64,000 nt of DNA from Lachnospiraceae bacterium C1.1 (lineage in GTDB: Bacteria > Bacillota > Clostridia > Lachnospirales > Lachnospiraceae): contig JAUISW010000001.1 of the NCBI GenBank assembly GCA_030434875.1, positions 2,863,501 to 2,927,500 on the forward strand, read 5' to 3'. A program made the position numbers and the translations under genes. How positions within the stretch are numbered: position 1 is the first letter of the stretch; each line of letters starts with the position of its first letter. This document shows, in pieces, positions 1 through 64,000 of this stretch. The notes under the pieces are model-generated. The model was not told the DNA's origin. It did no database searches and saw only the letters and a list, made by a program, of their open reading frames with translations.

Positions 1-1
1 T

Positions 2-766
2 GATCCCGAAAGCTGCACTGATGTTTCACTTATCGGTTCGAGAATCTCCGTTGGTGATGACTGCGTAGCTATAAAGAGCGGCAAATATTACATGAGCCGT
101 TATCATTTCAAACGCACAAAGGGCATCAACATAAGAAACTGCTTCTTTGAAAGAGGCCACGGCAGCGTGACTATAGGAAGCGAAATGGCCTGCGGTGTTG
201 ACGGAGTAAGCGTTTCCAACTGCGTATTTAAGGGTACAGACCGAGGTATCCGCTTAAAGACCAGGCGCGGACGCGGCAAGAGAGGTGTTATCGACAATCT
301 CAGATTTGAAAATATCGAAATGGCCGATGTAATGATGCCTCTTACAGTAAATATGTTTTATTACTGTGATCCGGACGGTCATTCAGACTACGTACAGGAT
401 CAGGAAAGATACCCTGTCGACGAGCGTACACCCAAGATCGGTACCATTACTGTAAAAGATGTCGACTGCACAGGTGCAAATGCTTCATTCGCCTGCTGCT
501 ACGGACTTCCGGAGCAGCCTATAGAAGGGCTTGAGTTTTCCAATGTTAATGTTTCTTTCCTTCCGGAAAGCGAACTTCATCCGGTATGTCCTATCATGAT
601 GGACAATTTCCCGGAGCTCAAAGGAAAGAGTTTCTTCTTAAAGAATGTAAAAAAAGTAATCCTCAATAATGTAAATATTCAGGGTTCCATAGAGGAAGCC
701 GAGTTTATAAATACTGATGTAAACGGAGAAGTTGTTTACGAAGACAGTAAAGCCCGCGCTGTATAA
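2..766 (+). CDS. Polygalacturonase-type glycoside hydrolase family 28, C-terminal part
   Basis: The reading frame is already open at base 2, so the N-terminus lies outside the window; about 254 residues remain. GH28 signatures appear in order: DPESCTDV (the NTDG-like aspartate region), VGDDCVAIKSG (catalytic Asp pair), RGHGSVTIGSE (catalytic His loop) and GIRLKTRRGRGG (the RIK substrate-binding motif). Right-handed beta-helix repeats follow. The enzyme would hydrolyse alpha-1,4-galacturonan or unsaturated galacturonide oligomers. No signal peptide can be judged because the start is missing. It sits 40 bp upstream of a KdgK-like gene and heads the pectin/uronate operon, so it probably supplies uronates to the enzymes downstream. 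Confidence 0.9.
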   Translation, partial: DPESCTDVSLIGSRISVGDDCVAIKSGKYYMSRYHFKRTKGINIRNCFFERGHGSVTIGSEMACGVDGVSVSNCVFKGTDRGIRLKTRRGRGKRGVIDNLRFENIEMADVMMPLTVNMFYYCDPDGHSDYVQDQERYPVDERTPKIGTITVKDVDCTGANASFACCYGLPEQPIEGLEFSNVNVSFLPESELHPVCPIMMDNFPELKGKSFFLKNVKKVILNNVNIQGSIEEAEFINTDVNGEVVYEDSKARAV

Positions 767-806
767 GTCGGGCTCTGCTCTCTTTATCTGCACATAGGAG
801 GTGCAT

Positions 807-1826
807 ATGAATAAAAAATATGATCTGGTTACCTTCGGAGAAGTCATGATGCGTCTTTCTTCACCGAATTCAAGCCGGGTCGCTGAATCAGATTCTTTTA
901 ATAAATGTGCTGGAGGTTCCGAGCTCAACGTTGCGGCAGGTGCATCGATCCTCGGAGCTAAATCAGCTTTTATAACAAGCATTCCGGATAATTTCAACGG
1001 AAATTATGTTAGAAGTAAGATTCGTGAAAAAGGCGTTTTTGATGAGTATGTTCTTACCGATGAAAGCAAGGATGCACGTCTTGGCATCTACTATTACGAA
1101 TTCGGTGCTTCTCCCAAAAAGCCCACTGTAGTTTATGACAGAAATGATTCATCTTTTTCTAAGATTTCTCTGGACAGTATTCCTGAAGAAGTATTTTCTT
1201 CCACAGAAATTTTCCATACCTGCGGCATTTCACTTGCCTTAAATAAAAACTTAAATTCTGTCACCAAAGCTCTCATTAAGAAATTCAAAGAGCACGGTGC
1301 TCTCATATCTTTCGACTGCAACTTCCGCGCAAACCTCTGGTCTGTAGAGGAAGCAAGAGCTGCAGTAACAGAAATTCTCCCGTTGATCGACATCTTCTTT
1401 GTTTCCGAAGAAACTAACTACCATATGATGGGCAGAACCGGTACTCTCGAAGACATCATGAAGAGCTACAGTGATGAATACGGAGTAAGCCTTGTATTTA
1501 CAACACAGCGTAAGGTTAAGAGTCCCAAAACTCATGATTTCACCTCTATCGCTTACGATGCAGCCGCTGACAGATACTTTACCGAAAAGCCTTACGAGGA
1601 TATCGATATTGTAGACCGCGTCGGCTCAGGTGATGCATATTGCTCAGGCGTTCTCGGAGGACTTATAAAACATTCCGATACTCTCACAGCACTTCAGTAC
1701 GGAAATGCTGCAGCCGCTATTAAATGCACAGTTCCGGGCGATATGATCTCAACAGATAAAAAAGAAATTGACAGTATCATAAGGGAACATAACACAGATG
1801 GTCCCAAGCATGAAATGAATAGATAA
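807..1826 (+). CDS. kdgK: PfkB-family sugar kinase, 2-keto-3-deoxygluconate kinase-like (first copy)
   Basis: A 339-residue ribokinase/PfkB protein. The N-terminal FGEVMMRLSSP and GGSELNVAAGA are typical of 2-keto-3-deoxygluconate kinases. The C-terminal DRVGSGDAYCSGV is the PfkB anion-hole/catalytic-base motif (GxGD). The ATG at 807 is preferred because AGGAGG lies six bases upstream; a GTG two codons earlier overlaps that site. KDG kinase phosphorylates 2-keto-3-deoxygluconate to KDPG in the uronate pathway. The operon has a second KdgK paralogue at 3779, so this copy could serve a related keto-deoxy sugar acid. Family is certain; substrate is inferred from context. Confidence 0.85.
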   Translation: MNKKYDLVTFGEVMMRLSSPNSSRVAESDSFNKCAGGSELNVAAGASILGAKSAFITSIPDNFNGNYVRSKIREKGVFDEYVLTDESKDARLGIYYYEFGASPKKPTVVYDRNDSSFSKISLDSIPEEVFSSTEIFHTCGISLALNKNLNSVTKALIKKFKEHGALISFDCNFRANLWSVEEARAAVTEILPLIDIFFVSEETNYHMMGRTGTLEDIMKSYSDEYGVSLVFTTQRKVKSPKTHDFTSIAYDAAADRYFTEKPYEDIDIVDRVGSGDAYCSGVLGGLIKHSDTLTALQYGNAAAAIKCTVPGDMISTDKKEIDSIIREHNTDGPKHEMNR

Positions 1827-1848
1827 AAAGTTAAAGGAGGCTCAAATA

Positions 1849-2691
1849 ATGGACACAAGATATTCATGTAACCCAGAAGATTTCAAAAGATATAACACAG
1901 ATGAGATAAGAAAGGAATTTCTTATTGAGAATCTTTATGTTGATGATAAGGTAACTGCTGTTTACAGTCATGTAGACAGAATGGTAACTCTCGGTATCAA
2001 GCCTGTAAACAAGGCACTTTCTATCGATGACGGCATCGATGTATGGCACAATTTCGGAACAGAATTTTTCCTTGAGCGCCGCGAGATCGGTATTTTCAAC
2101 ATCGGCGAGGCAGGTTCCATCGAGGTAGACGGAACAAACTACGCTTTAGGCCACGGCGACTGCCTCTATATCACAAGAGGCGCAAAGAGCGTTCATTTCT
2201 CATCCGACAGCTCTTCTGCTCCGGCTAAATTCTTCGCAGTTTCAGCACCTGCTCATACAAGCTATGAGACAAAGCTCATCAAGATCGCAGATGCAAACAA
2301 GCGTCCCTGCGGTTCTGCTGAAGAAGCTAACAAGAGAACCATCAATCAGTTCATTCATCCGGATGTATTAAAGACCTGCCAGCTTTCAATGGGTATGACA
2401 GTTCTTGAGCCCGGCAGCATCTGGAATACAATGCCGGCTCATACACATGAGAGAAGAATGGAGATCTATACCTACTTCGATCTCGGTGAAGATGATGTTG
2501 TATTCCACATGATGGGACAGGGCAATGAGACACGTCACATCGTAATGCATAACGAAGAAGCCGTTATTTCTCCTTCATGGAGCATCCACTCAGGTGCAGG
2601 CACAAAGAACTACACCTTTATCTGGGCAATGGGCGGTGAGAACCAGACTTTTGATGATATGGACAATATCGAAAAGAAAGATCTCAGATAA
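1849..2691 (+). CDS. kduI: 5-keto-4-deoxyuronate isomerase KduI
   Basis: 280 residues, normal length for KduI (4-deoxy-L-threo-5-hexosulose-uronate ketol-isomerase), a cupin-fold enzyme. It converts the keto-uronate from unsaturated galacturonides into 2,5-diketo-3-deoxygluconate. The Zn-binding cluster PAHTHERRMEIYTYF supplies two His and one Glu, with the last His near IHSGAGTKNYTFIW. The start follows AAAGGAGG with good spacing. It lies 22 bp after the first kinase and is followed by kduD. The gap to kduD is unusually long because two copies of an 88-bp element fill it. Confidence 0.96.
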   Translation: MDTRYSCNPEDFKRYNTDEIRKEFLIENLYVDDKVTAVYSHVDRMVTLGIKPVNKALSIDDGIDVWHNFGTEFFLERREIGIFNIGEAGSIEVDGTNYALGHGDCLYITRGAKSVHFSSDSSSAPAKFFAVSAPAHTSYETKLIKIADANKRPCGSAEEANKRTINQFIHPDVLKTCQLSMGMTVLEPGSIWNTMPAHTHERRMEIYTYFDLGEDDVVFHMMGQGNETRHIVMHNEEAVISPSWSIHSGAGTKNYTFIWAMGGENQTFDDMDNIEKKDLR

Positions 2692-2716
2692 TTTATTTCA
2701 GACTGAATTTACTATA

Positions 2717-2811
2717 GGAGCCAGCAGCTGTCGGAACATGCGTCAGCATGTGACATACAGATGCGGCAACCGACAGGCTATGTCAACATATAAACTTACG
2801 TTTATTAAGGA
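2717..2811 (+). repeat. Shine-Dalgarno-flanked structured element, copy 1 of a tandem pair
   Basis: This is an 88-bp core (2721-2808) preceded by GGAG at 2717 and followed by GGAGGAG. Copy 2 repeats it exactly with a 95-bp period. Pairing visible by eye: CTGTCGG (2728) with CCGACAG (2770); ACATGC-GTCA-GCATGT hairpin (2736-2751); GACATA (2752) with TATGTC (2779), which crosses the first stem and makes a pseudoknot; ATAAAC-TTAC-GTTTAT hairpin (2790-2805) just before the ribosome site. I do not recognise it as a known riboswitch class. Confidence 0.9.
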
Positions 2812-2906
2812 GGAGCCAGCAGCTGTCGGAACATGCGTCAGCATGTGACATACAGATGCGGCAACCGACAGGCTATGTCAACATATAAACTTACGTTTAT
2901 TAAGGA
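2812..2906 (+). repeat. Shine-Dalgarno-flanked structured element, copy 2, supplies the kduD ribosome site
   Basis: The core (2816-2903) is identical to copy 1. Its end runs into AAGGAGGT, the Shine-Dalgarno of kduD, with ATG at 2915. The last hairpin of the element therefore abuts the ribosome site, so folding could control kduD translation. An open frame beginning ATGCGTCAGCAT inside the core ends at TAA 2911-2913, one base before the kduD ATG. That would allow coupled translation if it were ever translated. Confidence 0.9.
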
Positions 2907-2914
2907 GGTATAAA

Positions 2915-3721
2915 ATGTCAGGATTTAATATGGACAGTTTTTCCCTTAACGGAAAAGTTGCTCTCGTAACCGGCGCAAGCCACGGCATTGGAATGGCAAT
3001 TGCCCAGGCACTTTATCAGGCAGGCGCAAAGGTTGCATTTAACTCAAGCTCAGAAGCAGGTCTTGAAAAAGGTCTCGCTGGCTATAAAGAACTCGGCGTA
3101 GAAGTTAAGGGCTATGTTTGTGACGTTTGCGACGAAGCAGCAGTTACAAAAATGGTAGCTGACATCGAGAAAGAGCTCGGTGTAATCGATATCCTCGTAA
3201 ACAACGCAGGTATCATCCGTCGTATCCCTATGACAGAGATGAGCGTAGAGGAATTTAAGAAGGTCGTAGATACAGACCTTAACGCTCCTTTCATCGTTTC
3301 CAAAGCAGTTATCCCCGCAATGATCAAAAAAGGTCACGGCAAGATCATCAACATCTGCTCTCTCATGAGCGAACTCGGCCGTGAAACAGTTTCTGCTTAT
3401 GCAGCTGCAAAGGGCGGTCTCAAGATGCTTACCAGAAATATATGCTCTGAGTTCGGCGAAGCCAATATCCAGTGCAACGGCATCGGTCCCGGTTATATCG
3501 CCACAAGCCAGACTGCTCCTCTTCGTGAGAGACAGGCTGACGGAAGCCGTCATCCTTTTGATTCATTCATCGTTGCAAAGACTCCTGCAGGACGCTGGGG
3601 CGAAGTTGATGACTTAAAAGGACCCGCTGTTTTCCTTGCATCTGATGCATCTGATTTCGTAAACGGACAGATTCTCTATGTAGACGGCGGAATCACAGCT
3701 TATATCGGCAAACAGCCATAA
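2915..3721 (+). CDS. kduD: 2-deoxy-D-gluconate 3-dehydrogenase / gluconate 5-dehydrogenase family, KduD
   Basis: 268-residue short-chain dehydrogenase. The Rossmann motif TGASHGIG is near residue 22, NNAG near residue 92, and the catalytic Ser...YAAAK is near residues 147-164. KduD reduces 2,5-diketo-3-deoxygluconate to 2-keto-3-deoxygluconate with NAD(P)H, the step between KduI and KdgK. The start has AAGGAGGT eight bases upstream, provided by the end of the second structured element. Codon use is strongly biased, as in kdgK2 and kdgA, which suggests high expression. Confidence 0.93.
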   Translation: MSGFNMDSFSLNGKVALVTGASHGIGMAIAQALYQAGAKVAFNSSSEAGLEKGLAGYKELGVEVKGYVCDVCDEAAVTKMVADIEKELGVIDILVNNAGIIRRIPMTEMSVEEFKKVVDTDLNAPFIVSKAVIPAMIKKGHGKIINICSLMSELGRETVSAYAAAKGGLKMLTRNICSEFGEANIQCNGIGPGYIATSQTAPLRERQADGSRHPFDSFIVAKTPAGRWGEVDDLKGPAVFLASDASDFVNGQILYVDGGITAYIGKQP

Positions 3722-3778
3722 TTAATCCCGAATAAATACTACATCTTATATTACATAAATGAAAGGACCTAAATAAAA

Positions 3779-4876
3779 ATGAACCTCAACTTAAAAGATA
3801 AAAAAGAATGTAAATTTGACGCCGTATCACTCGGCGAGGTAATGCTCCGTCTCGATCCCGGCGAAGGACGTATCCGTACAGCACGCTCTTTCAGAGCATG
3901 GGAAGGCGGCGGAGAGTACAACGTTATCCGCGGACTTCACAAGTGCTTCGGCATGGACACAGCAGTTATCACCTCTTTCGCTGATAACGAAGTCGGCAAA
4001 CTCATGAAGGATTTCATCGAGCAGGGCGGCGTTGACACAAGCCTCATCAACTGGAAAAAGACTGACGGTATCGGCCGTGTCTGCAGAAACGGTATCAACT
4101 TCACAGAGCGTGGTTTCGGTATCCGTGGTGCAGTAGGATGCTCAGACAGATTTAACACAGCTATTTCACAGGCTACTGCAGAGGATCTTGATTTCGAGTA
4201 TATCTTCGGTGAACTCGGTGTTCGCTGGCTCCACACAGGCGGAATTTATGCAGCTCTTTCAGAGACAGCTTCCGACACTGTTGTAAAAGCTATCAAAACC
4301 GCTAAGAAATACGGCACTATCGTTTCTTATGACCTTAACTATCGTCCTTCCATGTGGTCAGCTATCGGCGGCCAGGAGAAGGCTCAGGAAGTTAACAAGG
4401 AAATCGCTAAATACGTTGACGTAATGATTGGTAACGAGGAAGACTTCACAGCATGCTTAGGCTTCAAGATCGAAGGCAACGATGAGAACTTAAAGGAGCT
4501 CAACCTCGAGGGTTACAAGAAGATGATCGGTGAGGCAGCCAAGACCTATCCTAACTTCAAGGTAGTTGCTACTACACTTAGAACTGTTAAGACAGCAACT
4601 GTAAATGACTGGAAAGCAATCTGCTGGGCTGACGGCGAAATCTACAAGTCCAAAGAGTACAACGGCCTCGAGATCATGGATAGAGTAGGCGGCGGTGACT
4701 CATTTGCATCAGGTCTGGTTTACGGTCTCATGACAACTGAGGATCCTGAGAAGGCTGTTAACTATGGTGCAGCTCACGGCGCTCTTGCTATGACAACACC
4801 TGGCGACACTTCTATGGCATCACTCAGCGAAGTTGAAGGAATAATGGGCGGCGCAGGCGCTCGTGTAAAGAGATAA
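3779..4876 (+). CDS. kdgK: 2-keto-3-deoxygluconate kinase (second copy)
   Basis: 365-residue PfkB kinase. LGEVMLRLDPGEGR lies at the N-terminus, WEGGGEYNVIRGL in the substrate lid region, and DRVGGGDSFASGL with the GxGD catalytic base near residue 305. It phosphorylates 2-keto-3-deoxygluconate to KDPG for the aldolase that follows 35 bp downstream. The GAAAGGA ribosome site is 11 bases from ATG. It differs clearly from the kinase at 807, so this is not a recent duplication. Its position directly before kdgA makes it the more likely true KDG kinase. Confidence 0.92.
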   Translation: MNLNLKDKKECKFDAVSLGEVMLRLDPGEGRIRTARSFRAWEGGGEYNVIRGLHKCFGMDTAVITSFADNEVGKLMKDFIEQGGVDTSLINWKKTDGIGRVCRNGINFTERGFGIRGAVGCSDRFNTAISQATAEDLDFEYIFGELGVRWLHTGGIYAALSETASDTVVKAIKTAKKYGTIVSYDLNYRPSMWSAIGGQEKAQEVNKEIAKYVDVMIGNEEDFTACLGFKIEGNDENLKELNLEGYKKMIGEAAKTYPNFKVVATTLRTVKTATVNDWKAICWADGEIYKSKEYNGLEIMDRVGGGDSFASGLVYGLMTTEDPEKAVNYGAAHGALAMTTPGDTSMASLSEVEGIMGGAGARVKR

Positions 4877-4911
4877 TAAACTGTTTTCTGTATAAATTAG
4901 GAGGTATTACG

Positions 4912-5583
4912 ATGAATAAGGAAAAAATGGAAAAGGTAATGGAGAATTTCTCAGAAGTAGGAATAATCCCTGTAGTAGTATTAAACGATGCAAAAGATGC
5001 TGAGCCCCTTGGAAAGGCACTTATGGAGGGTGGTCTTCCGGCTGCCGAGGTTACTTTCAGAACAGACGCAGCTGAAGAGTCTATCAGAATCTTAAGTGAG
5101 AAATATCCTGATATGCTCGTTGGTGCAGGCACAGTCCTTACAAAGGATCAGGTTGACAGAGCTGTTAACGCAGGTGCAAAGTTCGTTGTTTCTCCCGGAT
5201 TCGATCCTGAGATCGTTAAATACTGCCTCGACAAGGATATCCCGGTTTGCCCCGGCACAGCTACAGCAAGCGAAGTTCTTGCAGCAGCAAACTTAGGCCT
5301 CACACATGTTAAGTTCTTCCCTGCTGAGAACGCAGGCGGCCTTAAGATGATCAAGGCTATCGGTGCAGCTCTCCAGTCCATCAAGTTCATGCCTACAGGC
5401 GGCATCAACGCTTCAAACGTAAGAGATTACCTTGCAAGCGAAAAGATCTTCTGCTGCGGCGGTTCATGGATGGTAAAGGGCGACCTCATCAAAGCCGGCA
5501 AATTCGACGAGATCAAGGCTCTCGTTGCAGAGGCTGCTGATATCGTTAAGGAAGTAAGAAACTCACTCAGCAAGGCTGCATAA
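4912..5583 (+). CDS. kdgA: 2-dehydro-3-deoxy-phosphogluconate (KDPG) aldolase
   Basis: 223 residues, usual for class I KDPG/KHG aldolase. It cleaves KDPG to pyruvate and glyceraldehyde 3-phosphate, ending the uronate pathway. Visible motifs: AEVTFRT (catalytic Glu), VGAGTVL, CPGTATASEV, THVKFFPAE with the Schiff-base Lys, and PTGGIN for phosphate binding. AGGAGG is placed normally before ATG 4912. It is the last gene of the pectin operon; a strong terminator lies about 40 bp after the stop. Confidence 0.95.
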   Translation: MNKEKMEKVMENFSEVGIIPVVVLNDAKDAEPLGKALMEGGLPAAEVTFRTDAAEESIRILSEKYPDMLVGAGTVLTKDQVDRAVNAGAKFVVSPGFDPEIVKYCLDKDIPVCPGTATASEVLAAANLGLTHVKFFPAENAGGLKMIKAIGAALQSIKFMPTGGINASNVRDYLASEKIFCCGGSWMVKGDLIKAGKFDEIKALVAEAADIVKEVRNSLSKAA

Positions 5584-5622
5584 TCAGAAATCAGAATTAG
5601 AAAATTTGAATAGATCATAAAT

Positions 5623-5669
5623 TAAGCCACCGGTAAAGCAGTTGTTTTCCGGTGGCTTATATATTTTTT
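5623..5669 (+). terminator. Rho-independent terminator of the pectin operon
   Basis: AAGCCACCGG pairs with CCGGTGGCTT around a 15-base loop. After a short ATATA the sequence runs into seven T residues. Confidence 0.9.
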
Positions 5670-5677
5670 TGAACCCC

Positions 5678-5731
5678 GGGGACGTACTTTAGGGGTCATT
5701 TTGTGTAAAATGACCCCTAAAGTACGTCCCC
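5678..5731. repeat. Perfect palindrome with GGGGACG ends, REP-like
   Basis: Two 25-bp arms are perfectly complementary around a GTGT loop. The outer end is GGGGACGTAC and the inner part is GGGGTCATTTT. The same pieces (GGGGACG and AATGACCC) recur at 57816-57877 and 59097-59270. GGAC-headed palindromes are the form of REP sequences mobilised by RAYT/Y1 transposases, but none is present here. It follows the operon terminator and has no long T tract of its own. Confidence 0.85.
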
Positions 5732-5810
5732 ATAGCTCATTTTTTACTTTATAAATAGATAAAGCTGTGATATGATGCTAGCGATATATAAGTGAAGAAG
5801 GTTTAATACA

Positions 5811-6743
5811 ATGGAATACAGGAAATCAGATTTGAGAGGCATTTTGCTTACAACAAGCGGTGCTGCCTGCTGGGGATTATCCGGATCAGTGGGACAGTAC
5901 CTTTTTTCAGTCCAGAAAATGGACAGTCACTGGCTCGTACCGATAAGGCTCGGCGCAGCAGGCATAATACTTTTTATATACTGCCTTATGAAGTTTAAGC
6001 GGGATACTTTTCTCCCATGGAAAACAAAGGAATCGGCTCTAACAATGCTGACCTACGGAATTTTAGGTGTCAGCTGCTGTCAGTTCCTATATTTCCTTAC
6101 CATCCAGCTCTCTTCCGCAGCGATCGGCACGATAATGCAGGATCTGGCTCCGGTATTCATACTTATAATAAGCTGTATCGCAGCCGCCAGAAAACCTAAG
6201 ATCATTGAACTGGCAACAATAACCCTGGCAATAATCGGAGTTTTCTTTATCACGACCAATGGAAATCTCGCCTCAATGTCAGTATCACCGGCAGCAATTA
6301 TCGCAGGTGCTGTCAGCGGAATCTGCGTTGCAGTGTATAATCTGCTGGCGCCAAAGCTGAATCATGTCCCTGTCCTTGTAATACAGGCATGGTCCTTCCT
6401 TTTAGGCGGATTCGCAGGGCTTTTCATATTTCAGATTTGGAAATACCATTACATTCCAAATGCCTATGGAATCTTAGGGATAGCATTTGTAGTAGTTGTC
6501 GGAAATATAATGGCATTCGGTCTTTATATAAGCGGTGTCCAAAAGATCGGCCCCCAGAAAGCTATCCTTTACAGCTTCGCAGAGCCCATCACAGCCGCAA
6601 TAATTTCAACTCTCGTGCTTGGCACAGCATTTACAGGATTTGAAGCCCTTGGATTTGCATTGATATTTATAATGCTCTGGCTCACCACTGTAGATACAAG
6701 ATCTCCACGCAGACCTATCAAAGCAAAAGTAAAACAGGCATAA
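5811..6743 (+). CDS. EamA/DMT-family transporter
   Basis: 310 residues with about ten hydrophobic segments in two five-helix halves, the EamA (drug/metabolite transporter) architecture. GAACWGLSGSVGQYLF opens the first repeat. The C-terminus is basic (SPRRPIKAKVKQ), as expected for a cytoplasmic tail. The likely role is proton-coupled export of a small metabolite or amino acid; the substrate cannot be read from sequence. It is a single gene between the pectin operon and a convergent permease, with GAAGAAGG upstream as a weak ribosome site. Confidence 0.85.
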   Translation: MEYRKSDLRGILLTTSGAACWGLSGSVGQYLFSVQKMDSHWLVPIRLGAAGIILFIYCLMKFKRDTFLPWKTKESALTMLTYGILGVSCCQFLYFLTIQLSSAAIGTIMQDLAPVFILIISCIAAARKPKIIELATITLAIIGVFFITTNGNLASMSVSPAAIIAGAVSGICVAVYNLLAPKLNHVPVLVIQAWSFLLGGFAGLFIFQIWKYHYIPNAYGILGIAFVVVVGNIMAFGLYISGVQKIGPQKAILYSFAEPITAAIISTLVLGTAFTGFEALGFALIFIMLWLTTVDTRSPRRPIKAKVKQA

Positions 6744-6755
6744 ATCCATAAACTA

Positions 6756-6793
6756 AGAAAGCAGCCGGAACAAAAGTCCCGACTGCTTTTTTA
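6756..6793 (+). terminator. Terminator between the EamA and APC genes
   Basis: AAAGCAGCCGG pairs imperfectly with CCGACTGCTTT, followed by a T run. It lies between two convergent genes and can serve both. Confidence 0.75.
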
Positions 6794-6831
6794 TATAGTC
6801 ATTACCTTCTCCTGTAACGCTATAAACATCT

Positions 6832-8280
6832 TTACGCTTTTTGAGCGATTCCCTCTTCCCCTTTTCTTTCCTTCTTTGCAATTTCAGGAAGAATAAGGCC
6901 AAGAGCTGTAAGAACTACAGGTGTACAGATATTCATGATCATTGTAAATTTATCCTCGTTGTACATACCCAAAATACATGAAGCTGCTGTTACCAAGAAG
7001 CACCATGCTCCAAAGAACTTTGCGATCACCTGATTCTTTACAAATCTGTAATCAGCATCTATCGTATCGAAATGATTTCTGAGAGCGATATAAGCTGCAA
7101 ATACCCAGAGATATCTGAGCGGCATACATACAGAGTTAAGTCTAGTGAGCTGCTGAAGAACTGCTGCTGCTCCCGGAACGAATGTCTGCATAAGGATGAT
7201 GATTCCCGAAAGAACACCTACCATGTAGATACCGTTGATATATACGCCGTGCTTATTCTTCTTTCGAAGAGCTGATGGAATGAATTCCTTAATATCATCA
7301 TTGTCAAGTAATATACGAAGCGGTGCATCAATACTTAAGATAAGTACTGCAAGCTGGCTGACAACATTGCAGAGTGCATATACAATAAGGAAGAAATCTC
7401 CCACGTGATAATACTGACCAAGCTTCTGGAATGCCCAGTATGAACCATTTGCCGCATAAGAGTTAAATGACTCTGTGCTCTCATTTATAAGTGTAGGATC
7501 AAACATCAGTCCCATTGCTACCGTACCAAGCATTGCACATATAAGAACCATCACAGTCATGACAATGATTCCCTTAGGGAAGCCCTTGCTAGGATCCTTA
7601 ACCTTATTAACATAAGGTGAGATCTTCTCACAGCCACCTACTGCAAATACAAGTATAGAAAGAGATGTAAAGTAGCCAACATTAAAATTAGGTATAAGGT
7701 TCTCAAGGCTGAAGTCCATATGTACGAATCCTGCGCCCGGATTGATCTTCGGTGCTGCAAACATCATGACAATGTAGAGGATCGACATTATAAAGGTACT
7801 TGTACCTGCAATAGACAAAAGCTTTTTAAGCGGGTTAAGTCCGCGGCTTGCCGTAAAGCATCCGATAAGGAATACAGCAAGTGTTGCAAGCTGTACAGCA
7901 AGTGTCGGGAATGTATCATAAGTCTCTGCATTTCTGAAGATTGCCCAGCTCAAAGCCTTTAAGCTTCCGCTTCCCTTACTTGCGATATATGGAATATGTA
8001 CTGCCCAGTAAGTCCATCCTGCATAATAAGCAAGCTTTTTATTTGTAGTGGACTGAATCCATGAGCTTACTCCGCCGCCGCTGGTCTTAAATGCAGAACC
8101 AAGTTCTCCGACCATGAGGGCATAAGGAATAAAATAAAGCGCAAACATCAGGATCCAGCTGAATATTACCTGGATACCGTTGAAGTAGATAAAGCCATTC
8201 AGGATGTTTCCAAAACCCCATACGGTTGAAAACGCCATAAATGCTAGTGTGAGATAGGTCATCTTTTTCTTCTCATCCAT
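6832..8280 (-). CDS. APC-superfamily amino acid permease
   Basis: 482 residues from the ATG at 8280 (MDEKKKMTYL), which has GGAGGA about nine bases upstream; a longer frame to 8304 lacks a site. About twelve membrane segments. The first, MAFSTVWGFGNILNGF, carries the glycine-rich unwound helix typical of APC transporters. The family is the glutamate:GABA-antiporter-like branch of amino acid permeases. It is a single-gene unit with a promoter overlapping an inverted repeat at 8478-8501, so probably specifically regulated. The exact substrate is unknown. Confidence 0.85.
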   Translation of the reverse strand: MDEKKKMTYLTLAFMAFSTVWGFGNILNGFIYFNGIQVIFSWILMFALYFIPYALMVGELGSAFKTSGGGVSSWIQSTTNKKLAYYAGWTYWAVHIPYIASKGSGSLKALSWAIFRNAETYDTFPTLAVQLATLAVFLIGCFTASRGLNPLKKLLSIAGTSTFIMSILYIVMMFAAPKINPGAGFVHMDFSLENLIPNFNVGYFTSLSILVFAVGGCEKISPYVNKVKDPSKGFPKGIIVMTVMVLICAMLGTVAMGLMFDPTLINESTESFNSYAANGSYWAFQKLGQYYHVGDFFLIVYALCNVVSQLAVLILSIDAPLRILLDNDDIKEFIPSALRKKNKHGVYINGIYMVGVLSGIIILMQTFVPGAAAVLQQLTRLNSVCMPLRYLWVFAAYIALRNHFDTIDADYRFVKNQVIAKFFGAWCFLVTAASCILGMYNEDKFTMIMNICTPVVLTALGLILPEIAKKERKGEEGIAQKA

Positions 8281-8459
8281 TTGTAAGTTCCTCCAAATTA
8301 ACAATATGGAAATCAGTGATGTCCGACAATAGCTCCGACTTTCAATAAATTTCCTTTTCCGAAGCTAAAGTAATTTTATCTCTTTGGCAAAATCTACTCC
8401 CCCGAATAAAATTCATCAAGAAGAAGCTTGATATATTTTATCCTTTCTTCGGCTTGATA

Positions 8460-8501
8460 ATAATATCACATATTTTGTACAATTACAAGTACATAATTGT
8501 A
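8460..8501 (-). promoter_or_regulatory. Promoter and overlapping palindromic operator of the APC permease
   Basis: On the minus strand TTGTAA (8488-8483), a 17-base spacer and TATTAT (8465-8460) form a promoter. The -35 lies inside an inverted repeat TACAATTA-N8-TAATTGTA (8478-8501), suggesting a dimeric regulator site. The rest of the 8281-8688 gap is AT-rich with no gene. Confidence 0.65.
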
Positions 8502-8616
8502 ATTTGTTTTGGTGAATTTCACATACAATATTAACGCATACAATCTAATATTTCGTAGAATATTTCCTCAGATTTATACACTCTTTCTTCTTTTTCGACA
8601 TATCACTTTTTTCAAG

Positions 8617-8645
8617 TTGAAAAGACGCTCAATGTATTATAAAAT
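8617..8645 (+). promoter_or_regulatory. Promoter of the 54-aa ORF and ATPase
   Basis: TTGAAA (8617), a 17-base spacer and TAAAAT (8640) lie about 44 bp before the start of the small ORF. Nothing else lies between. Confidence 0.6.
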
Positions 8646-8688
8646 ATACACGGAACCTGTTTTCAGGCTCTTTAACGGAGGGATATAG

Positions 8689-8853
8689 ATGGGAAACAGC
8701 AATAAAGTTATTAATTATGAAGACTATGCAAAAAAGGCTTCATTAAAGGGTGAATTTGTCAGACTTGTTTCAGGGGACAAATCTTTATCGGAGGAGGAGA
8801 AGTCCGAGATCATAGACTGCGGACTCAAGGCATTGTCAGGGGAGGATTTGTAA
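8689..8853 (+). CDS. 54-aa hypothetical protein upstream of the SbcC-like ATPase
   Basis: MGNSNKVINYEDYAKK... to ...KALSGEDL, 54 residues, charged, with no membrane segment. The start has GGAGGG eight bases upstream. The stop TAA lies two bases before the ATG of the large ATPase, so the two genes are translationally linked. YhaN-like ATPases usually sit beside a YhaO/SbcD-type nuclease; here this small ORF occupies that place. Function is unknown. It could be a small partner or the degraded end of a longer gene, although its ribosome site and promoter look intact. Confidence 0.7.
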   Translation: MGNSNKVINYEDYAKKASLKGEFVRLVSGDKSLSEEEKSEIIDCGLKALSGEDL

Positions 8854-8855
8854 TC

Positions 8856-11531
8856 ATGAGACTTATTTCATGTCATGTTGAGAATTTCGGAAAAGTATCT
8901 GATTTCTCATTCGATTTTAATCCCGGAGTAAATAATATAGTACAGGATAACGGCTGGGGAAAAAGTACTCTTGCCGCCTTTATAAGAGTTATGTTTTTCG
9001 GTTTTGACAGGGAAGAAAAACGCGGTGAACTCCAAAACGAGAGAAAGCGCTTTACGCCCTGGCAGTCAGGCGTTTACGGCGGTGAGATAGTATTCGAGCA
9101 AAACGGGAAAAATTACAGGATCAAGAGAACCTTTGCCGCTAAAAAAGGTGAATCAGACAATTTTTCTGTTACAGAGTTGGATTCTGATAAAGCCGCAAAA
9201 GAATTCAGCGAAAATATTGGTGAGGAACTTTTCGGAATAGATGCCGAGTCTTTTGAAAAAACAGTTTTCGTTGCACAGCAGGACTGTAATACGACTCTTA
9301 CCGACTCAATACATGCAAAAATAGGCGATATCGAAGGACAGACTGCCGGCATGGGCAATTTCAAATCTGTCATGAAAAATCTGAAAGCCGAAAAAGATCG
9401 TATAGATCCTTCAAAAAAAGGAAATTATTATTCTGATCTTAAGGCAGAACTTTCTGACCTAGAAAAAGAAATAAAAAATAAAGATACTGTCATAAAAAAT
9501 AAAAACAATCTTGAAAAGGATCTCGAAAACTGCAATAAAGAGCTTATCAACTGCAGAGAAGATCAAAAAAATATTCAGGAAAAGCTTTCCGAACTCAGCA
9601 GGCTTAATGATCTCAGAGTAACAAATGAGAAATATAAATCCCTGCTTGATAATGAAGAAAAGACCAAGAAGATCTGGAATGACATAGCCTCAGGTTTTCC
9701 CGGCAAGGCTCCTGTCCAGTCAGAGATTGATGAAAATATGGATAGAGCTAATAAATTAAAGGCTCTCGAACTCAGCCTTTCATCTTCCGGACTTAACGAC
9801 GAACAGTCTGCCAGATTAAAAGCACTGGAGAAAGAATTTTCAGTCGGCGTTCCTGATGATGAAGATCTGAAGATAGCTTCTTCGCTGATCCACGGAATAA
9901 ATACTCAGAAAAACAGGACAGAAGCAGCAATGCTCTCACTTTCCGAGGCTTCTGAACTTGAAAGATACAAGGAGAAATTTGCAGAGCATATCCCGGATGA
10001 AGAAGAAATATCTTCACTTAAGGAAATCTGGCGTAAAAGATCCGAGCTCAAAAATGAAATAACCCTCATCAAAGGAAGGGCTGCTGCAATAAAGTCTTCT
10101 CCTCTTCCTGAGGACTTTTCCAGAGCTAATGCTTCAACAATTCCAAGAAAAATGCTCATGACGGGAATAATTTTTCTCCTCATCGCATTTGTCATAAGTC
10201 TCCTGAAGGCGCCCATCGGCATAGCGATCGGAGTAGCAGCTCTCGGTGCAGGACTTGTCGGCTTTTCTTTCCTTATTGGCAGAAGAGACGAGCAATATGA
10301 GGCAAACAGAAAGATTCTTGCAGAAAAAGAAAGAAAAGAAGATCTTGAAAGAACTCTTGCAGAATTAAGCAGCAAAGAAAATACTGCAAAAGAGCTTTTC
10401 TCTAAGGTCGAAGCTTTCCTTACCGAAATGAACGGGACTTTCAATGAAGGCACAGTTCCGGAGGATCTTATAAACCTTCTGTCCGAGGCAGAAATTTATA
10501 AAAGCTTAAAAGCCCGTGAAGAAAATTATGATACAGAGAAAAATCTTCTGGAAAGCGATGATTCCGAGCGAAAAATAAGAGCCTTCTTCCATCAGTATAT
10601 GCCTCTTTCAAACAATGATTATTCTGCAATGCTGCAGACACTCAACTTTGATAAAAAAGAATATCTGCAGCTTAAAGATATCGCAGAACATAAGGCTGAT
10701 AATGCTGAAATATACGAGATTGAGCGAAAAAAGCTTTCCGATTTCCTTAAATCTGTTGGTTTTGATGACGAAGAAAATGATATTTCTGTCCAGATCAATC
10801 GCATGCGTGACAGATTCCATGAGCTCCAGAAAGCCAACATGGATTACAATTCCGCAAGAACTGACAGACAGATTTTCGAATCTTCACACGATATCGAAGC
10901 ATTAAAAGAAGTTTCAAATTATCGCTTTGATAAAGATGCCATGGAAAAGCTCAGCCGAAAATTTGATGAGTCTGAAACAAAAAAAGAAACTCTCACTGCC
11001 GATATCAAAAAATTCGAAAATGATATTGCCGAGACAGAAAAAAAGCTTGAAGAACTGGCTGCTGCTGAGGCAGAATTTGCTGATAAAGAAGCGAAAGCAA
11101 ATGAGCTTAAGCACAAATTTGATATTCTTTCAAAGACTGAGACCTACTTAAAAAATGCCAGAGATAGCTTTGCAGATAAGTATATGAGTCCTATCCGTCT
11201 GGCCTATGACAAATACTATTCACTCCTCTCTGATGATGAAAAGGAATATGAGCTTGATACAAACCTTAATATCACCTTCAGAGAATACAACAAAAATCAT
11301 GAAAGCGGATTTTTGAGCGAAGGATACAAGGATCTCGTCGGACTCTGCCGCAGAATGGCTATGATCGATGCAATGTATAAAGACGAAAAGCCTTTCGTTA
11401 TTCTGGATGACCCTTTTGTAAACTTAGATGACACCAGGATCGAGGGAGCAAAAGATTTCCTGAATAAAATAAGCAGTGACTATCAGATAATATACTTTAC
11501 CTGTAATCAATACAGAGTCGCAACTGCATGA
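8856..11531 (+). CDS. SbcC/Rad50/YhaN-like AAA ATPase with coiled coil
   Basis: 891 residues. The N-terminal SMC-type half contains FNPGVNNIVQDNGWGKST (Walker A near residue 35). Long heptad-rich coiled coils follow (about residues 180-420 and 480-780), split by a short hydrophobic helix pair (about 425-470). The C-terminal half has GYKDLVGLCRRMAMIDA (signature region) and VILDDPFVNLDD (Walker B). Such ATPases act in DNA end processing or as large P-loop scaffolds. The internal hydrophobic segment suggests membrane association, as in YhaN-type proteins. No nuclease gene is adjacent. GGGGAGG precedes the start. Confidence 0.85.
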   Translation: MRLISCHVENFGKVSDFSFDFNPGVNNIVQDNGWGKSTLAAFIRVMFFGFDREEKRGELQNERKRFTPWQSGVYGGEIVFEQNGKNYRIKRTFAAKKGESDNFSVTELDSDKAAKEFSENIGEELFGIDAESFEKTVFVAQQDCNTTLTDSIHAKIGDIEGQTAGMGNFKSVMKNLKAEKDRIDPSKKGNYYSDLKAELSDLEKEIKNKDTVIKNKNNLEKDLENCNKELINCREDQKNIQEKLSELSRLNDLRVTNEKYKSLLDNEEKTKKIWNDIASGFPGKAPVQSEIDENMDRANKLKALELSLSSSGLNDEQSARLKALEKEFSVGVPDDEDLKIASSLIHGINTQKNRTEAAMLSLSEASELERYKEKFAEHIPDEEEISSLKEIWRKRSELKNEITLIKGRAAAIKSSPLPEDFSRANASTIPRKMLMTGIIFLLIAFVISLLKAPIGIAIGVAALGAGLVGFSFLIGRRDEQYEANRKILAEKERKEDLERTLAELSSKENTAKELFSKVEAFLTEMNGTFNEGTVPEDLINLLSEAEIYKSLKAREENYDTEKNLLESDDSERKIRAFFHQYMPLSNNDYSAMLQTLNFDKKEYLQLKDIAEHKADNAEIYEIERKKLSDFLKSVGFDDEENDISVQINRMRDRFHELQKANMDYNSARTDRQIFESSHDIEALKEVSNYRFDKDAMEKLSRKFDESETKKETLTADIKKFENDIAETEKKLEELAAAEAEFADKEAKANELKHKFDILSKTETYLKNARDSFADKYMSPIRLAYDKYYSLLSDDEKEYELDTNLNITFREYNKNHESGFLSEGYKDLVGLCRRMAMIDAMYKDEKPFVILDDPFVNLDDTRIEGAKDFLNKISSDYQIIYFTCNQYRVATA

Positions 11532-11537
11532 GATAAA

Positions 11538-11598
11538 AAAGTGCCTTCGGCACTTCAACTCCCCTGCCCCTCACTCATGAGGGGTGGGGTTTTCTTTT
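11538..11598 (+). terminator. Tandem hairpins after the ATPase gene, possible IS left end
   Basis: AAGTGCC-TTC-GGCACTT is followed by CCCCTGCCCCTCA/TGAGGGGTGGGG and a TTTTCTTTT tract. The second hairpin is a good terminator. It also lies just before the IS91-type transposase and could be the element's boundary. Confidence 0.65.
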
Positions 11599-11624
11599 GC
11601 TCCATTTTCATTCATAATAGTTAT

Positions 11625-12773
11625 ATGAACATACTGCAAAAAATCTTTACCGACTACTATGAAACAATTATTTTCACAATGAAACCTCGCTCATCTGTCA
11701 TTGAAAACATCGACAAGATGATTAATTGTGGCAATCCAGACTTTGGTGGTGCCATGTATGGATGCCCGGATTGCGGAAAACTTAAATTTGTTCCCTTTCG
11801 CTGTCACAGCCGCTTTTGTCCTTCATGCGGAAATAAGTATTCCATGGAACGCACCACTAACATGTCCTTCAAGCTGATTAAGGTCAATCATAGACATTGC
11901 GTTTTTACCATTGCCGAAGATCTAAGGATTTACTTTTTACAGGATCGTTCTTTACTTAACTGCCTGTTTCATGCTGTTAACAGTGTTATTTCCCATATGT
12001 TCCGCAAAATAAATAAATCAAAAAATTTCACTCCCGGTTTTATCATGGTCCTGCACACTTTCGGACGTGATCTAAAATGGAATCCGCATATTCACTGTCT
12101 AATATCTGAAGGCGGTTACAGTGACAACGGCGAATGGCGAAACGTAACTCATTTTAATTACAAGCTTCTTCGCAGTTCATTTCAAACTGCACTTTTAAAT
12201 GAATTAGAACCTTATCTTGGCTCTTCCTTTAAGAAAGTCAAAGCTGCCTGTTATGACAAAAATAAACAGGGCTTCTATGTTTATGCCAAGCCCAACAAAT
12301 GCAACCCTACCACCGTAATTAAATACATTGGACGTTACCTTGGCAGACCCGTCATTGCAACTTCACGTATTGACAAATATGACGGTGATTATGTCACTTT
12401 CCACTACAACCGCCACGAAGATGACAAATATGTAGAAGAAACCATCCCTGCAACCGAGTTCATTGAACGTCTGATACGGCATATACCTGAAAAACACTTT
12501 AAGATGATACGTTATGGTGGTATTTATGCCCGTCACAGAGACATTGACAAAAATCTTAACCGCGCCATTTCAAAAGAAAAGCACTCATTTCTTCGTGGCT
12601 TCAATAAATGGCGTACTGCACAGCTTTCCGCGTTCGGATATGATCCTCTAAAATGCGATTGCGGTTCAACAATGCTGTTCCTGGAACTATATTTTAATCA
12701 TAAGCGCGTTTCTCTTGAAGAACTATACGAGAAAGCCATGTCCAAGTCTCGTGGATTGCGTTCATCTGCATAA
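11625..12773 (+). mobile_element. IS91-family HUH transposase
   Basis: 382 residues from the ATG at 11625; upstream in-frame codons overlap the terminator hairpin. An N-terminal zinc-binding domain has CPDCGKLKFVPFRCHSRFCPSCG (near residues 47-70). The HUH motif is in WNPHIHCLIS (near residue 150). Tyrosines in YIGRYLGRP and the C-terminal region match the Y2 rolling-circle transposases of IS91/IS1294. Single-strand transposition without target duplication is expected. It inserted between the ATPase and the GH1 gene. Element ends are not certain; hairpin-rich sequence lies at 13105-13245. Confidence 0.88.
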
Positions 12774-12823
12774 CTTTATTAATCCGACTATACTTGGTAT
12801 AATCCTTTCAGGAGGATACCAAC

Positions 12824-12997
12824 ATGAAACAAAACATTGAGAAACTGCGCAAAAAGTACATGGATAACCCACCAGAAGGTTTTTCTCCCAAGGACATTCG
12901 CAATATGAGCGAGGATGAACTTTTGGATTTGGATTATTTCTTAAATGATGACGAACTTGATGACGATTTTGGAGAAGATGGTTTCTACATCTTTTAA
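12824..12997 (+). CDS. 57-aa acidic ORF following the IS91-type transposase
   Basis: MKQNIEKLRKKYMDNPPEG... ending ...DGFYIF, 57 residues with a basic N-terminus and very acidic C-terminus (DELLDLDYFLNDDELDDDFGED). CAGGAGG lies nine bases before ATG. A TATAAT-like box at about 12799 may give it its own promoter. Its position 50 bp after the transposase suggests a passenger or accessory of the element. No known family recognised. Confidence 0.7.
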   Translation: MKQNIEKLRKKYMDNPPEGFSPKDIRNMSEDELLDLDYFLNDDELDDDFGEDGFYIF

Positions 12998-13104
12998 TTT
13001 CCATACCGTCTGTTTGTCATGCATTCCTTCATTATTCATTTCAATTTAATGTCCGAACGTACGTTAGGATTTGTTGTCCAAAAAATTGGAATTTCCTATA
13101 AAGC

Positions 13105-13245
13105 AATAAAGAATCCTGCTCCGCAGGATTCTCCGCGCAAGCGCGGGAGCCGCAGGCTCTTCCTATCCGCGCTTGACGCATCATACGCACGCAGTGCGTT
13201 TTTTGCATTATGGGGAATTCCATCGGAATTTCCTATAATGTAAAA
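13105..13245. repeat. Cluster of four short hairpins downstream of the IS91-type element
   Basis: Hairpins AATCCTG-CTC-CAGGATT, CCGCGC-AA-GCGCGG, AGCC-GCA-GGCT and ACGCAC-GCA-GTGCGT follow one another. They are bracketed by related flanks GGAATTTCCTATAA (about 13089 and 13227). Such clustered hairpins are compatible with the right end of an HUH element or an independent palindromic repeat. Confidence 0.6.
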
Positions 13246-13296
13246 AATAAAATAAGCATCCGGTTTGATCTTAACTCATCCCGGATGCTTATTTTT
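13245..13296. terminator. Bidirectional terminator downstream of the GH1 gene
   Basis: AATAAGCATCCGG pairs with CCGGATGCTTATT, with A-rich and T-rich flanks on the two sides. It serves the minus-strand GH1 gene. Confidence 0.85.
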
Positions 13297-13298
13297 AT

Positions 13299-14762
<1,464 letters not shown>

Positions 14763-14872
14763 TTAACCTTAGTTTATATGTAACCTTTTAACTCTCATGA
14801 TGATATGACATCATCTGATCATCTTTAGAATATCGATAAGATTTGATGACGCCGGAAAAGCATTTTAAATAT

Positions 14873-14924
14873 AAAAAAAGACCGATGTAAATAATAATGC
14901 CAAAAAACGCCAAAGGCGATCTTT
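14873..14924 (-). terminator. Leader terminator upstream of bglA
   Basis: On the minus strand AAAGATCG pairs with CGGTCTTT (one G-U) and is followed by a run of T. An inner CGCC-TTT-GGCG hairpin is also present. It lies between the antiterminator site and the gene and would stop transcription without an active antiterminator. Confidence 0.7.
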
Positions 14925-14939
14925 AACTTTCTTATCTAC

Positions 14940-14973
14940 TCAGTCTTGCCTGCTTCACCAGTAACAACTCGAG
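14940..14973 (-). promoter_or_regulatory. Ribonucleic antiterminator (RAT) site for a BglG/LicT-family regulator
   Basis: The minus strand reads TTGTTACTGGTGAAGCAGGC followed by AAGACT. This closely matches the RAT consensus of BglG/SacY/LicT leaders (TTGTTACTG...GCAGGCAAAACC). It lies just after the promoter and before the leader terminator, the standard order. Confidence 0.8.
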
Positions 14974-14988
14974 ATTTATTACTAGTTA

Positions 14989-15017
14989 ATAATAAATTCG
15001 AATCGGTATTATGTCAA
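14989..15017 (-). promoter_or_regulatory. bglA promoter
   Basis: On the minus strand TTGACA (15017-15012), a 17-base spacer and TATTAT (14994-14989) form a near-consensus housekeeping promoter. The start point would lie just before the RAT site. Confidence 0.75.
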
Positions 15018-15076
15018 GCAGATAGAAAAGTTTTTGTTAATAAGTCACAATCGTGTGCCTTGTATTTTGTGAACTT

Positions 15077-15250
15077 TTACATTTGATGTTTAACCACCGC
15101 ATACTCGTCATCCAGACGGTAAAAAGGACATTCAAAGTCCTGTCCCGTCAGGAATTTGTACATCTCATCCTGGTCAAGCTCGCACTCGCAGGAATAAACC
15201 TCATCTTCATCATCATACACATAAAATGTGCAGCTGTCACATGCCGACAT
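15077..15250 (-). CDS. 57-aa cysteine-rich protein, DUF6472-like
   Basis: MSACDSCTFYVYDDEDEVYSC... ending ...VVKHQM. Five cysteines include CDSC and CEC, and a final Cys precedes PFYR, a pattern seen in small Lachnospiraceae proteins (DUF6472-like); probably metal binding. AGGAG lies about ten bases before ATG. It is the last gene of the operon that starts with the SPFH protein, 26 bp after the HAD gene. Function unknown. Confidence 0.75.
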   Translation of the reverse strand: MSACDSCTFYVYDDEDEVYSCECELDQDEMYKFLTGQDFECPFYRLDDEYAVVKHQM

Positions 15251-15276
15251 AACTTTAATTCTCCTAAATATAAAAC

Positions 15277-15885
15277 TTAATCCTGACCGTAGTGAAGTTT
15301 CGAGAGAAGCCCAAGCAGATGCTCTTCGCTCTCTATCACTTCTCCTTCAAAGCCCAGTTCCTTTGCCGCTTTAATATTCTCAGCCCTGTCATCAAAAAAT
15401 ATACACTCCTCTGCCTTAAGTGAATATTTTTTAAGTAAAAGCTGATATATCCTGTAATCAGGCTTGATACAGTGAACCTGATAGGAAACTATCCCGCCGT
15501 CAAGCTCATCCATAAATGATGCTCCTGCTGTATGCTGTTTAAAAAGATTTTCCGAATAATTCGAAAGAATATATATCTTATATCCTTCTTTTTTAAGTTC
15601 CCGGATTCTGTCCCAGACCTTCTGCCTCGGGCGGTGCATGAGCTCTCCGTGCTTAATGAACCATTCTATGTCATCTCCCTCATCGGGAAATGTCTCCTTA
15701 AAGCAGTCTATTATCTGCTCTTCCGGTATTGTAGCCAGATCCATAAGACTCCAATAGGGTGAATTGAACATCCTGTGGGCAACTCTGACTGTATCCTTTT
15801 CGGAGAGACCATGATCCATCAGCATAGTCTTCCAGTCATAGCTTAGGAGCACATCTCCCACGTCAAAAATCAGGTTCTTTATCAT
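15277..15885 (-). CDS. HAD-superfamily hydrolase (subfamily IA)
   Basis: 202 residues from ATG 15885 (MIKNLIFDVGDVLLSYDW), with AAAGG upstream; a TTG eight codons earlier would overlap the preceding gene. HAD motif I is FDVGD (second Asp retained), motif II is YILSNYS, the Lys lies in the IKPDYRIY region, and motif IV is FFDDRAENIKAA. It resembles haloacid dehalogenase-like phosphatases acting on small phosphorylated metabolites. Substrate unknown. Confidence 0.85.
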   Translation of the reverse strand: MIKNLIFDVGDVLLSYDWKTMLMDHGLSEKDTVRVAHRMFNSPYWSLMDLATIPEEQIIDCFKETFPDEGDDIEWFIKHGELMHRPRQKVWDRIRELKKEGYKIYILSNYSENLFKQHTAGASFMDELDGGIVSYQVHCIKPDYRIYQLLLKKYSLKAEECIFFDDRAENIKAAKELGFEGEVIESEEHLLGLLSKLHYGQD

Positions 15886-15898
15886 TGATAATGCCTTT

Positions 15899-16840
15899 CT
15901 ATTCCTCAAAATCCCAGCCTCTTAAGGCAGCTATTCCATAGCCTGGGAATTCATGATTATTTCGTTTCGAATCCACTTTCCACTGATAAGGCGTCATCGA
16001 GGTGATGCGCTTAAAATTCCTGTTGAAAGTAGACTGACTCTGAAAGCCGACCTTCATTGCGATCTCTTCCATCGAAAGCGGCTCTTTATTAATAAAGCGA
16101 CAAGCCATATCAACTCTGATATAGTTTACATAATCTGCCGGTTTCATATTAGTTACCGCTTCAAAGCTCCGTCTGAAATGCGACTCGCTCAACCCGCACG
16201 CCGACGCCATATCCGCGATCTTTATATCTTCATCATAATGCTCTCTCACATACTCGAAAGCATTCTTAACATTCTGAGCTTCCTTTGTATCAAGTTCTTT
16301 CTGCAGACGTGCGCGATTCGTCCTTAATAACTCTATAACAAAAGAATAGAGCTGACCGTTTATGCTCTCTTCAAAATAGATCTCCTCATCACGGCACTCT
16401 TTTATTATATTTTCTATGAGTCCCGCAAGCTTCGGATATTGATCCTTTGCATAAAGCATGCCTTCTTTATTTATCGTCTCCAGTGCATGTCCCTCGAAAA
16501 CATGGTTCATCTGCATTCTGTTTTTTATAAATTCATCCAGGTCGATATAGAGGAATTCCCATTTACAGATATTTCCCCGGTCAGAAATCGTCGTATGCGG
16601 AATATATGCAGGAATTACCGTAAACATATCACCGCTGTAACGGTAAGTCCTGTCCTCAAAGACCATCCTGCCGCTGCCGTGATAGCAATATCCTATCTCC
16701 ATATAATTATGGAAATGCAGTGTATTTCCCGTATCATTTCCATACTCTCTCTCCCAGCCTTTTCCCAGAAGCGAAAGCACATATTTCCCCGGCTCTATCG
16801 TATAATACCTGAATTCCAAAGGGTGTTTACTTTTTGCCAT
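15899..16840 (-). CDS. AraC-family transcriptional regulator
   Basis: 313 residues. The N-terminal cupin-type sensing domain contains LHFHNYMEIGYCYHGSG and a second metal/ligand His in IPAYIPHTTI. The C-terminal double helix-turn-helix (about residues 195-295) includes ADMASACGLSESHFRRSF and MKVGFQSQSTFNRNFKRITSMTPYQW. It likely binds a sugar or carboxylate and regulates nearby or distant carbohydrate genes. It sits inside the SPFH-NudC operon, 15 bp after nudC. Confidence 0.9.
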   Translation of the reverse strand: MAKSKHPLEFRYYTIEPGKYVLSLLGKGWEREYGNDTGNTLHFHNYMEIGYCYHGSGRMVFEDRTYRYSGDMFTVIPAYIPHTTISDRGNICKWEFLYIDLDEFIKNRMQMNHVFEGHALETINKEGMLYAKDQYPKLAGLIENIIKECRDEEIYFEESINGQLYSFVIELLRTNRARLQKELDTKEAQNVKNAFEYVREHYDEDIKIADMASACGLSESHFRRSFEAVTNMKPADYVNYIRVDMACRFINKEPLSMEEIAMKVGFQSQSTFNRNFKRITSMTPYQWKVDSKRNNHEFPGYGIAALRGWDFEE

Positions 16841-16855
16841 CTTTTTTACCTGACT

Positions 16856-17704
16856 TTAGCCCAGATCAGGCCCTTTGCCGTTTGTGCGGAAATATTCGAT
16901 CATTTCAGCAGTCATGCTTGTAGGACCCATGGGATCCTTTATATCATCTCTCGATACCCATTCCGCAACGGCGAGCTCATCCTCTTCTCTCGTGATCTCC
17001 CTCGAGCCGTCCACATCGCAGAAATAGCCAATGAGAAGATTCTGGTCAAAGCCCCAGGGCTGTGTCTTATAATATCTGATATTTTTAACCTTGAGTCCGA
17101 CCTCTTCCATGGCCTCTCTTCGGATAGTATCCTCGGCGGTTTCTCCGATCTCGCAGAATCCTGCCACAAGTGAAAGTCCCTTATATTCCCTTCCGGCATA
17201 ACGGGTTATCACAATCTTGTCTCCATCGGTGATACCCACTATGATCGCAGGTGCTATCTTGGGGAAAATAACATTTCCGCAATGCGGACATTCCATGGCT
17301 CTGAGCTTTTTATGAACCTCAGTCAGATGTCCGCAGCGTCCGCAATATTTATTATCCCTGTACCATACGTAGAGATGATATGCTGTCTCGCCGGCAAATG
17401 AAAGGGATTTAGGCCTCGCCCTTCTAAGATAGGAAAGCGTGTCGTACTCATAGCTTTCAATCTCCAGCTTTTCGGATGACATATAGAGAAAATATCTCCA
17501 ATTGTCTATCGAAAAAAGATATTGCAGCTTTGCCTTATCTACGCCATGTTCCGTGACTTCCTTTACCGTCGGACAGGAGAATCTCATACCATCCTCCGCC
17601 AGCAGTATATTTCTGTCACTGAACGCAAGCACTATATCTTCATCGTTCGCTTCTGTATTTTCGTATTCGTTATGAAAAGTCTTCGGTGCAATATCCTGAA
17701 TCAT
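16856..17704 (-). CDS. nudC: NAD+ / NADH pyrophosphatase NudC (Nudix)
   Basis: 282 residues. A zinc ribbon CGRCG...CPHCG lies near residues 120-145. The Nudix box GFCEIGETAEDTIRREAMEEVGL follows (GX5EX7REUXEEXGU complete), then QPWGFDQ, the NudC-specific signature. It hydrolyses NAD(H) to NMN(H) and AMP and can remove NAD caps from RNA. Between the YjjG-like HAD gene and AraC, with AGAGG before the start. Confidence 0.93.
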   Translation of the reverse strand: MIQDIAPKTFHNEYENTEANDEDIVLAFSDRNILLAEDGMRFSCPTVKEVTEHGVDKAKLQYLFSIDNWRYFLYMSSEKLEIESYEYDTLSYLRRARPKSLSFAGETAYHLYVWYRDNKYCGRCGHLTEVHKKLRAMECPHCGNVIFPKIAPAIIVGITDGDKIVITRYAGREYKGLSLVAGFCEIGETAEDTIRREAMEEVGLKVKNIRYYKTQPWGFDQNLLIGYFCDVDGSREITREEDELAVAEWVSRDDIKDPMGPTSMTAEMIEYFRTNGKGPDLG

Positions 17705-17729
17705 TTAAATTACCTCTGATTGCTAAAAC

Positions 17730-18464
17730 CTATACTATTTCTATGTCGCCGAATTTTATACTGCCATCGGGGGCGAGGCAGTCCCTGTAGGAGGCGATCC
17801 TGTTTTTGATGCCCTTTTCATCGGCTTTGGCGAAGTCATCTTTTTTGGGATATTTCGTGTACCAGGCGCGGTTCATATCAACCGTTACGGCACCGTCCAT
17901 ATCATGAGTTATCGAGTCGCCGATAAATACAGCCTCATCAGCATTGATATCAAGCCTTTTAAGGACATATTCGAAAAATTCCTTTGTGGGCTTTTCCGCC
18001 ATTGCCTCCTCACTGGAGATGAGGCAATCCACATATTTATCAAAACCAAGCTTTTCAATCTTTAAATGCTGCACATAAGATGTCATATTTGTTCCAACAG
18101 CTATTTTAAGACCTTTTTTCTTTATAGCTGCCATGAGTTCTTCCACTCCGTCCTCCGGAACCATCGCATCGATAAGGCCCTTCCAGTAAGCCTCTGCAAG
18201 CCTCGTTGCGTGCGGGATTTCCTTAATCCCTCTTTTTTTAAGGAAGATCTGTGCCCTGATAAGCCTGTTATGAACAGCAGGACAAAAATCTGTCATCGCT
18301 GCTATCTGTTCTTTATAAGCCTCTTTCCAGCCGGATAAAGCTTCATCATGAGCAATCCCAAGTTCCTTTTCACAATATGCAGCAAAAGCTTCCGCTCCTG
18401 CCTTTGTACCTTTATCAAAATTGTAAAGCGTATTGTCCAGATCAAATATTACCGCTTTTATCAT
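17730..18464 (-). CDS. HAD-IA hydrolase, YjjG-like nucleotidase
   Basis: 244 residues. Motif I FDLDNTLYNFD, motif II VGTNMTSYVQ, Lys in AEKPTKEFF, motif IV FIGDSITHDMDGA. The large cap and overall order match YjjG/HAD-IA nucleotidases. Its ATG overlaps the SPFH stop (ATGA), indicating translational coupling. A housekeeping role on nucleoside monophosphates fits the neighbouring NudC; this is inference. Confidence 0.85.
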   Translation of the reverse strand: MIKAVIFDLDNTLYNFDKGTKAGAEAFAAYCEKELGIAHDEALSGWKEAYKEQIAAMTDFCPAVHNRLIRAQIFLKKRGIKEIPHATRLAEAYWKGLIDAMVPEDGVEELMAAIKKKGLKIAVGTNMTSYVQHLKIEKLGFDKYVDCLISSEEAMAEKPTKEFFEYVLKRLDINADEAVFIGDSITHDMDGAVTVDMNRAWYTKYPKKDDFAKADEKGIKNRIASYRDCLAPDGSIKFGDIEIV

Positions 18465-19381
18465 TTATTATTTTTCACCACTTCCGTAATTCCGCTTACT
18501 AGTCCTGCCGCTCCCTGTATGTCCGAGGGAATGATTATCTTGGTAGCCTGTCCGTCTGCTGCCTTGGCAAATGCCTCAAGGCTCTTAAGCCTTATTACTG
18601 CTTCGTCGGCCTCAGCAGCCTTAAGCATTTTAATACCGTTTGCTGTTGCTTCCTGTACCTTAAGGATAGCTTCCGCACGACCTTCAGCCTCTTTTATCTC
18701 TTTTTCCTTCTCGGCTTCCGCTGCAAGAATTGTAGCCTGCTTTTTAGCCTCAGCTTCGAGGACTGCTGATTCTTTGTGTCCTTCTGCCTCAAGGATCATT
18801 GACTGTTTATGTCCCTCAGCCGTGAGGATCTGTGCTCTCTTTTCTCTCTCTGCCTTCATCTGCTTCTCCATTGATTCACGAATGGCTGCCGGAGGCATGA
18901 TATTTTTAAGCTCTACTCTAGTAACCTTTATCCCCCAGGGATCTGTTGCGAGATCGATCGTCTGCAGCATTCTCGAGTTAATGGTCTCTCTGCTTGTCAG
19001 CGTCTCATCAAGAGTCATATCACCAATGATATTTCTGAGTGTCGTAGCCGTGAGATTTTCCATGGCCATTAAAGGATTCTCAACACCATAAGAATAAAGT
19101 CTCGGATCCACTACCATATAGTAAACGACCGAGTCGATCTGCATGGTTACGTTATCTTTTGTTATAACAGGCTGAGGCGGGAAATCAGCAACTCTTTCCT
19201 TCAAAAGTACTTTTCTTGCCACTCTGTCAACAACCGGGATCATAAAATGAAGTCCGGCATTCCAGGTCTGGCTGTATCTTCCAAACCTCTCTATCACGTA
19301 TGCACTTCCCTGGGGTACCACACGCATTCCCAAACAAGCCAGAGCAATTACAAAAATCAGAAAAAATAAAATAATAACCAT
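18461..19381 (-). CDS. SPFH/band-7 (stomatin-like) membrane protein
   Basis: 306 residues. The ATG at 19381 (MVIILFFLIF) has GAGG eight bases upstream; a GTG three codons earlier overlaps that site. A single N-terminal membrane anchor is followed by the SPFH domain (QGSAYVIERFGRYSQTWNAGLHFMIP; LRNIIGDMTLDETLTSRETIN). An Ala/Glu-rich coiled coil (about 175-245) comes next, then a hydrophobic tail. These proteins form membrane cages or scaffolds, usually with an NfeD partner. No nfeD is adjacent; it starts a six-gene operon instead. Confidence 0.9.
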   Translation of the reverse strand: MVIILFFLIFVIALACLGMRVVPQGSAYVIERFGRYSQTWNAGLHFMIPVVDRVARKVLLKERVADFPPQPVITKDNVTMQIDSVVYYMVVDPRLYSYGVENPLMAMENLTATTLRNIIGDMTLDETLTSRETINSRMLQTIDLATDPWGIKVTRVELKNIMPPAAIRESMEKQMKAEREKRAQILTAEGHKQSMILEAEGHKESAVLEAEAKKQATILAAEAEKEKEIKEAEGRAEAILKVQEATANGIKMLKAAEADEAVIRLKSLEAFAKAADGQATKIIIPSDIQGAAGLVSGITEVVKNNK

Positions 19382-19446
19382 CTCATTCACCTCTTCTTTT
19401 TCATAATCAATAATATTCTAGGGTCCGCTTCGTGCCCTGTATTAAA

Positions 19447-19481
19447 TAAAGCCAGAGTCGTTTCCAACCCTGGCTTTAGTG
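19447..19481 (-). terminator. Terminator downstream of trxA
   Basis: AAAGCCAG pairs with CTGGCTTT on both strands; on the minus strand it is followed by an AT-rich tract. It separates trxA from the SPFH operon. Confidence 0.75.
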
Positions 19482-19515
19482 TAACATTATATATGGTTTT
19501 CTTCAAGAAAACGAT

Positions 19516-19830
19516 TTATGCCTTGCTTACCATATCGAGGATCGCCTGCTTTGGAACAACTCCCACCGACTGGTTAACGAGCTTTCCGTCCTTGAAGATA
19601 AGGAGTGTAGGAATACTCATTATATTGTATTTACCGGCGAGATCGCCCTCTTCATCAACGTTTACTTTTCCAACTTTGATACTGCTGTTTTCCTCAGCTA
19701 TCTCATCTACGATAGGTGAAAGCATCTTGCAGGGTCCGCACCATGATGCCCAGAAATCTACAAGAACTGTCTTGTCAGACTTTAATACTTCTTCTTCAAA
19801 ATTTGCCTCTGTGATAACAACTGCTGCCAT
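19516..19830 (-). CDS. trxA: Thioredoxin
   Basis: 104 residues with DFWASWCGPCKML active site and the cis-Pro in MSIPTLLIF. Cytoplasmic disulfide reductase. AGGAGGAG precedes ATG. It lies 54 bp after the thioredoxin-reductase-like gene on the same strand and shares its promoter. Confidence 0.97.
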   Translation of the reverse strand: MAAVVITEANFEEEVLKSDKTVLVDFWASWCGPCKMLSPIVDEIAEENSSIKVGKVNVDEEGDLAGKYNIMSIPTLLIFKDGKLVNQSVGVVPKQAILDMVSKA

Positions 19831-19884
19831 GTTAATCTCCTCCTTTTGACCTAATTCTTTACCTTATTATATCTTTAACTAAAA

Positions 19885-20766
19885 TTATCTTCCTGATTTT
19901 GATATGAAATCAACTGCTGAAAGTGCAGCTACATTTCCCTGTCCTGCTGCCTTTATATACTGGTAGGGGGTACCCGCAATATCTCCTGCGACAAAGCATC
20001 CCTCAATATTTGTTTCCATCTTGAGATTGGTCTTTACATGACTTCCTTCCATTTCAAGTCCGGCAAGAAGTTGTGTGGGAGCTATCGAATCTCTCAGGAT
20101 AAATATACCGTCGGTCTTTATCTCTCCGTCCTCGGTAACAAGGGCATCCACCTTCATTCCGCCGTTTACGGAAACGGGCTTGCTTCTGATAACCTCAACC
20201 TTGTCCGAAAGATTTACTTCGTCCTTATAAATAGGAATGTAATAGGTCTTTGCAGCGTACTCTGTCATGAACTCTGCCTCAGCCTCTTCCTTCTTGGAAT
20301 ACCCGACAACGACTGCCGTCTTTCCTTTATAAAGGGCTGCATCACAGGTTGCACAGTAGCTGACTCCGCGTCCGAGGTAATCTGTCTCACCCGGAAGGGT
20401 TTTAGCCGGTACCACTCCTGTTGCCAGGATCACAGTCTTTGCTTCATAGAGATCATTGTCTGCCTGGATCGAGAAATAATCTCCTGCTGCAAATATAAGT
20501 GTTACCTTTTTATCTGTAATTTCAAGTCCTCTGTCTTTTAAGTGCTCTTCGAAATGTTCTGCAAGCTTTGCTCCGCTTATTGCCGGAAATCCGAGATAAT
20601 TGTTTATCTGCTCAGCCTTTGCAAGCTTCATGCTTAAGTTCTTTGATCCAAAAATTAGAACACTCTTATTTCTATTCTTAGCTGTCAATGCAGCTTCCAG
20701 ACCTGCTGGGCCTGTTCCGATGATTGCTATATCTACTCTTTCTATTTTGAACACCGCCTTTCTCAT
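19885..20766 (-). CDS. trxB: Thioredoxin reductase-like flavoprotein without NADPH-binding motifs
   Basis: 293 residues. FAD motif IIGTGPAGLEAAL lies at the N-terminus, the redox CATC near residue 135, and the second FAD motif GCFVAGDIAGTPYQYIKAAGQG near the C-terminus. The pyridine-nucleotide site is altered: VVGYSKKEEAEAEF replaces the usual GGGDSAxEEA motif and no HRRxxxR is seen. That pattern is known from ferredoxin-dependent flavin thioredoxin reductases (FFTR) of clostridia, so the electron donor may be ferredoxin. This is inference from missing motifs. Forms an operon with trxA. Confidence 0.85.
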   Translation of the reverse strand: MRKAVFKIERVDIAIIGTGPAGLEAALTAKNRNKSVLIFGSKNLSMKLAKAEQINNYLGFPAISGAKLAEHFEEHLKDRGLEITDKKVTLIFAAGDYFSIQADNDLYEAKTVILATGVVPAKTLPGETDYLGRGVSYCATCDAALYKGKTAVVVGYSKKEEAEAEFMTEYAAKTYYIPIYKDEVNLSDKVEVIRSKPVSVNGGMKVDALVTEDGEIKTDGIFILRDSIAPTQLLAGLEMEGSHVKTNLKMETNIEGCFVAGDIAGTPYQYIKAAGQGNVAALSAVDFISKSGR

Positions 20767-20798
20767 TTTCAGGTGCTTTTAACGTTCTGTCTGACCAT

Positions 20799-20827
20799 AT
20801 TATATTTTATCCGATATATATTGTCAA
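20799..20827 (-). promoter_or_regulatory. Consensus promoter of the trxB-trxA operon
   Basis: On the minus strand TTGACA (20827-20822), exactly 17 bases, then TATAAT (20804-20799). Both hexamers match the sigma-A consensus perfectly. Confidence 0.9.
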
Positions 20828-20964
20828 TGACTTTATATTTATTTAATATTTTGAACCCGATGTAAAAAACCGGAATGACCTCTAATCCCCCTTTATATCT
20901 GCATTTTCCTCGGGTTCTTTCTATAATGTTTCGAATAAAGAACAAAAGAATTATCAATTAGCTA

Positions 20965-20993
20965 TTGAATTATTTAAAATGAAATTGTATACT
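20965..20993 (+). promoter_or_regulatory. Promoter of the small secreted protein gene
   Basis: TTGAAT, a 17-base spacer and TATACT lie about 110 bp before the ATG at 21103. The intervening leader contains a CTTCAGA/TCTGAAG hairpin at about 21058-21080. Confidence 0.65.
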
Positions 20994-21102
20994 GTCGCTT
21001 GTATGCAAAATAAATTTTATAAGGAACGCCCGTTTCATCAGAGCCTTATAATACATCGTCTTCAGATGTTATTCTGAAGCGGAAAGGATAGCGTGATCGC
21101 TT

Positions 21103-21318
21103 ATGAGACGGAGAACAACACTTTTGGGACTTGCACTTGCATCAGCAATGAGCATCGCATTGGTAGGTTTTAATTGCCCTACATGCGCAGCAGAGCTCAA
21201 TTCAGGCGATGAAGTAGTAGAGGACACATATGTTGACGCGGTATCAGCTGACTCTGATGATGAACTTATTGTTATAGATTCAGGTATTCTTACCGCAGAT
21301 AGATATGCTCCAGAGTGA
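21103..21318 (+). CDS. Small secreted acidic protein
   Basis: 71 residues. MRRRTTLLGLALASAMSIALVGF is a classic signal peptide with likely cleavage after CPTCAA. The mature part is about 40 residues and very acidic (VVEDTYVDAVSADSDDEL). No domain recognised. GGAAAGGA lies about 14 bases before ATG. The gene has its own promoter and terminator and no operon partners, so it is likely a real monocistronic gene. Function unknown; an exported peptide or precursor is possible. Confidence 0.65.
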   Translation: MRRRTTLLGLALASAMSIALVGFNCPTCAAELNSGDEVVEDTYVDAVSADSDDELIVIDSGILTADRYAPE

Positions 21319-21343
21319 AGCGCAGACAGCGCTTTTGTAATCC

Positions 21344-21376
21344 AAAACCCCCGCAGATTTCTGCGGGGGTTTCTTA
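21344..21376. terminator. Strong bidirectional terminator
   Basis: AACCCCCGCAGA pairs with TCTGCGGGGGTT, followed by TTTCTTATTTT. It lies between the secreted-protein gene and the convergent sstT. Confidence 0.9.
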
Positions 21377-21401
21377 TTTTCCATTGATTCTGCCGGCTTT
21401 T

Positions 21402-22646
21402 TTATTTAAGGAAATCCGGAAGCTTTCTTCCTTCTTTTTTCCACTGCATAAATTCAGCAGTAGCTGCAAACATTACATCACCTGACGAATTGAGTGCTGT
21501 TTCTACGGAATCCTGTATAACTCCTATTATGAAACCAACACCGACTACCTGCATTGCGACATCCTGTGATATACCGAAAAGCGAACATGCCATAGGTATG
21601 AGCAGAAGCGAGCCGCCTGCAACTCCTGATGCGCCACATGCAGCAAGGGCTGCAATAAATGAAAGAACAAGGGCTGCACCTAAGCTTACCTCAATATTCA
21701 TCGTTCTTGCCGCTGCCAGAGTGAGCACCGTGATAGTAACTGCTGCACCATCCATATTTATAGTGGCGCCAAGCGGTATTGATACGGAATACATCTCCTT
21801 ATCAAGTCCCAGCTTCTCACATAATTCCATGTTAATGGGAATATTGGCTGCCGAGCTTCTTGTAAAGAAAGCCGTTACTCCGGACTCTCTTAAGCATCGC
21901 AATACCAGCGGATAGGGATTTCTCCTTAAGCATATGAAAGCTATGAGCGGGTCTACCACCAGTGCGACCGTCAGCATACATCCTACAAGAAGGAACAATA
22001 CTGCTCCATAGTCAACAAATATCGACATACCGTTCGTTGATATATTTGAATAAACAAGTCCCATTATTCCAAAAGGTGCCAGGTTGATGATCCATCTGAC
22101 TACCTGCGAAACCGCATCCGCACCATTTGCAAAGAATTCTTTTGTGCTGTCTGATGCCACACCTTTAAGCGCAAGACCTAAGAATGCCGACCAGAAAAGG
22201 ATACCCAGATATTTTCCGTCAGAAAGTGACTGAAGGGGATTTGATACCATTCCAAGCAAAAGATTTTTTATAACTTCTGCAAGTCCTGATGGGATCACCT
22301 CTGCCTCAGCGCTCTCTGTGAGCTTGATCGAAACCGGGAATATAAAACTTGCTATTACAGAAACTACTGCTGCAAGAAAAGTACTGACTACATATAATAA
22401 AATGACCGTTCTGAACTGATGTCCAAGCTTTTCACGTCCACGGCATAAAGATGCAGTTACCAACACAAATACCAGCACCGGTGCTATCGACTTAAGAGCC
22501 CCTACAAAAATTTCTCCTATGAAGGATATCCACTCTATATTAGGTACTGTGAGTGCAAGTACGATACCTATCAGAAGTCCTATCGCTATCCTCACTATCA
22601 GACTTGTTTTGTTGTAACAATTAACTGCTTTTTTTAACGCTTCCAT
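21402..22646 (-). CDS. sstT: Serine/threonine:Na+ symporter SstT (DAACS family)
   Basis: 414 residues from ATG 22646 (MEALKKAVNCYNK), chosen because AAAGGAAAG is five to six bases upstream; a longer frame reaches 22808 without a site. Dicarboxylate/amino acid:cation symporter fold: FTRSSAANIPINMELCEKLG is the hairpin-1 region and IPLGATINMDGAAVTI the conserved NMDG motif. Length and sequence fit SstT, which imports Ser and Thr with Na+. Confidence 0.9.
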   Translation of the reverse strand: MEALKKAVNCYNKTSLIVRIAIGLLIGIVLALTVPNIEWISFIGEIFVGALKSIAPVLVFVLVTASLCRGREKLGHQFRTVILLYVVSTFLAAVVSVIASFIFPVSIKLTESAEAEVIPSGLAEVIKNLLLGMVSNPLQSLSDGKYLGILFWSAFLGLALKGVASDSTKEFFANGADAVSQVVRWIINLAPFGIMGLVYSNISTNGMSIFVDYGAVLFLLVGCMLTVALVVDPLIAFICLRRNPYPLVLRCLRESGVTAFFTRSSAANIPINMELCEKLGLDKEMYSVSIPLGATINMDGAAVTITVLTLAAARTMNIEVSLGAALVLSFIAALAACGASGVAGGSLLLIPMACSLFGISQDVAMQVVGVGFIIGVIQDSVETALNSSGDVMFAATAEFMQWKKEGRKLPDFLK

Positions 22647-22773
22647 TTCTTTCCTTTCCATATCATTAGTTATACGCAAAAACATTTTAGCACTTTGACG
22701 CGTAACACCATTAAAGTATTTAAATAATAACATAAAAGCTGTTACTTGTGCGGATTTTTTTAATTTTACAAAG

Positions 22774-22925
22774 ATATGACTTTTCGTCACTGCGTGCCTC
22801 AAAGTCATGCAAACAGGCCATTTAAATGCAGCTACGCTGCGGGCCTGTTTGGTGCTTGTTTAACTGAATCACACGGAATCCGCAGTAAATGCGGATTCCT
22901 GCAATAAAGTCACCAAAACATATAC
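22774..22925. repeat. Three-hairpin dispersed repeat, copy A1
   Basis: Hairpin 1 ATGACTTT...AAAGTCAT; hairpin 2 CAAACAGGCC...GGCCTGTTTG with an inner GCAGC/GCTGC; hairpin 3 GGAATCCGCA-GTAAA-TGCGGATTCC. It ends in CACCAAAACATATAC and lies between sstT and the next gene. Further copies are at 26433, 43668, 57376 and a partial one at 44246. Confidence 0.9.
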
Positions 22926-22930
22926 GAAAA

Positions 22931-22958
22931 AGGAAACCCACATCTCTGCGGGTTTCCT
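22931..22958 (-). terminator. Terminator of the DUF5684-like membrane protein gene
   Basis: AGGAAACCC pairs with GGGTTTCCT around a short loop; on the minus strand it is followed by TTTTTCG. It lies directly beside repeat A1. Confidence 0.8.
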
Positions 22959-22977
22959 AAATTGTCATATTAAAAAT

Positions 22978-23517
22978 TTACGCCTGCGATTCAAGCACCT
23001 CGGTATCTGTCGCGTAATCATACTGACCTTCCCTGAGGCCGCTGCAGGATACTAAAAGATATATAATTCCTACGATAGTAAAGATATTTGCAAAAATAGC
23101 AAATCCGAGTGAGATCTCTTTCCTTATCCTGTAGAACTGATCTCTGTAGATCACTACGGAGACAGCGATCTGGAGCAGCCATACCAGTGAGCTTAAGGAG
23201 CTTCCTGCTCCCGGAATCTGTGAGATTATCCCCGATGCCACACTCACAATTATTGGAAAAAGCTTAACTACTACAGACGGAACTTCCAGTCCGAAAAGCT
23301 TTATCTTTTCAACATCACCGTAAGTCGCTTCAACTGCTGCATAATGATTTGCATAAGGTATGAAAGCCATCCATGCATTCTTGTAATTTCTGACCTTAAG
23401 GTACTTAAAAGTTGCAATAGCCGAAATAATATACATTATCAGGGCTATGAAAACCGCAAACACAAGCATAATTCCAAGACCAGCCAATACACCAACTAAC
23501 GCCATATCATCATCCAT
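22978..23517 (-). CDS. Four-helix membrane protein, DUF5684-like
   Basis: 179 residues with about four to five hydrophobic segments. MYIISAIATFKYLKVRNYKNAWMAFIPYANHYAAVEA has the W-x-x-x-IP-x-x-N motif common to this small family of uncharacterised membrane proteins. The C-terminal tail is acidic. GTGGGGGT lies upstream as a ribosome site. A DDE insertion sequence has landed about 30 bp upstream of its start (element begins 23546), so its native promoter may have been displaced. Confidence 0.65.
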   Translation of the reverse strand: MDDDMALVGVLAGLGIMLVFAVFIALIMYIISAIATFKYLKVRNYKNAWMAFIPYANHYAAVEATYGDVEKIKLFGLEVPSVVVKLFPIIVSVASGIISQIPGAGSSLSSLVWLLQIAVSVVIYRDQFYRIRKEISLGFAIFANIFTIVGIIYLLVSCSGLREGQYDYATDTEVLESQA

Positions 23518-23545
23518 AAGTTTACCCCCACTTTCTTATTGAATA

Positions 23546-25305
23546 AATAGGCGTTTGCGAAACGCCTGTTGCCGCAAAAATACGGCATTTTTGTTGTAAC
23601 AAAAAAGAATAACCCCTCACCAGATATGGTACAATAGAGTTGACAAAAAACCACTGACCATATCCAAGAAAGGAGTTATTCTGATATATATGATAACATA
23701 TAAACAGCTTTCTTTGTCAGATATTTATACAGATTGTCAGGAAAAATTTGAAAATGACAAACCTGCATTTCTGTCTCTATTAGAAAACCATATTGATCTT
23801 GATGAAATTATTCCGATTTCGTTCCGAAATCATTTTTATGCATCGACGGGAAGAACCCGTAAATACTCTTTACACTCTTTACTGTGGGCTTTGATTATTC
23901 AGAGAATCTTTTCAATTCCCACAGACCAACTTCTTCTTACTTTTCTTGCTTATTCAAAACCTCTACGTGATTTTTGCGGTTTTACAAAAGTCCCAGACGC
24001 CTCCAAGATAACAAGGTTTAAGCAGGATTTTTTAGATGATCTTCAACTTGTTTTCGACAAGCTTGTCAATCTGACTGAGCCCATTTGTCAGGCTATTGAT
24101 TCCTACAAAGCTGACATGACTATTTTTGATTCATCAGGTATTGAAGCATTTGTTACTGAAAATAATCCCAAGTACGCAAACAGAATTATTAGACAACTTA
24201 AGGCTTATGCAAAGATAAAAGGATTCGATAAATCTTATGATCCTTATAAGGCAGCCTATGGCTCAATGCCTTCACATGCTTCCTCCAATGCTGAAATTAA
24301 GCAGCTATACATTAATGGCCATTTTTGCTATGTCTTCAAGTTTGGCATTGTTACAAACGGGTTAGGTATTGTTCGTCATATTTCTTTTTACAACAAGGAC
24401 TTTATGACATCCCATCCCGAAATCATTGTTGAGAAAAAATCAAATTCTCCTGACGAGGATAAGTGTGTTCACGATGCAAAGCTACTTATCCCAACATTAA
24501 AAGATTTCTTTTCAAAACATCCTCTAATAAATCCCAAGACATTTCTTGGAGATGCTGCATTTGATTCTTCTCTTTTATATAATCAGTTGCTTATAGGCGA
24601 TACCTTTGGAAAAGATAGGCATTTTTCCAAGGCATATATACCACTTAATTCAAGGTCGGGAATAAAATATCCTGACTGCAAGGTCAATTCTGATGGTATT
24701 CCCTGCTGCCCTAATGATGATTCACTCACAATGAAATCTGAAGGTAAATCACATAGAAAAAATGGGCTTATACGGTATAAATTTGTTTGTCCCAAAATTA
24801 AATACATACGAGACAAAACTACAGGAAAGTATCATCGCAAATGTCAATGTGATAATCCATGTACCCCTTCATCATGCGGACGAATGATTCATATATATCC
24901 CGAAAAGAACCTTCGAGCCTATCCTGGTACACTTCGTGGTAACGAAGATTGGGATAATACCTATAAAATCAGAACAGCTGTTGAAAGAGATATAAACCAC
25001 ATAAAAGAAAATCTCTGTTTAGCAGGTCGCCGCACTCAAAATGAGAAAACACTACATGCTGATCTTATTCTTGCAGGAATCACACAACTTATAACTGTTG
25101 TTCTTGCTGATAAAATCAAACATCATGAATATATCCGAAGTCTAAAACCACTTATTGCTTAGGACTTACCAACTCTATATGCCATAAGGCTTATTAAAGC
25201 GCGCCCAAAAAAGCAGTAAACATATTCAAATGCGAAAAAAATCTATTGCGGCGGTGCTTCGTACATACATTCGATTTTTAGTGTCGAGTTTCGCAATCAC
25301 CTATT
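23546..25305 (+). mobile_element. Complete insertion sequence with DDE transposase
   Basis: Terminal inverted repeats: AATAGGCGTTTGCGAAAC on the left and, reverse complemented, AATAGGTGATTGCGAAAC on the right. The element is flanked on both sides by ATTGAATA (23538-23545 and 25306-25313), an 8-bp target duplication. Total length is 1760 bp with one transposase gene. The intact direct repeat suggests a fairly recent insertion. Confidence 0.9.
23690..25162 (+). CDS. DDE transposase with DUF772-like N-terminal domain
   Basis: 490 residues. The N-terminal HFYASTGRTRKYSLHSLLWALIIQRIF resembles the DUF772 transposase domain of IS1182/IS5-like elements. Candidate catalytic acids lie in TIFDSSGIEAF, FLGDAAFDSS and AVERDINHIKENL. 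A cysteine cluster (CQCDNPCTPSSC) lies between the second and third acid. AAGGAG precedes the start. The 8-bp target duplication is unusual for IS1182, so the exact IS family is uncertain. Confidence 0.85.
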   Translation: MITYKQLSLSDIYTDCQEKFENDKPAFLSLLENHIDLDEIIPISFRNHFYASTGRTRKYSLHSLLWALIIQRIFSIPTDQLLLTFLAYSKPLRDFCGFTKVPDASKITRFKQDFLDDLQLVFDKLVNLTEPICQAIDSYKADMTIFDSSGIEAFVTENNPKYANRIIRQLKAYAKIKGFDKSYDPYKAAYGSMPSHASSNAEIKQLYINGHFCYVFKFGIVTNGLGIVRHISFYNKDFMTSHPEIIVEKKSNSPDEDKCVHDAKLLIPTLKDFFSKHPLINPKTFLGDAAFDSSLLYNQLLIGDTFGKDRHFSKAYIPLNSRSGIKYPDCKVNSDGIPCCPNDDSLTMKSEGKSHRKNGLIRYKFVCPKIKYIRDKTTGKYHRKCQCDNPCTPSSCGRMIHIYPEKNLRAYPGTLRGNEDWDNTYKIRTAVERDINHIKENLCLAGRRTQNEKTLHADLILAGITQLITVVLADKIKHHEYIRSLKPLIA

Positions 25306-25404
25306 ATTGAATAAAATAATAGTTTTAGTTCTTCTGATTTAAATATATCATCAGATATTTCTAATCGCAATCATTTTTAAATTTTCAGCAGAATTCCTGT
25401 ATCC

Positions 25405-26337
25405 TCAAGAGACCTTTGTAGGGTCAATTCCAAGTTCTTCAGGAAGAAATCTCGGGCATACATTCTCCTTTGTGGCAATTACGGATGCTGCAAGCCTCGT
25501 TCCTATCTCACAGGATTCTCTTAAGGTCTTTCCATAGGTAAGTCCCATCGCAACTCCTGCAAAAAAGGAATCACCTGCTCCTGTAGTATCAATGACTGTT
25601 ACATGCTTTGACTCTATAATGCCGGAATCGCCGTCTATTGTTGCATATACCGCACCCTTTTCTCCCATTGTAACGACCATCTTCGGGATCTGGGCAAGTT
25701 TTATCTTCTTCTTAAGTATCTCCAAAAGTTCTTCCGGAGTCTTATCATCGTATATATCAGAAAAGAAGATTCCTGCCTCCTGCTGGTTACATACGAAGCA
25801 GTCGGTATTTTTAAGGAGATCTCTTCTCTCTACAGCAATAGTCATATTTGTAACTGCAGAATAGACTTTTTTATTGTATTTCTCCGCAAGCCGAAATACT
25901 CTTTTTAATATATCTTTTTCAAGGTCAAACTCTATGATGATGCTGTCCGCATCCTTGAATATTTCGTCTCCGTGTTCATCTAAGATATTCTCTATTTCAG
26001 AGAGATCGGGACGCTTTGAGATCGATGCGGCAACATCTCCGCTATTATCAAATATTGCAAGCCAGCTGCCAAGACCATCTTTCGTAACCCTGATATAATC
26101 AGTGTTTACCTTATGGTTCTTAAGCTTATCGAGTACATCGATACCGATACCGCTATCGTCGACAAGGCTCACAAACGTAGGTCTGAGCTCGACATTCGCT
26201 ATATCCTCAGCTATATTTCTGCTGACACCGCCATGCACCTGCATTACCCTACCGACATTTCGTCCTGTCGGTATATACTGCATCAGCGGATAACCCTTTA
26301 TATCAACAAAAATAGCTCCTATTACAACAATTCCCAT
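25405..26337 (-). CDS. PfkB-family carbohydrate/nucleoside kinase
   Basis: 310 residues from ATG 26337 (MGIVVIGAIFVDIKGYP) with AAGGAG at good spacing; the longer frame to 26409 runs into a hairpin. VHGGVSRNIAEDIANV matches the pseudouridine-kinase-like branch. DTTGAGDSFFAGVAMGL carries the GAGD catalytic motif. No pseudouridine glycosidase gene is adjacent, so the substrate remains open. Confidence 0.82.
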   Translation of the reverse strand: MGIVVIGAIFVDIKGYPLMQYIPTGRNVGRVMQVHGGVSRNIAEDIANVELRPTFVSLVDDSGIGIDVLDKLKNHKVNTDYIRVTKDGLGSWLAIFDNSGDVAASISKRPDLSEIENILDEHGDEIFKDADSIIIEFDLEKDILKRVFRLAEKYNKKVYSAVTNMTIAVERRDLLKNTDCFVCNQQEAGIFFSDIYDDKTPEELLEILKKKIKLAQIPKMVVTMGEKGAVYATIDGDSGIIESKHVTVIDTTGAGDSFFAGVAMGLTYGKTLRESCEIGTRLAASVIATKENVCPRFLPEELGIDPTKVS

Positions 26338-26360
26338 TAAAAACTCCTTTATCGGCAATG

Positions 26361-26424
26361 ATTTTTTTCGCCTGTTGCGCCGTTCGTTGGAAACATATAA
26401 GCCGAACAACGCAAAAGGCGAAAT
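26361..26424. repeat. Long imperfect hairpin next to repeat A2
   Basis: TTTCGCCT-TTGCG-GTTCG pairs with CGAAC-CGCAA-AGGCGAAA with small symmetric bulges. A related string (GCGAACGGCGTAACAGGCGAAGTCC) precedes partial copy A4 at 44208-44232. It may be an extension of the same repeat family. Confidence 0.6.
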
Positions 26425-26432
26425 CCTAAAAA

Positions 26433-26585
26433 ATATGACTTTTCGTCACTTCGTGCCTCAAAGTCATGCAAACAGGCCATTTAAATGCAGCTGCGCTGCG
26501 GGCCTGTTTGGTACTTGTTTTACTTTATCAGACGGAACCCGCAGTAAATGCGGATTCCTGCAATGAAGTGACCAAAATACATACC
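26433..26585. repeat. Three-hairpin dispersed repeat, copy A2
   Basis: Same order as A1: ATGACTTT/AAAGTCAT, CAAACAGGCC/GGCCTGTTTG, and GGAACCCGCA/TGCGGATTCC with one C-A mismatch. It lies between hflX and the PfkB kinase gene. Confidence 0.9.
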
Positions 26586-26641
26586 CTAATTATAACATCT
26601 AATATTATCGTTTTGACGAATACTAATGTACTAAATAAAGT

Positions 26642-27931
26642 TCAGGGGAGCAGAAATTCCCTGCATTTTCCGTACTCTGCGGGAGCGAGATAGGCTTCGA
26701 TATAGATACCGTCTTCTCTGTAGTCGGCAGCCTCTATCTGTGCCTTTTCACGAAGCATACTCTCTATGCCTGCTTTATCATAAGGGATCAGTAATTTACA
26801 GAAATTAAGCGATTCGTTGAGTTTTTTCTCTATGAGACTTATCAGTTCTTCTATTCCGATCCCGTTTTTTGCAGATATATACGCCTTATCCCCGATAATT
26901 TTCGGTATGGTGAAATTTTCAGATAATTCGGCTTTATTCATAACCGTTATTCTCGGGATATCTCCGGCTCCGAGCCGGCTCAGTGTTTTGTCCGTGACCT
27001 TTGAATGCATTGCGTGATTCGGGTCCGAAGCATCCACGACTTCTATGATGAGGTCGGCATATACTGCCTCTTCAAGGGTTGAATGAAAAGCATTGACCAG
27101 ATCTGTCGGGAGATCATTTATAAATCCTACTGTGTCTGACAGGAGGAAAGTCCTTCCGCTGCCGGTCTCAAGCTTTCTGACCGTAGTATCAAGCGTCGCA
27201 AAAAGCATGTTTTCGACATATACCCGTCCTGATTCCTCGCTTCCGTAGGTATCGAGAAGCTTATTCATCAGGGTCGATTTACCGGCATTTGTATATCCGA
27301 CGAGTGCCACCAGCGGTACCGCTGCATTGGAGCGCTTGCTTCTCTGCATATTCCGGCTCTTTTCCACTTCCTCGAGCTCGCGCCTTAGATGAGCCATTTC
27401 TTTCTCTATCTTTCTTCTGTCGAGCTCGATCTGTTTTTCACCGGAGCCCTTATTGGATAAAGAACCGCCTGTACCGCCCTGCCTCGAAAGATTGCTCCTT
27501 AAGCCGACGAGCCTCGGGAGCATATATTTGAGCTTTGCATAGTCAACCTGAAGTCTCGCTTCCTTTGTTCTCGCTCTTTCTGCAAAGATATTTAATATGA
27601 GGCCGGTTCTGTCTATAACCTCGACGTCGAGCTTTTTAGAAAGGTTCGTGAGCTGTGTTGGCGTAAGAGAGTTATTAAAGATAGCCGTATCTATATCATA
27701 TTCCTCAATAACTCTTTTTATCTCTTCAACTTTTCCGGATCCTATAAGCGTTGCGGGATCTTCCGATGAAATATTCTGCGACGCATTCATGACAGGATCT
27801 ATATCACAGGCCTTTGTAAGACCTTTTAATTCCTGCATTCCGATTTCAAAATCTTCTTCAGACATGCTGCTGTCCCTGGCTCCCACCAGTACAGCACGTC
27901 TCTTTTTCTCATTTCTAAGCTCGTATAACAT
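26642..27931 (-). CDS. hflX: Ribosome-associated GTPase HflX
   Basis: 429 residues. The N-terminal HflX domain (ATLIGSGKVEEIK; RTGLILNIFAERARTKEARLQVDYAKLKYMLPRLVG) and the glycine-rich linker (SRQGGTGGSLSNKGSGEKQ) are followed by the G domain: G1 GYTNAGKST, G3 SDTVGFINDLP, G4 MNKAEL. It splits stalled or hibernating 70S ribosomes. The ATG overlaps the putP stop as TAATG, so the two genes are translationally coupled. Confidence 0.96.
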   Translation of the reverse strand: MLYELRNEKKRRAVLVGARDSSMSEEDFEIGMQELKGLTKACDIDPVMNASQNISSEDPATLIGSGKVEEIKRVIEEYDIDTAIFNNSLTPTQLTNLSKKLDVEVIDRTGLILNIFAERARTKEARLQVDYAKLKYMLPRLVGLRSNLSRQGGTGGSLSNKGSGEKQIELDRRKIEKEMAHLRRELEEVEKSRNMQRSKRSNAAVPLVALVGYTNAGKSTLMNKLLDTYGSEESGRVYVENMLFATLDTTVRKLETGSGRTFLLSDTVGFINDLPTDLVNAFHSTLEEAVYADLIIEVVDASDPNHAMHSKVTDKTLSRLGAGDIPRITVMNKAELSENFTIPKIIGDKAYISAKNGIGIEELISLIEKKLNESLNFCKLLIPYDKAGIESMLREKAQIEAADYREDGIYIEAYLAPAEYGKCREFLLP

Positions 27932-29502
27932 TACTTGTAACCTCTTGCGGCCTGCAGCTCCTCTTTCGCATGTACTTTATCGAAAGTGTTTAAGATATCT
28001 TCTGAAGGAGCCTCATTAAGAAGGCTGACTATTACGATCGCCATAAGGCTTATGAAAAATCCCGGTACAAGTGAATAAAGCCCTGTAGCGGTATAGATCG
28101 TCTGTCCGCCTATTATTGGTAAATAATCCCATACGATGACCACAGCGGCACCGCTCACAAGACCTGCTATGGCTCCCTGCAGATTAGTTCTTCTCCAGAA
28201 AAGACTCATAAGGACAAGAGGTCCGAATGCTGCTCCAAGTCCTGCCCATGCATCTGAAACCAAAGACATTATGGAAGAATCCGGATTCCAGGCAATGATA
28301 AAAGCGATCACTGCAATAACAACAATGGCGATCCTGCTCAGTCTGAGGACTGACTTATCATCTGCATTCTTGTTTATAACACCCTTGTAGATATCCTCAG
28401 CGATAGCAGATGCGCTTACAAGAAGCTGTGAATCCGCCGTTGACATTATTGCTGCAAGGAAACCACAGAGGAAAATTCCTGCAATGACCGCAAGATGCAT
28501 TTCCTCGGTGAAAACTCTCTTGATCATTTCTATAAAAATATACTCAGAGGTTACGCTTCCGCCTTCATTAAGCTCCTTAAATAAGGAATTATCCATAAAT
28601 GCACGTCCAACGATTCCGATAACTACTGCAAAAGCAAGGGAAAGAGTTACCCAGCTTATAGCGATGACCTTTGACTTATTCATTTCTTTCTCATTTTTAA
28701 CTGCCATGAAACGGACAAGAATATGCGGCATTCCGAAATATCCAAGTCCCCATGCCATTCCGGAGATTATGTGGATCGCATTCGTTCCGGTAAAGAAATC
28801 AGTGAATGATCTTGTATCGGCTATTCCGTTATTTATGAGACCTTCGGTTATCGTCTGTCCGTTACCGTTCATTATTGAAATTGCTACCATCGGAACTGTC
28901 AATAAAGCAACGATCATCAATGATCCCTGGATAAAGTCCGTCGTGCAGACCGCCATAAAGCCTCCGAGGAAGGTATAGAGCAGGATAACTGCTGCACCTA
29001 TAGAAAGCGCCAGATGATAATCAAGATGAAAAACCGAATTAAAAAGCTTTCCGCCCGATGCAAATGCCGATGCCGTATAAACCGTAAAGAAAAGAGCTAT
29101 AATTATAGAAGATATTATCATCAATATTTTTTTCTCATCTTTATAACGATTTTCAAAAAACTTAGGCAGCGTCACTGAATTTCCGGCTTCGATAGTATAT
29201 CTTCTTAAAGGCGAAGCTACCACGATCCAGTTAAGAGCTGTACCTATAAGAAGACCTATCGCTATCCAGCCGTCTCCTGAAAGACCGCTTAAAAATATAG
29301 CTCCCGGAAGTCCCATCAAAAGCCAGCCGCTCATATCCGAGGCCTGTGCCGAAAAGGCTGCAACTAATCCTCCAAGTGAACGTCCTCCAAGAAAATAATC
29401 TTCAGATTTCTGATTTTTTCTGCTGTATACCGCTCCTATCACTATCATTATTCCAAGATAGAAAATAAAAGCAGCTATTTCCCATATTTCTACGCTGTTC
29501 AT
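27931..29502 (-). CDS. putP: Sodium/proline symporter PutP
   Basis: 523 residues with about 13 membrane segments. SSS-family signatures: DYFLGGRSLGGLVAAFSAQASDMSGWLLMGLPG, the PutP-specific N-terminal motif, and the later GYFGMPHILVRFMAV. It imports proline with Na+ for nutrition or osmoprotection. The start follows AAAGGAG. That ribosome site is the end of the third copy of the 88-bp structured element. hflX follows with a one-base overlap. Confidence 0.92.
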   Translation of the reverse strand: MNSVEIWEIAAFIFYLGIMIVIGAVYSRKNQKSEDYFLGGRSLGGLVAAFSAQASDMSGWLLMGLPGAIFLSGLSGDGWIAIGLLIGTALNWIVVASPLRRYTIEAGNSVTLPKFFENRYKDEKKILMIISSIIIALFFTVYTASAFASGGKLFNSVFHLDYHLALSIGAAVILLYTFLGGFMAVCTTDFIQGSLMIVALLTVPMVAISIMNGNGQTITEGLINNGIADTRSFTDFFTGTNAIHIISGMAWGLGYFGMPHILVRFMAVKNEKEMNKSKVIAISWVTLSLAFAVVIGIVGRAFMDNSLFKELNEGGSVTSEYIFIEMIKRVFTEEMHLAVIAGIFLCGFLAAIMSTADSQLLVSASAIAEDIYKGVINKNADDKSVLRLSRIAIVVIAVIAFIIAWNPDSSIMSLVSDAWAGLGAAFGPLVLMSLFWRRTNLQGAIAGLVSGAAVVIVWDYLPIIGGQTIYTATGLYSLVPGFFISLMAIVIVSLLNEAPSEDILNTFDKVHAKEELQAARGYK

Positions 29503-29509
29503 ATTTTTT

Positions 29510-29605
29510 CTCCTTTATAAATGTAAGTTTATATGTTGACATAGCCTGTCGGATGCCGCATCTGTATGTCACATGCTGACGCATGTTCCGACAGCTGCTG
29601 GCTCC
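29510..29605 (-). repeat. Shine-Dalgarno-flanked structured element, copy 3, before putP
   Basis: Core 29514-29601 (minus strand) matches copies 1 and 2 at 85 of 88 positions and is bracketed by GGAG on both sides. The right GGAG is the putP ribosome site. The CTGTCGG/CCGACAG and GACATA/TATGTC pairings and the ACATGC/GCATGT hairpin are unchanged. One difference falls in a loop, one at the loop-closing pair of the last hairpin and one outside the stems. Confidence 0.92.
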
Positions 29606-29710
29606 TTAAGAAACTCAAAAATAGATAACATTAGATACCTGCCCCTTGCAACGATCCCCTTTTATCTGCGTCAAATGCTTGAAAATACTCATTTGACGCG
29701 AACAGTATCG

Positions 29711-29872
29711 TAATTATAGTTACTGTTCACACAGCTCTGCGCACTTGCTGCGCTGAGCGTAAGAAAACATACAGCAAGAAATATGGATTTGCCCCATTGC
29801 CGAAGGCAATCTTTAGATGGGCAAATCCAGTTACTGTGAGCACCTGTAAGGTGTGAACAGTAACTAATTATA
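29711..29872. repeat. 162-bp inverted-repeat element upstream of putP/PilZ
   Basis: The ends carry AGTTACTGTTCACAC and its reverse complement GTGTGAACAGTAACT. Inside lies a TGGATTTGCCC/GGGCAAATCCA hairpin (29784-29829) and further short stems. No ORF. It looks like a non-autonomous miniature element; no duplication of flanking bases is evident. Confidence 0.7.
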
Positions 29873-29902
29873 CAATATCTTTGTATCAATGGTCAAAACT
29901 AT

Positions 29903-29931
29903 TTGACCGTAGGCGAACTTTACATTAAAAT
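29903..29931 (+). promoter_or_regulatory. Promoter of the PilZ gene
   Basis: TTGACC, 17 bases, TAAAAT. A TCCGGT/ACCGGA hairpin at about 29959-29982 lies in the leader. Confidence 0.6.
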
Positions 29932-30010
29932 AGTTAAAGAACTTTAACAAAAGCTCAGTTGTCCGGTCGGATAATAAAACCGGATCCTTGTTAAGAAAGG
30001 TGGCATTAAC

Positions 30011-30466
30011 GTGTCTGTCAGCGATTCCCTTCATATAGAGAAAAGAAAATTCATCCGATACGAGAAGCACATAACAATAGTTGTCCAGAAATTTGAAGAT
30101 GAACCTATACACGTTTATAAAAATAAGAATAAAGAGTCAAATATTGTTCCCATAAACAGAGAAGAGTTTGTAAGAAACAAATGCTTCAATGCTGAACTTA
30201 TCGAAATCTCTGCCGGTGGTCTGTCAATATACTCTTTTGAAGAGCTTGATCCGGAGGCAACATATTTCTCGATCCTCTTTCTTCCGGACGGTAATGAAAT
30301 TGAGCTTTATTATCGCGTGGTACACGTAAACAAACTGGAGGGTTTTGAAGAGGAACCCGGAGCTGTTTATGGATGTAAATTTGTCGGACTTCCGCCATCT
30401 ATGCTTAAAGATCTCTATTTTGATGATCTTTTTGAAAGCGATGACGAGCCGGATCCCGACCTTTAA
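30011..30466 (+). CDS. PilZ-domain protein
   Basis: 151 residues, GTG start with AAAGG upstream. The PilZ c-di-GMP-binding pair is visible: KRKFIRYEKH (RxxxR) near residue 12 and ELIEISAGGLSIY (D/NxSxxG type) near residue 60. The C-terminus is acidic. It is a stand-alone PilZ effector; the EAL protein at 38473 shows that c-di-GMP is turned over in this cell. The target is unknown. Confidence 0.85.
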   Translation: MSVSDSLHIEKRKFIRYEKHITIVVQKFEDEPIHVYKNKNKESNIVPINREEFVRNKCFNAELIEISAGGLSIYSFEELDPEATYFSILFLPDGNEIELYYRVVHVNKLEGFEEEPGAVYGCKFVGLPPSMLKDLYFDDLFESDDEPDPDL

Positions 30467-30605
30467 TAGAATTAATAAATATAAGAAACACCCCTAAAAG
30501 AGGGCTTTAAGAGAGGCATGTCAACGCAGACAAAACACTGCGGAAGCATGTCTTTTTTATTACTCACCCAAATAATTTTTCGCAATAATTTAGCACTTTA
30601 ATGTG

Positions 30606-30634
30606 TTGACATATCTTATTGTATACGTTATTAT
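30606..30634 (+). promoter_or_regulatory. Promoter of the amino-acid ABC transporter operon
   Basis: TTGACA, exactly 17 bases, then TATTAT, about 40 bp before the lipoprotein gene. Confidence 0.85.
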
Positions 30635-30674
30635 ACAGAAAAAACCGTATTTTACGGACTAAAGGGAGGCTTTT

Positions 30675-31712
30675 ATGAAAAACAGATTTGCTACAAAGGT
30701 TTTAAGCACAACATTATCCGCAATTTTGGCATCCTCGATTCTTTTCGGATGCGGTTCCGCAGCATCAAATGAGGCAGCTCCTTCAGCTGCAGCTTCTGAA
30801 GCAGCTCCTTCAGCAGAGAGCAGTGAAGCAGCACCGGCAGCAGAAAGTAGTTCCACGGAAGCCTCTTCGGAAGAGACAGCCGCAGTAGCGATCGACAAAG
30901 CTGCATTTGACGAGCTTGTATCATCAGTCGCACAGGCAGATGATGCTGCTATCGAAGCTAATGCATGGGCTAAATCAGTTAAGGAAGCCGGTGTTCTTAA
31001 AGTCGGCGGTGTCCGCACTTCTTTCCTTTTCAGCCAGCTTGATGAAACCGATAATTCACTCCGCGGATTTGACGCAGGTCTTTTCCAGATGCTTGCACAG
31101 TACATCCTCGGTGATTCATCAAAATACGAAATAACCCAGGTTGATTCCAGCACGCGTGAATCCGTTCTCCAGAGCGGTCAGGTTGACGCTGTATTTGCAA
31201 CATATTCCATCACCGATGAGAGAAAGAAACTTATCTCCTTCGCCGGTCCTTACTATGTTTCAAAGCAGGCCATCCTCGTTAAATCAGACAACAGCGATAT
31301 CACAGGTGTTGAGAGCCTTGCAGGAAAGACTGTTGCTACACAGTCCGGTTCCACAGGTCCCGATATCCTTGCTGAGTACGCACCAGAGGCTGTAGTTCAG
31401 GAATTCGCTACCGACATTGAAGCTCGTACAGCTCTTGATCAGGGCAGAGTAGATGCTTATGTAACAGACTATACGCTCAACTTAAGCTCCATGGTAAAGA
31501 ACCCAGGAAGCTATACACTTGCAGGAGAGAGCTTTGGTCCAGAGGATAACTACGGTATCGGACTTCCTCTTGATTCTGACGGTGTTGAGTTCGTAAATGA
31601 GTTCCTTAAAAAGATAGAAGAAGATGGCAGCTGGGAAAAATTATGGAAAATATGCCTTGGCGACCGTACAGGCATCGACACAGTTCCCGAAGCACCTGTA
31701 GTAGGAGAATAA
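30675..31712 (+). CDS. Amino-acid ABC transporter substrate-binding lipoprotein
   Basis: 345 residues. A lipoprotein signal with lipobox LFGC (Cys near residue 26) is followed by a 45-residue Ala/Ser/Glu/Pro linker and a type II periplasmic-binding domain (GVLKVGGVRTSFLFS; GFDAGLFQMLAQYIL; SITDERKKLISFAGPYY). That domain belongs to the polar amino acid (His/Glu/Gln) binding family. It heads a five-gene operon with two permeases, an ATPase and a gamma-glutamyl hydrolase, which suggests glutamate, glutamine or a gamma-glutamyl compound as ligand. Confidence 0.9.
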   Translation: MKNRFATKVLSTTLSAILASSILFGCGSAASNEAAPSAAASEAAPSAESSEAAPAAESSSTEASSEETAAVAIDKAAFDELVSSVAQADDAAIEANAWAKSVKEAGVLKVGGVRTSFLFSQLDETDNSLRGFDAGLFQMLAQYILGDSSKYEITQVDSSTRESVLQSGQVDAVFATYSITDERKKLISFAGPYYVSKQAILVKSDNSDITGVESLAGKTVATQSGSTGPDILAEYAPEAVVQEFATDIEARTALDQGRVDAYVTDYTLNLSSMVKNPGSYTLAGESFGPEDNYGIGLPLDSDGVEFVNEFLKKIEEDGSWEKLWKICLGDRTGIDTVPEAPVVGE

Positions 31713-31713
31713 T

Positions 31714-32373
31714 ATGAGTATTGCAGAGCTTCTGAATCAATATGGGGATAAATACCTGCTTGCAGTAATGACCACCTGGAAGCTTACTGCAATCTCTTTT
31801 CTGGCAGCGTTTATTCTGGGAATCGCAATAACTGTCATGAGGATCAGTCCCGTAAAGCCCTTAAGGGCTTTCGGGGAATTCTTTGTACAGATCTTCCGCA
31901 ATATTCCCGGAGTATCGCTGCTGATACTCCTTGTATATGCACTCCCCTATCTGAATATCGTACTTCCTTATTTTAATTGTGTAGTGATCGCAACCACCCT
32001 GATCCCTGCAGCCTTCTGTTCAGAATATCTGATGTCCGGTATAAATATGATAGACATCGGTCAGATAGAAGCTTCAAGGGCTCTGGGCTTTTCTTTTATG
32101 CAGATAGTAAGTCTGGTTGTAGTTCCACAGGCATTAAGATCCAGTGTCCTTTCACTCACGAATCTTTTAGTCGCAACAATGCTCACTACCGCTCTCGCAT
32201 CCCAGGTACCCTTAAATCCAATGGATCTGACAGGACTTGTTGCCTACATTAATACCCATTCTGTTGGCGGTATCACACCCTTTATCATTTCAGCGTTTTT
32301 CTACTGCTTAAGCGCCGTTCTGATAGGAACAGTCGGAAATTATATAGATAAAAAAGTGAGGATCAGGCGATGA
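31714..32373 (+). CDS. Amino-acid ABC transporter permease (HisM/GlnP family), first
   Basis: 219 residues, about five membrane helices. The EAA loop is EASRALGFSFMQIVSLVVVPQALR. It starts one base after the binding-protein stop, with GTAGGAG upstream, and overlaps the next permease by ATGA. With the second permease it forms the heteromeric membrane channel. Confidence 0.92.
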   Translation: MSIAELLNQYGDKYLLAVMTTWKLTAISFLAAFILGIAITVMRISPVKPLRAFGEFFVQIFRNIPGVSLLILLVYALPYLNIVLPYFNCVVIATTLIPAAFCSEYLMSGINMIDIGQIEASRALGFSFMQIVSLVVVPQALRSSVLSLTNLLVATMLTTALASQVPLNPMDLTGLVAYINTHSVGGITPFIISAFFYCLSAVLIGTVGNYIDKKVRIRR

Positions 32374-33194
32374 GTTCATCAAAAAATTCAGTTAAAGATG
32401 CGCTTTACGAAGCACCGGGCCCCAAGACAAGAAAAATCATCAATATCAGCACAGGGCTCTCCCTTGCTGCGATCGCGGCTCTTTTATACATCATAATAAA
32501 ACAGTTCATAATAACAGGACAGCTTGATGCAAAATACTGGTCATTCTTCACGAGGATCACTACTTGGCGCTTCCTTGGAGCCGGTCTCTTAGGTACCTTT
32601 GAAGCTGCCATTATATCAGGAATAATGGCCATGGCAGCAGGATTTTTTATCATGCTCTGCCGTATAAGCAAATTAAAGCCTCTTAATTACTTTGCAAGAG
32701 CCTATACCGAATTTACACGAGGTGTACCAACACTTCTTTTCATTTACTTTTTCTTCCTCGCTGTTCCGCAGTTCGGCTTAAAGCTTGCAGCGATATGGAA
32801 AATAACCATTCCCGTTGCCATATCTGCCAGCGGTGTAGTGGCTGAAGTACTCCGCACAGGTGTTAACGCAGTTCCCAAGGGACAACGTGAAGCTGCATTA
32901 TCACTTGGAATGTCAGATTCATTAATATTTTTCAAAATTATTTTTCCTCAGGCAATACGATATGTGATCCCTTCTCTTATCGCAGAATTAGTAATTGTTG
33001 TTAAAGACACAACCTATGCTTATGTGATCAATTTTCCCGATCTCATGCAAAATGCAAAAGTGCTCATATCCAACTATGACGCGATGCTTTCTGTATATCT
33101 GGTAGTTGCGATCATATATATCCTTATAAATTATTTCTTAAATAAACTTGCACAGTACTTCAATAAGAAATCTATGGCTTCTGTAAATATATAA
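32370..33194 (+). CDS. Amino-acid ABC transporter permease, second
   Basis: 274 residues. A 35-residue N-terminal cytoplasmic extension precedes about five helices. TRGVPTLLFIYFFFLAVP and the EAA loop GQREAALSLGMSDSLIFFKIIFPQAIR are typical of His/Glu/Gln permeases. Overlaps the first permease by four bases. Confidence 0.92.
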   Translation: MSSSKNSVKDALYEAPGPKTRKIINISTGLSLAAIAALLYIIIKQFIITGQLDAKYWSFFTRITTWRFLGAGLLGTFEAAIISGIMAMAAGFFIMLCRISKLKPLNYFARAYTEFTRGVPTLLFIYFFFLAVPQFGLKLAAIWKITIPVAISASGVVAEVLRTGVNAVPKGQREAALSLGMSDSLIFFKIIFPQAIRYVIPSLIAELVIVVKDTTYAYVINFPDLMQNAKVLISNYDAMLSVYLVVAIIYILINYFLNKLAQYFNKKSMASVNI

Positions 33195-33212
33195 ATAGGA
33201 GATTTTGAATAA

Positions 33213-33959
33213 ATGAGTGAAAATAAAGCTGTAATAGAACTCAGGCATGTAGACAAGCATTTTGGAAATCTGCATGTGTTAAAAGATATAAATCTGTCTG
33301 TAGGCAAGGGTGAGGTTGTTGTTATCATCGGACCTTCCGGTTCCGGAAAGTCAACTCTCTGCCGGACAATAAACAGACTTGAAATTATTGATTCCGGCGA
33401 TATAATGATTGATGGCGAAAAACTTCCGGAAGAAGGTAAAAATCTTGCCCGACTCAGAGCTGAGGTAGGAATGGTATTTCAGTCCTTCAATCTTTTTGCC
33501 CATAAAACAATCCTTGAAAATGTAACAATAGCCCCTATAAATGTGCTTCACAAGCCCAAGGCTGAAGCAAAAGCTGAAGCCATGGAGCTCTTAAAAAGAG
33601 TTGGTGTTGACTCCCAGGCCTCAAAAATGCCTAGTCAGCTCTCCGGCGGACAGCAGCAGAGAGTTGCCATTGCACGTTCTCTCGCAATGCATCCAAAAGC
33701 AATCCTTTTTGATGAACCGACTTCTGCTCTCGATCCCGAGATGATCAATGAAGTTCTCGACGTCATGACAGAGCTCGCTTCGTCCGGAATGACGATGGTA
33801 GTCGTTACTCACGAGATGAATTTTGCAAAAAAAGTGGCTAACCGCATTATATTCATGGATGCAGGTCAAATTCTTGAAGAAGCTGCCCCGGAAGAATTTT
33901 TCAATAACCCGAAAACAGACAGAGCAAAAGAATTTTTAAATTCAATAAAAGGACATTAA
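33213..33959 (+). CDS. Amino-acid ABC transporter ATP-binding protein
   Basis: 248 residues, GlnQ/GluA type. Walker [11 protein letters not shown]-loop VFQSFNLF, signature LSGGQQQR, Walker [14 protein letters not shown]-loop VVVTHEM. AGGAG before ATG. It energises the two permeases upstream. Confidence 0.96.
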
Positions 33960-33971
33960 TTAAGATCAGCC

Positions 33972-34640
33972 ATGAAGAAAATAGGAATTATCGGAAGCAG
34001 AGTTTATAAACGACACCACAACTATTATGATGCCGTAACAGCAACAGGCGGCGAGCCCATAGATTTATTTCTGGGATATTGTAACAACGGACTTGATGGG
34101 ATCGACGGGATCATTATTCCCGGCGGAGACGATATAAATCCCCGTCTTTACAACGAGCCAAATACAAAAAGCTATAACATCGATGACAATCTCGATAATC
34201 TCGAAATGAAGATAATCAAGGATGCCGTTGAAAGGAAAATCCCCATGCTTGGCAGCTGCCGAGGTCATCAGATACTGAATGTTTTCTTTGGCGGAAGTCT
34301 TATCCAGAATGTCCAAAATCTTGATATTCACAAGGCTGTAGGTCAGAATGACAGGGCACATATGACAAAGGTGGATAAAAATTCTTTTCTTTATGAAATT
34401 TACAAAGACGAAAAAATCTCCGTCAACAGCGCCCATCATCAGGCGGTAAAGGTTCTGGGCAAAGGTTTCAGAGCTGTACAATACAGCGAAGACGGACTTA
34501 TAGAGGCCAGTGAACACGAAAGTCTTCCGATTTATTCCGTGCAGTGGCATCCCGAGAGAATGGCTCTCGCCTGCAGAAGGGATGATACTGTAGATGGACT
34601 TAAAATTTTTGAATTCTTTATAAAAAAGCTTCACACCTGA
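33972..34640 (+). CDS. Class I glutamine amidotransferase-like, gamma-glutamyl-GABA hydrolase family (peptidase C26)
   Basis: 222 residues. The nucleophile Cys is in GSCRGHQILNV, the catalytic His/Glu in VQWHPERM. IIIPGGDDINPRLYNE is typical of PuuD-like hydrolases. It cleaves the gamma-glutamyl bond of compounds such as gamma-glutamyl-GABA. It lies 12 bp after the ABC ATPase and shares its operon, so it probably hydrolyses what the transporter brings in. The ribosome site is weak, suggesting coupling to the ATPase gene. The terminator overlaps its last codons. Confidence 0.88.
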   Translation: MKKIGIIGSRVYKRHHNYYDAVTATGGEPIDLFLGYCNNGLDGIDGIIIPGGDDINPRLYNEPNTKSYNIDDNLDNLEMKIIKDAVERKIPMLGSCRGHQILNVFFGGSLIQNVQNLDIHKAVGQNDRAHMTKVDKNSFLYEIYKDEKISVNSAHHQAVKVLGKGFRAVQYSEDGLIEASEHESLPIYSVQWHPERMALACRRDDTVDGLKIFEFFIKKLHT

Positions 34641-34668
34641 TCCAATCGGGTGTGAAGCTTTTTATTAA
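34622..34668. terminator. Terminator between the ABC operon and the SpoIIE-type gene
   Basis: AAAAAGCTTCACACC pairs with GGGTGTGAAGCTTTTT. It includes the last codons of the amidotransferase gene and works in both directions for two convergent genes. Confidence 0.92.
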
Positions 34669-36797
34669 CCATTCCATCTGAAGCTTACCATTGTCGTATC
34701 GTCAAATTGTGGAGCATCTCCACAGAATTCATTTATATCAGCTTCAACTCGTTCTATTACTTTTTCAGGTTTCGTTTCTTTAGCACTGTTCAGTGCCTCT
34801 ACCATTCTTCCTGTACCATATAGTATCTGATCTGTATTCGTGGCCTCTGCTACGCCATCTGTATAAATAAAGAGGCCTCCGTTTTTATCAAGATCAAACT
34901 CGTAGTCCAAATATTTTGTACCTTCGCAGCCGGCCAGAACAAATCCATGCTTATCCATCATCAGTTCAAAATTGCCGTTTCCGTCCATTACAACCGGATA
35001 CTCATGTCCTGCATTTGCAGCGATCACATGTCCTGTCGACAAAGTAATGATACCGAGCCATGCCGTTACAAAGAAGTCCATGTCATTTCCTTCACAGAGA
35101 AGATTATTTACATCCTCCAATACTTCAGAAGGTTTCGGATTTCCTCCATAAAGGCTTCTGTTTTTCAAATGGATCTTAGCGGTGACCATAAAGAGTGCTG
35201 CAGGCACTCCCTTTCCCGATACATCAGCTATTGAAATAGCCAGATGATCTCCGTCTATCATATAAAAGTCATAGAGATCTCCACCTACTTCTTTGGCAGG
35301 TGTCATTTTAGCAAAAATGTCAAAATCCTTTCTGTCCGGGAATGCAGGGAAGATATTCGGAAGCATATCTGCCTGGATCTGTCTTGCCAGATCCAGCTCT
35401 GCATTAACACGTTCCTTTTCCGCAGTCAGATTCTGTATATCCTGAATATATTGTCCCATGCGCTTAGCCATTGAACAGAACGAATTTGCAAGAGTCTGTA
35501 TTTCATCATTGGTATTTATAGTCCAGTTAAATTTAAGCTGATCGCCCTTTAGCTTCTGAACATTATCAGTAAGCTTTTCAATAGGCTTTACAAGCTTATT
35601 TGCAAGATGATTAGCCATTACTATGGACATTGATGCTACAAAAACAAAGATCAAAAAGATTGCTATGAGCTCTGTTTTAATGATCTCATCAACGCTCTTT
35701 GTCTCAGCTTCACGGTTTTCCTTTAAGGAAGCAAGGAGCTTGGTTGTAGGCTCAGTAACGAGCTTTTCCGGTACGATTGAAACAAATATCCAGCCAACTG
35801 ATTCCACAGGTGAATATGCTGCACAGCAGTTTTCTCCATCGATTTCAAGGATTTCTACTGCACTTTTACCATAAAGTCCTCTCTTTGTAAGATCTAAAAG
35901 TTCGCGGTTCTTATTCCCGCTGCTCAAAAGATTCTTACCAACTTCAAGAGCTCCCGAGTTTCTCGTGGAAAAAATAACATTTCCTTCCTTATCAACAACA
36001 CATGCCGAACCGCCCTCCTCAATTTTGGCGTTCAGCATGAACTTGTCCATATCCTCGAGATATATTCCTGCTCCTGTAACAGCAACTATATCGTCTCCCT
36101 TATAAACCGGATAGGAACACATTATTGTTGCAAGCCCTGTATCATAATCTTTTGTAACGCTGGAAAAATAAACTCCTTTTTCTTCTAAAGCACCTTTGTA
36201 CCAGGGTCTCTCTCTTGGATCCAGGTAACCATAATTGCCGTTTTCATCCCATCGTTCAGAAAGTATCGGTCCTGAAAGAAGCATTAATCCCGATTCCGTT
36301 CCTATATAATCAGCTGCAAGTTCAGGGAATTTAGTGTACATTGCCGCAAGATTCCCTTTAAAATTTGCGATCATGGAGAATTCTTCTTTGATCTTGGGAT
36401 CTTCCAGATTCACATCTTCAGCCCAAAGGAACTGTGCCCCCTCTTTACCTACCATCTCCGGCGTGATCTGTTCTACCTCTGACCTTCCGTATTTGTCCGG
36501 ATTATTATATATGTCAGTTGCAGAATCAGCTATCATTCTTACTGTTGCCGCAAGATCCATCATTTTCATATTTGTTGTATATGCACAGCCAACTGCAGTT
36601 GCATAGAGTCTGGAGCTTATCTGTTTGCGCATGGCTTCTTCGGAATACTCCTCGACCTGTGAGCCCGAATATTCCGCATTATCCCTTAATATCTTACGCA
36701 TCCTGAAAAGCTGCATCATCGTGGCAATTCCTACTGCCAAAAGAGCCAGAATGACTGTAAACATCATCAAACGTAAAATCTTTTTTTTCATAACCAT
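34665..36797 (-). CDS. SpoIIE/RsbU-type PP2C phosphatase with dCache sensor and HAMP
   Basis: 710 residues from ATG 36797, with GGGAAAAAAG upstream. The first membrane helix is followed by an extracellular dCache-like sensor (about 40-370; DPRERPWYKGALEEKGVYFSSV is characteristic). A second helix, a HAMP domain (KLVKPIEKLTDNVQKL) and a PP2C phosphatase complete it. Metal-binding residues lie in EVGGDLYDFYMID, ADVSGKGVPAALFM, LFIYTDGVAEATN and FDDTTMVSF. It likely senses an extracellular ligand and dephosphorylates an anti-sigma-antagonist. No such partner is adjacent. Confidence 0.92.
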   Translation of the reverse strand: MVMKKKILRLMMFTVILALLAVGIATMMQLFRMRKILRDNAEYSGSQVEEYSEEAMRKQISSRLYATAVGCAYTTNMKMMDLAATVRMIADSATDIYNNPDKYGRSEVEQITPEMVGKEGAQFLWAEDVNLEDPKIKEEFSMIANFKGNLAAMYTKFPELAADYIGTESGLMLLSGPILSERWDENGNYGYLDPRERPWYKGALEEKGVYFSSVTKDYDTGLATIMCSYPVYKGDDIVAVTGAGIYLEDMDKFMLNAKIEEGGSACVVDKEGNVIFSTRNSGALEVGKNLLSSGNKNRELLDLTKRGLYGKSAVEILEIDGENCCAAYSPVESVGWIFVSIVPEKLVTEPTTKLLASLKENREAETKSVDEIIKTELIAIFLIFVFVASMSIVMANHLANKLVKPIEKLTDNVQKLKGDQLKFNWTINTNDEIQTLANSFCSMAKRMGQYIQDIQNLTAEKERVNAELDLARQIQADMLPNIFPAFPDRKDFDIFAKMTPAKEVGGDLYDFYMIDGDHLAISIADVSGKGVPAALFMVTAKIHLKNRSLYGGNPKPSEVLEDVNNLLCEGNDMDFFVTAWLGIITLSTGHVIAANAGHEYPVVMDGNGNFELMMDKHGFVLAGCEGTKYLDYEFDLDKNGGLFIYTDGVAEATNTDQILYGTGRMVEALNSAKETKPEKVIERVEADINEFCGDAPQFDDTTMVSFRWNG

Positions 36798-36891
36798 CTT
36801 TTTTCCCAATATTTCTTTGTACACATAAAATTTCACACAATTTTACATCATTATACAGCAAAAATCCTACATCTTCCAGCCAATTCCACAA

Positions 36892-36941
36892 ATAAAAAAA
36901 CAATCTGCTAATGACCGTACTCAATATCAGACTGTTTTTTT
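36892..36941 (-). terminator. Terminator downstream of the PPK2 gene
   Basis: AAAAAAACA-TCTG pairs with CAGA-TGTTTTTTT (one bulge on each side). It lies between the PPK2 gene and the SpoIIE-type gene on the same strand. Confidence 0.75.
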
Positions 36942-36980
36942 ATTGTAATCAGTATTTCTTAGATTGAAAATCTAACCCTA

Positions 36981-38459
36981 TCATTTATTCAAAACCTTTT
37001 TAATCTCTTCTATAACTGTCTTTAGTGCCTTTATCCTTGCATATTTCTTATCTACAGACTCAAGTATATGCCAGGGAGCAAATGCCGTGCTGGTCTTTGA
37101 GATCATCTCATCAACAGCAGTTTCATAGAGGTCCCACTTTTCACGGTTTCTCCAGTCCTCGTCTGTTATCTTCCACTTTTTCTCAGGAGTGTTCTGCCTG
37201 TCGGTAAAACGCTTGAGCTGGGTATCTTTATCGATCTGAACCCAGAATTTGATTATGACTGCTCCCCAGTCGCTTAACTCTTTTTCAAATTCATTGATCT
37301 CATTATAGGCTCTCTGCCAGTCATTCTCAGAGCAGAAACCTTCCAATCTTTCGACCATTACTCTTCCGTACCAGGTACGGTCAAATATCGTTATGTGCCC
37401 TGTCTTTGGAAGCCTTGTCCAGAATCTCCAGAGATAATGCCTTGCCTTCTCATGCGGCTCAGGACTTGCAATAGGCTCAACCAGATAATCTCTTGGATCG
37501 AGAGCCTCTGTTATCCTCTTGATATTTCCGCCCTTTCCTGCAGCATCCCAACCTTCATATGCAATGACAACCGGGATCTTCTTCCTGTAAACCTTATGTC
37601 CGAGCTCTTTTAATTCTTTTTGAAGTTTATCAAGTTCAACCTTATAAGCTTCATCAGTAATAACCTTATCCTCTAAAGATATATCTGAAAGCTTTCCTAT
37701 CTTTTCCATAGGAAAAGTATTCTGAAGGATAGGCACATTCATTTTCTGGTTTGTAAGAGCTATATCAATTCCCTGATTCATGAACCGGAGTACCTGAAGC
37801 TCTGCAGCTTTCTTATCTGTCGCATCTATAATATACCAGGGCGTTCTTGACTCATTGGTATCTTCCAGATAACGTTCAAAAACCTCAAGGCATTTGTCAT
37901 AATTTTTATTTTGCTCAAGGTCTTCTTTATCTACGCGCCATTTTGTATCCTTGCTGCTCTGAAGGTTTTCCAGTCGTTTCTTCTGTTCTTTTTTTGATAT
38001 GTGGAAGAAGAATTTAACTACAAGATATCCATTGTCACATAACTGTCTTTCTATGATATTTATAGAACGTACTCTTTTTTTATAATCCTCTTCACTGATC
38101 TTTCCATCAATCACACCATCAACAACTGCTTCCATCCAGCATGTATCAAAAAATCTGAATTTTCCGGCTTCGGGGATTTCCTTTATATACCTGTAAAGGA
38201 ATGGATATCTTTTCTCCTCGGCACTTGGTTCCCTGTCCATTGTGGCAACCTTGAAAAATCTAGGATCGATATTTCTTATAACACGACCTATTATGGCTCC
38301 CTTTCCGGCAGCGTTCCAGCCCTCAAAGATTACCATCACCGGAAGCTTTGCATCCTTGATCTTCATTTGGGATGCAGAAAGATGCGCCCTCTCTTCTTTA
38401 AGCTTTGCCTTAAGTTCTTCTTCATCTGACAGATCAAACTTCACAAAATCCTTGAGCAT
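36981..38459 (-). CDS. pap: Polyphosphate:AMP phosphotransferase (tandem PPK2 domains)
   Basis: 492 residues with two PPK2 modules. The first has Walker A EGWNAAGKG (near residue 47) but FDTCWMEAV in the lid/B region. The second has EGWDAAGKG (near 305) and the complete FDRTWYGRVMVER. This one-active, one-degenerate arrangement is the two-domain class that phosphorylates AMP to ADP with polyphosphate. It is 13 bp downstream of the EAL gene's stop and may share its transcript. Confidence 0.9.
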   Translation of the reverse strand: MLKDFVKFDLSDEEELKAKLKEERAHLSASQMKIKDAKLPVMVIFEGWNAAGKGAIIGRVIRNIDPRFFKVATMDREPSAEEKRYPFLYRYIKEIPEAGKFRFFDTCWMEAVVDGVIDGKISEEDYKKRVRSINIIERQLCDNGYLVVKFFFHISKKEQKKRLENLQSSKDTKWRVDKEDLEQNKNYDKCLEVFERYLEDTNESRTPWYIIDATDKKAAELQVLRFMNQGIDIALTNQKMNVPILQNTFPMEKIGKLSDISLEDKVITDEAYKVELDKLQKELKELGHKVYRKKIPVVIAYEGWDAAGKGGNIKRITEALDPRDYLVEPIASPEPHEKARHYLWRFWTRLPKTGHITIFDRTWYGRVMVERLEGFCSENDWQRAYNEINEFEKELSDWGAVIIKFWVQIDKDTQLKRFTDRQNTPEKKWKITDEDWRNREKWDLYETAVDEMISKTSTAFAPWHILESVDKKYARIKALKTVIEEIKKVLNK

Positions 38460-38472
38460 GCTGAACCTCCTC

Positions 38473-40170
38473 TTAGTTTTCAGATTCTAATTTGGAATTG
38501 AGTTTTTTCATAAAATCTTCCAAAGGAACCGGTTTTGAATAATAGTATCCCTGTATACTGGTTATATTAAAATGATTGCTGACATAATCAGCCATTTCCT
38601 TATTCTCTATTCCCTCAACGCAAACGTGCGCACCCAAGTCTCTTGCACAGTCTACAATAGCTTTCAGCATTATGCGTTTTGCTCCTTCATTTTCAATATT
38701 ATCTATGAAAAACTTATCTATTTTAATCTGATTGATACTCAGGTCAAATAAAAGGTTAATTGCGGAATAACCTGTTCCAAAATCATCAAGTGAAGTCTGC
38801 ATTCCCAGCTCACGCATAAAATTAATTTTCTCTTTTAATAAGTCCAGATCAAGAAGTTTACATCTCTCTGTAAGCTCCATTCTTACATTCTTTGGGTCTA
38901 CACCGGATTCCTCAATGATAGCTTTAAGATCCTTCTCAAAATCATCCCTTATAAGCTGGGGATATGCCAGGTTTATATTTACTATCAGATCCGGAACCCG
39001 TCTTATAACTTCTTTGGAATCCTCCAGAACTTTCTTTATTATCCAGTTTCCGAGAATATAAAAGGACGAATCTTTTTCAATCCATTCTATAAAGGCAGCC
39101 GGCGGTACTTCTCCGTATTTATCACCATGCCAGCGCAAAAGAGCCTCCATCGAGGTAAGTTTTCCGCTTTTATTGCTGATTATAGGCTGGTATACCATAT
39201 AAAAACCCTCGCAGCCATTAAGGATCGATTCCCGTATTGCATTGTAAACAGACAGTCTGTGTTTATCCTCTGCCATACTGGACTGATTAAATACATTAAG
39301 CTTACAGCTTCCTTCATTCTTTTTGGCTTTTTCCAAGGCAAAAAGCGCACTGGTATACGCAGTCTGGGCATTTATTCCGCTCTCATCCGTATATACAGCT
39401 CCGCCGTAAATATCTATATATACGTTTTTTCCCTCTGCTTCCAATCCATTGATGATATCATTGCGGATATTGTCAAATTCTATTTCACCAAAAGTTTTTA
39501 TGCTTTCATCGCCTATATCAAATGCTTTAAGCATCGCAAATCTCGCAGCTTCCAGCTTAAAGACCATTGCACCGTTTCTGTTATTAAGGGCGATCTCGCC
39601 GACAGTACGAAGAATCTTATTCTCTGTTATATAATCATATTTATTTTTAAGAGAAGAAAAATCTTTTATTTCGAAGATCATAAGAAAATAAGCCTTATTC
39701 TCCAGCTCATATTCTTCCATCTTCTCCATCATATACCTTATCGTAAAGAGCCCCGTCGTAGGCTCTATCGTATCGTTTTTTTCGTAATTCACTACGGTTC
39801 CTGCATAAAAAACAGGTTTTCCCTCTTCGTCTCTTTTAAATTTCGAAAAAGTGGAAACCGTCGTATATTCACCCTTTTTATTTCTGATACGGTAAGGGAT
39901 ACTCAGCTCATCAGTCTCGCCGTCAAGCATTTTTCTGGCGCATTCATTGAACTGATCAAAGTCATCCGGATGTATGAGACTCGTATAATAGCTCAATGCC
40001 TCTGCATCATCCATAACCCTTGATGGCATACCAAAATAGTCCACCATCTCCTGTGACCAGTGAACTTTCATGTTTGTATAGTCAGCGTAAAAGGCATACC
40101 ATCCCTCCCGCTGACTTGAAAAGATCTCAAACAGCTCGTCGAAATAGCGCACCTTGAGAAAATTATCCAT
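38473..40170 (-). CDS. PAS - degenerate GGDEF - EAL c-di-GMP phosphodiesterase
   Basis: 565 residues from the ATG at 40170, spaced seven bases from GGTGG; an ATG two codons earlier is too close. PAS-like sensor (about 15-130, LIHPDDFDQF) and a GGDEF fold whose signature is replaced by EAARFAMLK, so no cyclase activity is expected. The EAL domain has all key residues: SMEALLRW, NINLAYPQL, ELTER, DDFGTGYS, IKIDKFF, VEGIEN, QGYYYSKP. Probably an active phosphodiesterase controlled by its N-terminus; cytosolic, no membrane helices. Confidence 0.93.
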   Translation of the reverse strand: MDNFLKVRYFDELFEIFSSQREGWYAFYADYTNMKVHWSQEMVDYFGMPSRVMDDAEALSYYTSLIHPDDFDQFNECARKMLDGETDELSIPYRIRNKKGEYTTVSTFSKFKRDEEGKPVFYAGTVVNYEKNDTIEPTTGLFTIRYMMEKMEEYELENKAYFLMIFEIKDFSSLKNKYDYITENKILRTVGEIALNNRNGAMVFKLEAARFAMLKAFDIGDESIKTFGEIEFDNIRNDIINGLEAEGKNVYIDIYGGAVYTDESGINAQTAYTSALFALEKAKKNEGSCKLNVFNQSSMAEDKHRLSVYNAIRESILNGCEGFYMVYQPIISNKSGKLTSMEALLRWHGDKYGEVPPAAFIEWIEKDSSFYILGNWIIKKVLEDSKEVIRRVPDLIVNINLAYPQLIRDDFEKDLKAIIEESGVDPKNVRMELTERCKLLDLDLLKEKINFMRELGMQTSLDDFGTGYSAINLLFDLSINQIKIDKFFIDNIENEGAKRIMLKAIVDCARDLGAHVCVEGIENKEMADYVSNHFNITSIQGYYYSKPVPLEDFMKKLNSKLESEN

Positions 40171-40246
40171 ATACATCCACCCTCATAACTTCCTGAAAAT
40201 AATAACAGTTTCCTTTTATATATATCGGACTTATTCTGCTAAAGAT

Positions 40247-40390
40247 TTAGTCCATTTTATAAACAAGCTGATTTTTCCCGTTCTGCTTTCCCTTATATAA
40301 TTTTTTATCTACGTCATCCATCATTGCCTGTATATCCATGTCCGGACTAAAGGCTGTGAGACCGAGTGTAATGGTAACGGTCAGGAATTA
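40247..40390 (-). pseudogene. C-terminal remnant of a GGDEF (diguanylate cyclase) gene
   Basis: The frame reads FLTVTITLGLTAFSP...VDKKLYKGKQNGKNQLVYKMD then stop, the last ~45 residues of a GGDEF domain. A TAA lies immediately upstream in the same frame and no start or GGDEF motif remains. It sits between the ADA-like gene and the EAL gene. Confidence 0.75.
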
Positions 40391-40429
40391 CGAAGCCATA
40401 GGATCAGGCTCTTCAAATTTTTTAACTGA

Positions 40430-42910
40430 TCATTTTTCTGACTTTTTTGCTTTCTTTTTTTCAAATTTTTTCTTTGCTGCCTTTATCGCTTCAACAAGCG
40501 GATTGTCTTCATCAAAAGGATATACATAACCCTGAAGCGCATTGGCTTTTTGTTTGAGATTTCTCGAATGGCTCCAGACGAAAATTGCCGAACGGCCTTT
40601 ACCGTTTTTAGCCTCCTGTATCAGATTTATTGCTGCACTGTTTCCGTCAAAGGCCACTACCATGGACGGGCGTCTTTCGAAGATCTCATAATTAAAGCTC
40701 TTATATGTAGCCATGGCCTGTGATTCCGTAGAAACTCTGATCATAACTCCTGCAGCCTTCAGATTATCAGCCTCTTTTTTACTGATGGCTGCAGGTACCA
40801 TGGCATAGATCCTGAATTTTCTTTCATTGTGTTCAAGCAGGTATTTTTCATATCCCGATAATTTATGTCCTATAACAAAGCAGACTTCGTCCGGATTCAG
40901 ATATTCAAGCATCGCGTCAAGCTGTGCAGCTCCCGCAGGACTGACTCTGGTTGCCCTCTTTTCTGTATTCAGGCTTCCTCCGAGGAGAACCACAGGATAA
41001 CGGTCCCAGCTTATCTCGCTTATATAGTCTTTAAGCTCAGTATTGCTGTCAAGCTTGATCTCTCCGCGTTTAAGCCCCTTGGAGATTTTTACCGTCGTCA
41101 TCTTTTCGAGAAGGACTTCTTCCATATCCCGCTCACCGATGAGCTGAGCAAATTTTGCCTTTTTATCGGAATATGCCTTCTGACCCTCGGTTATTATCTC
41201 ACTTTCCGCATCCTTCATCAGCTTAAGCTCAGCATTCGTAAGTCCCAGCATTTTTTCAAGCGAAAGCTCTTCATCGATCGAGGTCGTGCCGTAAAGAGCC
41301 GCCCCGTCCGTTCCCTGTACGCATCTTATCCCCTGCTTTAAGTATTGCTTTAGCGGATGCTTTTCAAGTGAATTTAAGTTGTTGAGGCGCACGTTACTGG
41401 TAAGCTGGAATTCAAGCACCACATTGTTTTTCTTAAGCTCTGCCAGTACTTCTTTTCCCTTTTTTGAAGTTATGCTGTAGGTATAAAGTCCATGACCAAG
41501 CCGTATTCTGGGCACAGGCTGTCCCGGTGCTAAAGAGTCAACTACACAGGAGATACTGTGGGAAATATTGTCTTTCTGCCCATCATTTTCTCCAGCATGG
41601 ACTCTTATAACAAAGCTCGGGTCTGCTGCCGCGATTTTTACCAATTCCTTAAACGCAGGCTTGAGAGTGATTATATCGTTTATTTCCTCACCGACAAAAT
41701 CACATCCTGCCACATAGGGATCAAGTGCCGTAGCCCTTAAAACTTCCAGGTTCTGCTCTATATAATCGGCCGGTGTGACCGCGTCCTTTACAATAGTCAA
41801 TGGGATTCTTCTCATTGCTGCGAGGAATCTGATCATGACGCCTGTTTCCTGATAGATACTGGGCATTACATCATGTACCTGTCTCAGCATTTCGATCGAC
41901 TCATATTTTTTCACGAGTGTCGTATCACTTATTTCTGCATAGCAGACACCCTGGCGTTTATAATTGCGGGCAATCCAGAGAAGTTTATCCTGAAAGAGCG
42001 TATTTACGCAGTATTCCGGTCTTTCCTTATCTTTAAGCATCTGCTTTAGGGCAGATTTGACGTCCTCATCCGGTATCTGCTCTATTCTGTCGAGCTCGAT
42101 CTTTTCCTCACTCTCTTTGCCTTTACAGAAAACATATCGATAGAGATAAACTTTCTCAAGATTCGTGAACACTGCCTGACCGTCCTTTATGATCGCCAGG
42201 GATCCGCGGATCTTTACTATGTTCATCTCCGCATTATCAAGATTATTTAATATGAGATCTGCGAAATTTATAAACGTATTGTCATTTATCCTTCTGTCCA
42301 GATATTTTCCCTTAAGGTCAGAAGCAACAAACTGTCTTGCAACCTTTTCTCTCTGGATATTTAATTTTTCCCACTGGGACTCTGTGAGTTTTAGGTCGAG
42401 TTTTTTGACATAGTAAAGCGGGTATCTGATCTGATGATAGATACCGAGCGCTATAAGTATGTCTCCGGTCAGATTGCCGTTCATATGTGTATGCAGATCT
42501 GACCTGAATTTCAGATCTTTTCTGACGTAGGTCTTAAAAATCGTCTTATCCGGATCGAGCCTAAAATCCTTTGTCTGGCTCATAAGTGTCTTGGCTATCG
42601 CCGGAATGGCAGCCTTCATTTCCACTCTTCCATCCGGATATATGGATGCCATCTCTGTCTGTCCAAGCTTGAAGATATAGCTTTCTTCATTAGCTGCATC
42701 AACAAAGCAGGGGACTTCACCCTTTATAATGAGCATTCCGTTCTCATCTTTAGAAAGAGGGAGTTTACAGATCCTTGCAAGATTTCTGATAAGATTTCCC
42801 GTACTGTGATTTGGTGTCGTAAGCGAATAAAAAAGTCTGTCCAGGTCTTTATAAAGACTGACTATGATATCTTTTTCGTTATCGAGAAAAAAACATGTAA
42901 AATAGGTCAT
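40430..42910 (-). CDS. Adenosine deaminase-like metallohydrolase fused to a C-terminal SLOG-like domain
   Basis: 826 residues, more than twice a normal adenosine deaminase (~340). Metal-site motifs of the ADA family: SDLHTHMNGNLT near residue 137, IRVHAGEN near 450, RLGHGLYTY near 480, LTSNVRLNN and QGTDGAAL near 545. The second Asp of the usual TDDP is Gly. From about 640 a Rossmann-like region begins (YPVVLLGGSLNTEKRA; CFVIGHKLSGYEKYLLE; IYAMVPAAIS), reminiscent of SLOG/LOG nucleotide-binding domains. The C-terminus is lysine-rich. GAAAGGATT precedes ATG. The true substrate is unknown. It follows a helical 198-aa protein by 44 bp. Confidence 0.75.
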   Translation of the reverse strand: MTYFTCFFLDNEKDIIVSLYKDLDRLFYSLTTPNHSTGNLIRNLARICKLPLSKDENGMLIIKGEVPCFVDAANEESYIFKLGQTEMASIYPDGRVEMKAAIPAIAKTLMSQTKDFRLDPDKTIFKTYVRKDLKFRSDLHTHMNGNLTGDILIALGIYHQIRYPLYYVKKLDLKLTESQWEKLNIQREKVARQFVASDLKGKYLDRRINDNTFINFADLILNNLDNAEMNIVKIRGSLAIIKDGQAVFTNLEKVYLYRYVFCKGKESEEKIELDRIEQIPDEDVKSALKQMLKDKERPEYCVNTLFQDKLLWIARNYKRQGVCYAEISDTTLVKKYESIEMLRQVHDVMPSIYQETGVMIRFLAAMRRIPLTIVKDAVTPADYIEQNLEVLRATALDPYVAGCDFVGEEINDIITLKPAFKELVKIAAADPSFVIRVHAGENDGQKDNISHSISCVVDSLAPGQPVPRIRLGHGLYTYSITSKKGKEVLAELKKNNVVLEFQLTSNVRLNNLNSLEKHPLKQYLKQGIRCVQGTDGAALYGTTSIDEELSLEKMLGLTNAELKLMKDAESEIITEGQKAYSDKKAKFAQLIGERDMEEVLLEKMTTVKISKGLKRGEIKLDSNTELKDYISEISWDRYPVVLLGGSLNTEKRATRVSPAGAAQLDAMLEYLNPDEVCFVIGHKLSGYEKYLLEHNERKFRIYAMVPAAISKKEADNLKAAGVMIRVSTESQAMATYKSFNYEIFERRPSMVVAFDGNSAAINLIQEAKNGKGRSAIFVWSHSRNLKQKANALQGYVYPFDEDNPLVEAIKAAKKKFEKKKAKKSEK

Positions 42911-42954
42911 ATCGCAATCCTTTCGACTATTGATAACTTATTATTATATATCAA

Positions 42955-43551
42955 TCAGCCGTCATTCATCAATTCCGAAGGTGCTGCTTCTACTGCAGCT
43001 GAAACTTCTGCAGACATATCCGGCAGGGCACCTGCGGCCTCTGCTCCCTCTGCGGCTGCTTCGGGATCGTATTCTCCGCCCTCTTCGTCCCAAAGAGAAT
43101 CGTATTCTTTTCGTTTCTTTTTTATCTGAGCCATCATAGCCTGCGCCTGTTTTGCCGTGGCATAGAGATCCTTATCATATTCCATAACCTTTTTTTCATC
43201 AGTGTAGGGTACTTTATCCCCGGCACACATTCTGGCAACTGTTGTCAGAATCTTTCCCATCGTTGCAGCATATCCCGTTTCGGGATCAGCCTCAGCGCGC
43301 GCCACCTCAGCGTTCCAGGCCGCCGTATACTGCATCTGAAGGTCATCTAGAATTTCCTGATTTTTTTTGAAAACTGCCTCAACTGCTTCCGCTGAGAGCT
43401 GAAGTGTTGCCGCCTCATCAGAGAATTTCTGCTCTCCTGTGCTCTCGAATTTCTTTTCTGCTGCTTCCTTCTGCTTTGCAAGTTTTCTTTTCTGACTCAC
43501 AAGCTGCTGCCGGTATCCTCTGTAAATTGGTATAGCATCTCCTAGTTTCAT
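42955..43551 (-). CDS. Helical hypothetical protein upstream of the ADA-like gene
   Basis: 198 residues from ATG 43551 (MKLGDAIPIYRGYRQQL) with GGAGGTG seven bases upstream. Mostly charged alpha helix with coiled-coil character (about 12-100 and 135-165), then an acidic Ala/Glu-rich C-terminus (about 165-198). No signal peptide or membrane helix and no family recognised. It is directly upstream of the ADA-SLOG-like gene on the same strand and is likely its operon partner. A strong A-family repeat sits upstream. Confidence 0.7.
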   Translation of the reverse strand: MKLGDAIPIYRGYRQQLVSQKRKLAKQKEAAEKKFESTGEQKFSDEAATLQLSAEAVEAVFKKNQEILDDLQMQYTAAWNAEVARAEADPETGYAATMGKILTTVARMCAGDKVPYTDEKKVMEYDKDLYATAKQAQAMMAQIKKKRKEYDSLWDEEGGEYDPEAAAEGAEAAGALPDMSAEVSAAVEAAPSELMNDG

Positions 43552-43667
43552 GCGCAGCACCTCCTTGTCTGCTTCAAAAATTGAATTCCTTTTCAACTTA
43601 AACTACCTTATTGCATAAATTCAGAAACTAGTCCTTATCATATTTATCGGCAGGATTTGAAAAAATA

Positions 43668-43819
43668 TAATGACTTTTCGCCACTTCGTGCCTCAAAGTC
43701 ATGCAAACAGGCCATTTAAATGCAGCTGCGCTGCGGACCTGTTTGACACATGTTAAAGTTTATCATACGGAACCCGCAGTAAATGCGGATTCCTGCAATT
43801 AAGTCACCAAAACATATAC
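43668..43819. repeat. Three-hairpin dispersed repeat, copy A3
   Basis: Same order as A1: ATGACTTT/AAAGTCAT, CAAACAGGCC paired with GGACCTGTTTG (one mismatch), and GGAACCCGCA/TGCGGATTCC. It ends ACCAAAACATATACTTT. It opens a 755-bp gene-free stretch (43552-44306) filled with inverted repeats. Confidence 0.9.
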
Positions 43820-43854
43820 TTTTTTGTTCTGGTTTATCTCCTGTTGTGTTGTTC

Positions 43855-43981
43855 GGATAATCTGTTTCCAACGAGGGACGCTTTCGCTGCAAAAGAAAAA
43901 TCGCAGCGGTACTAGTTCCGCAAAGAACGCGGAACAAGGACCGGCGTTTTTCATGACCCCTCTTTTGGAAACAGATTATCC
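43855..43981. repeat. 127-bp element with 17-bp perfect terminal inverted repeats
   Basis: GGATAATCTGTTTCCAA at the left end is exactly reverse-complementary to TTGGAAACAGATTATCC at the right end. Inner short stems (CGCAGC..., TTCCGC/GCGGAA) are present. No ORF. Miniature inverted-repeat element or large RNA hairpin. Confidence 0.75.
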
Positions 43982-44030
43982 TCGCAACTTACGCTTACAT
44001 AAAAATTTACATTTCATAAATACAAAGAAC

Positions 44031-44064
44031 AGCCGGAAGATTAATAAAAAATAATCTTCCGGCT
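44031..44064. terminator. Perfect 13-bp stem, possible terminator
   Basis: AGCCGGAAGATTA pairs with TAATCTTCCGGCT around an A-rich loop. No long T tract follows, so terminator function is uncertain. Confidence 0.45.
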
Positions 44065-44088
44065 GATCTTGTCAACCGAAGCCGCGAA

Positions 44089-44208
44089 CCTCAAATGTTC
44101 CTAAAGAGGATTGTGCGAGACGCCGGCACTTATGCCGCGTTTTTTGCGGCATTAGGTACCGCTGCGTCGGATCCCAAAGCGAGAGCGTTCCTCGTAGGAA
44201 CTTTGAGG
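44089..44208. repeat. 120-bp inverted-repeat element upstream of repeat A4
   Basis: CCTCAAATGTTCCTA at the left is the near-perfect complement of TAGGAACTTTGAGG at the right. Inner stems include GCCGC-TTTTTT-GCGGC. It is immediately followed by CGAACGGCGTAACAGGCGAAG and partial repeat A4. Confidence 0.65.
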
Positions 44209-44245
44209 CGAACGGCGTAACAGGCGAAGTCCCGAAAACAAAAAC

Positions 44246-44283
44246 CTATGACTTTTCGTCACTACGTGCCTCAAAGTCATACT
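44246..44283. repeat. Partial A-family repeat (hairpin 1 only), copy A4
   Basis: ATGACTTTTCGTCACTACGT...CAAAGTCAT matches hairpin 1 of A1-A3; hairpins 2 and 3 are missing. It lies just downstream of the bioB stop. Confidence 0.8.
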
Positions 44284-44306
44284 TTTTGGGAAGCGGAATG
44301 AGCTCA

Positions 44307-45278
44307 TCACCTATCCCACAGTTTCGGCTTATATCCGAGTTCTTTTATCATCTCCATATCCGACTCCACAGTATATCCCGAAGTTGTCAGCATATCGCCT
44401 GTGATAACGGCATTCGCTCCAGATTCAAAACATTTCTTTCCGTTATTTTCCAAAAGACCCCTGCCGCCGGCGAGTCGGATCGACGCATCCGGAAGTATAA
44501 ATCGGTAAACTGCAACTATACGCTGCATATCCTCTGTCTGAAGACGTTTATGATCTGCAAAAGGTGTTCCAGGGATTGGATTGAGCATATTTACCGGAAC
44601 GCTTTTGATATTGAGCTCACGGAGCGTCATTGCCATATCTATCCTGTCCTCTTCTGTTTCCCCGAGTCCCATGATACCGCCGCTGCAGACACTCAGTCCC
44701 GCTTCCCTGGCATTTTCTATTGTCCGGATCTTATCGTCATAGCTATGGCTTGTACATACTTTTCCAAAATAATTTCTGGAAGTTTCGAGATTGTTGTGAA
44801 TACGGCTTACTCCGGCCGCCTTTATTTTCTTAAACTGCTCTTTATTTAAAAGGCCAAAAGAAGCACATACCTCGATTGAACAGACTTTCCTGATCTCACG
44901 GACAACATCGCATATATAATCAATTTCCTCATCATTTAATGCTCTTCCCGATGTTACTATAGAATATCTAAGCACTCCACGCTCTGCATTATGAACCGCC
45001 TCTTTCACTATCGTCTTTTTATCCAGCATAGGATAAACTTCCGCTCCCGTGTGATAATGTGCTGACTGTGCACAGAACTTACAGTTTTCCGAACATTTTC
45101 CGCTCTTTCCATTTACAATACTGCAAAGGTCAAAACCGTCTTTACAGAAAAATCTCCTGATCTCATCTGCAGCAGCGCAGAGTTCCTGCAGATCTTCTTT
45201 ATATAATCTCAATGCCTCCTCACGACTGACAGAACCACCGGCAATAACTTTTTCTTTAACTTCTTCTACGTACGACAT
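44307..45278 (-). CDS. bioB: Biotin synthase
   Basis: 323 residues. The radical SAM 4Fe-4S motif is CSENCKFCAQS (near 64-74). The 2Fe-2S ligands are in IEVCASFG and related cysteines, with NNLETSRNYF and the C-terminal RLAGGRG arginine also conserved. It inserts sulfur into dethiobiotin. No other biotin-synthesis gene is adjacent. GGAGG precedes the start. A BirA-type operator lies about 75 bp upstream. Confidence 0.95.
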   Translation of the reverse strand: MSYVEEVKEKVIAGGSVSREEALRLYKEDLQELCAAADEIRRFFCKDGFDLCSIVNGKSGKCSENCKFCAQSAHYHTGAEVYPMLDKKTIVKEAVHNAERGVLRYSIVTSGRALNDEEIDYICDVVREIRKVCSIEVCASFGLLNKEQFKKIKAAGVSRIHNNLETSRNYFGKVCTSHSYDDKIRTIENAREAGLSVCSGGIMGLGETEEDRIDMAMTLRELNIKSVPVNMLNPIPGTPFADHKRLQTEDMQRIVAVYRFILPDASIRLAGGRGLLENNGKKCFESGANAVITGDMLTTSGYTVESDMEMIKELGYKPKLWDR

Positions 45279-45354
45279 ACAACCTCCAAATAATCTGACG
45301 AGTCTTATATTTCTCCATAATTTATCAGAGAAAGTTTACTTTATAACAGCAAGG

Positions 45355-45388
45355 AATGTCAACCCAATTATCGAATAAGGTTGACATT
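45355..45388 (-). promoter_or_regulatory. BirA operator upstream of bioB
   Basis: AATGTCAACC, 14 bases, GGTTGACATT: a perfect inverted repeat of the form known for BirA repressor sites in Firmicutes. On the minus strand its right half contains TTGACA, which with TAAACT 18 bases on could be the bioB promoter. Confidence 0.82.
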
Positions 45389-45397
45389 AATTTTTAA

Positions 45398-45433
45398 AAA
45401 AGCCCCGGTGACCCGAAACACCGGAGCTTTTCA
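45398..45433 (-). terminator. Terminator of the acid-sugar/TRAP operon
   Basis: On the minus strand AAAAGCTCCGGTG pairs with CACCGGGGCTTTT and is followed by T. It lies just after the TRAP permease stop. Confidence 0.88.
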
Positions 45434-45444
45434 TAAATATGACA

Positions 45445-47469
45445 TTATAAGGAAGATTTATCTTGTGCGAGCTCTACATGATCTCTGTGACTATGTTTTT
45501 TCCCTTCTATAAAACGGTAGATCAGGAAAAGTATTCCTGCTATTATACCAATTATATCAGATATTGCCAGCGGAAGAATGAAAAGAAATGCTATCGCACC
45601 GAATACAGCACGTTCCCAGGATTTAAGGTCACCAAACATATATCCGGCCACACAGCCTGCAAGACAGAATGTAGCGAACATAAGCATGATACCTGACTGT
45701 ATGATATCAACAACAGCTCCATCGAGCAAAAGTGACGGTCTGTAAACAAACATAAACGGTACTATGAAACCGGTAACAGCAAATGTGAATGCCTTCCACC
45801 CCGTCTTCCATGCCGATCCGTTTGCAATTCCTGCAGCCGTAAACGAAGCCAGACATACGGGCGGTGTGATCTGAGCAATAACTCCGAAATAGAAGATGAA
45901 CATATTCGAGGTCAGAGCAGATATACCGAGTCCCTGAATAGCAGAGATAAATAGTGTATTTGCGATCAGGTAAGCGGCAACTGTAGGAAGCGCCATACCA
46001 AGTATGATACATCCTATAGCTGCAACAACAAGCGCTATGAATAGTGAAGAATTACCGGTCTGATCTATGATCTTTGCAATTTTAACCGCAAGTCCGGAAC
46101 GAACAACTATACCTATCATAATGCCGCAGGATGCCGTAGGAATAGCTATATTCGCTGCCTGGCGGATACCATCCAGTAAAGTATAGAGGAATTTTTTCGG
46201 CGACATCCTTGTATCTTTTGAAAGAAAGCTTATTGCGATCGCGATCACAGTACAGATGATACCTGCTCTCGGAAGTGACATTCCTCTGACTATCATAACA
46301 ACCAGAATAACTATCGGAAGCAGACGATAAACACGCGGCAGTATTGGTGCTCCTTCATAATGAACATTTGGATTTTTACCAATGTGACGTTTTCTTGCTA
46401 TCAGATGAACTACCATCAATGCAGCCCCAAAATAAGCTATTGCCGGAAGAATTGCTGCAGCTGCGATCTTTATATACTGCACGCCTATGATCTCAGCCAT
46501 TACGAAGGCTCCTGCACCCATGATCGGCGGCATGATCTGACCTCCTGTAGATGCAACCGATTCAACAGCACCCGCCTCCTCAGGTGAATATCCCGTTTTC
46601 TTCATAAGCGGTATCGTAAATACTCCGGTACCTGTAACATTTGCAACTGCAGAACCCGAGATCATTCCCATAAGTCCGGAAGAGATTACCGCTGCCTTTG
46701 CAGGTCCTCCAACGGTCTTATCTGAAAGGGATAATCCCGCATCCGTGAGTACGGAGCCTCCGCCGCAGTTTGCAAAAAATACTCCAAACATGAGGAAATA
46801 GAATAGGGTATTAAGTGACGTTCCCAAGGGCGATCCGAATACTCCGTTCTCACCGAGCGAAAGTGTTTCTATAAATCTGGGGTAGCTTATGCCCTGATAA
46901 TGGAATATCCCGGGAACATACTGACCAAACCAGGCATATGCCATAAAAAATGCTATGACTCCAAAAAGCGACATCGAAACTACTCTTCTTACAGCTTCCA
47001 TACATTCAAAAATAAGTATAGTTCCTGCTATGATGTCATCAATATTCATCTTGTCTACCGAATAAAGCCGGTAGTTAAGCGCATCTGCCTTTGATACATA
47101 GTAGAAAAGTATATATGCTGCTCCTGCTATCAGAAAAGCGTCGTATATCCACCAAAGCTTATTCTTGCTCTTTGATTTCTCTGCCATGGGATTCATGAGC
47201 CAGACCATTACAAGTGCAAGACACATATGCAGCGGCAGCTGGAACCATGGATCCAGTGGTCTGAACAGCTTAATATAGAGCTGAAAAATAAGCCAGAAAA
47301 ATGACAACCCTACTATAGCTGTTTTTCTCCACATAGGAGCATTTCGCATCATTTTAGCTATCTTACTTTCCTCATCCCCTGACGAGGCGAGCTTTCTTCC
47401 AAGTTCATCCGCCTTGGAAAGCTTCTTTTCAGAAGTGGCCTCTCCGGCCCTGTTCATTTCTTCACTCAT
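45445..47469 (-). CDS. TRAP transporter permease, fused 4TM-12TM (TAXI type)
   Basis: 674 residues from ATG 47469 (MSEEMNRAGEATSEKKL) with GGAGG upstream. A charged N-terminal region precedes about 16 membrane helices. SSGLMGMISGSAVANVTGTGVFTIPLMKKTGYSPEEAGAVESVASTGGQ is the hallmark of fused DctQM permeases. Partner of the TAXI receptor encoded 100 bp upstream. Na+- or H+-driven uptake of an organic or sugar acid. Confidence 0.94.
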   Translation of the reverse strand: MSEEMNRAGEATSEKKLSKADELGRKLASSGDEESKIAKMMRNAPMWRKTAIVGLSFFWLIFQLYIKLFRPLDPWFQLPLHMCLALVMVWLMNPMAEKSKSKNKLWWIYDAFLIAGAAYILFYYVSKADALNYRLYSVDKMNIDDIIAGTILIFECMEAVRRVVSMSLFGVIAFFMAYAWFGQYVPGIFHYQGISYPRFIETLSLGENGVFGSPLGTSLNTLFYFLMFGVFFANCGGGSVLTDAGLSLSDKTVGGPAKAAVISSGLMGMISGSAVANVTGTGVFTIPLMKKTGYSPEEAGAVESVASTGGQIMPPIMGAGAFVMAEIIGVQYIKIAAAAILPAIAYFGAALMVVHLIARKRHIGKNPNVHYEGAPILPRVYRLLPIVILVVMIVRGMSLPRAGIICTVIAIAISFLSKDTRMSPKKFLYTLLDGIRQAANIAIPTASCGIMIGIVVRSGLAVKIAKIIDQTGNSSLFIALVVAAIGCIILGMALPTVAAYLIANTLFISAIQGLGISALTSNMFIFYFGVIAQITPPVCLASFTAAGIANGSAWKTGWKAFTFAVTGFIVPFMFVYRPSLLLDGAVVDIIQSGIMLMFATFCLAGCVAGYMFGDLKSWERAVFGAIAFLFILPLAISDIIGIIAGILFLIYRFIEGKKHSHRDHVELAQDKSSL

Positions 47470-47569
47470 AAAAAATCCTCCAGATATCGGGTTTATAGAT
47501 CCCGGAGAAGATCTCAAACGGGACCTTCTCCGGAAATCTGTGTCTTATCATATTTATGACAGTTCTTTT

Positions 47570-48694
47570 TTACTGCATATAACCCATTTCCTTATAATAT
47601 TTTTCAGCACCGGGATGAAGTTCACATCCGCCTATCTTCTGAGATTCCCATGCGGTTGCAGGATCCCATCCGGAAAGTGAAGCATATTCCTCAACAAGAG
47701 CATCCCTGTTTTCTGAAAGAACTTTTGTTATCTGATAAACAACATCTTCTGAAAGATTCTCGTTTGCAAAGAGACAGTCAGGTGATCCCGGAAGTACGAG
47801 TTCCGTCTCCTGTCCCTTGAATGAATTTGCCGGAATTGTGATCTTGTCATATCCTTTCTCATCTACGAACCAGTTTACAAGGTCATCTCCCCACTGAAGG
47901 AATGTAACATCACAGGTAGTTGCGATCTGAGCCATTGTTGATGAAGCTGACGATGTATGATCGATATAGAAATCTATCTGTCCGTCAGCAAGTGCCTCTG
48001 CATTCTGGTCACCGCCCTGGTTTGTGATCGATCCGCCCCAGCTCTTAAGGTCATCTTCCGTTACTCCGAAATATTCAAGCAAAAGATAAGCGCCCTCTGC
48101 ATCCATTGAGCCCTTTGATGAGCATCCGATCCTCAGCGGAAGCTTCTTCTCAAATACTTCTTCGATGGAAGAAACACCATTCTCCTCAAGGAATTTATTT
48201 GAGATACAGTTAATATAAGCAACCTGTGTAAGACCACCTATAACAGCCTTGTATCCACTGGTAGGTTCTCTGTCAAGAGTTCCTGTCTCCTGTGCCCATT
48301 TTGCAGGTGCACCGTTTACAAATGAAAGATCTACATTATTCTCCTTAAAGATATACGGAGCTCCCATTCCGCCGGGATATGAAGGATCAACGTTTACTTC
48401 CGCAAAACCTCCCTTTTCCTCAAGGACTTTTGACATTGCAACGATCATGTTGTAAGTACCCGATCCAACCTTATCAGACCAGAACTGAAGTGTTGTCGAA
48501 CTGTAATCTGCAGAACCGATGTCTGCTGCAGCCTCAGATCCGGCTGCCGACTCTGCCGCAGCTGTTGAAGCCGCAGCTTCAGGTGCTGCTTCAGAAGCTG
48601 CTGTACCTGTACTGCTTCCTCCGCAGGCTGTAAGGCCTGCTGCCATTGTTAATGTTAATGCTGTTGCTAAAATTTTGTTTACAAGCTTCTTCAT
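47570..48694 (-). CDS. TAXI-family TRAP solute receptor (lipoprotein)
   Basis: 374 residues. Signal peptide with lipobox LTAC (Cys near 24), then an Ala/Glu/Ser linker, then the TAXI receptor domain (FWSDKVGSGTYNMIVAMSKVLEEKG; DLSFVNGAPAKWA). GGAGGAGG before ATG. Captures the substrate for the TRAP permease. The surrounding enzymes suggest a four-carbon or similar sugar acid; the ligand cannot be read from sequence. Confidence 0.9.
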   Translation of the reverse strand: MKKLVNKILATALTLTMAAGLTACGGSSTGTAASEAAPEAAASTAAAESAAGSEAAADIGSADYSSTTLQFWSDKVGSGTYNMIVAMSKVLEEKGGFAEVNVDPSYPGGMGAPYIFKENNVDLSFVNGAPAKWAQETGTLDREPTSGYKAVIGGLTQVAYINCISNKFLEENGVSSIEEVFEKKLPLRIGCSSKGSMDAEGAYLLLEYFGVTEDDLKSWGGSITNQGGDQNAEALADGQIDFYIDHTSSASSTMAQIATTCDVTFLQWGDDLVNWFVDEKGYDKITIPANSFKGQETELVLPGSPDCLFANENLSEDVVYQITKVLSENRDALVEEYASLSGWDPATAWESQKIGGCELHPGAEKYYKEMGYMQ

Positions 48695-48790
48695 TCTTTT
48701 TCCTCCTCCATATTAAATGGTTTTTATATTTAATGAATCATGCCCCACCAATTCATCAAACATCTTAGTAAATCAGCATTTTTTTATAAT

Positions 48791-49702
48791 TTAGCTCATA
48801 CCGTTCGCTTTGTTTTCTTCGATATTCTTTTTGATCGCTTCTATCTTTGCATCCGGGATCATATTAAAAGGTGCCCGGCAAAGACCCACATCATAGCCCA
48901 TCAGCCTAACTGCTGTCTTTACAACAGTATTCGGATTGCAGCCTGCAAAATTCTTTCTGAAGGGTCCTATCGCATCCTGATATTTTTTCGCTTCATCCCA
49001 GTTTCCCGCAATAAATTCATCATATATCATAGCCATATTATGGGGATAAGCGTTGGCACATCCTGAGATCCCACCACTTCCGCCTGCCTTCAGCGTCCAA
49101 AGAATAAGCTGATCATTTCCTGAAAGTACCGAGAAACTTCCGTTTTTCTTTTTCTTTCCTTCATCGATATAGCCGAGGATATTTTTGAAATCTCCGGAAG
49201 AATCTTTTGCTCCTACAATATTCTCAACCTGACAGAGCTTTCCAACGGTTGCGGGATCTATCTTATTTCCCGTCCTGGCCGGAATATTATAAAGCACTAT
49301 AGGCATATCAGGCACCGCTGCCGCCACAGTTTCATAATGTCTTTCTATCTCATCCTGAGATGCCGCCGCAAAGCTCGGAGTTATTATTGAAAGCACATCT
49401 GCGCCGCATGCTTCGGCCATTTTTGACTGTTCAATAGTTTCTCTGGTGGATATACATCCCGATCCTGCATATACCGGAACTCTTCCGTTTACATGCTTTA
49501 CAACAGTTGAAAGAACCAGTTCCTTTTCTTTGCTGTTGAGAATATATCCTTCTCCGTTTGTGCCGAAACAAAATATCGCATGAATGCCCGCTTCTATCAT
49601 CCGGTCTGTCTGTTCTTTAAGCACCTCCACATTTACAGACTCGTCATCATTCATCGGTGTAATGATCGGCACGATGATTCCCCTGATCTCCGTCTTTTTC
49701 AA
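48791..49702 (-). CDS. DapA/NanA-family pyruvate-type aldolase
   Basis: 303 residues from a TTG at 49702 (KKTEIRGIIVPIITPM), five bases after GGAGG; the frame stays open to 49747 with a GTG. Class I aldolase motifs: FGTNGEGY (pyruvate-binding), VLYNIPARTG with the catalytic Tyr, VGAKDSSGD with the Schiff-base Lys. In this operon it is more likely a keto-acid/sugar-acid aldolase than dihydrodipicolinate synthase. Start choice is moderately certain. Confidence 0.85.
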   Translation of the reverse strand: MKKTEIRGIIVPIITPMNDDESVNVEVLKEQTDRMIEAGIHAIFCFGTNGEGYILNSKEKELVLSTVVKHVNGRVPVYAGSGCISTRETIEQSKMAEACGADVLSIITPSFAAASQDEIERHYETVAAAVPDMPIVLYNIPARTGNKIDPATVGKLCQVENIVGAKDSSGDFKNILGYIDEGKKKKNGSFSVLSGNDQLILWTLKAGGSGGISGCANAYPHNMAMIYDEFIAGNWDEAKKYQDAIGPFRKNFAGCNPNTVVKTAVRLMGYDVGLCRAPFNMIPDAKIEAIKKNIEENKANGMS

Positions 49703-49764
49703 AAGCTCCTCCGTTCTGCCGTTCCTGCGGCGAAATTCAGTCCCCACATTTTTGATAACTGTTT

Positions 49765-50217
49765 TTATTCTATTTCCAGCTTTATCACATACTTTCTTAT
49801 TCTTTTTGCACTGTCTCCCGGCAGAAACCTATCCGGCTTATGGGCATCTGTCGGGAAAAATGAAACGAACTGTCCGGGTTCAAGAGCTATGATCGCAGCT
49901 GTTTCACCCTCCCAGCGTTCAGCATCTTTTGCCTCATCATAAGGAACCGAACTTTTCATTTTTTCTACTCTGTTCCATAAAGCATGCCAGTTGCTTCCCT
50001 CCAGCAGCACCTGGATATCATTGTATTTTCTGTGATTTTCAAATGTTCCTTCATCGGATGCCTTTGTCTCCTGATCCTGATAAAGAATATATCCCCCGGA
50101 AAAATCATATCTTCCGGGCTGCCATTCCTTCTGCGCTTCAATAAATTCCACAGCATTTTTAAGATTCGGAATTGTTTCAAAATATTCGCTTATATTTGAA
50201 AAACTGTCGACTAACAT
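49765..50217 (-). CDS. YhcH/YjgK/YiaL (DUF386/EbgC) family protein
   Basis: 150 residues. Metal-binding cupin-like motifs FENHRKYNDIQVLLEG and FFPTDAHKPDRF. Members occur with sugar-acid and sialic acid catabolism and are thought to act as anomerases. Its ATG directly abuts the pdxA2 stop (TAGATG). Confidence 0.88.
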   Translation of the reverse strand: MLVDSFSNISEYFETIPNLKNAVEFIEAQKEWQPGRYDFSGGYILYQDQETKASDEGTFENHRKYNDIQVLLEGSNWHALWNRVEKMKSSVPYDEAKDAERWEGETAAIIALEPGQFVSFFPTDAHKPDRFLPGDSAKRIRKYVIKLEIE

Positions 50218-51318
50218 CTATTTTCCTCCCGAAAGTCTGGCCCCAGCCAGAAGAATTGCAAAATCAATAGAATTCACAAGTGACAGTTCGTTTGACTCAC
50301 CTGTTCCTGCATAATCCCAGCCTGTACCATGATCTACCGAAACACGTATTATCGGAAGTCCAAGTGTTACATTTATTCCTTTTACCGCATCCCAGTGCTG
50401 CTCTGCCTTATTGTAAACAAATCCTTTAAGTTTCAGGGGAATGTGTCCCTGGTCATGATACATAACGACCACTATGTCATACCAACCGCCGAGAGCTTTT
50501 GAGAATACGGTATCCGGAGGTGTAGGTTTTTTCTCCGGTATATTTATCCCTTCAGAGAGAGCCTCATCTATAGCCGGCTGGATCTCTTCGATCTCTTCTC
50601 TTCCAAACATTCCATTCTCGCCGCAGTGAGGATTCAACCCGGCAACACCTATCTTGGGCTCTTTAATGCCGATCTGCTTCATCGCATCATTTGCAAGCCT
50701 GATGCATTCCAAAACCCGTTCCTTTTTTACTCTGTCACATGCCTGCCTAAGTGATACGTGAGTCGATACATGTACTACTCTCAGGTCATCATGGGCAAGC
50801 ATCATGGTATATTTTTTTGTCTTCGTGTATTCGGCATAAACTTCCGTATGTCCGGAAAAATGATGTCCCGCCATATTTATGGCCTCTTTGGAAAAAGCAT
50901 TTGTTACCGTTGCATCTACTTTATTTTCCATTGCCAGTTGGATCAGCCTTACTACATACTGAAAAGATGCTTCCCCTCCGATCTCGGTCGGACCAAGTCC
51001 AAAGGCTTCCGGCTTTTCAAGGTCGAGACTATTTGGAAAATCAGACTCCTTTACCAGTCCCATATCAAGAATATCTATAGTCCCGTATTCATAAATCCCA
51101 TCTGAGGGATCTTCTACGATATTAAGCTTCAGCTTTATCCCGTTTACCTTTTCCGCAACCTTAAGCGCATATTCCATACAGCTCCTGTCACCAATGACCA
51201 GCGGTCTGCAGCGCTCATATACATTTCTGTCATTCAATGCCTTAACGCTGATCTCCGGCCCGTTTCCAAAAGGATCTCCCATAGAAATTCCAATGATCGG
51301 TCTTTTAGCTCCACTCAT
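50218..51318 (-). CDS. pdxA2: PdxA2-type 4-phospho-erythronate/threonate dehydrogenase
   Basis: 366 residues, PdxA superfamily: GISMGDPFGNGPEI, metal His in AGHHFSGHTEVYAE, VAGLNPHCGENGMFGREE, MYHDQGHIPLK. PdxA2 proteins next to DUF1537 kinases oxidise and decarboxylate 4-phospho-threonate or -erythronate to dihydroxyacetone phosphate. The kinase two genes upstream fits this. GGAGG nine bases before ATG. Confidence 0.9.
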   Translation of the reverse strand: MSGAKRPIIGISMGDPFGNGPEISVKALNDRNVYERCRPLVIGDRSCMEYALKVAEKVNGIKLKLNIVEDPSDGIYEYGTIDILDMGLVKESDFPNSLDLEKPEAFGLGPTEIGGEASFQYVVRLIQLAMENKVDATVTNAFSKEAINMAGHHFSGHTEVYAEYTKTKKYTMMLAHDDLRVVHVSTHVSLRQACDRVKKERVLECIRLANDAMKQIGIKEPKIGVAGLNPHCGENGMFGREEIEEIQPAIDEALSEGINIPEKKPTPPDTVFSKALGGWYDIVVVMYHDQGHIPLKLKGFVYNKAEQHWDAVKGINVTLGLPIIRVSVDHGTGWDYAGTGESNELSLVNSIDFAILLAGARLSGGK

Positions 51319-51339
51319 TTTTCATATCCTCCACATTTA

Positions 51340-52503
51340 TCAGGCCAGTATCTGCTCATAGAGCATCTTTGCATCTTCAAGAGTCAGTTCCCGCATATTG
51401 TTTACAAGCAGCCTCTGCTGCTCAAGCCCGGACTTTGCGAGAAAATCAAGATCTGAACGGGTTACATTCCATTCAGAAAGATTTGTCGGTATATCGAGAT
51501 GTTTTACTATTGACTCCATCTTTTCTATCATCCATGCAGACTTTTCATCCACAGTTTTTAGCCTGTTTTCTTCATGACAACAGCTATCGTATGCCTCTGC
51601 AAGTCTTCCTTTGATCTCGGGCTCATTAAATTTCATTACCGGGATCAAGAGTATGGCATTTGAAACACCATGTGCTATATGATATTTTCCGCCCAAAGGA
51701 TAAGAAAGTGCATGAACCGCAGTAGTTCCTGAGGACGTGATCGCAACCCCCGCATAAAATGCTGCATTCAGCATATTGCCCTTTTCCACTAGTGCTTCTG
51801 GATCATCACAGGCCTTCTCTATATTGGCAAGTATAAGATCCAGTGCCTTAAGTGCAAAAGTATCGCTGAAACTGTTGGCTTTTTTTGATGTAAAGCATTC
51901 AACTGCATGGCAAAGTGCATCTATTCCCGTAGAAGCTGCGATCTTTCGCGGAAGTTTTGCGATCATTCTGCCATCAAGGATTACATGATCGGGAATAAGT
52001 TCTCCATTTACTATCCCGACCTTAACCTCTTTTTCCGGAACCGCGACAATCGCATTCAGCGTTGCCTCCGCGCCTGTTCCCGCCGTTGTCGGTATCATCA
52101 GACTTTTAACCTGTTTAACCGCCTGTTTCGGATCATCCAGCAGATCCTTGCAGGTATATTCATCTGTTGAAAGTACAGATGCGAGCTTTGCGGCATCCAT
52201 TACAGATCCTCCACCTATTGCTATTATGAAATCAGCTCCTGTTTTTCTGAATCTGTCTGCTACCTCCTGAACCTGTCCATAGGATGGTTCAGGATGAAGA
52301 TCGTCTATGACGGTAAGTTCAACCCCGGCTTTTTTTACAAGCTCTGCAGGATAGTCCGTAAGTCCTGAGGCTATGATCCCTTTATCACTGAAAAGGGCCG
52401 CTTTCTTTACCTTATTTTTCTTCAGGATATCTTCAATATTCTCAAGTGCATGTTTTCCTCCGTAAACCTCACCCGGCACCCTTAAACTATAATCTTCAAG
52501 CAT
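51340..52503 (-). CDS. Iron-containing alcohol dehydrogenase
   Basis: 387 residues, group III ADH. GGGSVMDAAKL for NAD binding; IPTTAGTGAEAT; metal ligands in DALCHAVECF, SYPLGGKYHIAHGVSN. It likely oxidises or reduces a hydroxy-acid or aldehyde intermediate of the operon's pathway. GGAGGAG before ATG and 22 bp after the kinase stop. Confidence 0.9.
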   Translation of the reverse strand: MLEDYSLRVPGEVYGGKHALENIEDILKKNKVKKAALFSDKGIIASGLTDYPAELVKKAGVELTVIDDLHPEPSYGQVQEVADRFRKTGADFIIAIGGGSVMDAAKLASVLSTDEYTCKDLLDDPKQAVKQVKSLMIPTTAGTGAEATLNAIVAVPEKEVKVGIVNGELIPDHVILDGRMIAKLPRKIAASTGIDALCHAVECFTSKKANSFSDTFALKALDLILANIEKACDDPEALVEKGNMLNAAFYAGVAITSSGTTAVHALSYPLGGKYHIAHGVSNAILLIPVMKFNEPEIKGRLAEAYDSCCHEENRLKTVDEKSAWMIEKMESIVKHLDIPTNLSEWNVTRSDLDFLAKSGLEQQRLLVNNMRELTLEDAKMLYEQILA

Positions 52504-52525
52504 CTCTACTCTCCTCCTTTTCCGG

Positions 52526-53803
52526 TCATTCCCTCACCGGTATATTGCCGGCTGCGAGCTCAGATAAAAATATCAACAGTCTTTCATCTCCAAATCCACC
52601 TGATTTAGACATTATCATCTGTTCCTGTCCATCGTGCATGAATCCCGATAAAACCGTTCCCGGTGCAATCTCGGCAATAGGTCTCAGTTCATTGATACCT
52701 AAGTGTTCCATACAGCCTATCAGTGTGTCGCCCCCTGTTATCAAAGCAATAAATTTGAGATCTTTTTCTGAAAGACCCTCGAGTATCAATCCACACGCTC
52801 CAGAAACCCTTATCCGTTCATCCTCGGATCCTATATGATTTTCTTCTTTATACTTTCTTGCCTCATCAGTCCCCGGAGGATCATTGCAGTCAATTATCAA
52901 TTTCTGCTCTTTTTCTATTATCCCCGCCAGATCATTGAGCTTCTTTTTTCCTTCCTTCGAATCCCAGAATCCTTTTTCAAACTTTTCCTTCGGACTCAGC
53001 CGGATACGCTTAAATCCCTCCATTTCTGCCTTATCCATCTGCCTTATCGTCATCGGATTCTGTGTTCCGCATATTGCAAGAAAACTGTCTTTCATACAGT
53101 AAGCGTTATCCATTGTTCCTGAAAATCCTATGATCTCAGGAAGAAATGCTGCAAACCCTGCACATCCTGCAATAATTTTTGTCTTAGAAGAGTTTTTAAG
53201 AATTTCTGCGATATTCTCAAGATCCTCATCAGTTTCTGCATCCCAGATCAAAATTTCAGGTTCTGATCTATCATTGATCACTCTCTCACCTTCTGCGACA
53301 TTTGTATTAGCAGTTCTGACCAACCTGTCTTTTCGGATCAGTTCAGCTATATTTCCACTGCAGACCGGTTCAAACGGATCCTTCCCGAATACACTGTCAC
53401 TAACGATCGTGCCGTCAATATAATGGATACCATCTCTGGTAATTCTGTTCATTTTTGGAAAAGCCGGAATAAAAGAAAGAATGCTTTCTCCTGAAGCATC
53501 CAGTAAAGCTGCCAACTCTGCCCCGAGATTTCCCCGCAGCGCAGAATCTGTTTTTTTATAGATATGCCTGATTCCACTTCTGAATGCCCTGTCTGCAATA
53601 TTCCTGATATTGCTGTAAGCCGTATCCGCATCAAGGTGTCTTGTTTCAGAATCCATCACAAGTACCTGTACAGAAGAGTCAAGCATCGAAAAGTCAAAAT
53701 CACGATCGGTTACAACACGAGTGGAGGCATTAACTGTAGTGAACTGAACCCCGGTATCAAGTGCACCGGTAAAATCATCTGCTATGACCAACAATTCTGC
53801 CAT
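52526..53803 (-). CDS. Four-carbon acid sugar kinase (DUF1537 family)
   Basis: 425 residues from ATG 53803 (MAELLVIADDFTGALDTGVQF), with GGGGGA upstream; the longer frame to 53974 lies in the regulatory region. The N-terminal ADDFTGALD and C-terminal ALITGGDTLIGCM are family signatures. Kinases of this family phosphorylate D-threonate, D-erythronate or related acids at O4, giving the PdxA2 substrate. First gene of the operon. Confidence 0.9.
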   Translation of the reverse strand: MAELLVIADDFTGALDTGVQFTTVNASTRVVTDRDFDFSMLDSSVQVLVMDSETRHLDADTAYSNIRNIADRAFRSGIRHIYKKTDSALRGNLGAELAALLDASGESILSFIPAFPKMNRITRDGIHYIDGTIVSDSVFGKDPFEPVCSGNIAELIRKDRLVRTANTNVAEGERVINDRSEPEILIWDAETDEDLENIAEILKNSSKTKIIAGCAGFAAFLPEIIGFSGTMDNAYCMKDSFLAICGTQNPMTIRQMDKAEMEGFKRIRLSPKEKFEKGFWDSKEGKKKLNDLAGIIEKEQKLIIDCNDPPGTDEARKYKEENHIGSEDERIRVSGACGLILEGLSEKDLKFIALITGGDTLIGCMEHLGINELRPIAEIAPGTVLSGFMHDGQEQMIMSKSGGFGDERLLIFLSELAAGNIPVRE

Positions 53804-53922
53804 TTTTAATTTTCCCCCGCTTTTCATGACTTTCTCATTAAAAATCACTAAAACCTTTAGCCTTATTCTAACGAAGGGCAATGTCTCTAACAAATCCGAT
53901 AAACAAAAAATCTGTCTATTTT

Positions 53923-54107
53923 TGAAACATGTGTATCCGAATCTATGCAGTTTCCTGCATTTCGATAAATACATGTTTCATTTTGAAACAGTTTTTAAAA
54001 ATTATATTAGGCAAAAAGCCCTTATAACCTTTATAATTTAATCAAGACACTGTTTCATAATTGCACTTGGATAGTTCTCAGTTTTTAAATATATATAGTA
54101 TGAAACA
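53923..54107. promoter_or_regulatory. Five TGTTTCA half-sites in the divergent promoter region
   Basis: TGAAACA at 53923, TGTTTCA at 53974, TGAAACA at 53984, TGTTTCA at 54051 and TGAAACA at 54101. Two of them form the palindrome TGTTTCA-TTT-TGAAACA (53974-53990). GAAACATGT/ACATGTTTC (53924-53979) is a wider repeat. They lie between the kinase operon and its PrpR-like regulator and are likely its binding sites. Confidence 0.7.
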
Positions 54108-54151
54108 ATCGAATAGATATCAAAAATACAATTACGAAAGAGGCAGGGGAA

Positions 54152-55957
54152 ATGATAAAAAAAACCAGGATCCTGGGAGTTGCTCCCTACGAATCTCTGA
54201 AAAACCTGATGCTGCAGGTGGCTGCAGGCAGAAACGATATCGAGCTTACGGTTTATGTAAAAGACCTGGAAAATGGTGCAAAAATTGCCAGAAATCTTAG
54301 TTCGGAATCTTATGATGTGATCATCTCAAGAGGCGGAACTGCACTTGCCATACGTCGAAATACTCAGCTTCCCGTTATAAGCATCAGTATTTCTGTCTAT
54401 GACATACTCCGTGCTATCCGTCTTGCAGACAATTTTAATTCAAGATACGCTATCGTCGGTTTTCCCAGTATTACCGAACCCGCCCACCTTCTTTGTGATC
54501 TTCTTCATTATTCCATAAATATCATAACCATAAATAATGAATCAGAATCTGAAGAAGCTCTCTCAAAACTTCAGAAACAGGGATACAGTATGGTTATCTG
54601 TGATACCGTAACACATGAAACAGCACGTCGTCTGAATATGAATGCGATACTTATCACATCTGGACTCGAAAGTATTTCTGATTCCTTCGACAGGGCTGTT
54701 GAAATTTGTCGTAATTATTCCCTGATCCGCGAAGAAAATCTTTTTCTCCGATCAGTCATATCAGGAAGTTCAGATCTCTACACTGTTGTCATGGACGAAG
54801 ACGAGAATCTGCTCTTTTCTACCTGGCCCGAAGAGAGTTCTTCCGAGCTCTTCTCATCTCTTCACGGACAGACAGCAAAAACTATTGCTTCCGGAGAGAA
54901 AAAATTTTTCAGAACTATTGATAAAAGAATGTATTCAACCGTAAGCCGTTCCGCTGAATATTTTGGTAAAAAATGCTGCATCTTTTATCTCACTCCGACA
55001 AAAATCCCGCTGACAAACGGAAAATACGGTATACATTTTAATAACATGGAAGAAGTAGAAGACGAATATGAAAACAGTTTTTTAAGTCTTGCAGGTGCGC
55101 TGGGTACAGTAATGGATACCGTGGAAAAAATTTCCAGCAACCCTTTCCCTGTACTGCTTTCAGGCGAAAAAGGCAGTGGAAAGTCAACTGTTTCAAGTCT
55201 GATATATCTAAAAAGTGAACTTAAAAGCCATCCTTTCATCAGAATAGACTGCGATATGCTTAATGACAGAAATTGGGATTTCCTTCTGAATAATTACAAC
55301 TCACCATTTACAGATAATGATAATACTATCTGTTTTAACAGCATGGAAAAATTATCTGAAGAGCGCCATAAAAAACTTCTCCTTCTGATCATGGACACAG
55401 GGCTTGCCCGAAGAAACCGCCTTATCTTCTCTTTCAGCGGAACTGATGAACAGCTGAATGCCGGCTATATGTCAGAATATCTGCAGCATCTCTCTTGCCT
55501 GACGCTTCATCTAAGTCCACTCAGGCTCCGTAAAGATGAAATACCGCCTCTGGCAGCACTTTATCTGTCCCGTCTTAACATAGACCTCGGCAAGCAGCTG
55601 ATAGGTTTTGAACCGCAGGCTCTCAATATGCTTGAGAACTTCAGCTGGCCATCAAATTATACCCAGTTCAGGCGTGTATTAATGGAAGCTGCCCTGGAGT
55701 CCGCAGGATCCTATATCCGATCTGACACTGTTGCAAAATTGATTGAAAGCGAAATGAATCTCTCCAGTGCAGAAAATCTGTTTAATTCAATAACCGGTCA
55801 TGCCCTGCCGCAGATGAGCTTAAACGATATGATCGCCAGTATCACAAAACGCACCCTTATGGAAAATGAGGGAAACCAAAGTAAAACCGCCAGACAGCTC
55901 GGCATAAGCCGTACAACTCTCTGGCGTTACATAAATCGTGTTGAAGAAAAATTATAA
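54152..55957 (+). CDS. PrpR-N domain transcriptional regulator with degenerate AAA+ domain
   Basis: 601 residues. N-terminal PrpR_N/propionate-catabolism-activator-type ligand domain (about 1-190; SRGGTALAIRR). A linker with PAS-like features follows. The AAA+ module has Walker A LLSGEKGSGKST near residue 345 and a Fis-type helix-turn-helix at the end (NQSKTARQLGISRTTLWRYI). No GAFTGA sigma-54 loop is visible and the Walker B/arginine regions are poorly conserved, so it may not act through sigma-54. AGGCAGGGG upstream of ATG. Divergent from the acid-sugar operon and probably its regulator. Confidence 0.85.
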   Translation: MIKKTRILGVAPYESLKNLMLQVAAGRNDIELTVYVKDLENGAKIARNLSSESYDVIISRGGTALAIRRNTQLPVISISISVYDILRAIRLADNFNSRYAIVGFPSITEPAHLLCDLLHYSINIITINNESESEEALSKLQKQGYSMVICDTVTHETARRLNMNAILITSGLESISDSFDRAVEICRNYSLIREENLFLRSVISGSSDLYTVVMDEDENLLFSTWPEESSSELFSSLHGQTAKTIASGEKKFFRTIDKRMYSTVSRSAEYFGKKCCIFYLTPTKIPLTNGKYGIHFNNMEEVEDEYENSFLSLAGALGTVMDTVEKISSNPFPVLLSGEKGSGKSTVSSLIYLKSELKSHPFIRIDCDMLNDRNWDFLLNNYNSPFTDNDNTICFNSMEKLSEERHKKLLLLIMDTGLARRNRLIFSFSGTDEQLNAGYMSEYLQHLSCLTLHLSPLRLRKDEIPPLAALYLSRLNIDLGKQLIGFEPQALNMLENFSWPSNYTQFRRVLMEAALESAGSYIRSDTVAKLIESEMNLSSAENLFNSITGHALPQMSLNDMIASITKRTLMENEGNQSKTARQLGISRTTLWRYINRVEEKL

Positions 55958-56665
55958 ATGCTCGATCATATACTGAACTGCTATTGAGCAGTTAACTGCT
56001 GCCTTTGCCTCAAATTCTTTGAATTCCACTGCATGTGAACCATCATTTTTATCCGAGATCGCACGCATGATGACATAAGGTGTTTTGTTAAGATAACATA
56101 CCTGGGCGATTGCCCCGCCCTCCATCTCACAGCATAGACCACCGAAATTTTTGCTGATCGTGTCCTTCTGCTCTCTGCTTGAGATGAACTGGTCACCGGA
56201 GCATACCCTGCCCTCAAATACCTTGATATCAGGTGCTGAATTTTTTACTGCATCAACTGCAAGTTCCCTAAGCTCCTCATCTGCAGGAAAAGCATAAAGA
56301 CCTGTGTAGGGGATCTCGCCCTTGGCAAAGCCGATCGCCTCTACTGTAAAATCATGCTGAACGGCATCTGTGGAAACCACTATATCTCCTATATCGATCC
56401 TGTTGTCAAGGGATCCCGCAACACCGGTATTGATCACCTTAGTACAGCCAAAAATGTTGATAAGAGTCTGTGCACACACACCGGCATTTACCTTACCGAT
56501 GCCGCATTTTACGATCACGACATTTTTCTTTCCGATAGTTCCCTCACAAAATTCCATATCAGCAAGCTTAGTTGTTTTGCTTATATCTGCAGCCTTTTTT
56601 AAGGACTCTACCTCAATGTCCATGGCTCCGATTATTCCTATAACTTCATTTCCTGAATTCTGCAT
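55952..56665 (-). CDS. mtnN: 5'-methylthioadenosine/S-adenosylhomocysteine nucleosidase
   Basis: 237 residues from ATG 56665 (MQNSGNEVIGIIGAMDIEVESL) with GGAGG upstream. Motifs: GIGKVNAG, NTGVAGSLD, STDAVQHDF, CEMEGGAIAQ and the catalytic Asp in AISDKNDG. Cleaves MTA and SAH to adenine plus thioribose products. Its stop overlaps the convergent regulator gene by six bases. Confidence 0.95.
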   Translation of the reverse strand: MQNSGNEVIGIIGAMDIEVESLKKAADISKTTKLADMEFCEGTIGKKNVVIVKCGIGKVNAGVCAQTLINIFGCTKVINTGVAGSLDNRIDIGDIVVSTDAVQHDFTVEAIGFAKGEIPYTGLYAFPADEELRELAVDAVKNSAPDIKVFEGRVCSGDQFISSREQKDTISKNFGGLCCEMEGGAIAQVCYLNKTPYVIMRAISDKNDGSHAVEFKEFEAKAAVNCSIAVQYMIEHL

Positions 56666-56785
56666 TTTTACCTCCAAATATTTTTCTATAGATTGTTTCA
56701 AACTATTTCCAATTTACGTCGATATTTTCTTATTAATTATTATATGATAAAATCATCTGAAATAAAAAGCAAAGGGATTAATATT

Positions 56786-57800
56786 ATGGAAATTTTATCA
56801 AATCATATTGTTGAAATAAAGAATGGCAAGTCAGAACGGGAATTTATTATTTTATCCAAGGAAAAAGAGGTTGGATCTGTTGTGATTTCTGAAAAGGGAG
56901 AGATCTATTTTGAACTAGATCCTGAAAGCCGTCATAAACATTTCGCCACAAATGCCCTTTTTATTCTGATGCCCTATATCCACGAGCATCTTCACGAACC
57001 CATTATCCACGCGGTAATACCGGTTGAAAATGAAATGGCAAAACACGTTGTGGAGCATAACGGATACGAGATTGTTTCTAAAGATTCAAATAATATTTAC
57101 TATGAGCACCGAATCTATGAAACAAGGCTTGACGACGATTATATTCCTTCTGACGGACTGAAAGTCATATATCTGGCCGGCGGATGTTTCTGGGGAATGG
57201 AACGTGCCTTTAAGGAGTTAAAGGGTGTTGTAGAAACCAAGGTCGGCTATGCAAACGGTCATATTAAAAATCCGACTTACGAAGAAGTTTGCCGACACGA
57301 GACCGGATTCAGGGAAACGATCCGGCTTAGCTACGACCCGAAAATAACCTCAACCGAAACCATCTTAAAAGCATAGATTTTTGATGCAAAGCCTCAAAAA
57401 TCCTGCAAACAAGCCATTTAAATGTGGCTCCGCCACGGGCTTGTTTGCCACCTGTTATACGTTATCACACGGAACCCGCAGTAAATGCGGATTCCTGTAA
57501 TTTACAGTTCAAAACATATACTTTATATGCATAGATCCCACACGCGCTGATGGTCAGGGCGGTGATATCGGGGAACAATATCTTTCGGGAATTTATTATA
57601 AAGATGAAGAATCAGAGCACATCGTAACTGCATACTTAGATCTTGAAAAAGATAAATATCCGGAATTTCACGTTGAAAATAAAATGCTGGACTGCTTTTA
57701 CGAAGCCGAAGAATACCATCAGGATTATCTCTTAAAAAATCCATCCGGCTACTGCCATATCAGCAGAGTGGAGATCGACAAAATAAGAGCATTGAATTGA
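56786..57800 (+). pseudogene. msrA: GNAT-like + MsrA fusion gene interrupted by repeat A5
   Basis: Starts at ATG 56786 after AAAGGG. An N-terminal GNAT-like region (about 1-115; HKHFATNALFILMPYIHEH) is followed by peptide-methionine sulfoxide reductase A with catalytic Cys in LAGGCFWGMERAF. The frame ends at TAG 57374 where repeat A5 begins. After the repeat the MsrA C-terminus resumes (IDPTRADGQGGDIGEQYLSG ... to TGA 57800). Deleting 57376-57520 joins GCATA to CTTTATATGC and gives ...LKAYFICIDPT..., the expected MsrA sequence in frame. So the repeat interrupts an otherwise intact gene. Confidence 0.9.
57376..57517. repeat. Three-hairpin dispersed repeat, copy A5, inside msrA
   Basis: Hairpin 1 is GATTTTTGA/TCAAAAATC, hairpin 2 is CAAACAAGCC/GGCTTGTTTG with inner GTGGC/GCCAC, hairpin 3 is GGAACCCGCA/TGCGGATTCC. 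Compared with A1-A3, paired positions changed together in hairpins 1 and 2. The trinucleotide ATA flanks it on both sides and may be a target duplication. Confidence 0.9.
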
Positions 57801-57815
57801 AACCTGGAATGGGAA

Positions 57816-57877
57816 ATGAGCTCTGGGGACGTTGTTTAGAGCTCATTTTTCCCCAAAACAACGCCCCCAGCGCTCAT
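57816..57877. repeat. Palindrome related to the GGGGACG family
   Basis: ATGAGCTCTGGGGACGTTGTTT pairs imperfectly with AAACAACGCCCCCAGCGCTCAT. Lies between the msrA pseudogene and the VOC gene, 16 bp after the stop. Confidence 0.75.
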
Positions 57878-57880
57878 CTA

Positions 57881-58249
57881 TTACTTTTTAATGTGATGAC
57901 AAAGATCAAATCCAAAACCTGACGGAGAAACCATCATGCAGGACTTCGATGACGGAGTCTCTACAACCCTGCCGCTAGGGCATGTAAATCCACGTGCCTT
58001 CAAAAATTCAACAGCTTCATCAAAATCATCCACATTCATGCGGATAATGCTGATATCCCTTTCTATATTGTCTGTACATGTAACATCAACGTGAAAACCG
58101 TTTGCATCCTTCATTGTTACATTTACAATCTCTTTACCGCCTATATTTTCATTAGTATGGCGCTTCTCAAATCCAAGTTCTTCAAAAAGCTTGACAATAT
58201 CCTCGCCATTCTTTGAAACGATAAGTGGATTGAATGATGTGATCTTCAT
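57881..58249 (-). CDS. VOC (glyoxalase/bleomycin-resistance fold) protein
   Basis: 122 residues with two beta-alpha-beta-beta-beta halves (FNPLIVSKNGEDIVKLFEELGFEKRHT; IRMNVDDFDEAVEFLKARGF). The C-terminal MMVSPSGFGFDLCHHIKK replaces the usual metal Glu with Asp. The upstream ribosome site is GGGGG. Function unknown; could be a lyase or binding protein. Confidence 0.8.
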   Translation of the reverse strand: MKITSFNPLIVSKNGEDIVKLFEELGFEKRHTNENIGGKEIVNVTMKDANGFHVDVTCTDNIERDISIIRMNVDDFDEAVEFLKARGFTCPSGRVVETPSSKSCMMVSPSGFGFDLCHHIKK

Positions 58250-58419
58250 GAATTGTACCCCCTTTTAAGATAAGCTTAAATTTGAACTTCTACCTTATTA
58301 TATATACGAGAAATATCTATTTTGGTATAAAATTTGAAATTTTTTTGGGAAATTTTTTGATAAAATTTACTCATATAAATTACAGCTAACAAGTTTTATT
58401 TAAGGAGCGAGTGCAAAAA

Positions 58420-59082
58420 ATGATCATAGAAAATAAAAATATTTATCTTTATGGAAAAGAAAACTCCGGAACACCGCTTGTAATCGTCAATACTTTTGAA
58501 GGTGACGGAAAAGAAATTTATGATACCATAAAAAATCTTACGGATAAAGCTTTCACAATGACTGTTATCGCTGATATCGACTGGAATGATGAGATGGCTC
58601 CCTGGGAGTGTCCTGCAATGTTTAAAGGCGACATTCCATGCACAGGCGGAGCAGATAAATATTTAAAAAAACTGGAAGAAATTTTTATTCCAAAGATTAT
58701 AGACGAAATAGGTACGGAACCTGAATATATTGCCATTGCAGGCTATTCACTGGGCGGATTGTTTGCAATATACAGCCTTTATAAAACAGCTATTTTCAAA
58801 CGGGCTGTCAGCGCCTCAGGCTCGATGTGGTTTCCGAAATTTGCTGATTTTATAATGAAAAATGAAATGAAATCTCCTGTTGAAAAAGTATACTTCTCGC
58901 TGGGTGATAAAGAAGCAGCTGTGAAAAATCAGGTGCTGAAAACAGTAGAAGAAAATACCAGGAAGATATACGAACATTTCAGATCAAAAAATATAGAAAC
59001 CGTATTTGAAATGAACCCCGGAAATCACTTTAAAGATGCAGATCTTCGCCTTGCAAAAGGCATTGCATATATTCTGGAATGA
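58420..59082 (+). CDS. Alpha/beta-hydrolase, esterase-like
   Basis: 220 residues from ATG 58420 (MIIENKNIYLYG); AAGGAG lies 12 bases upstream and a GTG three codons earlier is too close to it. The nucleophile elbow is GYSLGG (near 110), followed by AVSASGSMWFP and a terminal His in NPGNHF. Resembles enterochelin-esterase/D-family hydrolases. Cytoplasmic; substrate unknown. The large palindromic repeat follows directly. Confidence 0.82.
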   Translation: MIIENKNIYLYGKENSGTPLVIVNTFEGDGKEIYDTIKNLTDKAFTMTVIADIDWNDEMAPWECPAMFKGDIPCTGGADKYLKKLEEIFIPKIIDEIGTEPEYIAIAGYSLGGLFAIYSLYKTAIFKRAVSASGSMWFPKFADFIMKNEMKSPVEKVYFSLGDKEAAVKNQVLKTVEENTRKIYEHFRSKNIETVFEMNPGNHFKDADLRLAKGIAYILE

Positions 59083-59096
59083 GCCTATCTGGAGGA

Positions 59097-59270
59097 AATG
59101 ACCCTGGGGGACGGAGTTTGGGGTTTGGAATGACCCTGGGGGACGGAGTTATAGGTTCATTTTAAAACAAAATGAACCTATAACTCCGTCCCCCAGGGTC
59201 ATTCCAAACCCCAAACTCCGTCCCCCAGGGTCATTCCGAACCCCAAACTCCGTCCCCCAGGGTCATTTTT
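59097..59270. repeat. Array of AATGACCC...GGGGGACGGAGTT units forming a 67-bp perfect inverted repeat
   Basis: Five related units of about 33 bp: two in one orientation, three in the other. Arms 59097-59163 and 59169-59235 are perfectly complementary over 67 bp around a five-base loop; one extra unit follows (59236-59270). It shares GGGGACG and AATGACCC with the palindrome at 5678. Confidence 0.92.
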
Positions 59271-59486
59271 TACCACTCAATAATTCTTTCGATCGTCTTT
59301 ACAAATTCATGAAGGCCATCTCTGTCTTCTTCGGTGAATCTTGCCTTACTCGGGCTGTCTATGTCTAACACCGCAACAACTTTTCCATCTTTATGGATCG
59401 GTATTACGATTTCAGAATTTGAAGCAGCATCACAGGCTATGTGTCCCGGAAATTCGTGTACATCTTTGACAAGCTGGATTTCATCC
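59270..59486 (-). pseudogene. C-terminal fragment of free methionine-(R)-sulfoxide reductase (GAF, YtsP/YebR-like)
   Basis: The minus-strand frame reads DEIQLVKDVHEFPGHIACDAASNSEIVIPIHKDGKVVAVLDIDSPS...RIIEW then stop. HEFPGHIACDAASNSEIV is the fRMsr signature, including one catalytic Cys. The upstream half of the GAF domain is missing and a stop lies in frame near 59535. The 67-bp palindrome abuts its 3' end. Confidence 0.85.
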
Positions 59487-59547
59487 TTCCTGTCATTTAT
59501 GATTAAGTCCTTTTTGATTCTAGCAAATCATCAGCTGCCTGTCATCT

Positions 59548-60654
59548 TCAAACTACTAATTTTTTTGCTGCCATAATGGCTTCGACTTCTTCCCTTTTTT
59601 CATATAAAACGCAGCCGCCCTGATGATCATCCGACAAGATATCTCCCGAACGAAGTGCCAGAAAAAGGTCTGAATTTATCGCATCTTTAAGCGAATGCTC
59701 TCGAATATTTATATCCGAATAAGGTGAAAAAGGACAAGGCTCTGCTCCGCCGTGGGAATTTATATGGAAAAATCCTCTTCCTGCAGCAATACATCCGCCC
59801 GAACTTTTTTCGTCTCCTGGGAAGGAAACAAATACCATTTCGGGATGTTCTTCCCTAAGCCTCTTTATTTCGGTCGTTAAATATTCTCTTTCTTCATCTC
59901 CGGGTGCAAGATTTTTTCCCTCTTCGTTAACAGGAACAAATTCAACATAAATAACAGCTTTGCAGCCACGCTCTGAAAGACTATTGATGAAGGATTCCGA
60001 CGAAACTTCTCTCACATTTTCTGTCGTAACGGTTACGGATGCTCCAAAAATAAGTCCCCTATTCTTGAATTCATCCATATTTTTAATGAGGATATCATAT
60101 ATTCCCTTGCCTCTTCTCCTGTCAGTCGCATCCCTTTCACCCTCGATACTCATTATAGGGATCAGGTTTCTCGACTCATCCAGGAGCTCAAAATACTTCT
60201 CATTTAAGAATGTTCCGTTTGTAAATATCGGGAAAAGTATGTCCTTATGGCTTCCGGCTGCCTCTATAACATCACGCCTTATCATGGGTTCGCCGCCGGC
60301 AAGAAGGATAAAGCTTACTCCCAGGTCACTCGCTTCAGTAAAAACCTTATCCCATTCATCCCCCGAAAGCTGCATTACAGGCTCAGCATCAACCGTTGCA
60401 TGATTGCATCTCGAATAACAGCCTTCGCAGTGCAGATTACATTTGCTCGTTATGCTGGCGATCAGAAAAGGCGGTATATGTTCACCATTTTTCTTTAATT
60501 CAGCTCTTTTCTTAGATGCCTTTTTGCTCGCTGCCGCAAACTTAAACATAAATGCACTTTCTTTGGGATTTTTTAATGTAGCCTTGATAGAATCAGCAAC
60601 GACCCTTTCAACGCCGCCCGTCATGTATTCCTGTATGTCAAATTTCTTATCCAT
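59548..60654 (-). CDS. Radical SAM protein with SPASM-like C-terminus
   Basis: 368 residues from ATG 60654 (MDKKFDIQEYMTGGVE), ten bases after AGGAG. The 4Fe-4S motif CNLHCEGC is near residue 80, followed by LLAGGEPMIRRDV and SIEGERDATDRRRG. The C-terminal cysteines (GGCIAAGRG, EPCPFSP, GGCVLY) suggest auxiliary clusters. Function unknown; no peptide precursor gene is visible beside it, so a maturase role is unproven. Confidence 0.85.
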   Translation of the reverse strand: MDKKFDIQEYMTGGVERVVADSIKATLKNPKESAFMFKFAAASKKASKKRAELKKNGEHIPPFLIASITSKCNLHCEGCYSRCNHATVDAEPVMQLSGDEWDKVFTEASDLGVSFILLAGGEPMIRRDVIEAAGSHKDILFPIFTNGTFLNEKYFELLDESRNLIPIMSIEGERDATDRRRGKGIYDILIKNMDEFKNRGLIFGASVTVTTENVREVSSESFINSLSERGCKAVIYVEFVPVNEEGKNLAPGDEEREYLTTEIKRLREEHPEMVFVSFPGDEKSSGGCIAAGRGFFHINSHGGAEPCPFSPYSDINIREHSLKDAINSDLFLALRSGDILSDDHQGGCVLYEKREEVEAIMAAKKLVV

Positions 60655-60670
60655 AATTCCTAAGCTCCTG

Positions 60671-61249
60671 TTATTCACAAAAACCTTTTACAAATTTACA
60701 AGCCGCAGCCATATCCGCTGCATCCGGATGACCTGCATGCAAAGCAGTAAAACTTCCTCTGCAATGAAATTCCTTATCTGAAAGTTTGATTCCTGCATCT
60801 CTCGTCAGATTCTGCATCTGTCCGTAAGTTGACTCAATAAGTGCTGCAGTACTTAAATTTACCAGATCACCGATCTTTCCGGCATTATCTTTTAAGAACT
60901 TCTCATGCATATATTCAGACTGCATTCCCTTTTTTGTCTCACGGTTGACCCTTGCGCTAAAATCTCCTTTTGAAATTTTCCGGACTACCTTTCCCATATC
61001 TTCAAGAGGTCTCACAAAATGTGCACTTCCGATATACAAAGCTATCCCACCTATGATCATTGAAAGACTGCAGATGGCCAGGCAGACAAATATCATAAAT
61101 GATAGGCTTATCTCACCGTGATATAAAAACACCGTTGGTATAAGCACTAATGCTGATGAAAGAAGGCATGACAGGCAAAGCGTTATAATTGAGCCGATTG
61201 AAAAATATGTTCTGAGACTTATCAGATATTTTCCTTTATTTTTTGCCAT
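60671..61249 (-). pseudogene. Truncated sensor histidine kinase fused to a flavodoxin-like tail
   Basis: 192 residues. Two membrane helices (about 15-35 and 48-72) and a HAMP domain (FVRPLEDMGKVVRKISKGDFSARVN) are those of an OmpR-partner kinase. After GKIGDLVN the sequence changes to STAALIESTYGQMQN...EFHCRGSFTALHAGHPDAADMAAA, which resembles the C-terminus of a flavodoxin-like protein. The kinase's dimerisation and ATPase domains are absent. A deletion appears to have joined two genes. Its start overlaps the response regulator by 14 bases. Confidence 0.75.
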
Positions 61250-61931
61250 TATTATTCTCCGTTTTTAAAACTGCCTTATAACCAAGTCCTCTTACAGTCT
61301 CAATGTCAAACCCGCTTTTTTCACTTATCCTTTTCCTGATCTTTTTAATATGGGCATCCACATTTCTCTCATCACTGTCAGAGTCTGCCCCCCAGATTTC
61401 CTCAAGAAGCTCTGTCCGTGTAAAAATCTTCCCGGGATTATTCAGGAGCTTAAAAAGCAGATAAAATTCCTTGGGAGGAAGTTCCTCTGTGATATTATCA
61501 CTCGTCATTGTAAGTGCCTTATAATCCAGTTCAGTATTTCCTATTATTATCTTCTTTTCATTCTCAAGCTGGGCACGCCGAAGAAGTGCACGTATTCTTA
61601 AGACCATTTCCTTTAGGTTTATCGGCTTTATCATATAGTCATCGGTACCTGCAGAAAATGCCTTCTCCATATCCTCGATCTGGTCTTTAGCCGTGATAAT
61701 AAGGACCGGAAGAAAATAACTTGTGCTTCTCAATAGCTTTATAAGTTCATATCCGTTCATCTTCGGCATCATTATATCTGTCACTATCAGATCTATATGT
61801 TCACGATCCATGACTTCGATTGCCTCTTCCCCGTCATAGGCAGAAAAGGTGATATACTCCTCGCGCTTTAATTTGGAACAGATCATCTTGTTTAGGGATC
61901 TGTCGTCTTCAACAACAAGTATTCTGAACAT
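61236..61931 (-). CDS. OmpR/PhoB-family response regulator
   Basis: 231 residues from ATG 61931 (MFRILVVEDDRSLNKM), after GGAGGTGACC. Receiver domain with acidic pair EDD, phospho-acceptor Asp in LIVTDIMMPKMNG and Lys in ITAKDQ. C-terminal winged helix (ELPPKEFYLLFKLLNNPGKIFTRTELLEEIWG; VDAHIKKIRKRI). Its cognate kinase, next downstream, is truncated, so this may be an orphan regulator. Confidence 0.92.
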   Translation of the reverse strand: MFRILVVEDDRSLNKMICSKLKREEYITFSAYDGEEAIEVMDREHIDLIVTDIMMPKMNGYELIKLLRSTSYFLPVLIITAKDQIEDMEKAFSAGTDDYMIKPINLKEMVLRIRALLRRAQLENEKKIIIGNTELDYKALTMTSDNITEELPPKEFYLLFKLLNNPGKIFTRTELLEEIWGADSDSDERNVDAHIKKIRKRISEKSGFDIETVRGLGYKAVLKTENNNGKK

Positions 61932-62028
61932 GGTCACCTCCGATGTATACAGCATATAATATCTTTATGACCTGGATATGACTTTTTGTTGACAAAATGA
62001 AATGTTTTTTGGGGCGAAATGAACATAA

Positions 62029-62062
62029 AAAGGCGCTTCGGTAGGAACCGAAACGCCTTTGT
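62029..62062 (-). terminator. Terminator downstream of the ROK kinase gene
   Basis: AAAGGCG-TTTCGGT pairs with ACCGAAG-CGCCTTT and is followed by TT on the minus strand; arms are over 12 bp with one mismatch. Confidence 0.88.
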
Positions 62063-62125
62063 TTATTGAATGAAGTATACGATATTTTTTTATATTGTCA
62101 AGCTGAAAAATTTGAAATGAGAATT

Positions 62126-63085
62126 TCAATTATCTTCTATCATAGCCAGTGCGCCATAAATATTCGAATCATCTCCAAGCGCAGCTTTTTTAAGCTCTAC
62201 GGTGTTTCTGATCGAAGGCATACAGTATCTGTCAACTTCCGCAAGGATCTTCTCCATAAAGAAATCTCCGACTGCTTCCATTACTCCGCCACCGTAAACA
62301 ACGATATCCGGACTAATGGTATTTATCATATTTCCGGTAGCGACAGCAAGGTAATGACATGCTCTGTCAACAGCCTCTAAAGTTACGGGATCCTTTGCAG
62401 CGATCGCCTTCTTTAAATTCTTGCTCTTAAATACGCCATTTTCTATTGTATCCGAAAGCATATTTTTTCTTCCGCGGTTTGTCTGCTGCATGATATAAGC
62501 ACTCATGCCCTTCTTACTGGAAAATGCCTCCAGGCATCCTCTCTGTCCACATCCGCAAAGAGGTCCCTCAGGATCGAGTATCATGTGTCCGTATTCTGCA
62601 GCCTTGTATTTATTACCGGTAAAGAGCTTACCATCAAGGATCAAGCCTCCACCCATTCCCGTGCCTACAAAAAATCCGACAACATTTTTATAACCTTTAG
62701 CAACGCCGTATTTATATTCTCCAAGAACACCGACATTAACATCATTTCCAATATAGAAAGGAATTCCCACTGCTTTTTCTATCGAGGATTTTATATCATA
62801 ATTCTTCCAGGGCAGATTTGGTGAAGTGAGCACGATTCCCGCGCCCTGATCGATAACTCCCGGAGCTCCAGCAGCAATAGCCTTAAATTTAGATTTCTTG
62901 ATATCAGAGTCCTTTATCATATCATTAACAACACTGATAATCACATTTTCAATGTTATTTACATCGTCTCCCATCTCCTTTGTTTTTTTCTTGAGACGAT
63001 AAACGATTTCCTTTTTTTCATTGAAAATTGCACCAAGAATTTTTGTTCCGCCGATATCCAGACAAATGTTATAAGATTCACCCAT
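62126..63085 (-). CDS. glcK: ROK-family glucokinase
   Basis: 319 residues. ATP motif DIGGTKILGAI at the N-terminus. Sugar-binding GNDVNVGVLGEYKYG and the ROK zinc cluster GHMILDPEGPLCGCGQRGCLEAF are present. No helix-turn-helix domain, so an enzyme rather than a repressor. Phosphorylates glucose or a similar hexose. GGAGC before ATG. Confidence 0.92.
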   Translation of the reverse strand: MGESYNICLDIGGTKILGAIFNEKKEIVYRLKKKTKEMGDDVNNIENVIISVVNDMIKDSDIKKSKFKAIAAGAPGVIDQGAGIVLTSPNLPWKNYDIKSSIEKAVGIPFYIGNDVNVGVLGEYKYGVAKGYKNVVGFFVGTGMGGGLILDGKLFTGNKYKAAEYGHMILDPEGPLCGCGQRGCLEAFSSKKGMSAYIMQQTNRGRKNMLSDTIENGVFKSKNLKKAIAAKDPVTLEAVDRACHYLAVATGNMINTISPDIVVYGGGVMEAVGDFFMEKILAEVDRYCMPSIRNTVELKKAALGDDSNIYGALAMIEDN

Positions 63086-63257
63086 TATTCTGCTCCCTTC
63101 TCAGCTTTTCAGCATTGCATATAACTGGCTTCTTTATTATTATCGTTATTTTTCAGCTTTTTCTTAACCTTTTTACACTAAACATTATAACTTTTAACCG
63201 AACATAATTCTACAGTGCGGAGCATGCAAGCCGGGTTCAAGTGCCCCTTCCACGCAA

Positions 63258-63289
63258 AAAAAGAGCAGCTAAAAGCTGCTCTTTTTTAG
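63258..63289 (-). terminator. tRNA-Leu terminator
   Basis: AGAGCAGCT-TTT-AGCTGCTCT followed by T residues on the minus strand, immediately after the tRNA. Confidence 0.9.
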
Positions 63290-63373
63290 TGCGGAAGGCG
63301 GGACTTGAACCCGCACAACATTGCTGTCACAAGATCCTTAGTCTTGCTCGTCTGCCAGTTCCGACACTTCCGC
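63290..63373 (-). tRNA. tRNA-Leu, anticodon AAG
   Basis: 84 bases. Acceptor GCGGAAG/CTTCCGC with discriminator A, T arm GCGGG-TTCAAGT-CCCGC, anticodon stem CAAGA/TCTTG around loop CTAAGGA (anticodon AAG), and a long variable arm as in class II tRNAs. CCA is not encoded. Confidence 0.92.
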
Positions 63374-63440
63374 GTGCCTATCTATAATACTAAAAGCTGA
63401 CAGATTTTGCAAGTACTTTTTTCAAATTTTTTTATTTTTT

Positions 63441-63902
63441 TCAGGCTTCCTTCCCGCCTCTTCTGAAAATAGTCCTGAAGATAAGACGTGTCAGCGGACC
63501 TGCAATTATAAACTGCATTCCATAAGCAGCCGGAAGATTCAAAGCCCATGTCTGGGCATAGGTTCCAAGGCTCGGTGTCTTAAAAAGGAATGTAGCGATA
63601 AGGCTCATGATCGGGCACATCAGCGCACAGATGCAGAATGAGATCGCATAGGTTATAAACTGAGGTCTGTCTGTAGGCTTCATAAATGAAAAAGCCAGCA
63701 TGGGTGCGATACGTCCTACAACGAAAAGTTCAAGGATGACCGCTATAGGCCACATGATCTTAAGCTCACTGAAAGCCATAATAAATACAGCATTTGTGCA
63801 TCCGCCCATGTTAACGGAAATGTTATAGCATATCATTCCATAAACCATTACGAAAGCCATGATCAGAGTAAAGACAACATTTTCAAGTTTTGTTTTAGGC
63901 AT
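63441..63902 (-). CDS. DUF2798-like membrane protein
   Basis: 153 residues with four hydrophobic segments in two similar halves (FTLIMAFVMVYGMICYNI and ISFCICALMCPIMSLIATF). This two-repeat arrangement is that of DUF2798 proteins. GGAGG precedes ATG. Function unknown. Confidence 0.75.
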   Translation of the reverse strand: MPKTKLENVVFTLIMAFVMVYGMICYNISVNMGGCTNAVFIMAFSELKIMWPIAVILELFVVGRIAPMLAFSFMKPTDRPQFITYAISFCICALMCPIMSLIATFLFKTPSLGTYAQTWALNLPAAYGMQFIIAGPLTRLIFRTIFRRGGKEA

Positions 63903-63956
63903 TTAAAACTTCCTCCCAATAAATAAATTTCCTTTGTAATTTTCCTATACAGCAAA

Positions 63957-63990
63957 AAAAGGACCGAGAAACTTTCGTCTCGATCCTTAT
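63957..63990. terminator. Hairpin at the window end
   Basis: AAGGACCGAGA pairs with TCTCGATCCTT around a short loop, with A- and T-rich flanks. It is 55 bp upstream of the DUF2798 gene and probably ends a gene beyond the window. Confidence 0.7.
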
Positions 63991-64000
63991 ATCTGCGACT

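Follow-up and report, generated by a model that had tools for sequence, protein, structure and literature searches.

A repeated element ahead of kduI-linked and putP genes

The window, that is, the whole 64,000 nt stretch of the Lachnospiraceae bacterium C1.1 genome that was analysed, contains two tandem copies of a short repeat (sequence 2717-2912) between kduI (1849-2691) and a gene for an SDR dehydrogenase (2915-3721). The copies are identical across a 95 bp period, as described in an initial annotation of this DNA, and each spans 96 bp from GGAG to GGAG; the element itself comprises 92 bp (equivalently, 88 bp plus GGAG) set between two GGAGs. A third copy, also described previously, was found on the minus strand directly 5' of putP (27931-29502), with 93 of 96 bases identical. 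At both places the right GGAG stands at Shine-Dalgarno (SD) distance from the next start, in agreement with the earlier statement that each copy is bracketed by GGAG and that the right one is the SD of the following gene. Amongst the gene names first proposed, kduI and putP were confirmed (the latter above the cut-off of TIGR02121), whereas kduD was not. The gene at 2915-3721 scored above the cut-off of the NCBIfam gluconate 5-dehydrogenase model and kduD models fell below theirs, hence that name is only approximate. The features of the window copies are as follows.

2717..2720, plus strand: landing GGAG of copy 1, read as the former SD of the next gene; the empty site in a same-species metagenome-assembled genome (MAG) is TTTACTATAGGAGGTATAAAATG
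2721..2812, plus strand: copy 1, 92 bp, with its right GGAG at 2809-2812
2720..2767, plus strand: left hairpin of copy 1, GCC-A-GCAGCTGT (2720-2731) with ACAGATGC-GGC (2757-2767)
2736-2741 with 2746-2751, plus strand: apical part of the left hairpin of copy 1, ACATGC/GCATGT
2770-2771 with 2717-2718, plus strand: foot of the left hairpin of copy 1, CC pairing GG in the computed fold
2790..2805, plus strand: right hairpin of copy 1, ATAAAC-TTAC-GTTTAT, with two-sided pair changes and an arm-swap test
2809..2815, plus strand: tandem junction GGAGGAG, the right GGAG of copy 1 and the left GGAG of copy 2 overlapping by one G
2816..2907, plus strand: copy 2, identical to copy 1, with its right GGAG (2904-2907) 7 nt ahead of the ATG at 2915
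29510..29605, minus strand: third copy with both GGAGs, before putP; left GGAG 29602-29605, right GGAG 29510-29513

The GGAGGAG junction gives the tandem its period of 92+3 bp. Simple insertion gives no account of the extra GAG, and the tandem at another locus (L146) differs in that its copies share a single GGAG. No terminal inverted repeats of the kind that classically define MITEs were present, the ends CCAGC and TTAAGGAG not being inverted copies of each other.

Host copies and sites that are empty in a same-species genome

Querying the host genome (4.23 Mb) with a 98-base element sequence returned 20 matching places. Together with the scores of covariance model R1, which was made from six copies and gave 115, 115 and 112 bits in the window (R1 itself being built from such copies), this places the window repeats far beyond chance. 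Nine host copies are identical over the element, one is 99 % and two are 97 % identical, and the others are diverged, partial or split; at 92 bp, the near-identical dispersed copies carry no coding region. Two of the matches (L014 and L016) are parts of one copy separated by a 46 bp insert. The same hairpin-forming insert was seen at about the same position in L014/L016 (867683-867825) and L017 (3887096-3887240), which are host copies of different age. The 98-base query had no match in 60 relatives at E≤0.001, and a scan of the host's two small contigs for a right-end pattern gave a single match that looks like chance. Carriage by phage was considered and set aside, as viral contigs had no match to two exact patterns, which degenerate relatives would escape.

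The genes identified downstream of copies are unrelated. They encode the SDR dehydrogenase, putP, ribBA, an ECF S component, ahcY, tagaturonate reductase, pxpB and coaBC, with HPr, clpS, purF, pheT and mraY, as well as dnaK after L019, assigned by eye from further translations.

An exact pattern for the core was present in at least one record of the genome collection, the MAG Lachnospiraceae bacterium RUI497. Its flanks place this copy at the same locus as host copy L004, the site being filled in both genomes. The genome that carries it (G065) was classed as 'same species' as the host in the genus search and contains a single full copy, together with a weak match to the element over 33 bases; R1 identified two further diverged copies there (E 0.0004 and 0.03), both with counterparts in the host (L133/L137 and L134/L138).

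We joined 17 pairs of host flanks and searched for them in this MAG, which is 86 % complete. Five pairs were continuous, with a single GGAG, an intact SD and no element: those of the window site, L005, L006, L011 and L009, the last with small flank differences. For L003 and L019 the right flank alone matched, and nine pairs had no usable orthologue. The flanks of L010 (host 2689235-2689330) matched the MAG in two pieces (C162:7361-8584), where a frame, stop-free within the stretch examined, opens with ATG behind an SD GGAG and passes an internal GGAG 984 bases on. The element in the host joins these two GGAGs, indicating that insertion either came with, or preceded, a GGAG-to-GGAG deletion. 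The clean empty sites thus all come from one genome pair, and they are of the form that the initial annotation had named as support for insertion, namely sites with a single GGAG.

An alternative is that the 'empty' sites are precise GGAG-to-GGAG deletions in the MAG and that the copies are old. Four-base repeats do flank every copy, and the L010 site shows rearrangement between GGAGs approximately 1 kb apart. Such an account, however, needs five independent precise losses, which is unlikely given nine identical host copies, and at L010 the stretch of approximately 1 kb is missing from the host rather than from the MAG. We therefore read the difference between filled and empty sites as insertion and regard deletion as extremely improbable. 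Taken with identical copies before unrelated genes, the empty sites support the mobility that had been favoured at the outset. Of the two GGAGs, one may equally have arisen by duplication of the target or have been brought in by the element.

Distribution in the genus and the order

In a search of 48 genus genomes, R1 found matches in 16 at E≤0.01; relaxing the threshold to E≤1 brought the number to 28, although some of these matches (L120, L121) read as chance. Amongst the matches listed at E≤1, G022 had at least 36, G012 at least 33 and G021 at least 24. Sixty stretches with matches were read individually; the copies read in G021 and G022 were mosaics, with one identical pair. A right-end pattern (GTCAGATA, hairpin, AGGAG) was found at 72 places in 18 of the 48 genomes, compared to none for the reversed control. 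A second model, R2, was made from 49 members and applied with strict filters to 295 genomes of the order, five of which matched at E≤0.01: the host, two genomes of genus g26, one of g41 and one of another taxonomic family, this last match reading as chance. Both g26 and g41 belong to the taxonomic family of the host. Four real-looking loci were found outside the genus with R2, all before a start codon; one of these sites is occupied in both g26 genomes, which shows that a copy can be old. According to the covariance models, the element forms a family that extends through the genus, and two further genera of the host's taxonomic family have a few loci. The covariance-model search proposed initially has yielded many copies, placed mostly just before start codons.

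Related forms were also observed. A sister subfamily has the left hairpin GGAGCCTTTTTTGT..ACAAAAACGG, GCCTTTTTTGT..ACAAAAACGG or a GC-rich variant, a similar right end and GGAG boundaries; it was seen in L115, L143, L178, L245 and L250 and upstream of the element in L003, where one copy stands in tandem before it. Short forms with the right hairpin and SD but without the left hairpin were seen in L235, L236, L239 (G020), L244 (G035) and L246 (G031), some of them placed immediately after the stop codon of the preceding gene. They may be remnants or a smaller mobile unit.

Placement at Shine-Dalgarno sequences

Amongst 58 full-length placements, 46 were followed, 3-16 nt from the right GGAG, by the start of an ORF, for which a length of 40 codons or more was required unless the frame stayed open up to the stretch's end. 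Four of the other 12 continue into a further copy and two lie too close to the edge of their stretch; the remaining six showed neither a start nor a second copy, three of them being host L008, L010 and L011. Members were chosen by a pattern starting GAGC and ending AGGAG, which fixes the right GGAG in advance but leaves the first left base and the start codon free. At the left end, the four bases read GGAG in 45 of 48 copies, AGAG in two and TGAG in one. When ATG alone was counted, 43 of 52 placements had a start. The corresponding figures for control GGAGs, every one being counted whether in a gene or not, were 67 of 407 for the window and 71 of 424 for 14 loci of other genomes.

Most window GGAGs (332 of 402) lie in genes, and 33 of the other 70 are already SDs under a simple gene model; part of the SD preference may therefore be survival. 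A reading without SD targeting, in which insertion occurs at any GGAG and the copies at SDs are the survivors, draws on this background and on the recent host sites, which exceed it weakly (9 of 11 at SDs, L010 being counted by its empty site, vs 33 of 70; p 0.03). It sits poorly with the pooled placements (46 of 52 vs 33 of 70; p 1e-6), though gene criteria and genomes differ between these counts. On balance we give this reading close to an even chance. Insertion at GGAG with the SD rebuilt, as first suggested, is itself supported by the single-GGAG empty sites and the 46 of 58 placements at SD distance. We conclude, with a probability of roughly 80 %, that this is a non-autonomous mobile element of approximately 92 bp that inserts at GGAG, mostly in SD sequences.

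Two hairpins supported by the alignment

The hairpins were tested on an alignment of 49 members, with relatedness left in all covariation statistics. The left hairpin begins at the last G of the landing GGAG and has the arms GC-N-TGATACCGT..ACGGTATCA-GC in other species, corresponding to GCC-A-GCAGCTGT..ACAGATGC-GGC in the window. Across its ten pairs, 93.0 % of cells were paired vs 83.7 % when shuffled and at most 49.4 % when slid (kinship ignored), and six of the ten tested pairs had changed on both sides. Swapping arms between 37 distinct left hairpins raised the mean energy from -20.5 to -13.6 kcal/mol, with none of 150 permutations as low. The same test on 40 distinct right hairpins gave a change from -1.81 to -0.86 kcal/mol, again with 0 of 150 as low; this hairpin, ATAAAC/GTTTAT in the initial annotation, which had placed it next to the ribosome site, also has pairs with changes on both sides and lies just before the new SD.

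The remainder of the fold first proposed, a pseudoknot in which CTGTCGG/CCGACAG crosses GACATA/TATGTC around an ACATGC-GTCA-GCATGT hairpin, fared differently. All of these letters, like those of the last hairpin, are present as written, but the pairing of GCC-A-GCAGCTGT with ACAGATGC-GGC had been missed, and it competes with CTGTCGG/CCGACAG for the same strand. CTGTCGG/CCGACAG was fully paired in 17 of 49 members, with 5.88 of 7 pairs vs 5.16 after arm swaps (kinship ignored) and 81.4 % of cells paired vs 78.6 % shuffled and 61.4 % for the best slide; it may be a second state of the left strand. The crossing stem GACATA/TATGTC was complete in only three of 49 members (4.12 of 6 pairs vs 3.93 swapped), its inner pairs being kept more often than the whole. 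With its stems complete in so few members, the crossed pseudoknot was rejected as the conserved core fold. Covariation was found for the left and right hairpins. The alignment instead points to a conserved structure consisting of the left hairpin, its foot paired to the landing GGAG, and the right hairpin before the new SD.

Conserved structure in leaders directly before an SD, two mutually exclusive pairings of one strand and one site common to two species of another genus would also be expected of a cis-regulatory RNA, either a riboswitch or a protein-binding leader, that is kept for its function and is not mobile. Searches with Rfam 15 returned no gathering-score match in the window except a tRNA elsewhere in it, and no family reached its gathering cut-off at 18 related loci. 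Neither was there a consistent association with downstream genes from one pathway, as a riboswitch would have. A riboswitch or known RNA family was therefore rejected, and with it the 'riboswitch-like motif' offered initially. The unrelated downstream genes, the occurrence of tandem copies and the lack of an Rfam match also count against a cis-regulatory RNA more generally, and the same-species empty sites refute it as the whole story, though not a later role at single genes. We consider it very improbable. At L178:1-77 (G070), sub-threshold Rfam matches to Clostridiales-1 (26 of 48 bits) and Transposase-2 (22.3 of 42.7 bits) were noted; these lie at and before a sister-subfamily copy.

A predicted exchange of one Shine-Dalgarno sequence for another

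In six members whose folds were inspected, the GG of the landing GGAG pairs with a CC after the left hairpin and closes its foot, and these CC columns are at least 90 % conserved in the 49-member alignment. Over 48 copies, the GGAG of the joined flanks had a mean unpaired probability of 0.51 and the right GGAG one of 0.49, compared to 0.21 for the left GGAG. The left and right GGAGs differed (p 2e-7), whilst the right GGAG and the joined flanks did not (p 0.87). From these fold probabilities the old SD is predicted to be hidden and the new SD to be as good as the old.

A mobile element with these properties might work as follows. It would land in the GGAG of a gene's SD, where the landing GGAG would be folded into the foot of the left hairpin by GG-CC pairing and so be hidden; the GGAG at the right end, predicted to be as open as the one it replaces, would then serve as the gene's new SD. 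On this model, the gene behind an inserted element probably goes on being translated. An enzyme acting in trans may recognize the ends in folded, single-stranded form, and the GG-CC pairing could also help to choose the target, by analogy to the guide sequences of IS200/IS605. SDs would be safe harbours for an element that restores the one it has entered, and with a replacement SD at its own end it can precede unrelated genes, probably without switching them off. The full form of this proposal, an SD-homing family in which the target GGAG is read by the conserved CC, the captured SD is folded away, a new SD is supplied and the mover falls outside Y1/RAYT, is speculative, and we would not expect it to hold in every part.

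Known systems and candidate movers

According to the excerpted text of PMC6006769, IS200/IS605 elements carry a hairpin near each end; the left end is flanked by a target tetranucleotide and the right end closes with a tetranucleotide of its own. The element described here resembles this plan in its two subterminal hairpins on one strand and may also share the fixed tetranucleotide at its left flank and right end, although a GGAG duplication is equally likely. It differs in that it targets GGAG in SDs and carries a replacement SD at the right end, and in that its guide-like CC lies on the other side, 3', of the left hairpin, known guides being 5' of the hairpin foot in the same excerpt (PMC6006769). 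A further difference is that no Y1 gene with its ends was found at host Y1 loci.

REPs are described, in excerpts of PMC6006769, PMC2817692 and PMC3733652, as species-specific hairpins in high copy number, each with a tetranucleotide left unpaired at its 5' foot, that are moved by an enzyme acting in trans; high-copy hairpins and a tetranucleotide at the 5' foot are common to the present element. REPs are, however, 20-40 bp palindromes mostly downstream of genes in the excerpt of PMC3733652, whereas this element measures 92 bp, has a second hairpin and lies upstream at the SD. Its foot tetranucleotide is GGAG and not of the GTAG/GTGG type, and no RAYT was found in those copy-rich species that were tested. 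The excerpt of PMC3733652 also mentions another REP superfamily without a dedicated transposase.

These likenesses raise the possibility that the mover is a Y1 HUH transposase and the element a miniature IS200/IS605 or REP/RAYT derivative, a question that concerns the enzyme and not mobility itself. The host does have 17 Y1 matches, one of them a RAYT-like protein (L100), and the end plan is the same. BLAST of the element against the 17 host Y1 loci nevertheless revealed no shared ends (best E 0.93), and a loose regular expression matched once, in L087, without the right-end motif. Host Y1 elements were accordingly rejected as parents. PF01797 (Y1) was not detected in copy-rich G021, G022 and G071; G012 had a sub-cut-off match, G070 one short match just above the cut-off and G020 two above it. 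Homologues of the L100-type RAYT were present in 14 of the 48 genus genomes but in none of G021, G022, G012, G070 and G071, and their absence from the copy-rich G021, G022 and G012 leaves the L100 protein unsupported as mover. Against this, multi-copy genes can drop out of MAGs, and an enzyme may disappear before its old copies do; as the copies read in G021 and G022 are mosaic with one identical pair, either loss of the enzyme or a gap in the MAGs may be the reason. With the position of the guide-like CC also unlike that of known guides, we view a Y1 mover as possible yet unlikely.

No autonomous relative with the same ends was found amongst the host Y1 loci or the tail-only loci read. The tail matches read in 20 stretches were short, composite or decayed elements, and no gene was seen inside one within 170 bases upstream of each tail. 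Separately, a cluster of inverted GGGGACGGAG / CTCCGTCCCC repeats was observed at 59098-59268 of the window. Similar repeats flank the RAYT-like gene in L100, so they may be the REPs of that protein.

Other small repeats also invite comparison. The MIRU of mycobacteria are likewise small gene-junction repeats that would keep the next gene translated, but to our knowledge they lie at stop/start junctions rather than at SDs and lack hairpins of this type. BOX, RUP and comparable repeats are likewise small and dispersed, and are likely transcribed as structured RNA; they differ, as far as we know, in having other targets and no replacement SD. In open-licence PMC literature, covered by titles and abstract openings and so weak evidence of absence, no SD-targeting repeats were described.

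Significance

Most often, small repeats in bacteria stay harmless by occupying spacers. This element appears to use a ribosome-binding sequence as its landing site and then to replace it, and SD replacement would be a different answer to the survival of mobile elements in a dense genome. It raises the sharp question of which enzyme recognizes GGAG and two hairpins. For the organisms that carry it, the element puts a standard structured leader before many unrelated genes and would supply a compact translation start that can be carried from gene to gene and readily tested.
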